This document shows, one piece after another, positions 1 to 26,192 of a DNA stretch of 26,192 nt (within the stretch, counting starts at the first letter, position 1; the number at the start of each line of letters is the position of its first letter). A program made the translations under genes and the position numbers. Source of the stretch: a virus; the IMG/VR virus record IMGVR_UViG_3300030098_002135, positions 1 to 26,192 of that record; one strand, given 5' to 3'. The notes beneath the pieces are model-generated. The model was not told the origin of the DNA. It was given only the letters and a program-made list of their open reading frames with translations, and did no database searches.

Positions 1-228
1 GCCTTAGACGCCCTTGAGCAATTCCAATGCTTCCGGTTGGCCGCACGGATCGCTGACATCCGCGCACAAGGTTACACCGTTCACACCGACATGGTGAAAA
101 CCCGCACCGGCAAAAAAGTGGCTTCTTACTCATTAGGTGAAAGCACTTACTCAATGCTGCTCACTTTGAGAAACCAAAAGCTAAGAGAAAGAAAAGAAGG
201 AGAAAAGAAAAATGCCGCGATTAACTAA
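1..228 (+). CDS. HTH-domain early protein, 5' end cut by window edge
   Basis: The reading frame is open from base 1 to a TAA at 226-228, so the gene begins upstream of the window. The visible 75 codons start ALDALEQFQCFRLAARIADI and continue through a GYTVHTDMV segment to KKVASYSL. This is the pattern of a small winged helix-turn-helix family common in alphaproteobacterial phages (HTH_39-like: RLAARI.DLR..G..I.T, then K.VA.Y.L). A TTG at 37 could be called as a start, but the frame before it already fits the family, so it is probably internal. The end overlaps the next gene by 17 nt, suggesting one early operon. The C-terminus is a Lys/Arg/Glu-rich tail. A DNA-binding role in early regulation or replication is inferred from the fold only. 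Confidence 0.6.
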   Translation, partial: ALDALEQFQCFRLAARIADIRAQGYTVHTDMVKTRTGKKVASYSLGESTYSMLLTLRNQKLRERKEGEKKNAAIN

Positions 229-619
229 CGAAATCCGTGAGCGCCTTCAAAAGTACAACATGGACCCAAATGAGGTTCTCTGGGACTGCCACGGCACACC
301 TGTCATGCACTTCAAATACATTGAGCAAATTGCCGTTATTGAGGGCATACAGCTTGATCCACCGGTAATGATCCGAAACGACTTAGGCGACATCTGCATA
401 TTAGTTAGCGGAACGCTTGGCGATCACACCGAATGGTCATTTGGTGAGGCATCAAAAGCCAACACCAAAAATGCTTATCCGTTTGCGATGGCTGAAAAAC
501 GCGCCAAAGGCCGCGTCATTCTCAAACTCGCAGGGATAGCTGGGCATGTCTACTCAGACAAAGACCTAGTTAACGAAGACTCAAACAAACCTTTCGATGA
601 ACTACCAACAGCTGCTTAA
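212..619 (+). CDS. Putative single-strand annealing protein (Rad52/ERF-like)
   Basis: This encodes 135 aa, starting at ATG 212 behind a strong AAGGAG (197-202). A strand-helix pattern (HFKYIEQIAVIEGIQLD, then a beta segment ending VSGTLGDHTEWSFGEAS) is followed by NAYPFAMAEKRAKGRVILKL and AGIAGHVYSD. This layout recalls ERF/Rad52-superfamily annealing proteins, in which a conserved 'E.AE..A+GRALG.LG' helix follows a beta-hairpin. The match is by pattern only, and the protein is shorter than typical ERF (about 200 aa). Such proteins anneal complementary single strands in phage recombination and genome circularisation. The next gene may encode an ssDNA-binding partner, as is common for recombination pairs. 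Other possibilities are a replication accessory protein or an unknown conserved phage protein. Confidence 0.5.
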   Translation: MPRLTNEIRERLQKYNMDPNEVLWDCHGTPVMHFKYIEQIAVIEGIQLDPPVMIRNDLGDICILVSGTLGDHTEWSFGEASKANTKNAYPFAMAEKRAKGRVILKLAGIAGHVYSDKDLVNEDSNKPFDELPTAA

Positions 620-631
620 CAGGAGGATGCT

Positions 632-925
632 ATGAGCAAACGCTATGATCTCGTCCAACCCCGTAAAGGCAAAGACGGGCAAGGCAATGAAAAGACCTAT
701 TGGACCAACATCGGTTCCATGTGGTTCAACAGCGACAAGAACAACTTCTCCTTGTCGTTTAATGCCCTTCCAGTTCCTTCTATGAGCCAAAACGGCAATC
801 TGGAAGTGCGTGTCCAGGCTTTCGAGCCAAAGGAGCGTGGTAACGGCCAAGGCCAGCACCAAGCACCGCAGCGTCGTAATAACTACGACGATATTGGCGA
901 CACAATGGACGCTGGCTGGCAGTAA
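632..925 (+). CDS. Conserved small phage protein, possible ssDNA-binding protein
   Basis: This encodes 97 aa. The start at ATG 632 has a very good AGGAGG (621-626) five bases upstream. The N-terminal ~70 residues are rich in beta-forming and aromatic residues (KTYWTNIGSMWFNSDKNNFS, then LSFNALPVPS and a V.AFEPKERG segment). A Gln/Asn/Arg-rich linker (GNGQGQHQAPQRRNN) follows, then an acidic end (YDDIGDTMDAGWQ). A compact beta domain with a flexible polar linker and an acidic tail is the general design of phage SSB-like proteins, and the gene follows the putative annealing protein by 12 nt. The function is inferred from architecture and position; no OB-fold signature can be proved by eye. It is the last gene before the structured non-coding region. 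Confidence 0.5.
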   Translation: MSKRYDLVQPRKGKDGQGNEKTYWTNIGSMWFNSDKNNFSLSFNALPVPSMSQNGNLEVRVQAFEPKERGNGQGQHQAPQRRNNYDDIGDTMDAGWQ

Positions 926-926
926 T

Positions 927-1055
927 CGACGGTTCCCCTCCATTACCGTCGTCACCTGGGCCGTAAGTTTTCAAATTGTCTTACGGCCCCAACTGGGACG
1001 TAGGGGGTTTTCTGGCTCCTCACCTAGCCACTACGTCCCTACACGGGGGGGTGTA
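927..1055 (+). ncRNA. Tandem stem-loop array in non-coding leader
   Basis: The 250-nt gap between 925 and 1176 holds consecutive perfect inverted repeats. Stem 1 is CGACGGT (927-933) with ACCGTCG (945-951). Stem 2 is GGGCCGTAAG (958-967) with CTTACGGCCC (980-989). Stem 3 is GGGACGTAG (995-1003) with CTACGTCCC (1031-1039), containing a nested TGGCT/AGCCA (1013-1017/1026-1030). Stem 4 is TACAC (1040-1044) with GTGTA (1051-1055). A weaker GTCAG/CTGAC stem lies at 1079-1110. None has the T-run expected of a simple intrinsic terminator. It could be a structured leader of the downstream xis/int operon, a separate small RNA, or a factor-dependent termination or processing region. The strand is assigned by the flanking genes; the DNA symmetry itself is strandless. 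Confidence 0.5.
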
Positions 1056-1150
1056 AAGTCAAGAAGATTGGTATCGATGTCAGGTTTTTTACTCCTAAGC
1101 TTGGTCTGACTTGAGCCATTCTTTTAACTCGCAACTGGCTTTGCATCCCC

Positions 1151-1171
1151 CCCTCTTTTCGGTTCGGAGGG
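1151..1171 (+). promoter_or_regulatory. Possible Shine-Dalgarno-sequestering hairpin
   Basis: CCCTC at 1151-1155 can pair with GAGGG at 1167-1171, which is the core of the GGAGGG ribosome binding site of the gene starting at 1176. The loop is 11 nt. The stem is only 5 bp, but it is G/C-rich and covers the binding site exactly. If formed, it would lower translation of the first gene of the coupled operon that ends in int. This is inference from base pairing only. Confidence 0.3.
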
Positions 1172-1175
1172 CGTC

Positions 1176-1370
1176 ATGTCATGCGAAACTTGTGGCGGCA
1201 AACGCTACATCATTCGGCCTATCGAATTTATTCAACATGAGGTCAAAGAAGAAGTTTGGTGCGAATGGCTGCTTGGTTACAAGCAGGAATCAAAGTCTGT
1301 CGTCTCCAAAATCGGCGGATTGGATGCCTGTCCAGACTGCACCAAAGCAAGTGAGGCAGAATATGGTTGA
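1176..1370 (+). CDS. Small Cys-motif (zinc-finger-like) protein
   Basis: This encodes 64 aa. ATG 1176 follows GGAGGG (1166-1171). The N-terminus has CETCGG (a CxxC) and a second CPDC lies near the C-terminus, so four cysteines could bind one zinc ion as in small treble-clef or DnaJ-like knuckles (C.TC.G...C..C). The middle is hydrophobic and acidic (FIQHEVKEEVWCEWLLGY). The gene overlaps the next one: ATG 1363 sits in front of the TGA at 1368-1370. It is the first gene of the operon that runs to int. No specific function is recognised; zinc binding is the only property the sequence suggests. Confidence 0.6.
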   Translation: MSCETCGGKRYIIRPIEFIQHEVKEEVWCEWLLGYKQESKSVVSKIGGLDACPDCTKASEAEYG

Positions 1371-1554
1371 TCCCGTAGTCGAGCGCGTAATTCAGAAATT
1401 CAAAGATCGCTCTGCCGAAGGCATGAAGCGGTTTGGTGTAACCATGGAAGACAATCCAGAAAAGTTTCACTTCTGGGTCGAGAACGCCCAAGAGGAACTC
1501 ATGGACGCCATCCTTTATTTAGAAAGGCTCAAAAGCGATGAACATAGTAGATAA
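1363..1554 (+). CDS. Short MazG-like conserved phage protein
   Basis: This encodes 63 aa from ATG 1363. The frame is open further upstream, to 1111, but this start lies just inside the end of the previous gene, and the upstream part reads through the previous gene in another frame. The protein reads VVERVIQKFKDRSAEGMKRF, then GVTMEDNP, then a FWVENAQEELMDAILYLERL helix. The 'R...G...(Y/F)G.T......W...AQEE.MDA..YL' pattern is common in short phage proteins that resemble a fragment of the MazG/dUTPase-like all-alpha NTP pyrophosphohydrolases. It carries the EE..D acid cluster, but the length is under that of a full MazG domain. A nucleotide-related role is inferred; catalysis is not shown. Its end overlaps the next gene by 17 nt. 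Confidence 0.55.
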   Translation: MVDPVVERVIQKFKDRSAEGMKRFGVTMEDNPEKFHFWVENAQEELMDAILYLERLKSDEHSR

Positions 1555-1723
1555 AAATTATAAAATCGAAAAAGTTATAGTTCCCCGCAACATAGCAATC
1601 GAGTGCCGCACCGCGCTCAACAAAGCTCAGAAACACCTTTCTAAAAAACTTGGATTCCACCTAACACAAAACCAAACAATAACCTATTTGATCAATAACT
1701 ACGTTGAAGAAAACAGGCTATGA
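1538..1723 (+). CDS. Hypothetical 61-aa protein, possible ribbon-helix-helix
   Basis: ATG 1538 lies inside the end of the previous gene, and the stop (1721-1723) overlaps the ATG of the next gene (ATGA), so the gene is translationally coupled on both sides. The sequence begins with a short beta-like stretch (YKIEKVIVPRNIAIE), then two helical segments (CRTALNKAQKHLSKKLG, then TQNQTITYLINNYVEEN). Beta strand-helix-helix in about 60 residues is the plan of ribbon-helix-helix DNA-binding proteins, which would suit a regulator of integration genes. This is fold inference only; I do not recognise a family. Confidence 0.5.
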   Translation: MNIVDKNYKIEKVIVPRNIAIECRTALNKAQKHLSKKLGFHLTQNQTITYLINNYVEENRL

Positions 1724-2100
1724 GCATCCCACGGATCTATAGCCTCGACACCATCCATAACGCCATAGGCGGGGATGCCACTGTCAGCATCAAAACACTT
1801 AGGGACATCGTGCGCGACCTGGGCTTCCGGAAAGGACGCGCCAAAACAATGGTGTTCAGCAAAGAACAAGCAATGCAAATCAGGGAGATCGTCTTATGCC
1901 AACCGTCTACAAGCCCAACCAGCGCCACGGGAACGCCAACTGGATTGTACGAGGACGGATTAACGGCAACCAACATGAGATCGCTGTCGAAGACGCAACA
2001 AACAAAAAGACTGCTTTGCGAGGCTGGCATGCGTTCGTCCTCCGAACGGAAAAGGCAAGAACGCGACAAGCCCAAGCCTTATCGTTCAGTGATGGCTTAG
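1720..2100 (+). CDS. Excisionase-like HTH protein overlapping int
   Basis: This encodes 126 aa, starting with an ATGA overlap with the previous stop. The first ~60 residues look like an AlpA/excisionase-type winged HTH: IPRIYSLDTIHNAIGG, then TVSIKTLRDIVRDLGF, a basic RKGRAKT wing and a FSKEQAMQIREIV helix. Position directly before int supports a recombination directionality factor. The odd feature is the end: no in-frame stop occurs until 2098-2100, so the last ~68 codons overlap the start of int by 205 nt in another frame. That tail is Ser/Thr/Arg-rich and looks like out-of-frame sequence. Either the protein carries a disordered overlap-encoded tail or the stop was lost recently. Confidence 0.6.
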   Translation: MSIPRIYSLDTIHNAIGGDATVSIKTLRDIVRDLGFRKGRAKTMVFSKEQAMQIREIVLCQPSTSPTSATGTPTGLYEDGLTATNMRSLSKTQQTKRLLCEAGMRSSSERKRQERDKPKPYRSVMA

Positions 2101-2876
2101 ATCGTTACACGGTAGCCATGCAGCCCAGCAAACAAGAGCGTCTATTCCATTCCAAACTGAGAAGCTACTTCGGCAAAGTAGATCTCGCTGGCATTACAGC
2201 GCATGACGTTATCGAAGCCGCGCAGAAGCTATATCCCCACGCCAAGAACTCCACAAAGAACCGTCAGGTCGTTACGCCCATGTCAGCCGTCTTAAATTGG
2301 TGCGCTGATGTATCCGATGGCAAATGGCGTCAAAACATCCGCATCAAGTCATTTAAAGAAGCCAAGCCCGTTCATCGACGTCCGGCCACCAACGTTGAAC
2401 AGATTTTGTTAGATAACACGACAGGCGATAAGCATCTGCTGTTTGCCATTCTATTTGGTCAGGGGTTTCGGATCACTGAAACACTAGGCATCGAATGGGA
2501 CAACATCGACATGGATCGCCAGACGATCATTCTTTATGTCGGCAAGGCCAAAGAAGAAAAAATTATCCCAATTGAAGATTACGCTTTTTCGTTGCTGAAA
2601 AAGCGTAAAGACAGAACTGGCCGTTTGTTCAGATGGAAAAGTCGCCAAAGCGTCTATGGCTGGCTCAACCCTCTTAAAAAAGAATTAGGTGTTCGTTTCA
2701 CACCTCACATGGCGCGGCATGAATTTGCCAGCGCTCGTAACGAAGTTGGATCGACGCCCAGCGACCTTAAAGAGGCAAGCAGCTGGACCACGATTCAAAG
2801 CGTTGAAAGGTACACGGAAGTTGATCTGAAACAGGCAAAAAAGACGGTAAATCGCGCAAAACGAGGGGGAGAATGA
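1896..2876 (+). CDS. int: Tyrosine recombinase (phage integrase)
   Basis: This encodes 326 aa. ATG 1896 has AGGGAG ten bases upstream. A basic N-terminal arm-binding-type region (about 1-60) precedes a SAM-like core-binding helical domain (about 62-150) and the catalytic domain (about 160-320). The catalytic residues are readable: Arg192 in GFRITETLG, Lys217 or Lys219 in VGKAKEEK, His271 and Arg274 in PHMARHEF, Trp297 in SSWTTIQS (Trp in place of the usual second His, as in Cre) and nucleophile Tyr306 in VERYTEV. The length is normal for this class. The gene ends about 40 bp before a tRNA-Ser 3' fragment, the expected attP neighbour. The enzyme would integrate the phage into the host tRNA-Ser(GCU) gene. 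Confidence 0.95.
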   Translation: MPTVYKPNQRHGNANWIVRGRINGNQHEIAVEDATNKKTALRGWHAFVLRTEKARTRQAQALSFSDGLDRYTVAMQPSKQERLFHSKLRSYFGKVDLAGITAHDVIEAAQKLYPHAKNSTKNRQVVTPMSAVLNWCADVSDGKWRQNIRIKSFKEAKPVHRRPATNVEQILLDNTTGDKHLLFAILFGQGFRITETLGIEWDNIDMDRQTIILYVGKAKEEKIIPIEDYAFSLLKKRKDRTGRLFRWKSRQSVYGWLNPLKKELGVRFTPHMARHEFASARNEVGSTPSDLKEASSWTTIQSVERYTEVDLKQAKKTVNRAKRGGE

Positions 2877-2881
2877 GGGGG
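2861..2881 (+). repeat. ACGAGGGGG repeat pair, left of attP
   Basis: ACGAGGGGG at 2861-2869 is followed 12 bp later by the variant ATGAGGGGG at 2873-2881, over the last codons and stop of int. The same motif occurs twice more at 3073-3092, on the other side of the tRNA fragment and in the same orientation. Candidate arm-type integrase or excisionase binding sites. Confidence 0.45.
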
Positions 2882-2917
2882 AAAAATGGTAAGTCATTGT
2901 TTTATATGGGATTGCAT

Positions 2918-2980
2918 CTCCCCTGCTAAGGGAGTAAGGGTTAACGCCCTTCGTGGGTTCGAATCCCACCCTGTCCGCCA
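2918..2980 (+). other. attP: attP core: 3' part of tRNA-Ser(GCU)
   Basis: The anticodon stem is CTCCC (2918-2922) with GGGAG (2930-2934). The loop CTGCTAA has anticodon GCT at 2925-2927. A class II variable arm follows (AAGGG 2936-2940, CCCTT 2947-2951), then a T arm GTGGG-TTCGAAT-CCCAC (2953-2969), the acceptor 3' strand, a discriminator and an encoded CCA ending at 2980. The 5' half (acceptor 5' strand, D arm) is absent: the preceding bases do not fit it. It is therefore a tRNA fragment carried as an attachment core rather than a working tRNA gene. Integration here would rebuild the 3' end of the host tRNA-Ser. Phage genes on both sides identify it as attP rather than attL or attR. Confidence 0.85.
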
Positions 2981-3007
2981 AAAACTCCCCGTTTTTAGCC
3001 GTTTTCC

Positions 3008-3032
3008 AGCATTTATTCAAATGCTCGTTTTT
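3008..3032 (+). terminator. Hairpin with T-tract downstream of attP core
   Basis: AGCATTT (3008-3014), a 4-nt loop ATTC and AAATGCT (3019-3025) form a 7-bp stem, followed by CG and five T (3028-3032). A shorter AAAAAC/GTTTTT hairpin sits just before it (2980-2996). The stem is A/T-rich, so it is a weak candidate. It could end int transcription or serve the rebuilt host tRNA after integration. Confidence 0.4.
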
Positions 3033-3072
3033 CCGTGAACATACCCTAAACATGCCCTCTGCGTACCTCAAA

Positions 3073-3092
3073 ACGAGGGGGAAACGAGGGGG
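3073..3092 (+). repeat. ACGAGGGGG repeat pair, right of attP
   Basis: Two exact copies of ACGAGGGGG at 3073-3081 and 3084-3092, 11 bp apart, matching the pair left of attP (212 bp between the first copies of each pair). The last copy also serves as the Shine-Dalgarno region for the gene at 3099, so part of the conservation may reflect ribosome binding. Confidence 0.45.
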
Positions 3093-3098
3093 AAGATT

Positions 3099-3728
3099 AT
3101 GTGGCGTAAAAAGCCCGGCGAGTCAGAAGCCGAGTTCCGTGACCGCAAGCGCCGTATGGCCGCTGCGATGGCATACAAGGAGAAGAGGATGGCTAAAGAA
3201 CCTTCACCAGTAGAATACGCATTATTCGATAAAACCAACCGGCGTTGGTATGTGATGTGTGCATCAAAAAGCTGCAACAAAAAAGTCAGCACATCATTCA
3301 GCACTGGCGCAAACATGCTGGTAGCAAAATTCAAAAATAAAAGCTGGAAGCATATCAAAGGTCAAAAATGGATATGCCCTAGCTGTCAATCAAAGAAACA
3401 ATGTGCAACCTCAACGGGAGGAGACCTCGATATGGATAGAGTTGTTCGTCTGCAAGAAAAACACGAAGTCAGCACCGCAAAAGCCAAAGCGGCAAAGCGC
3501 CAGGCCATCGCGTTACTTGAAGACGAGTTCGATGTCGATACCGGCACCTATAAAGATGGAAGCTCCGACAAAACAATCGCGGAGCTAGTTGAACTGTCGG
3601 AAAGCGCAATCGCCAATTTACGGTCTGACTTGTTTGGTGATATTAGGGAAAAGACCGAAATCGAAAAGCTGCGTGACGATATGTTCAAGCTGCTTGACCG
3701 ACTAGATAAGTTGGAGAAACAAAGTTGA
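3099..3728 (+). CDS. Zinc-motif and HTH-like protein, unknown role
   Basis: This encodes 209 aa; ATG 3099 lies behind GAGGGGGAA. The N-terminus is very basic (about residues 1-35). Residues 40-100 contain Cys54 and Cys59 (CASKSC) and Cys93 and Cys96 (CPSC), a likely zinc-binding unit between aromatic strands. Residues ~120-175 contain an EKHEVSTAKAKAAKRQAIA helix, a FDVDTGTYKDGSSDKTIAEL segment and VELSESAIANLRSDLFG. The 'G.SD..IAE...(S/V)...V..(L/I)R...FG' pattern is found in phage HTH-like proteins. The C-terminal 30 residues form a coiled coil (LRDDMFKLLDRLDKLEKQ). It stands alone after attP as the first gene of a three-gene operon, so it could be a regulator of the lysis-lysogeny choice, but nothing proves this. 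The stop overlaps the next ATG (TGATG). Confidence 0.6.
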   Translation: MWRKKPGESEAEFRDRKRRMAAAMAYKEKRMAKEPSPVEYALFDKTNRRWYVMCASKSCNKKVSTSFSTGANMLVAKFKNKSWKHIKGQKWICPSCQSKKQCATSTGGDLDMDRVVRLQEKHEVSTAKAKAAKRQAIALLEDEFDVDTGTYKDGSSDKTIAELVELSESAIANLRSDLFGDIREKTEIEKLRDDMFKLLDRLDKLEKQS

Positions 3729-3922
3729 TGCGGATTATTCAAACCAAATACACTGAGCATGGCCCTGTTCAAGTACAGGATCACGGCTCCGCGTTCCTCG
3801 TTAGTTACCCAGACAAAAACAACCCCGGCTATCAGCGCGAAAAGACTTTCACCAAAGCCATAGGAGCAGACGCATGGAATCGCGCTCAAGAGTATGCCGC
3901 TGAGAAACGCAGGGGGGAGTGA
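3728..3922 (+). CDS. Hypothetical 64-aa protein
   Basis: The start is taken at ATG 3728, which overlaps the previous stop (TGATG). An in-frame TTG immediately before it is less likely. The protein is a small beta-rich polypeptide (MRIIQTKYTEHGPVQVQDHG, then SAFLVSYPDKNNPG) with a C-terminal helix (AWNRAQEYAAEKRRGE). I recognise no family, catalytic motif, membrane segment or signal. It is coupled at both ends to its neighbours, so the three genes are probably translated from one transcript. Confidence 0.55.
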   Translation: MRIIQTKYTEHGPVQVQDHGSAFLVSYPDKNNPGYQREKTFTKAIGADAWNRAQEYAAEKRRGE

Positions 3923-4167
3923 TGACAACACAAACTGAAAAAGGCTTCATGTTTGGGCATAAACTAGCCCTCGATGCTCTTGAAGTCGCAGACAAGGACG
4001 GCAAAGACTATAAGGCTAGTGATGTGTTTGCAGGAATTTTAGCAACTTTGATGCACGGGATGTATGCAGTAGCTCCAACAGAAGAAGCAGCAGAAGAAAT
4101 TATTTCGTTCGCTACTGCGACAGCTTTAGAAAATTGGGAAGAAGAAAAAAAGAAAAAACTGGAATAG
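3922..4167 (+). CDS. Hypothetical 81-aa acidic protein
   Basis: The start is ATG 3922, overlapping the previous stop (TGATG) with AGGGGGGAG upstream. A GTG just before it in frame is less likely. Mostly alpha-helical: GHKLALDALEVADKDGKDYK, then ASDVFAGILATLMHGMY, then EEAAEEIISFATATALENW, and a Lys/Glu tail. No family is recognised. It is the last + strand gene before the convergent late operon. Its A-rich 3' end (4144-4158) doubles as the T-tract of a probable terminator for the opposite strand. Confidence 0.55.
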   Translation: MTTQTEKGFMFGHKLALDALEVADKDGKDYKASDVFAGILATLMHGMYAVAPTEEAAEEIISFATATALENWEEEKKKKLE

Positions 4168-4185
4168 CCCCCCTTCTAATCCAGT
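4144..4185 (-). terminator. Intrinsic terminator of the late (- strand) operon
   Basis: On the - strand ACTGGA (4185-4180), a 16-nt loop and TCCAGT (4163-4158) form a stem followed at once by six T, one C and seven more T (down to 4144). This is the layout of a Rho-independent terminator at the end of the late operon. It overlaps the last codons of the convergent + strand gene. The stem is short (6 bp), so it may be assisted. Confidence 0.55.
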
Positions 4186-4195
4186 CATAAATTAA

Positions 4196-4372
4196 CTAAG
4201 CCGCCGCTCCATCGCAGCACGGATCTGTGTTGCACTTGCAATCCGCACACTGGTAATGCCCATGCACAAACACTTTAGGTTTGTCGCAGCCGCAATGAGG
4301 GCAAACCTGTAACGCTACTTCCTGTTCCGGCTCCGGCTTTGATTTATCTTCAAACCATTTTGCGTAAGTCAT
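4196..4372 (-). CDS. Cys-rich zinc-ribbon protein, 58 aa
   Basis: A small gene whose ATG (4372-4370) overlaps the TGA of the metallophosphoesterase gene (ATGA). The protein starts MTYAKWFEDKSKPEPE, then has CPHCGCDKPKVFVHGHYQC, ADCKCN and a DPCCDGAAA end. The CPHCG...HGHYQC.DC layout is a classic two-knuckle zinc ribbon with extra cysteines. It is the last gene of the late operon. Its size puts it below common ORF cut-offs, but the overlapping start, the Cys pattern and the absence of a better frame support it. The target (nucleic acid or protein) is unknown. Confidence 0.75.
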   Translation of the reverse strand: MTYAKWFEDKSKPEPEQEVALQVCPHCGCDKPKVFVHGHYQCADCKCNTDPCCDGAAA

Positions 4373-5304
4373 ACTTCTGTTACCTCCCCCCGAAACTCAA
4401 CAATCCCCGGTTCAACCACATGAACCACTTCCGGCCAGCGCAGTTTGCCTTTCTGGAACGTCAGCACAGCAAACCCTGATCGCCAGTTGCGTGGGTTGTC
4501 CTCTGTATAATCACGAAATTGTGGCCCATGTGTGTCCGCAAGCGTCCCTGTGTCTACACCCCACCTTGTTCCATTATAGTCTGCATACGGCGTCACCTTG
4601 AGGCTGTGCAGATGCCCCGTAACCATCGTAAGGCCCGACCCCAACGTGTTGTTATGCGCGGCATGGATACCGCCCTTCCATCGATGTTTAATCATCACAT
4701 TGCCATTAACCATTAGTGACCAACCGTTAAGCCAATTCGGAAAATGGTCCTTTAAATGCAATCCATGTACGTTTGCATATTCGGGAGCAACCTGGGCCAA
4801 CCGACTTTCAAACCGAGCATCGTGGTTGCCTAGCGTCCAGATAAGCCGTGCTTTCTTTGCCGCTGCTTCGATCTCAGATAGCCGCTCTATGCAAGTCGTG
4901 ATTTCTTCTTCTACACTAGGACGCGATTCCCAGGCTATAGGCGCATGCCGCGATATAGAAGCGCCATCAAACGCATCTCCGTTCATCACAACCGCTGTTG
5001 GCTTGAGCTTCTTTATAAAATAAAGAAACGCTCTGTGTGCCGTCGTTATAACGTCAGGCCAGTAATGTGCATCGCTGCCGACAAGCACAATCCCATCATC
5101 AATTGTTAATTGACATCTTTCTGGATGGAAATTTGTTGGGTTATTGCTTGGCGCATAAATAGGTCGGTTTAAAGCTTTCTCTAAACGGTTTCGACGCAAG
5201 TAAACAGCGCGTTCGCTTATGCCTAACTCTTTGCTAGCATCAGTAGCACCCATAGTTGCAAAAAGCCGAATAAATTCTTCATCATCACATACTGGTAAAG
5301 CCAT
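4369..5304 (-). CDS. HTH-metallophosphoesterase (calcineurin-like)
   Basis: This encodes 311 aa from ATG 5304; the frame is open upstream, but that part overlaps the endolysin gene. Residues ~8-45 form a helix-turn-helix (FIRLFATMGATDASKELG, then ISERAVYLRRNRLEKAL). The catalytic domain has the ordered metal-binding motifs of calcineurin-type enzymes: GSDAH (77-81), NGDAFDG (108-114), GNHDARFE (159-166), IKHRWKG with His207, and GHLHS (230-234). These bind two metal ions and hydrolyse phosphoesters. Phage members with an N-terminal HTH are common; proposed roles include DNA processing or phosphatase activity, and the substrate is unknown. It starts 20 nt inside the endolysin gene end and is coupled to the zinc-ribbon gene by an ATGA overlap. 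Confidence 0.85.
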   Translation of the reverse strand: MALPVCDDEEFIRLFATMGATDASKELGISERAVYLRRNRLEKALNRPIYAPSNNPTNFHPERCQLTIDDGIVLVGSDAHYWPDVITTAHRAFLYFIKKLKPTAVVMNGDAFDGASISRHAPIAWESRPSVEEEITTCIERLSEIEAAAKKARLIWTLGNHDARFESRLAQVAPEYANVHGLHLKDHFPNWLNGWSLMVNGNVMIKHRWKGGIHAAHNNTLGSGLTMVTGHLHSLKVTPYADYNGTRWGVDTGTLADTHGPQFRDYTEDNPRNWRSGFAVLTFQKGKLRWPEVVHVVEPGIVEFRGEVTEV

Positions 5305-5794
5305 CCAAGAATAACTCCCGTTCCGCTGCGCGGCGGCGGACAAGACCTTTTAAGATCCTCCCCCCAGCTTTGCGCCATTTTGGAAATTCCTCGGCAGTAT
5401 CCTCGTACAATCCTCGGTTCAGCTTCATTCTTAGCGTTGAGCGTTGCATAGCCATTGTCCCGCAATTGAACGCCCAGCTTGCAACAGCTGAAAACATATT
5501 CGGGGTTAGCTCCGCTGTGATAAGTTTTCTAATTGCTTTTTCAACGTGTCGAACTTCTCGCTTGAGCAACTCTGTGCCTTCGTCTTTCGTAATGCGAGGA
5601 TGTTCAGCGGTAACAGGAAGGCCGCGCATATCCCAAGTCGCTCCCCAGCCAATCGTCCAGCGTCCTGCTGGGCAGCAGTACGGCGCAGATGACCATCCCT
5701 CAAAACGCTTGATGATCCCCAAACCGGCTTCATTTATATGGCCGTCCCACCCTCTAGGGGCGTGAGCGGCAATTAAGGTATCGTGTAAGCTCAT
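5285..5794 (-). CDS. Endolysin, GH24 lysozyme with E-C-T active site
   Basis: This encodes 169 aa. The catalytic block is KRFEGWSSAPYCCPAG followed by RWTIGWGATWD: Glu32, Cys41 and Thr47 keep the exact E-8aa-(D/C)-5aa-T spacing of T4-lysozyme-type muramidases (GH24). Cys takes the place of the T4 Asp20, as in P1 Lyz-type enzymes. Cys40 is adjacent. The rest (LTPNMFSAVASWAFNCG, then RGLYEDTAEEFPKW and a GLVRRRAAERELFL helix) matches the family C-terminal lobe. No signal peptide or signal-anchor is visible, so it should need the neighbouring holin to reach peptidoglycan. Its start overlaps the holin stop (ATGA). Confidence 0.92.
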   Translation of the reverse strand: MSLHDTLIAAHAPRGWDGHINEAGLGIIKRFEGWSSAPYCCPAGRWTIGWGATWDMRGLPVTAEHPRITKDEGTELLKREVRHVEKAIRKLITAELTPNMFSAVASWAFNCGTMAMQRSTLRMKLNRGLYEDTAEEFPKWRKAGGRILKGLVRRRAAERELFLDGFTSM

Positions 5795-6231
5795 TTGCGG
5801 TTAAACGTACGCTGACCGAACCAGAAACTTACAATTCCGGCAAATAGAGGGGCCATGCCATCAGCTGCCCATAAAAGAGCAAACATGGCGTTATCGATGT
5901 ACCCAAATGCCAGCAACAGCACCAATGTAAAATAAGAAAAGAAAACGCAGTATGTAATTACCGGCCTGACTGAAGCCGACAGGTTAATTACCCACTGTGA
6001 TCCTTTCTTTGTTATTTGAGCATGGGTTTTATGTAGCGTCTCAGTTTCCCGAATATCTGCTTCAACATTCATCATCTGCATTTTCTGGTTGCCTAGCTGG
6101 ATCTGCATCTCCAGCTGTTTGTCCATCATGCGCAGTTCGTGAGCCTGATCCCGCTTCTCTTCAAAGAAGCCTAATATTTTAGGCAGGAAGGATGTTCCAA
6201 ACCCAAGAAGCGATGAAATTAGCGTAAGCAT
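5791..6231 (-). CDS. Holin-like 3TM membrane protein
   Basis: This encodes 146 aa. An N-terminal amphipathic or hydrophobic stretch (4-23, ISSLLGFGTSFLPKILGFF), a charged helical coiled-coil-like region (24-80) and two clear transmembrane segments (about 90-112, VRPVITYCVFFSYFTLVLLL, and about 116-138) precede a basic tail (GQRTFNRK). This is the layout of the 3TM holin family found in gene transfer agents and alphaproteobacterial phages (GTA_holin_3TM-like). It sits directly before the endolysin with an ATGA overlap, and its own ATG overlaps the previous stop (TGATG). It would form the inner-membrane lesion that triggers lysis. Confidence 0.8.
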   Translation of the reverse strand: MLTLISSLLGFGTSFLPKILGFFEEKRDQAHELRMMDKQLEMQIQLGNQKMQMMNVEADIRETETLHKTHAQITKKGSQWVINLSASVRPVITYCVFFSYFTLVLLLAFGYIDNAMFALLWAADGMAPLFAGIVSFWFGQRTFNRK

Positions 6232-6434
6232 CAGACCCCCACTTTTGGTTTATTAATTGGTTTGTATTCCATTGGAGCGCATAACGCTGCCCATTCCAAA
6301 AGAGCGCCGTCAGCTTTTAGCTTTTCGTATTTTGCAAACAACGGGCCTTTGGGTGGGCAAGCATCCACTTCGTTAACTGTAGAAGTCACAACCCCCGTGT
6401 TTAGCCAAATAATAATGACAAGAACAATTTTCAT
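6231..6434 (-). CDS. Small exported protein in lysis block
   Basis: This encodes 67 aa. It begins with a Lys and a strongly hydrophobic N-terminus (KIVLVIIIWLNTGVVTS), consistent with a signal peptide or a short anchor. About 45 polar residues with two cysteines follow (DACPPKGP and ALCAPMEY). No lipobox is evident, so it is not a standard outer-membrane spanin. The start overlaps the previous gene (ATGA) and the stop overlaps the holin ATG (TGATG). Periplasmic location and a role in lysis are inferred from position only; the two Cys could form a disulfide in the periplasm. Confidence 0.55.
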   Translation of the reverse strand: MKIVLVIIIWLNTGVVTSTVNEVDACPPKGPLFAKYEKLKADGALLEWAALCAPMEYKPINKPKVGV

Positions 6435-6784
6435 GTTTCCATCTTTGGATGCTTAGAATTGTGTATATGCATGAGATGCTCTGTCATTTGACGAAGCACT
6501 TTAAGCTCTGCTTGCATGGTTGCTAATTCACGGTTCCGCGCTTCAAGCGCCGTCACGCTGTTAATGTCTTTCAAAACGTCAATCTGGCTGGAAAACACCG
6601 CTCTCTGTGATTCCGCATCATCCAGCCGTGCGTCAAAATTGCTTTTGTATGTATCAAACGTCTTATGGAATAGCTCCAAATCTTCCATAACCCTTTGAAG
6701 GTTCGACTTCACGACAGCGTAACCAGAAGCAAGAGTCGCCAGCATAATAAGACCTTGAATAGCGTGGGATGCTGTTAGTTCCAT
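6431..6784 (-). CDS. Membrane-anchored coiled-coil protein (spanin-like?)
   Basis: This encodes 117 aa. One N-terminal transmembrane segment (about 6-25, SHAIQGLIMLATLASGYAVV) is followed by a long charged helical region with heptad character (NLQRVMEDLELFHKTFDTYK, then DDAESQRAVFSSQIDVLK and ARNRELATMQAELKVLRQM) up to a His-rich end. Topology N-in with a periplasmic coiled coil is that of an inner-membrane spanin (Rz-like); the length is also right. No partner lipoprotein is seen. It could instead be a holin regulator. It starts 1 nt after the previous stop. Confidence 0.55.
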   Translation of the reverse strand: MELTASHAIQGLIMLATLASGYAVVKSNLQRVMEDLELFHKTFDTYKSNFDARLDDAESQRAVFSSQIDVLKDINSVTALEARNRELATMQAELKVLRQMTEHLMHIHNSKHPKMET

Positions 6785-6785
6785 A

Positions 6786-7322
6786 TCATGTCACTGCTGG
6801 ACCAGAAGTTGCCGCCCAATAAAGAAACATGCCGATCCCGCCAGCAATGGCCGCAACTATTAAGCCCTTGCCAATCTCAAACAGGATTTGCTTGCGCCGT
6901 TCTGCTCGTTCTTCAGCTAAAAGTTTTTCTTTTAACTCCCGCGCCTTTTTCTCAGCGACACGCCTTTCACGTTCTTTTAATATTAGATCCCAGGTCGTTG
7001 GCTCATTAGCTGCGTTCGGCCACTTGCGATTGATCTCGTCCTTCAGATCCGCCAGCTGTTGATCTAGCTGCTTCTTTTCAATAATTGCCGCAGCACTTGC
7101 TGACATCGACGTTTCGCTGCCATCATCAGCGGCACGTTTTTGAAGTATAGATTTATTTTTCTTGCCGATAGAGCTTCCGGCTTCACGGGATTTGTTTTGA
7201 TCGTGTTGTTCTTTGGCATGGAACAAGCCATCGATGCCATGAGCGATTTCTTGGACGCCCTTAGCCGACTTAACCAGCGTTTTTGTTGCTGCGATTGCTG
7301 CTGCTACTGTGAGAGGGTCCAT
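6786..7322 (-). CDS. Coiled-coil protein with C-terminal membrane segment
   Basis: This encodes 178 aa. It opens with a helical Ala-rich segment (DPLTVAAAIAATKTLVKSAK), then a polar middle. A strongly charged coiled coil (LKERERRVAEKKARELKEKL, residues ~115-147) ends in one transmembrane segment (about 152-171, LIVAAIAGGIGMFLYWAAT). It is therefore probably tail-anchored with its bulk in the cytoplasm. Similar proteins lie between tail-fibre and lysis genes in marine podoviruses, but I know no defined function. Candidates are a holin/antiholin component or a membrane scaffold. It stands between the fibre-related genes and the lysis genes. Confidence 0.6.
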   Translation of the reverse strand: MDPLTVAAAIAATKTLVKSAKGVQEIAHGIDGLFHAKEQHDQNKSREAGSSIGKKNKSILQKRAADDGSETSMSASAAAIIEKKQLDQQLADLKDEINRKWPNAANEPTTWDLILKERERRVAEKKARELKEKLLAEERAERRKQILFEIGKGLIVAAIAGGIGMFLYWAATSGPAVT

Positions 7323-7330
7323 AAAAACCC

Positions 7331-7627
7331 CTACGGTTTAGGGTAGTCCGACTTGACTTTGGCAACGTGATCTTTCCACGTTGTCGTGCCGTTAACAGCA
7401 TCCCAGTATTGCATGTCAAGCTGATCACCAATTGACTTGAAAGCGGCCGCTCGCTGCTCACGATAGGTAACGACGTATTCATACTTCACCACCGCGTTAT
7501 CAATAAAAGTGTCTAGAGTCGTTGTGCCGTCAGGCACGTCAACCCATTGGAGATCAGGCGCAACCGGAAATTCCTGACCATCCGAAACAATCTGACAAAT
7601 TCGCGTGCCTTGGATTAATGCCCTCAT
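7331..7627 (-). CDS. Tail-fibre-associated small protein
   Basis: This encodes 98 aa. The N-terminal half (RALIQGTRICQIVSDGQEFP, then VAPDLQWVDVPDG) is a small beta domain seen in many phage proteins coded next to tail fibres (pattern 'CQ.V..G..F.V...L.WVD.P'). The C-terminal half is helical (REQRAAAFKSIGDQLDMQYW, then HVAKVKSDYP), a stretch typical of tail-fibre chaperone or connector proteins. The start overlaps the stop of the glycine-rich gene (ATGA). A structural or chaperone role for the fibre is inferred from position and family resemblance. Confidence 0.6.
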   Translation of the reverse strand: MRALIQGTRICQIVSDGQEFPVAPDLQWVDVPDGTTTLDTFIDNAVVKYEYVVTYREQRAAAFKSIGDQLDMQYWDAVNGTTTWKDHVAKVKSDYPKP

Positions 7628-8262
7628 TTGTACTCCTCCACGATTACAATGCCGCCGCCTCCTGCTCCGCCAGCTAAACCGTTGCCGCCGCCGCTTGCTC
7701 CACCGCCAAAACCTGCCGTGCCTGCGGCTTGTGAAGCTGAAACTGAATGCGAGCCGCCGCCAAAAATGCTGTTACCACCGTTGCCGCCGCCGTCACCTCC
7801 GCCAGATCGTGCTGAGTTTCCACTGCCACCACCAGTGAAATTTATATTTCCGTTTGACCCTGCGCCGCCTGCGCTACCATCTGGGTCTGTGTTCGAATTG
7901 CCAACTGCGCCACCGGTTGCAGAGCAATGAGAACCATAAGACGAAGTGCCGCCAACGCCAGCGGACCCGCCACTAGAGTTCCCAGCCGTGCCGCCTGCAC
8001 CAACGGTCACTGTTTCAGAGGAAATTGAGGTCACATCGATGACTTTGATAGCCGCACCACCAGCGCCACCGCCTGAACCATTATCGCCCGTGCCGCCGCC
8101 ACCACCGCCAACGACTGTGACTTTGACCAGCTTGATGCCTGTTGGTTTTGTCCAAGTGCCGCTTGAGGTGAAAACTTGCATAGATGCAAACCCGCCGCCA
8201 GCCGCTACGGCTTTAACCAGCCCGCCAGCCCGGCCAACATTGTCTGAAATAATCCCGGTCAT
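7624..8262 (-). CDS. Glycine-rich tail fibre tip protein
   Basis: This encodes 212 aa from ATG 8262, which overlaps the stop of the preceding gene (ATGA). A longer frame exists but reads through that gene. After a short helical lead (TGIISDNVGRAGGLVKAVAA), residues ~30-60 form a beta segment (VFTSSGTWTKPTGIKLVKVT, then VVGGGGGG). The rest is a long Gly/Ser/Asn/Ala-rich region ending GGGGIVIVEEY. This 'TW.KP.G...V.V..VGGGGGGG...GGGG.I.V.EY' frame is the glycine-rich domain of phage tail adhesins, which can form polyglycine-helix sandwiches that bind host receptors. It is likely a receptor-binding tip fitted to the fibre made by the upstream genes. Confidence 0.8.
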   Translation of the reverse strand: MTGIISDNVGRAGGLVKAVAAGGGFASMQVFTSSGTWTKPTGIKLVKVTVVGGGGGGTGDNGSGGGAGGAAIKVIDVTSISSETVTVGAGGTAGNSSGGSAGVGGTSSYGSHCSATGGAVGNSNTDPDGSAGGAGSNGNINFTGGGSGNSARSGGGDGGGNGGNSIFGGGSHSVSASQAAGTAGFGGGASGGGNGLAGGAGGGGIVIVEEYK

Positions 8263-8588
8263 CTTGTTTGATCCAGGTAGGAAACAACGACATCGACGTT
8301 TGCGGAACTGGCCGTTGCAATGCACAGATGGTCTTCATCGACTAACACGATGCGGTCGTTAAAAACGAATGTTTCGTTTGCACCGATTGCCTGATCTGAC
8401 AACAGTTCATAATCCGTACCGCCGCCGCCGTCGTCGATGTACATATCAAAGGTTTCAGCAGCGCCTGCCGTTTCGCAGACTACAACTGAAGTGATCACAT
8501 AGGTGTGACCGTTCACGCCGTTCAAAACGACGCTTTCTGAGTTTGTGACGCCAGCCGTGAGCGAGACGCCGAATACTTCTGATGCCAT
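8259..8588 (-). CDS. Small beta-rich virion-associated protein
   Basis: This encodes 109 aa; AGGAGT lies nine bases before the ATG. The protein is nearly all beta-forming and Gly/Thr/Val-rich (EVFGVSLTAGVTNSESVVLN, then TYVITSVVVCETAG, FDMYIDDGG and HLCIATASSANVDVVVSYLD), with the look of a small jelly-roll or immunoglobulin-like domain. Its position between the tail fibre and the glycine-rich tip protein suggests a fibre or baseplate accessory or decoration protein. I do not recognise a named family. Confidence 0.6.
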   Translation of the reverse strand: MASEVFGVSLTAGVTNSESVVLNGVNGHTYVITSVVVCETAGAAETFDMYIDDGGGGTDYELLSDQAIGANETFVFNDRIVLVDEDHLCIATASSANVDVVVSYLDQTR

Positions 8589-8602
8589 TTTTTTTTACTC
8601 CT

Positions 8603-9907
8603 TTAGAACCCAAAGACGACCGCTTTGCCGGTCGTTGAAATTGAACTGTTCATCGATCCTTGAACGTCCACAACGCCCGTGCCGTTTGGAGCCAGGGTGA
8701 TTGCACCATTAGCCGCGTCCGTAATTACAATCGTACCTGAATTGGTGCCGCTGTTACTGCTGATCTTCATATCAAACGCGCCGTTAGAACTAATATGACC
8801 GATTTCGCTGCCACCGCCGACGCTCACCAAATCAGTCTTTAGAACAACGTTGCCAGTTCCGTTAGGATTGATGTCTACGTCAGCATTTGACGCACTGGTA
8901 ATATCACGCCCATTAACATCTAAATCGCCGCCCAATTGTGGTGATGTATCATCTACCAAGTCCGACATATCGCCTGAACCACTAGGGCCAGTATCGCCCT
9001 GTGGACCTTGCGAACCTGTTGCTCCTAACGGGCCAGACCTCCGGATCGTCCAATCCGTTTTAGTGCCAGACCCGCCTGTATTTGCCGAAGTCAGCGTCAA
9101 TGTTGTACCGCTGTAGCTGGCAATTTGGCCGTGCATATAATTGGAAACACCGGAATTGCTGGTTGCGATAACATAATCGCCAGCGACAAAGGCAAGGCCG
9201 GATGCCACCGTAAACGCTTTGGAGCCGGTGCCTATGGAAAGTGAAGTTGTTGAACTGGCTCCGCTTAAAGTGGTCGCTGTACCAGACGCCGTTGAAGAGG
9301 AGCTTGCTGCGGACGTTGCAGAGCTTGCTGCGGACGTTGCAGAACTTGCAGCCGCGGCTGCTGAACTTGCCGCTTCCGTGGCTTTTGTCGCCGCTGCTTC
9401 AATCTCTGCACTTGTCGCCCCTAGCTCTAAGCCAGCATCAGAACTCGCAACCAACACTTTAGGATCAGTGGTTGCGCCATCCGGCCAGTTTAACGAATAG
9501 CTTTCAGTTGACGTAAAAGGGCGTGAAACGCTACGCGCCAGTTTCGTCTCCAGCCATTGCATAATGGCAAAAATCTTATCTAACGTTGTATTGAGAGTTG
9601 CGATATTGAAGATACCCGCAGCCGGGAAATCATCAGTACGCTCTACAGCTACATCACGTTCAACCGTAACGGTGACGTTTGTTAGCGTAGAGCCATAGGT
9701 AATTGTACCGCCCGAAAACCCATCATCTACAGCCGTGCCGCTTATGGTGTAATGCGTGGTAATCGTTTTCAAAACGCCATCGACATACACCTTAATATCG
9801 TTCGTGGAGAAATACGGCCACGGGATCGTAAACGGCCCTGTCGAGCCGCCAGATCCTACGGTGTATTGGACGCGAGGTGTTGCGTCAGCGATTGTTATCT
9901 GTGCCAT
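8603..9907 (-). CDS. Tail fibre protein (T7-type N-terminus)
   Basis: This encodes 434 aa with GAGG before the ATG. Residues 1-150 match the T7 gp17-type attachment domain found in podovirus fibres (VQYTVGSGGSTGPFTIPWPY, then IKVYVDGVLKT, LTNVTVTVERDVAVERT, FNIATLNTTLDKIFAIMQ and the KLARSVSRP stretch). Residues ~165-208 are an Ala/Ser-rich repeated stretch predicted as trimeric coiled coil. Residues ~292-312 contain a short collagen-like run (GPLGATGSQGPQGDTGPSG). The C-terminus is a beta-rich shaft (DVDINPNGTGNVVLKTDLVS and similar). It would anchor at the tail and carry the small proteins downstream. A 21-bp tandem repeat lies in the Ala/Ser region. Confidence 0.88.
   Translation of the reverse strand: MAQITIADATPRVQYTVGSGGSTGPFTIPWPYFSTNDIKVYVDGVLKTITTHYTISGTAVDDGFSGGTITYGSTLTNVTVTVERDVAVERTDDFPAAGIFNIATLNTTLDKIFAIMQWLETKLARSVSRPFTSTESYSLNWPDGATTDPKVLVASSDAGLELGATSAEIEAAATKATEAASSAAAAASSATSAASSATSAASSSSTASGTATTLSGASSTTSLSIGTGSKAFTVASGLAFVAGDYVIATSNSGVSNYMHGQIASYSGTTLTLTSANTGGSGTKTDWTIRRSGPLGATGSQGPQGDTGPSGSGDMSDLVDDTSPQLGGDLDVNGRDITSASNADVDINPNGTGNVVLKTDLVSVGGGSEIGHISSNGAFDMKISSNSGTNSGTIVITDAANGAITLAPNGTGVVDVQGSMNSSISTTGKAVVFGF
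9300..9341 (-). repeat. 21-bp tandem repeat in tail fibre gene
   Basis: GAGCTTGCTGCGGACGTTGC plus A is present twice in exact tandem (9300-9320 and 9321-9341, + strand reading), with a diverged third unit after it. Each copy encodes seven residues of the Ala/Ser-rich region, so units can be gained or lost without breaking the heptad register. Confidence 0.85.
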
Positions 9908-9953
9908 GTTGACCTCTATACCGTTTTTTCATCCCCGGTATAATTCACAACAA

Positions 9954-12900
9954 TCAGGGTCGCGTTGTTATTGCGTCCTCGGCAAAATCAAATGCGTTAT
10001 CCATCCAAAATGTTTGATTTAAGAGCCACGATTTTCGTATAGCGTTTGCGTCCATAGGATCAATGTGTCCGTCAGACAAGCCGCTAATGATATTCGCAAA
10101 ATTGTCTATTTGACCTACGACAGGACCGCCAAGAGCGCCCAATTTGTCCATACCAGAACGCTCCGTCTGGCTTGCGCCCACCATAGCGCCAATGCCAAAC
10201 CGGCCATCGCTAATCGTATCAAGGGCTGTATCGACATCGCCTAACCATCCAATAGGCAAGGACCGCTTAACCCCGCCAACAAAGGTGTCTTCCCATTTGG
10301 CGGCTTCATAGCCCATTTCATCCTGACGCGCTTTTTCGACAAGCATGCCAATTGCCGCTGTATGCGCCATACCCAGAATAAAGCTGGCATCTTTCATTTG
10401 CATGCCCGGGACAAGTACCCGTGAAGTTGCTGCAACCCCAAATGCCTTGAACTGGAACATCATCTGAGCCATTTGCGGCGACATAAATACGTGTTCCGCC
10501 GTTTCGGGAATAGACAGCCTTTCGCCTTCAGCCATTTTGGCGCGACGATCAGCTGCGCGTTGCCGAGTAGCTGCGTTTAAACGCTCAAGCCCTCCACCAA
10601 ATATATTTGGAAGCTCCGTATTACCGGGCGTTACAATCGTCATATTTATTTCTTTGCCGAGTGCTGCCAGATAAGCCTCTTTTGCGCCTTCGTCCGTCCA
10701 CTTTCCGGCGTTTGCAAGACGTACTCGCCCATCTACAAAGCCATGTGTTTCAAACTGAACGGCAATACGTTCCGCCATATCAGCATCGATGCCGCCTTTT
10801 GCCAGCAATGTGTTCTCGAATTTTGTAGAAGGTTCTTGGCGCACACCCATGCGCTTAAAGGCAATTTCGTTCATACGGTTTTCGTAGGCGGCGTATTTAG
10901 CCCCATGCCTTGGGTTGCGCGATTCTATGCCTTTGATGGGCAAATGGTCGGCATGAGCCAGTTCGTGTTCAATGACAAACTGCTTAAAATCGTCGTAGGT
11001 CTTAAACGCATCGTCAGGCAGCGCGTTGACACCTGGCGCTTTAGGACTTTTCCAGATTTTATTTGCGTATTGCTGCCGCAAAAGATCATTGTCGATGTAA
11101 ACCGTGTTTTGGTTTCTGTTATAAGACACCGGTTTACCTTTAGCGTTTGGCCCAAAATCAATTTTGGCCTTTGCTGAATTGCGAAGAGGCGCAGCCCATT
11201 TGATGCTTTCGTCAATGATCCGCGTTCCAGCCACTAACGATGTCATTGCTTTGACCGAGACATTCCACGGATTGATAAGCGATATATTAAAAAAGGTTTG
11301 CGTAAAACTAGCGGCGTTACGCTCAAACTGAGATGTCGCGGCCATGGCTTGGTCAAGATCGGCCATTTGCATAGCTCGCATAGCCGAATACATATCCCAA
11401 GCCTCGCCAGCCAACTGTGCGTCTTCTAAGGCCAGCTTTATCCCTGCATTATTAACGATCATCCCTTGGTAAAGATCACCAAACGTCTTCGACAGCCCGT
11501 TCTTAATAATAATGTTTCCAAGGTCAGGTAGAGCCGCCAATGCGCCAGTTAAAAGCGTTGTCGCGTTATACATCTTTGCAAGACGAATGCTGCGATGCGT
11601 CCATGAGTCGGGATCGTCGGCCATGCCGTAGGTTCCACGCACACGATCTCGCACAACCTTGATGTCATCGATCTCCTGATCTCTTAAACGCTCCAAACGC
11701 GCTATTTCGGTTGGCTTGCCTTTTGCTTCTTCAATCCGCGCACCCCATTCTTTTCGGATACGATTTATTTGATCGTACAAATCAATAGAGCCAAACTTTT
11801 CGTGTATTTCGACGTCTGATCCCATTCGATGTGCGTAGTATTTTCCAAGCGCAGCAATATCACGCTCCAAAAATTCCTCTAATGCTTCATCTGGGATGTC
11901 AGCAAGTGTGCGTTCCCGTAGTGACCGAGCCGGTCCTACAATGTCCTCACGGTTTCGCATTAAGTCGCCAGCAAGACCCACCGCATCTTCATCAGCGTTG
12001 TGGGCGTTCTGTTTTAAAATGGCTTTCATCGTTTCCACAGCTTCTTCTTCGCTACGGCCACGCCCCGCTGTCCGGAGAATGTTGAGAAATTTTTCTGGGT
12101 TCGCCCTAATCAAATCTTTGTTATAAATCCGGTTAAGGTAGCTGTTTGAAAGAGGGTTGGCTTCAATCTCCTTAATCCGTGCCGTAAGTTTTGTAATTTC
12201 TTCCTTTATTTTAAGAACACCAGAAGGATCAGCACCTTCTTCTTTAATTGCCCGATTTGCTTCTTTTAGTCTTTTGTAAGCGTCAAAACGTGCGCGTCGA
12301 AGATCAGAAGTTAGCATCCCCATGCTTTTGGCTTTTTCGCCCAGCGGCTTGTAGACCTTGTTATTCCATATATGAGCAACTTCCATCACTTCGGGAACAT
12401 CATGGACGTAGCCCGTGTCGTCGATCCGCGCCTTAGCGCGTCCAGCCTCACGCATAAACGCTTGGTATTCCAGAGGCTCCCCAAGAGCGTTATTTCCCAT
12501 GCGTGTAACATACCGGGCATATGCCGCCTCCGACTCGGCAACAGACTGAAACATCGGAGCCATCCACCGAATAGTCCGCAGCCGGTCAGCTGGCAGAAAC
12601 GAAGCAACGCCAGACATATTTTTTATCTGCAAATAAGGTGATTCCGCCAATTCATAGAGAACCCGACGCGCTGCATTTGATCCCGACGTCGCAATGCGGT
12701 TAAGGGGTGACATCCGTAAACGTGTCAACCAATTGTCTTCTGCCGCAGCCTCACCTTCTGGGTCAAAATCTTTTCGCCGGTCACTCACAGGGCGAAAAGT
12801 ATCAGGATCATTTGGCGCATCTTTTGGAGGGGGTGGTGCATATGGCCCACCATCGCCTTCATCTACCTGACGGTTCCATGGGCCAAACGGTAGCTCATCA

Positions 12901-13742
12901 ATCATATCGTCTAGGCGTTGGAACTCATCGATGTCGCCAGAGTCCATTGCTTTGGCTCTTGCCGCAACAAGGCCATTATAACTATCGTCAGGGACATCAA
13001 CCGGCTTAACTTTTGCGGTTTTTTCAGCGTCACTTAACGCGTCTGCGGATTCTACAACATTCTCTGTTGTTGCCCCACGCCGCTGACCCATAAGTTTAAG
13101 CGATACGCCTCCAAGCACAGCCGTCAAACCGACAGCCAGAGCAGCGTCTTCTATCCGACGATCTGGCTGCATCTCCATCAACGCAATTTCTTCTAAGCCT
13201 GTCAGCCCTACTCCTGCTCTGACCGCTCCTGCCGTTCGCGCAACCATCGATAGTGCTGCGCCAGGGTTTTTCAATGTTCCAAGTATGCTTCCTGCCATTG
13301 TTGCCAAACCTGATTTGGCACGGTTTTGGCGCTCAAAAATGTCCTTCCGAACAATTCTTGCATAATGTTCTGTGTCGGTAGCAGAGCGGGAGTGCTGGAG
13401 TATAAAGTCCCAATAATTTGAGGGTAGGGACAAAAGGTTTGGGTCTTCATATACAAGGTAATCAGGGTCAGGTTGAGCAACGGACCTCAACGCATCTCGC
13501 GTTGTCTCCATCCGGCTCATAAAGCCTTTGCCCCTAAGATTGTTGTACACCGTGCCAAAGATATTGCTATCCAGCCAAGAATCGCCAAATGCCGCCATTT
13601 GCTCAGATAACGGTGCGCTGCCTAACGCCAGCGTACTTGGACTGCCCTCATAGACCTCTCGACGCGGCACAAACTCACTACGCGGCTGGAAAATACTAGG
13701 GTGGCGTCCACCTGTTATTTCAGCTGTAAAGGCGTCTTTCAT
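9954..13742 (-). CDS. Internal virion (ejection) protein with HExxH motif, gp16-like
   Basis: This encodes 1262 aa, the largest gene here, coupled to the previous gene by ATGA. Size and order (third of three large proteins after tail tubular B) match the T7 gp14-gp15-gp16 ejectosome. Residues ~201-218 are hydrophobic (ALAVGLTAVLGGVSLKL), and another hydrophobic stretch is near TTLLTGALAALPDLGNII. The protein carries a zinc-metalloprotease signature, VIEHELAHADHLP, with His926, Glu927 and His930, preceded by FKTYDDFKQF and followed by an AYENRMNEIAFKRM helix that could supply the third ligand. I see no lysozyme or transglycosylase signature. It is likely ejected into the cell envelope to form the DNA channel; the protease motif could help cross it. 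Confidence 0.8.
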   Translation of the reverse strand: MKDAFTAEITGGRHPSIFQPRSEFVPRREVYEGSPSTLALGSAPLSEQMAAFGDSWLDSNIFGTVYNNLRGKGFMSRMETTRDALRSVAQPDPDYLVYEDPNLLSLPSNYWDFILQHSRSATDTEHYARIVRKDIFERQNRAKSGLATMAGSILGTLKNPGAALSMVARTAGAVRAGVGLTGLEEIALMEMQPDRRIEDAALAVGLTAVLGGVSLKLMGQRRGATTENVVESADALSDAEKTAKVKPVDVPDDSYNGLVAARAKAMDSGDIDEFQRLDDMIDELPFGPWNRQVDEGDGGPYAPPPPKDAPNDPDTFRPVSDRRKDFDPEGEAAAEDNWLTRLRMSPLNRIATSGSNAARRVLYELAESPYLQIKNMSGVASFLPADRLRTIRWMAPMFQSVAESEAAYARYVTRMGNNALGEPLEYQAFMREAGRAKARIDDTGYVHDVPEVMEVAHIWNNKVYKPLGEKAKSMGMLTSDLRRARFDAYKRLKEANRAIKEEGADPSGVLKIKEEITKLTARIKEIEANPLSNSYLNRIYNKDLIRANPEKFLNILRTAGRGRSEEEAVETMKAILKQNAHNADEDAVGLAGDLMRNREDIVGPARSLRERTLADIPDEALEEFLERDIAALGKYYAHRMGSDVEIHEKFGSIDLYDQINRIRKEWGARIEEAKGKPTEIARLERLRDQEIDDIKVVRDRVRGTYGMADDPDSWTHRSIRLAKMYNATTLLTGALAALPDLGNIIIKNGLSKTFGDLYQGMIVNNAGIKLALEDAQLAGEAWDMYSAMRAMQMADLDQAMAATSQFERNAASFTQTFFNISLINPWNVSVKAMTSLVAGTRIIDESIKWAAPLRNSAKAKIDFGPNAKGKPVSYNRNQNTVYIDNDLLRQQYANKIWKSPKAPGVNALPDDAFKTYDDFKQFVIEHELAHADHLPIKGIESRNPRHGAKYAAYENRMNEIAFKRMGVRQEPSTKFENTLLAKGGIDADMAERIAVQFETHGFVDGRVRLANAGKWTDEGAKEAYLAALGKEINMTIVTPGNTELPNIFGGGLERLNAATRQRAADRRAKMAEGERLSIPETAEHVFMSPQMAQMMFQFKAFGVAATSRVLVPGMQMKDASFILGMAHTAAIGMLVEKARQDEMGYEAAKWEDTFVGGVKRSLPIGWLGDVDTALDTISDGRFGIGAMVGASQTERSGMDKLGALGGPVVGQIDNFANIISGLSDGHIDPMDANAIRKSWLLNQTFWMDNAFDFAEDAITTRP

Positions 13743-16700
13743 CGGGAGCCTTTAGGCGGCTTATTGGTCACTTTATAAGGATACCGATCCATATCGGGAA
13801 GAAGTGCATCACCAACAGCATCGCCAACCATGTCAACTGTTGCGCGAATGTCTTGAATAGCTTTTGCACCGCCGCGTGGCCCTTTGACCGGCTGGTTCGT
13901 CACTTTATAAGGGACCCGATCCATGTCGGGGCGCATAGCACCACCAACAGCATCCCTTGCTTCGCCTAACGCATCACCAAAGAAATCAACTGTCTCACGG
14001 ATGTCGTCCATCCCTTTTGGGATGCGGAAAGGAAAGCCTTTGCCTTTGCCTTCGGCTTTCACAAATTGGTCAACCATTGTCATTTCTTCAATGGCGTTTC
14101 GAAAAGCAGTCTGCAAATTTGCATTGCCGCTCTTCTGCGCATTTCCATACATTTGAAGTGCCGTGTTGGCAAAAAACAACGGTCCACCAGCTTCCATGTG
14201 ACGCTTAATACTTTCGTATTGGACTTTTGCTTCTTCTGCCTGATGCACAGCTACGTCAGTATCGGTAATGTCTTTTTCAAGAATTTGCACCCACTGGTCA
14301 TTGCCGCCGCGTGTGTCAGGCTTAAATAAAATGCGGATTCGATCTCCGTCATAATCGCCGCCGTTTTCAATTCGCACACGCCCTTCATTAACGGCATTAT
14401 TAAAATCTTTGAAAACTACTTTTGGCAGCTGAGTGGCATCCCGCCCCATATAAAAAGGGTCCATCTGGTTCTCAAACCCACCAGCACGAGTAACCATATC
14501 TTGCATTACAGATGGAAAGGCAAAAATTAATTGATACCAGGGATAATCACTTAAATCTGTTGGCGGATAGATGCCATATTTGGCAACCATCTTGGACTGC
14601 TTTGCGATTTCTTCTCTTGAGTTGCGGATAAGCGACAAAACAAATTTAATCGGATCTTCAACGCCCCACTTTTTTGTCGCATAGCGTTCGTAGGACCAGG
14701 CAGTACCCGTAAATCCTTCATGTCCCGCAACCTTAGTGATGCCAATATACGGATGAGTCTTTTTTAATGATTTAAGCGCATCAAAGTCATCAACAGCCCG
14801 GCCCTGCAAAAAGCCTTGGGTTTGTTTTTCGCGTTTGGTTAAAACTACTAAATCGGACGTTACTTTTGTTACTGTTGGCGTAACAACCAGATTTGTTGAT
14901 GCTGCACCAACACCGGGGTCGCCTTCTTCGGCACGACGACCAACTATGGCATCGCCCATTCTGTCTATCCAAGTGGCATCACGCGCCAAAGTTTGAGCGG
15001 CGTTCATAACGCTCATCTCATTTGTGCTATTTACGCTTATTCTAATGTTGGCACGAAGACCGACATCTGCGTCGGATGTGCCTTTCATGTTCTGTATTAG
15101 CTTCAGTAAGGGGCCATACTTATTATCCTCTTTTCCTTGGGCGATGGCGTCTTTCATCATTACGAGGTTTCGTTTTTCTCTTTCATTGAGGCCAATAATA
15201 TTTGTCATGCCCGAAAATTTCGCTGGCCCCGCAAAGACTTTGCCATCTTTGCGCTGTATGCCTTGCCACGGAGCAAGATTCTCGTCTTCCAACGAGTCTG
15301 CAATTTTAATAACTATAGGAATAAGCTCAGGGTCAGTAACTTCGCCACGGGCGGCGGATATCATTAATGTTTTAAGATCTTCTGGTATTTCACCGCGATA
15401 TTTGCCGACGCCAATAACCCAATCGGCAACGCCCGGCGCTTTGAGGTTCTTGTGATCCTTAAGCCCAAAACCATTCGCGTCATGCGTAAAAACTGCCGCT
15501 TTCTCCGTCGGCGTCATGCCCGTTATAGGGATGCTACGCTCAGTGTTATTGTCAGCTATCGCAATAGCATCGGGCGTCTGCGCGTCTTTGATAGCTTTGA
15601 GTATTTCTTTCCGGTTGTTAAAATAGAAAATGTCGGCTTTTTTTGAATACACTAAATGCGTCATATGAATTGGCGAAAGTACACCCGCTCTAATGCCACG
15701 AATTATTGTCTGTAAGCGCCGGGGGTCGGTTTTTTTCAGAGTTTTCTGTTGCGCTGAAACGCCTTTAATTATCGCCAAAGCAACCGCATGCTGATCGGCG
15801 GCAGTCATTGTATCTTTAATGTCAGATAATTTGGGGAACTGTCCTTTTTCAATTTGCAGTTCCCAATTTCGTCGCGCTTCTGCCGACTTTGACTTGAAAT
15901 TGGCATCGATGTCTTTCTCAGACGTACCAATCAACCGGTGCATACTTCTGTAACGCGCAACGGTCATTTCGATGCCAGCATCCTTATACATCCGGCGGAT
16001 TTGTTCTTCGTTAAATAACGAAGGGTCAGGCAAGACCCGTCTAAGGATGTCGGCTTCTTTTGCTGCGTCAGCGATTTTTCGTTCTTGGCGGCGACGGTTA
16101 TCCCGCGTTATGGCAGAATTAATCATTCTATCTGCCGTAGCAGCCATTGCCTTTTGTTCAGCCGTTGTAACCCCGCTGAAAGGCTTCTTCATAAATTCTT
16201 GGACAACTTCGTAAGCGCCCATAATGTTGTTTTTAGCAAGAAGGCCGCGTATTTCGCCTGTCAACGGCCCAGAAATATTGTTCTTGTCTAGCTGATGAAG
16301 CGCATCTTGATATTCCTCACCTGTAAGAATGCCATTTTCTTGGGACTGTTCTAAACTGACGCGTAATTCGTCTTCCAAGGTCTGACGCAACCCTGCGTCA
16401 AGTTCATTAGCCTCCGGATCAGCCCCCGTTTCGTCTAAACGTTTAAGGTTGTCACGCAACTTATCTTGGTGCGCAATAATCTCGGCTTTATTATCGTCAA
16501 ACTCTTTCTGTGCAATCACCGCTTGTGCGTAATTGACTAACCCTTGGCGATGCGCTTCAGCCTTTAGCCGCGCATGTCCCTCTAAATCCTTACCGGCATT
16601 TGCCACAAGCTGTTCGGCATAAGGACGGAACACTTTTTCAACAAGATCCGCACCCCCATTAGGGTCCAGTTTTATCTGGTTTTGGACATCCGCCGCTTTA

Positions 16701-17020
16701 GTGGCGAGAGCGTTCTGCATTGCCGCGTCATACGCTTGGCGGGACGCAACTGCGAACGCTTCAATGCCTTTGTTCCCTAAACCTTGGGGTGCCGCCATGC
16801 GCGTAAGCATGCCGTCTTCCGACAGAATTACGGAATTAAGGCCAGCCTCTTTGCCTTTCTTCATCGATGCTTCAGCTGACGCCGTATAGAAATCTTTCAT
16901 CAAGCCAAGCGCACTATCCGCTGTTCGCTGTAGTTGTCGCGCTTGGTCACGAAACTCTTGGCCTCTTGCGCCAAGGTTTGTTTTTATTCGGGTGCGGCCT
17001 CTAAACCTGTTTTCAGCCAT
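13739..17020 (-). CDS. Internal virion protein, gp15-like (core/channel)
   Basis: This encodes 1093 aa, starting 4 nt after the previous stop. It is the second of three adjacent ejection proteins, with the size and helical, charged make-up expected of T7 gp15-like proteins. The N-terminus is a long helix (QEFRDQARQLQRTADSALGL). The first ~450 residues are mainly alpha-helical and charged (for example FDDNKAEIIAHQDKLRDNLK). No enzymatic motif is evident. The last ~90 residues consist of two copies of an imperfect ~41-46-residue repeat (DIR.TVD..GDA.G...PDMDR.PYKVTN.P.KG). Assignment rests on gene order and general features; primary sequence similarity is low in this protein class. Confidence 0.7.
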   Translation of the reverse strand: MAENRFRGRTRIKTNLGARGQEFRDQARQLQRTADSALGLMKDFYTASAEASMKKGKEAGLNSVILSEDGMLTRMAAPQGLGNKGIEAFAVASRQAYDAAMQNALATKAADVQNQIKLDPNGGADLVEKVFRPYAEQLVANAGKDLEGHARLKAEAHRQGLVNYAQAVIAQKEFDDNKAEIIAHQDKLRDNLKRLDETGADPEANELDAGLRQTLEDELRVSLEQSQENGILTGEEYQDALHQLDKNNISGPLTGEIRGLLAKNNIMGAYEVVQEFMKKPFSGVTTAEQKAMAATADRMINSAITRDNRRRQERKIADAAKEADILRRVLPDPSLFNEEQIRRMYKDAGIEMTVARYRSMHRLIGTSEKDIDANFKSKSAEARRNWELQIEKGQFPKLSDIKDTMTAADQHAVALAIIKGVSAQQKTLKKTDPRRLQTIIRGIRAGVLSPIHMTHLVYSKKADIFYFNNRKEILKAIKDAQTPDAIAIADNNTERSIPITGMTPTEKAAVFTHDANGFGLKDHKNLKAPGVADWVIGVGKYRGEIPEDLKTLMISAARGEVTDPELIPIVIKIADSLEDENLAPWQGIQRKDGKVFAGPAKFSGMTNIIGLNEREKRNLVMMKDAIAQGKEDNKYGPLLKLIQNMKGTSDADVGLRANIRISVNSTNEMSVMNAAQTLARDATWIDRMGDAIVGRRAEEGDPGVGAASTNLVVTPTVTKVTSDLVVLTKREKQTQGFLQGRAVDDFDALKSLKKTHPYIGITKVAGHEGFTGTAWSYERYATKKWGVEDPIKFVLSLIRNSREEIAKQSKMVAKYGIYPPTDLSDYPWYQLIFAFPSVMQDMVTRAGGFENQMDPFYMGRDATQLPKVVFKDFNNAVNEGRVRIENGGDYDGDRIRILFKPDTRGGNDQWVQILEKDITDTDVAVHQAEEAKVQYESIKRHMEAGGPLFFANTALQMYGNAQKSGNANLQTAFRNAIEEMTMVDQFVKAEGKGKGFPFRIPKGMDDIRETVDFFGDALGEARDAVGGAMRPDMDRVPYKVTNQPVKGPRGGAKAIQDIRATVDMVGDAVGDALLPDMDRYPYKVTNKPPKGSR
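13766..13912 (-). repeat. Tandem ~132-bp repeat at end of gp15-like gene
   Basis: GTCACTTTATAAGG occurs at 13767-13780 and again at 13899-13912 (+ strand reading), 132 bp apart. Each lies in a longer imperfect unit encoding 'DIR.TVD..GDA.G' and 'PDMDR.PYKVTN.P.KG'. The whole duplicated segment extends to about 14015. It is a partial gene-end duplication that kept the reading frame. Confidence 0.75.
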
Positions 17021-17024
17021 GTTA

Positions 17025-17681
17025 TTAGTCCATATACCCTTTAACGGCTTTGAATAGATTACGGCCCGTATCTATTCCTCCGGTTATTGAAGCCTGAGAG
17101 GCCATTGTCTTTTTAGAGCCAATTTGAAGGCCAGTTGTTCGATTGGCTGAAGCCGCATTAACGCGGATTGCATCAAGCTCTCTTTGTACGGAAGCCTCTT
17201 CCCGATCTAACGCAGCCATAAAGGAACGGGACGCATACGTCAGTTTGCCCATTGCCGCTGCCCTCGCTAAACGCGCGTTCTTCTGTATGTAGGCTTCACG
17301 AAGCACGTTAGCTTCGTCTAACTGAGCCTGGACACCAGCCAAACGTTGTTCTTCAGCAAACCGTTGCGCGTCCATCTCATAGCCGTATTTCATCATTTGG
17401 CCAGAACGGTAGCTAGACAAAGCAGCAAGGCCACCCATAGCTAAACCAAGCCCTTTGGATTTAAATAAAGATGACCCAAACGACTTTGCGCCACTCCACA
17501 ACGACCCAAAACTAAAGCTACTGCTAGCAGCTGGACCCAAGGAATGAATTGGGTGTATAGTCGCCGTAGCCGATGTTGCGCTTGCGACAGGCGCAGTACC
17601 GCCTAACAGGCTTGGCCCGAATGCGTAAGCTCCAAGTCCAACTGCCGCTAACGGCAAAGCAACTTTTGCAACTTTACCCAT
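17025..17681 (-). CDS. Internal virion protein, gp14-like
   Basis: This encodes 218 aa. It starts with TAATG overlap to tail tubular B. The N-terminus is hydrophobic (VAKVALPLAAVGLGAYAFG, about 5-25), with a second Gly/Leu/Ala-rich patch (GLGLAMGGLAALSSY). A long helical region follows (RFAEEQRLAGVQAQLDEANV, then LREAYIQKNARLARAAAMG). These are the usual traits of T7 gp14-like proteins, which insert into the outer membrane during genome ejection. Position after tail tubular B and before two very large proteins supports this. The N-terminal VASATSATAT stretch is shared with tail tubular B at the DNA level. Confidence 0.7.
   Translation of the reverse strand: MGKVAKVALPLAAVGLGAYAFGPSLLGGTAPVASATSATATIHPIHSLGPAASSSFSFGSLWSGAKSFGSSLFKSKGLGLAMGGLAALSSYRSGQMMKYGYEMDAQRFAEEQRLAGVQAQLDEANVLREAYIQKNARLARAAAMGKLTYASRSFMAALDREEASVQRELDAIRVNAASANRTTGLQIGSKKTMASQASITGGIDTGRNLFKAVKGYMD
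17561..17590 (-). repeat. 30-bp dispersed repeat, copy in gp14-like gene
   Basis: TCGCCGTAGCCGATGTTGCG continuing CTTGCGACAG (+ strand reading) matches 19318-19347 with two mismatches in 30. Both copies encode VASATSATAT in the same frame of two neighbouring genes. Confidence 0.7.
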
Positions 17682-19987
17682 TACGCCGTGACCTCCAGAT
17701 ACAAGCCGCGCACACCAATGGGTAGCGGAACCGTTTGATTGATTGTGACAGTCGGATCAAGCGCCCAGCCCAGCATAAAAAACTGGTATTCGCCTTCCGC
17801 CGCCGTAGGCGCTAAAGAAAAATCCTGATTGGTTTGGGTTAGCACCAACTCATTGCCGCTTAGAGCCATCGTTTGTGTGCCAATCACGCTGGCAACCACC
17901 CGGCTAATGCGTTTCTTTTCCCCTACTACAGAACCGACGTTCTTAATGACGGCATCTACCGGCATCGTTTCCAGTTCCATCGTGTAGTTAATGCCCATAG
18001 TGATGTTCGACACATATTCGTTTGTCGTAATCACACCGGAGCCGTTTGTAGTGTACTGGCCCACATACTGAGATGAGGTATTGGTCGTTGTCTCAACGGT
18101 TGTATTGGGTAGGTGCGCAGCCGTGTAAGCCTTGGCAACCTCAACAACGGTTACGTCATCGACATTACCGGCAAAGCTGCTATCTGCCCGAAACTGCAAA
18201 TTAGAGCCGGTAGAAGCTGTAATGTACTGGATGTACGTCCCATTGGCGTTTTCAGAGGTTCCTGCGCCATTAGCAACGCGAGGCGTAATCGTTCCAGCCG
18301 TAACATTGCTTAACGTGAAACGTACTCGGTAAATCTTGGTATTGGACGTTGATATAGATTGCTCTAAGTCGCTATCTCCAGATTGCGCCCCACTGCACGT
18401 TGCAACGCCATTGGCAATCGTCCACCCCGTACCTTTAGTCCAACCTGTATCGGTTGCGTAAGTTCCGTTTGTTTGCAGTTCCGTCGTTGTGCTGACCTGT
18501 GACGCCGCATCGACAGTTACATCGTCATCAAATTGTTCCAGCCAGTAAACAGTAGAGCCATTGACCGTGCGCTTGGTTGCACAAAACAGCGATGACCCGG
18601 CTTGCGTTATGCTTTCAAAGTCACCGTCAGTATTCCATTGCACCCAACCAGCCAGGTCTTCATTACGCACCGAATGAAAAACAGCAATTGTGCCATCCGT
18701 GTCAGACGCAGACCCCGTATTTTCATTTACAAAAAACGCATACTGTTCGGGGCGGGTTTCCGTACCCAGCAATACCGCCGTATCGACGCAGCTGTTAATC
18801 AGGTGGTTCGATAGAATGGAAACGGCATTGGAAGTGTAGGCTTGTTCCGTGTCGTTGAACACGAACTCACGGATGACCTTGCCTGTGCGTTGGAGGAACA
18901 GCGTAGAGCCATCAAATTTAACCGGGTTGACCTTCTGGCTACAGCCATACGGCGTTTGTGGAATAAAGCGGATATTGGACGGCGTAATAGGGCTTGAGGC
19001 GTTTTGCGGAACAAAGACCTCACCTCCATTGGTAAAGATTTGCAAATGCCGTGTTGCCACCATATGGCGGATTTCTGCAATGTTATCCCCGGCTACCGTT
19101 GCATCGATGCCTTCTGCGTCTTCGGCCTCACCAACATCAAAATTAGAAAACGCACTAACTTTGGAACCAACAATGGCATCAGGGCGATCTGTTGATCCCG
19201 CCATATAAAGGCGCTGATCGTGGAACGTGCCGCAACGGGGATGACCACGCACACTTGAAAACGCTTGTTCGTCCCAATCGGTATTGGCGTTTGTGCTGGC
19301 AAGGGTTTCCCGCACTGTCGCCGTAGCCGACGTTGCGCTTGCAACAGCGGTAATCAGAACTTCCTTCTTTCCGATCCGCATAATCGTATTAACGTGACCG
19401 GCAACAAATACGTCAGCGCTTGCGGTTACCGTAATGCCTGATCCTGACGTTGCGCTTGGCGTTAACGTGACGCTATCGGCTACAAACTTAAAGTATGGCT
19501 GGTAACGAGGCTGGCCGTCTGTGTGTTCTTCAAAATCAAATTCAGCACTGGTAAATGTCGTTGCGCCGGTACGCAGGATTTTTCGCGGCCAAAAGTCTTT
19601 GTGAAAGACTATGATCGTGTCACCACTCGCCGTAATTGTAAGCTCTTTCGCTTGAGCCAGCGACCAAGGTTGACTCGTAAGCGTTTGAAGCAGCGTTCCA
19701 GAGCTATTGAACACAAGAAGCTTTGTGTTTTGAAAACCCAGGACATAATCTTGGCCCTCCGTAAAAGAATATTCGTGAAGGATTGTCGAAGCGCCCAAGT
19801 CAGCCCGATAGATTGTTCCAGGCCGACGTCGCGCACCACCTTGGGCATATAACGCGACATTTCGCGCTTTCTTCCCTGCCTTGAAATACGCTTTCAAATC
19901 AGACCGCATGCGCATCAACGGGTCGAGTTCCCCGCTGCTAAACGAAGTTTGCAGAGTGCGCAGATTGCTATTTGCGGCGCTGGACAT
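17681..19987 (-). CDS. Tail tubular protein B-like (tail nozzle) with inserted domain
   Basis: This encodes 768 aa, coupled to tail tubular A by TAATG. The N-terminus is typical of podovirus nozzle proteins (TSFSSGELDPLMRMRSDLKA, then GARRRPGTIYRADLG), followed by beta-propeller-like segments (GQDYVLGFQNTKLLVFNSSG, then PRCGTFHDQRLYMAGS). Residues ~503-616 form a separate module (GTGWTIANGVATCSGAQSG, then DLEQSIST, RVRFTLSNVTAGTITPRV and FAGNVDDVTVVE) that resembles jelly-roll carbohydrate-binding domains seen in phage tails. It interrupts the usual path between VDAASQVS and AHLPNTTVE. The C-terminal part (MELETMPVDA, then GEKKRISRVV) is normal. The protein builds the distal tail tube; the insert may add surface binding. 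Confidence 0.85.
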   Translation of the reverse strand: MSSAANSNLRTLQTSFSSGELDPLMRMRSDLKAYFKAGKKARNVALYAQGGARRRPGTIYRADLGASTILHEYSFTEGQDYVLGFQNTKLLVFNSSGTLLQTLTSQPWSLAQAKELTITASGDTIIVFHKDFWPRKILRTGATTFTSAEFDFEEHTDGQPRYQPYFKFVADSVTLTPSATSGSGITVTASADVFVAGHVNTIMRIGKKEVLITAVASATSATATVRETLASTNANTDWDEQAFSSVRGHPRCGTFHDQRLYMAGSTDRPDAIVGSKVSAFSNFDVGEAEDAEGIDATVAGDNIAEIRHMVATRHLQIFTNGGEVFVPQNASSPITPSNIRFIPQTPYGCSQKVNPVKFDGSTLFLQRTGKVIREFVFNDTEQAYTSNAVSILSNHLINSCVDTAVLLGTETRPEQYAFFVNENTGSASDTDGTIAVFHSVRNEDLAGWVQWNTDGDFESITQAGSSLFCATKRTVNGSTVYWLEQFDDDVTVDAASQVSTTTELQTNGTYATDTGWTKGTGWTIANGVATCSGAQSGDSDLEQSISTSNTKIYRVRFTLSNVTAGTITPRVANGAGTSENANGTYIQYITASTGSNLQFRADSSFAGNVDDVTVVEVAKAYTAAHLPNTTVETTTNTSSQYVGQYTTNGSGVITTNEYVSNITMGINYTMELETMPVDAVIKNVGSVVGEKKRISRVVASVIGTQTMALSGNELVLTQTNQDFSLAPTAAEGEYQFFMLGWALDPTVTINQTVPLPIGVRGLYLEVTA
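19318..19347 (-). repeat. 30-bp dispersed repeat, copy in tail tubular B gene
   Basis: Partner of the repeat at 17561-17590 (28 of 30 identical). It encodes VASATSATAT between two beta segments of the nozzle protein. Confidence 0.7.
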
Positions 19988-20568
19988 TAGCGCCTCCGGA
20001 TATTCGTCAGCGTAGACGTTCTGAGGTTACGCGCCGTTTGCGAGGACGAGTCAGCCCATCGGGCGTTTCTGTATGCCAGTTCAGCAGAATTGGTATAGTG
20101 AGTTGCCAATTCGCCTTTCTGCGCCAGGGAACCGGCGAACATTGCCGCCAAATCAAACATCACCGCTTTCGTAAAATAAGACGGCCAGTAAATGACATCT
20201 ACCTTGTAGGTGTAGTCTGCCGTAACAACATCATCAGCCGTTGTGTTCGCATAAATCTTGTCTTCATAACGATCATATTGGATGGGCTTATCCATAATCG
20301 TTAAGCCGTGCAAAAGCAGGACTTGTGGCGACGTCGGCATTTGGTAAGCCGAGTCCCAACGTGACTCAGGCGTATCTGCCAGCATAATCAGTGTTTGTTG
20401 GCCGGTAGCAAAACGCCAGCGCGTACGCGTTAGCGCAGCTTCAACAATTGGCTCGTAAAGGTTTTTTGCGACCTTGGCTTCATTCGACGCTTCATCGAAG
20501 GATGCAATCTCGTTTGCGCCGATAAGGTTTAACGCTCTGGATGCAATGGTAACGTCGGTAACAGCCAT
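19987..20568 (-). CDS. Tail tubular protein A-like (adaptor)
   Basis: This encodes 193 aa with AAAGG six bases before the ATG. The sequence DVTIASRALNLIGANEIASF, then NEAKVAKNLYEPIVEAALTR and TRWRFATGQQ, and later DSAYQMP, is the readily recognised pattern of T7 gp11-like tail tubular A proteins. These form the adaptor ring between portal and nozzle. The remainder (YTYKVDVIYWPSYFTKAVMF, then LAAMFAGSLAQ and a helical end) agrees. Length is normal (T7 gp11 is 196 aa). It is followed directly by tail tubular B. Confidence 0.92.
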   Translation of the reverse strand: MAVTDVTIASRALNLIGANEIASFDEASNEAKVAKNLYEPIVEAALTRTRWRFATGQQTLIMLADTPESRWDSAYQMPTSPQVLLLHGLTIMDKPIQYDRYEDKIYANTTADDVVTADYTYKVDVIYWPSYFTKAVMFDLAAMFAGSLAQKGELATHYTNSAELAYRNARWADSSSQTARNLRTSTLTNIRRR

Positions 20569-20590
20569 AAGATGCCTTTACAGAGAAGCA

Positions 20591-20631
20591 GAAGGGGGAG
20601 CGGCCCGAGGATGAAACACCACCCCCCCTTC
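20591..20631 (-). terminator. GC-rich inverted repeat after the capsid genes
   Basis: GAAGGGGG (20591-20598) and CCCCCTTC (20624-20631) form an 8-bp inverted repeat in the 70-nt gap between the capsid-adjacent gene and tail tubular A. No T-run follows on the - strand. It could be a partial terminator or processing hairpin that lowers expression of the tail genes relative to the capsid genes. Confidence 0.35.
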
Positions 20632-20638
20632 AAGACCC

Positions 20639-20905
20639 CTAGTCGGAGTCCGTTTCAGCAACAGCAGTACCGTCTGAGACATCGACAGTAGTGCCATCAT
20701 TTGAAAGGACAGTGCAGAAACTGGTGGTCGGTGCGTTCGTGTCCGCGACGATAATCATATCGCGCACTTGAAGCATATTCACCGCATCGCCAGTGAAATA
20801 GCCGCTGCTGTTGACCGTAGCAATGGCATCAGTGGTCTTGTACAACCACATGCTCCAGCCATTGCAAGTCGACAGCATGCCTAATCCGGAAGCTGAATAA
20901 GCCAT
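20639..20905 (-). CDS. Capsid-adjacent small protein (possible head decoration)
   Basis: This encodes 88 aa from ATG 20905, which has AGGAGG six bases upstream. A longer frame exists but would overlap the capsid gene end. The protein is Gly/Ser/Thr/Val-rich and beta-type (SGLGMLSTCNGWSMWLYKTT, then DAIATVNSSGYFTGDAVNML, VRDMIIVADT and TVDVSDGTAVAETDSD). The 'W.Y.TTDA...V...GYF......(M/L).VGD.I.V.DT' pattern is common for small proteins coded right after podovirus capsid genes. A decoration or head-stabilising role is inferred from position and abundance of the pattern. It is separated from the capsid stop by 13 nt. Confidence 0.65.
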   Translation of the reverse strand: MAYSASGLGMLSTCNGWSMWLYKTTDAIATVNSSGYFTGDAVNMLQVRDMIIVADTNAPTTSFCTVLSNDGTTVDVSDGTAVAETDSD

Positions 20906-20918
20906 TATTTGCCTCCTG

Positions 20919-21740
20919 TTACGCTTCGCTAATGGAGCATTCGATGATGCCATCGGCATCAACAAGAACACTGCCTTGCGACATTTTGTTGACAACAAGC
21001 CACGCTTGCTTGCGACCATCCCAGGAAACGTCCTGACTTACATCTTTGCCAATACCGTGACCCATCGAAGTCGTGTGATAGGCAAAGGTTTTGCGGATGT
21101 TGGAAGCAACATCGAGGCCAGAGAATGCAAAGAAGAGGAAACCGTGCCACCGCTTTGCGACCATGCCGCCCCTGTAGGGGAGGCCGTCTTCACCAACATA
21201 ATCGGCGCTGGCAAACTCAGTGATGTCCATCAGATCGGACCAACCGGCATGGGATACGACCCAGAAACGGTTGTTGTCGTCGGGAACATCATTGTTACCA
21301 AGCGTTTCAAACGCTGAGTGAACTTTGGCTTTGGTCAGGCCAGCACTACCGTGTGCGATTGTGTTGGAAGTTCCGTCCATAGCCGTCGTAATCAACGAGT
21401 CGGTCTTGCGGCCCAAGGCAGCTGCGCCAGCTTGTGCGGCAAGGTTCTTCTCATCGATATTCATCTTCAGCATATCAAGGTCATCGATATACTCAGCTGC
21501 GTAGTGGTCGGTCATGGTGCAATCCACGGTTGTGTGGCTTACGTTCATGAGCGGTACGTCGCCATGGCGTGACTTGGTGGAAGCCGTACCTTTCCCATAC
21601 TTTTGGAAACGTACATCTTCACCTTGAACGGCCACTTTGCGACGGATCGTATTCCGCAGTCGGGTTCCCATGCGCTGATAAGCAACATGCACATCGGACT
21701 CAAACTGACGGATAAAGGCTGTTGAGACTGACGTACTCAT
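20919..21740 (-). CDS. Major capsid protein
   Basis: This encodes 273 aa. Two start codons lie six bases apart (21746 and 21740). The GGAG at 21749-21752 is only 2 nt from the first and 8 nt from the second, so the second is chosen. Key features are an N-terminal SVSTAFIRQFESDVHVAYQR helix, VQGEDVRFQKYGKGTAS, VDCTMTDHYAAEYIDDLD, AALGRKTDSLITTAMDGTSN and a C-terminal strand (SWDGRKQAWLVVNKMSQGS). This is the layout of the HK97-fold capsid family with a 'capsid_2'-like pattern found in many non-T7 podoviruses. Position after the scaffold supports the call. A 153-nt untranslated leader with two hairpins precedes it, compatible with high, separately controlled expression. Confidence 0.88.
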   Translation of the reverse strand: MSTSVSTAFIRQFESDVHVAYQRMGTRLRNTIRRKVAVQGEDVRFQKYGKGTASTKSRHGDVPLMNVSHTTVDCTMTDHYAAEYIDDLDMLKMNIDEKNLAAQAGAAALGRKTDSLITTAMDGTSNTIAHGSAGLTKAKVHSAFETLGNNDVPDDNNRFWVVSHAGWSDLMDITEFASADYVGEDGLPYRGGMVAKRWHGFLFFAFSGLDVASNIRKTFAYHTTSMGHGIGKDVSQDVSWDGRKQAWLVVNKMSQGSVLVDADGIIECSISEA

Positions 21741-21837
21741 AACCATTGCTCCGTAAAAAGTTGAACCAAAACTATCGGTTAGACCTTTTTCCGGAGTCGA
21801 TGCGGTTATGCCTTGCGGGGCCGCGCACCGGATGCAG

Positions 21838-21876
21838 GGGCCGAATATTCCCCTTTATGGTTTGCCTATGGCAAAC
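21838..21876 (-). promoter_or_regulatory. Palindromes in leader of capsid gene
   Basis: In the gap between scaffold and capsid genes, GTTTGCC-TAT-GGCAAAC (21860-21876) is a perfect 7-bp inverted repeat with a 3-nt centre. GGGG/CCCC (21838-21841/21850-21853) forms a second hairpin. No sigma70-like promoter is clear. The longer palindrome could be an operator, an RNA-processing hairpin or a transcript stabiliser for the capsid message. Confidence 0.4.
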
Positions 21877-21893
21877 TCGGCAATTCACAAAAA

Positions 21894-22676
21894 TTAGGGG
21901 TCGGGGTAAAGGCGCGCAAAACCATCGTTTACTTTCTGCACAAAGTCATAATCATAGTGCGCCGGGTCATGGTATTTCGGGTCTTTCTGCATTTCTTTCA
22001 GCTGCGCCAAAGAAAGGGCCTGTGTGCCATCGCCGCCATTTGACGGGATAAATGCCGGTTCATTGGCAAGGCCCATAATTTCTTCCAAAGCAACAATGCT
22101 TTCAGAAGTCTGAGCAAACGCCTGTAGTGCCTGGTAGGTTTCAGGTGAAAAAGTTTTTTCCGCCCACTTAGCAACATGGTCGGCACGATCTGCCCCATTT
22201 TCGCCTAATTTCTCAAGTTCCGCCGCATGGTCAGGCATGGCCCCCATTTGTGCTTCCAGATAAGCCGTTATGCCTTTGTTAAAATCTTCCTGCCCAAAGC
22301 CAAGCTCATGCGCGGTTTCCTTCCAGAAATTCAATAAAGGGTCTTCCTCGTTAAACTCATAGGAACCGTCTTCGCCCAACATTTCTTGGATATGGTCAGG
22401 CACCGTCAATTCATAATCATTTGCCGTTTCCGGACGATCAGCGACGGATTGCGCTTCGATTTCGGCCATAATCTCGCTGCGCATCTTATCGGAACGAGCG
22501 CGGCCTTTTTTCTCAATTTCTGAGTAAGACTTAAAAGCGTCTTCCAAACGCACTTCACCGGTATCCGCATTCCAAAACTTTTCTGGCACAAAATCAGGAC
22601 GGCTGGCTATTTCCGCCGCGCTACTGGTTTGTGCTTCGCCGCCTTCTGCTGGGGCAGCTGCTTCGCCTTCACTCAT
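21894..22676 (-). CDS. Capsid scaffolding protein
   Basis: This encodes 260 aa, very acidic and mostly helical, placed directly before the capsid gene. It starts EGEAAAPAEGGEAQTSSAAE, then has RPDFVPEKFWNADTGEVRLE and AFKSYSEIEKKG. This 'P..VPEKFWN...G.V..E...KSY.ELE' motif is typical of podovirus scaffold or capsid assembly proteins. The C-terminal part (ALSLAQLKEMQKDPKYHDPA, then FVQKVNDGFARLYP) resembles the known 'T..E...L..DP.Y......V..V...Y..LY.' end that contacts the capsid. The start overlaps the previous gene by ATGA. The protein would guide procapsid assembly and then leave the head. Confidence 0.85.
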   Translation of the reverse strand: MSEGEAAAPAEGGEAQTSSAAEIASRPDFVPEKFWNADTGEVRLEDAFKSYSEIEKKGRARSDKMRSEIMAEIEAQSVADRPETANDYELTVPDHIQEMLGEDGSYEFNEEDPLLNFWKETAHELGFGQEDFNKGITAYLEAQMGAMPDHAAELEKLGENGADRADHVAKWAEKTFSPETYQALQAFAQTSESIVALEEIMGLANEPAFIPSNGGDGTQALSLAQLKEMQKDPKYHDPAHYDYDFVQKVNDGFARLYPDP

Positions 22677-22939
22677 CCTCTTCGCTCCTTAATCGCTGTT
22701 TCATGCCATTTGTTGATTAAGCCAACGATATATCGCTGACCTTCCAAGTGACGCAGATGTGCGTCGGATACCTCCGGCCCAGCTGCGACGTTCGTTGTAA
22801 TAGACCGTAGGTAATCGATGACCTTATGGCCGCACTCCGGCTTAAAGGTTTCATCGAACACCTCTAAGATCATCTTGTGGGCCGTCTGAGATCGCTTGAT
22901 CCCGTCTGGCCCCATTGCACCCTCGGATTTTTGAGCCAT
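22673..22939 (-). CDS. Conserved 88-aa phage protein
   Basis: This encodes 88 aa, coupled on both sides (TAATG at its start and ATGA at its end). Reads AHKMILEVFDETFKPECG, then VIDYLRSITTNVAAGPEVSD and AHLRHLEGQRYIVGLINKW. The 'L..IT......GPE.SD..LRHLEGQR.LV..I' pattern occurs in small conserved proteins between portal and scaffold in podoviruses. The role is unknown; position points to head assembly. Helical content is high and there is no membrane segment. Confidence 0.7.
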   Translation of the reverse strand: MAQKSEGAMGPDGIKRSQTAHKMILEVFDETFKPECGHKVIDYLRSITTNVAAGPEVSDAHLRHLEGQRYIVGLINKWHETAIKERRG

Positions 22940-23052
22940 TACGCCTTCTTTTTTAACAGTGTCTTCTTTTTCTTCTTCTTACGCATTTTCGCTATTGTGG
23001 CTTTTGAAGGACGCCCGACTTGGCTCCCATAAGTACCTTTGCCATATGCCAT
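22939..23052 (-). CDS. Very small basic phage protein (37 aa)
   Basis: The ATG (23052-23050) overlaps the portal stop (TGATG), has AGGAGG upstream, and its TAA overlaps the next ATG (TAATG). The protein reads MAYGKGTYGSQVGRPSKATI, then AKMRKKKKKKTLLKKKA. The YGKGTYGS.(R/V)GRP..K start is a small conserved pattern in podovirus head modules. The C-terminus is almost all Lys. Such a peptide could bind DNA or RNA or neutralise packaged DNA; this is inference. It is below common ORF length limits, but the coupling on both ends is strong evidence. Confidence 0.75.
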   Translation of the reverse strand: MAYGKGTYGSQVGRPSKATIAKMRKKKKKKTLLKKKA

Positions 23053-24614
23053 CACATACCTCCTGTCGGTGGGGGCGGACCTTGCGGGTTCTGCCCAGCT
23101 ACTGTTGCTTGAGTTTCGGCAATAGCCTGGGCTAACGCCGCCTGTTCTTGCTCATCTCGGATTAAGCTCTCTGGTACGCCAATCTGCTGGCCGGTGTAGA
23201 CCGCCGCTTGTTCGGCCTTGACGACCATGTTGGTCATCTGTGGGCCAAACCCGCCATTTAACAATTCGAGCCAACGGGCAACCCGTGCCACGTTCTCGTT
23301 GTTCTGCGCTTGGGCTAGGGGGCTAACATTGATAATTTTGACTTCACGCCCGTTAACTCGCGGCAGTTCGATCTTGCCCTGCTTTTTGAGGATATGGACA
23401 ACACGGCGCAAAAGTGGGGTAACGAGTTCGGTATGGAGCCTCCCGTAGGCACTTCCAATCGTCCTCGCAAGGTCGGCCATGCGCTCGTTTACTTCCGTAG
23501 CCGACATGGGTGTTTTCTCTGGGCGTCCGAGCGTTTCGTTAAATAACGCTTTCCGAATATTCTGGCGCATTTCCTGTAACAGAAACTGGCCTGCATCAAA
23601 GCGTCCGGGCGGAACAAGCGGCTCCAGACCCCTGGCACCCATCGCTCTTGGGATCACAGTGCCGGGAACAAGCTCTATAGTATCAGGATTGATAATGCCG
23701 TCATCATCGGCCTGCCACATGCCCGTGATCGACATGGCAGCGTTTTCCATGCCCAAACGCACAACCTCATTTAAGGTGCGCACATCGGCAAGTGCATTGA
23801 TAAGCGGACCACGGCCATAAGTTTCACCAGCGGTCTTCGACCAGCGGAAGGGTATCCACGGATTAGACCCGTCACCCACAAACTCGCCCTCAACCAGTAT
23901 GGTTTTGGGATCTTGGATGACGACAGCAAACTCATGGCGCTCACTGTTTTTATAAGCCCAATCGCGCCAAACGCATTCTACGACTTTAAATTGATGTTCG
24001 GGGTCGTTTGCGCCTTGGGACTTAATATCTTCGGGGATCTTGGCTTTCGGCCAGATCGTCACAATGTCACGAAGTTTGAGCATCCTCGCCCGATAAACAC
24101 CGTTTACATCGCCCCAAGGGCCAGATTCTAAGACCACCTCTCTCTGAGGAGTCATTGTGAACCGTATGGGCTTCTCTGAGTCCCCTTCTTCAACAAGCAT
24201 GCACCCTGTGCCTACCGCAAGGTCTAAATAGCCCTCATGAAGCTCCTGGTTCATGTTAGACTGCTGGAGTGTTTCCCAGACGTACATACAAACGTCTTCA
24301 AGCGCCTTTGAGACTTTCGAGTGTTCTTCTTTGGGGATTTCAGATCCCGCCTCAAATTCAAACCACCGGGCGAAAGAAGGCGTCAAACCGGACTGCATGC
24401 GGGATGCAAATTCGTCTACCGCATGCACCGTACTCGAATCGTAGATTTCATCGGTACGAGATTGACCAGAAGCACTATCGTAGAAGCCAACACGACGCGG
24501 GAACGCAAAATTGTAGCAATCTTCCCAAATCGACACCCAATTCATTCGCTCATCTTCGGCTTTCGCAAACCGATGGAGGATTTTATCAACCTTATCCGCC
24601 AAGAGTGTCACCAT
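23052..24614 (-). CDS. Portal (head-tail connector) protein
   Basis: This encodes 520 aa from ATG 24614; the frame is open 28 codons further, but that lead (KKRKKRSRR) reads over the previous gene. The N-terminal ADKVDKILHRFAKAEDERMN, then WEDCYNFAFPRR and a DSSTVHAVDEFASRMQSGLT segment are the hallmarks of T7 gp8-type connector proteins (Head-tail_con family). Further landmarks are ARWFEFEAGS, GTGCMLVEEGD, WIPFRWSKTAGETYGRGP, RFDAGQFLLQEMRQNIRKAL and KTPMSATEVNERM. The end is Gln/Pro-rich (VAGQNPQGPPPPTGGM). Length agrees with T7 gp8 (536 aa). The dodecameric ring is the DNA entry gate and tail attachment site. Confidence 0.93.
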   Translation of the reverse strand: MVTLLADKVDKILHRFAKAEDERMNWVSIWEDCYNFAFPRRVGFYDSASGQSRTDEIYDSSTVHAVDEFASRMQSGLTPSFARWFEFEAGSEIPKEEHSKVSKALEDVCMYVWETLQQSNMNQELHEGYLDLAVGTGCMLVEEGDSEKPIRFTMTPQREVVLESGPWGDVNGVYRARMLKLRDIVTIWPKAKIPEDIKSQGANDPEHQFKVVECVWRDWAYKNSERHEFAVVIQDPKTILVEGEFVGDGSNPWIPFRWSKTAGETYGRGPLINALADVRTLNEVVRLGMENAAMSITGMWQADDDGIINPDTIELVPGTVIPRAMGARGLEPLVPPGRFDAGQFLLQEMRQNIRKALFNETLGRPEKTPMSATEVNERMADLARTIGSAYGRLHTELVTPLLRRVVHILKKQGKIELPRVNGREVKIINVSPLAQAQNNENVARVARWLELLNGGFGPQMTNMVVKAEQAAVYTGQQIGVPESLIRDEQEQAALAQAIAETQATVAGQNPQGPPPPTGGM

Positions 24615-24804
24615 AGCCCGAACCGGTATTTTGTTCGGAAAGCAAAGAGCGGCGACCACGACGATTACGCGCCTGCTGCGCTTTTTCCTCTTCTTCACGC
24701 GCCTCCATTTTTTTACGGTCTTCTTCAGCCCGTGCTATGGCGTCAAGTTCCGCTTGCGATGGTCCTGGCGGAGGGGGTGGCTTGGGGGGTGACAGAAAAC
24801 CCAT
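24592..24804 (-). CDS. Small proline-rich/coiled-coil protein
   Basis: This encodes 70 aa, taken from ATG 24804 with AGAGG upstream; a longer frame to 24873 exists but lies inside the preceding gene. Reads GFLSPPKPPPPPGPSQAELD, a charged helix (ARAEEDRKKMEAREEEEKAQ) and a Gly-rich end (GSGYGDTLGG). The 'GF(L/F)..PK.P.PPP' start followed by a short charged helix and a '..LL....G..TLGG' end is typical of small proteins found before podovirus portals. No function is known. It overlaps the gene before it by 62 nt and the portal by 23 nt. Confidence 0.65.
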   Translation of the reverse strand: MGFLSPPKPPPPPGPSQAELDAIARAEEDRKKMEAREEEEKAQQARNRRGRRSLLSEQNTGSGYGDTLGG

Positions 24805-25237
24805 GTGATGCCTCTGAAGGTTCAATTGGAATTTCTTTGAACCTCGTTTCAGCGCCATTTTTTTGCAATTCACAAAAAAGCTGATACGGCGTTGCCAGGA
24901 ATAAATCTACCCCCAAAAGGTGTGATATTTGGGACACACAGCTTAAAAATATGCGAGACTTACGGATCGGGCGCTGCTGCACCGGCATGCACAGCACCGG
25001 ACCCTCACTAATTGCTCTGTTTATGAACGCCCCAATGACCGGCTTTGGGACTGCACGAATGACACAGTTGTACCACGCTGGATCGAAGACTAACCAGACA
25101 TCGGCATCAGGGTCGAATGTAAATGCCCAACAATGCCGGAACCCAGGCTTTAAAATTTTTTGCACTAAATTTGGGCGTTTAACGTCGCAGAACGCAACGT
25201 GCCATTCTTTAAGGTGCAAATCAGAGACGGGACGCAT
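24743..25237 (-). CDS. Putative permuted NlpC/P60-like protein next to terminase
   Basis: This encodes 164 aa from ATG 25237 (overlap 17 nt with terminase; a longer frame to 25279 is possible). An early PGFRHCWAFTFDPDADVWLV segment has His35 at the start of a beta strand. Later, FLSCVSQISHLLGV has Cys100 at the start of a helix, followed by ATPYQLFCEL. His first and Cys later, with 'SCV...(K/H)LLG....TP..L...L', fits circularly permuted NlpC/P60 (YiiX-like) papain folds. This is my inference from order and spacing of the motif; the protein is otherwise a conserved unknown found near phage terminases. Its C-terminal ~30 residues are Pro/Ser/Thr-rich and overlap the next gene. Confidence 0.6.
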   Translation of the reverse strand: MRPVSDLHLKEWHVAFCDVKRPNLVQKILKPGFRHCWAFTFDPDADVWLVFDPAWYNCVIRAVPKPVIGAFINRAISEGPVLCMPVQQRPIRKSRIFLSCVSQISHLLGVDLFLATPYQLFCELQKNGAETRFKEIPIEPSEASHGFSVTPQATPSARTIASGT

Positions 25238-26192
25238 GGCCCCGCTTTTTGGCAAACGGGTTCCACTTAGTCTTGGCAATGAACGGCTTCACCGTATGCG
25301 CACCCCGTGTGATGTTGCGCCCTTCCCCGCCGCCGATGACGGCATACTGCAGGGCATCGTGAACGTGGCTGAATTTGTTTTTATTGGGCCGGTCATCGTA
25401 TTTTTCTCCGGTGACTTGCATGCGGCGGTAGTGATAGCCGCCAAGAAAGCCTGTCACCAAAGAAGGACATTGTTTCTTATCGATCAGGAACCCCGGCGCT
25501 CCATCCACCATGCGGCTAAGAAGCGAGTTCACAGCTTCGACGCGAACAACCGGATCGTTCGACGGCGCTGGTCGAGCCATGACACCATTCGCTCTGAGAA
25601 TTTCAAAAGGGGTTGTTTCATCCGTCTGTACCCGAAAGTCGCCACTCGGATCTCCATAGATTTCAAAATCCGCGCCCTCAAAATGTTCAGCCATGTGCCG
25701 TCTGAGGACTTCAGCAAAGCGTACCGCACCCATATCAACGGCAACAATTTCAGATAGGCAAAACCACCGACCATTCGGGAATTTTTGTAAGAAGACGGCA
25801 GACGGCGTGAGGCCGAAATCAATGCCGACGTAAATTGGAACGGGGGCGACGTGAAGCGGTTCTTTTGAGACATGGGTCTTCTCCGAAAATCCTTGATATA
25901 CGGGTTTGCCATCCTCAATTGAACCGAGCCGGTTCAGCACGTAGACATCAATCCACGATTTGCTCTTTCCTTGAATCATATTGGTGTAATAAGTCGGCGG
26001 CAGATTCTTGATATTTTCGGCTTCGGAATTTATCTCGTAGCCTTCAAGATCGCCGCTTTCGTTCTTAATTTCTTTCATGCCGCCAGCCTGAGTAAAAAAC
26101 TCCCAATTATCCGGCTTCACCAACATCAATTGGTCTTCGGCCGTCATGTGGTCCGGCGGCGGCGCATCGCCGCTCATAATCGCCCACCAGTG
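25221..26192 (-). CDS. terL: Terminase large subunit, nuclease half, 5' end outside window
   Basis: The frame is open to the right edge (five codons reading HWWAI before the first Met at 26177), so the N-terminal ATPase domain with its Walker motifs lies outside. The visible C-terminal part has GEINS-type helical linker sequence, then the RNase H-like nuclease: VGIDFGLTPSAVFLQ (first Asp), YGDPSGDFR (second acidic cluster) and FSHVHDALQYAVIGG (third Asp near the end). This order is standard for TerL nucleases. The C-terminus is basic (AKTKWNPFAKKRGHASR). It cuts concatemers and drives packaging with the portal two genes downstream. The MSGDAPPPD Met is probably internal. Confidence 0.92.
   Translation of the reverse strand, partial: HWWAIMSGDAPPPDHMTAEDQLMLVKPDNWEFFTQAGGMKEIKNESGDLEGYEINSEAENIKNLPPTYYTNMIQGKSKSWIDVYVLNRLGSIEDGKPVYQGFSEKTHVSKEPLHVAPVPIYVGIDFGLTPSAVFLQKFPNGRWFCLSEIVAVDMGAVRFAEVLRRHMAEHFEGADFEIYGDPSGDFRVQTDETTPFEILRANGVMARPAPSNDPVVRVEAVNSLLSRMVDGAPGFLIDKKQCPSLVTGFLGGYHYRRMQVTGEKYDDRPNKNKFSHVHDALQYAVIGGGEGRNITRGAHTVKPFIAKTKWNPFAKKRGHASRL

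Follow-up and report, generated by a model that had tools for sequence, protein, structure and literature searches.

The window, by which we mean the whole 26,192-base virus record analysed here, comes from an uncultured temperate phage whose structural genes lie on the - strand and whose left module lies on the + strand; its portal protein has its nearest counterpart in Pelagibacter phage Hodr, at 48.6% identity. Little is known, as far as we are aware, of the choice between integration and lysis in small temperate phages whose bacterial hosts are uncultured, and a structured leader placed right before a run of genes that ends in the integrase gene, int, offers a testable control point for integration. 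The + strand order of the left module is a winged-helix gene, gene B, an SSB-like gene, the element of interest, a Zn-ribbon gene, two small genes, a xis-like ORF and int. The features that matter are these:

212-619, + strand: gene B, a conserved recombination-type gene directly before the SSB-like gene
632-925, + strand: SSB-like gene, 97 aa, immediately 5' of the element; phrog_18187 (E=2e-10, function unknown)
926-1155, + strand: the structured non-coding element as a whole, with folding excess and with neither ORF homologues nor an Rfam match
927-951, + strand: hairpin H1, perfect 7-bp stem 927-933/945-951 (100%), loop CCCCTCC
936-941, + strand: anti-Shine-Dalgarno CCCTCC, exact complement of the GGAGGG at 1166-1171
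958-989, + strand: hairpin H2, perfect 10-bp stem 958-967/980-989 (100% on the stem check)
995-1039, + strand: hairpin H3, 9-bp stem 995-1003/1031-1039 with a nested 5-bp stem 1013-1017/1026-1030
1045-1153, + strand: long-range domain P4, arms 1045-1061/1136-1152, a second helix inside, G-U pairs used
1166-1171, + strand: GGAGGG, the Shine-Dalgarno that serves the Zn-ribbon gene; covered in the minimum-energy fold as predicted
1176-1370, + strand: Zn-ribbon-type small protein (CxxC...CPxC), first gene after the element
1363-1554, + strand: small gene of the coupled run, overlapping the Zn-ribbon gene; phrog_17558 (E=6e-9, function unknown)
1538-1723, + strand: small gene of the coupled run, 61 aa, overlapping both neighbours
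1720-2100, + strand: xis-like ORF, 126 aa, overlapping the start of int in a different frame
1896-2876, + strand: tyrosine integrase (int); PF00589 (E=1.8e-20), phrog_1
2926-2977, + strand: candidate attP core, likely the 3' part of a tRNA-Ser gene, directly after int

Some of these labels are firmer than others. The product of 632-925 is called SSB-like by operon position only: its gene has homologues in two relatives (L005 and L023) and fills the slot that true OB-fold ssb genes fill in two more (L090 and L091), its structure model is of low confidence, and a profile comparison of the protein with true SSBs gave no match. A preliminary description of this DNA had placed the stems between an SSB-like gene and the coupled run that ends in int; the second half of that placement stands as given, and the first half stands with the label so qualified. 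The xis-like ORF would be a helix-turn-helix (HTH) protein by analogy with its counterpart in L090 (7384-7731), which has a weak HTH_17 match (E=4e-5, under the curated cut-off).

Past the end of int, the stretch 2926-2977, read by eye as the 3' part of a tRNA-Ser gene, is likely the attP core; it gives a sub-threshold match to a model covering an antisense tRNA 3' half and a match to a tmRNA T-arm. L090 has a tRNA-like stretch (8647-8706) likewise 3' of its integrase. The direct repeat AAACGAGGGGGA occurs in three copies within 2859-3104, a stretch that takes in the end of int and the beginning of the gene after it; these copies, which flank the attP core, are possible arm-type integrase sites. 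Three further repeats may be recorded in passing: a hairpin in the coding part of int (2579-2608), with a loop of 6 bases, whose 12 bp make up the window's longest perfect short-loop stem; an exact 21-nt tandem duplication (9300-9341) within the - strand gene 8603-9907; and a 74-nt imperfect duplication (13749-13954) near the 3' end of the large - strand gene 13739-17020.

What, then, occupies the space between the SSB-like gene and the Zn-ribbon gene? The gap, 926-1175, is non-coding, and the element takes up about 230 nt of it. The preliminary description had named a conserved ORF as the finding that would undo its idea of an RNA here; none crosses the element, and a coding region was rejected on six-frame fragments that are without credible homologues. 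A search of the window against Rfam 15 returned no family match, riboswitch and leader cis-regulatory models included, which is consistent with a new structured RNA; the sub-threshold matches that did appear, to mir-577 in the window and to FMN in L005, fall far short of the gathering scores and are taken as chance. The stems of 7, 10 and 9 bp and the nested 5-bp stem first described are all verified. A fourth stem (TACAC/GTGTA, about 1041-1056) and a weaker fifth are better read together as the one long-range domain P4, whose 17-nt arms are imperfect (82% complementary, with G7/C7 at the base) and reach 1152, so that the extent once given as 927-1115 becomes about 926-1155, and the element ends about 10-12 bases 5' of the Shine-Dalgarno. 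Nor is this the only long non-coding stretch of the left module, as had been said: another, 2877-3098, follows int. The remark that no stem carries a T-tract holds, for 926-1175 contains no + strand terminator-like site (a G+C-rich stem followed by a T-tract). No sigma-70-like promoter was found near the element, with a consensus that may not be that of the host.

The array folds beyond what chance would give, and in that sense it is real. The stretch 900-1180, which the preliminary description had proposed for folding, has a z of -5.24 and is matched by none of 200 shuffles; 926-1175 has a z of -5.67, matched by none of 100. A still lower value, -8.08 for 926-1155, comes from boundaries set after the fold was known, and a fair figure is therefore -5 to -6. 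In a coarse scan of the 26 kb (520 stretches, 25 shuffles each) the element ranks second. On re-testing with 100 shuffles the rival stretches fall to between -2.5 and -3.45; the fixed scan stretch 1001-1200, whose boundary lies within the element, likewise falls, to -3.0.

Strand matters as well. Hairpins H1 to H3 (926-1040) fold on either strand, with z of -6.1 on + and -4.2 on -. Together with neighbours such as the SSB-like gene and the conserved recombination-type gene B, these perfect stems are what one would want of a DNA site, at which hairpins extruded from single-stranded DNA serve as a replication origin or as a landing place for the products of the genes just upstream, SSB-like or recombination proteins; a DNA nature was at one time put forward for the STAXI motif, discussed below. 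We consider a DNA site distinctly unlikely, however: 1041-1175 folds beyond chance only as + strand RNA (z of -4.28 on + against -1.44 on -), because G-U pairs are used there. This preference of the long-range half suggests an RNA transcribed with the genes, and the predicted folds point to the element being part of the + strand messenger.

Comparison with other phages helps, in an unexpected way. Searches for the leader at the DNA level in phages, in plasmids and, by a hairpin pattern, in viral contigs gave no relative, no prophage copy turned up in genome contigs searched with gene B and Zn-ribbon profiles, and the contigs of two near relatives (L004 and L002) stop before the leader. Four relatives have the same flanks, the Zn-ribbon gene being a conserved neighbour in L005, L023, L090 and L091, and all four have a non-coding gap between ssb or the SSB-like gene and the Zn-ribbon gene. 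Comparison of the window's leader with these gaps found nothing shared in sequence. Three of the four nonetheless fold in excess (z of -5.23 in L005, -3.93 in L023 and -3.11 in L091); the L090 gap, at -0.77, does not go beyond chance. Relatives that keep the genes and lack the stems were what the preliminary description would have counted against an RNA, and the outcome is divided: the window's own stems are missing from all four, and three carry another strong structure in their place. Its broader proposal, that the integration genes have a leader containing a new structured RNA or riboregulator, is partly supported: it fits the strand bias, the want of an Rfam match and the folded leaders of the nearest relatives, and is weakened by the leader of L090, with its lack of excess folding. 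Hodr, which has a related B gene, runs from the gene after B to the next within about 20 bases, with no gap, and the leader is thus not universal.

The leaders of L005 and L023, unlike the window's, can be aligned with each other. In their 5' domain (38 pairs) eight pairs have changed and none is broken: two differ in both partners, and the other six stay paired by way of G-U on the + strand; in their multi-branched 3' domain three pairs have changed and none is broken. These counts refer to the leader of L005 and L023 and are biased towards the structure used, since it was predicted from these two sequences themselves; slid controls leave only 40-51% of cells paired, and column shuffles do as well in 133 of 500 cases, a test to which two rows give no power. 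That changed pairs stay paired on the + strand supports an RNA leader, and since a G-U pair on that strand is an A-C mismatch on the other DNA strand, six changes of eight speak against the DNA site too. The L023 Shine-Dalgarno is only partly paired. In L091 a compact H-type pseudoknot (7069-7140) fills the 98 nt that separate ssb from the Zn-ribbon gene; its stems CGATAGGGG/CCCCTATCG are interleaved with GGAGTGGT/ACCACTCC, and none of 60 shuffles equals it; L005 also has a single H-type pseudoknot of interleaved stems (0 of 60 shuffles). L023 has an extra Cys-containing 107-aa gene (4722-5045) between the SSB-like gene and the leader, not present in L005 or the window. Several other candidates were set aside: L171 has the Zn-ribbon gene without a leader, in a different gene context, and the "structured gaps" of an automatic scan (L143/L159/L162 and L068/L138) resemble short coding regions that a crude gene caller missed.

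How might structure be kept in place while sequence is not? One answer is messenger processing or stability, with the hairpins acting as sites for RNase III or another nuclease, or as stops, that set the half-lives of the ssb and distal parts of the messenger with no switch involved. Only the presence of strong hairpins would then matter, as in T7-like phages, which would account for the sequence turnover; the element is intercistronic, its stacked perfect stems lack a T-tract, and L005, L023 and L091 keep structure at the place without the sequence. Yet the long-range closure beside the Shine-Dalgarno, like the multi-branched 3' domain of L005 and L023, is more elaborate than a cleavage hairpin, and L090 has no excess folding at all. 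We regard processing as a doubtful explanation, though one that must be taken seriously.

The reading we prefer, tentatively and at a little less than an even chance, is that of a cis-acting structured leader amid the early + strand messenger, which would separate translation of the Zn-ribbon, xis and int genes from that of ssb and keep it low. The three tandem hairpins and the long-range domain lie directly 5' of the Zn-ribbon Shine-Dalgarno, and by covering it the leader would limit translation from the Zn-ribbon gene through xis to int. The H1 loop, CCCCTCC, is able to pair with that Shine-Dalgarno. In the lowest-energy predicted fold CCCTCC (936-941), helped by ACCG (945-948) pairing with CGGT (1159-1162), would cover GGAGGG at the expense of H1. 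Prefix folds suggest that H1 is the first to form during transcription; it would compete with the covering pairing, and a kinetic delay, a bound protein or RNase III processing could decide between open and closed forms and so set the amounts of Zn-ribbon protein, Xis and Int. The predicted energies are -108.4 kcal/mol with the Shine-Dalgarno hidden, -103.0 with H1 formed, and -99.0 with H1 formed and the Shine-Dalgarno free; Shine-Dalgarno pairing is 0.997 with the whole leader and 0.63 without H1. Shuffled leaders hide the Shine-Dalgarno nearly as well (mean pairing 0.89, with 4.7% reaching the native value), so that the predicted folds lend weak support to a two-state translational switch. 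Put more broadly, we probably have here a control or processing element that changes fast and belongs to the messenger of the integration genes.

Could the hairpins act on transcription instead? An RNA of the antitermination or anti-pausing type would bind the polymerase of the host and carry transcription through to int, much like the HK022 put RNAs, which suppress termination without protein factors; tandem stem-loops without T-tracts would suit it, and use of the host polymerase is plausible, no RNA polymerase gene being seen in the window. The element lies mid-operon, though, with no promoter-like site near, and its relatives share no sequence with it, which is unexpected of a specific polymerase contact. 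We judge this improbable, and rank the rivals named so far as RNase III processing, then a DNA role, then antitermination.

A free small RNA, located between the genes by chance, was among the earlier suggestions, and the search produced a further find that bears on it: a covarying non-coding RNA of about 390 nt, outside Rfam, in more distant phages that have gene B, where it follows an SSB-like and an HTH-like gene (L053, 6066-6460, and also L078, L079, L051/L043/L042, L062 and L077). In ten of its pairs both partners have changed, where shuffles give 3.5 and none of 500 reaches ten; pairing holds in 97% of cells, compared with 38-45% for slid controls. In L077 its hairpin 1 has GGGCCAC/GTGGCCC in place of GCCCCGT/ACGGGGC. 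The helix TTAGAGGCGG/CCGCCTCTAA, which the automatic consensus missed, carries balanced insertions in its two arms in L051 and in L079. It has no match in Rfam or in the records of a phage collection. Long, covarying and rich in invariant unpaired bases, it resembles an RNA with a function of its own, and the window's element might be another such. Against this, the window's fold ends just short of the next gene's Shine-Dalgarno, a promoter and terminator of its own were not found, and a covariance model of the L053 core scores well on L053 itself only, with no match in the window up to E=1. Its intercistronic place within a gene run also makes a free RNA less likely, and we hold that suggestion to be quite improbable.

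The two elements are alike in plan, each a chain of hairpins followed by a long-range domain that ends near the next gene's Shine-Dalgarno (in the L053 family a helix over it is predicted across the six members). They differ in sequence, in the next gene and in the extra HTH-like gene that the L053 family has in between, so that the likeness is one of layout and not, as far as shown, of shared ancestry. A bolder view, which we think unlikely, is that phages conserve an RNA slot between ssb and the integration genes, its place and plan kept and its sequence replaced outright, in which unrelated, undescribed RNAs (those of the window, of L005 and L023, of L091 and of the L053 family) would sense the state of phage or host and gate integration and excision.

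Among described motifs the nearest by gene context is STAXI (RF01728; Weinberg et al. 2010, PMC2864571), a pseudoknot in two or three tandem copies near ssb, integrase, antirestriction and other DNA-handling genes, whose nature as RNA or single-stranded DNA is discussed there. The element shares its setting, between an SSB-like gene (a true ssb in L090 and L091) and the xis/int run, and the L091 and L005 leaders share its interleaved H-type stems, with one pseudoknot each; the window, in contrast, has neither tandem pseudoknots nor one beyond chance (19 of 60 shuffles reach its best interleaved stems), and the RF01728 model gave no gathering-score match, and none listed at low thresholds, in the window, L005, L023, L090 or L091. 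The HK022 put RNAs, which follow early promoters and consist of about 70 nt in two neighbouring stem-loops whose sequence is shared (PMC9378689), are also tandem stem-loops in a phage early messenger. By description they differ from the element, which is 230 nt long, has three hairpins and a long-range domain, lies mid-operon and has no sequence common to its relatives.

Intercistronic RNase III hairpins are familiar from T7-like phages, where they are strong and usually single. The element resembles them in placing strong hairpins between the genes of one messenger, and departs from them in having three, with a long-range domain that ends near a Shine-Dalgarno. Translational leaders, riboswitch-like or controlled by a protein, have competing folds of which one covers the Shine-Dalgarno. 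The element's predicted folds compete in the same way, although it has no known ligand, binding protein or binding core and matches no Rfam riboswitch. It is best filed as an undescribed structured leader of a known kind, a phage cis-acting RNA, with its function inferred.
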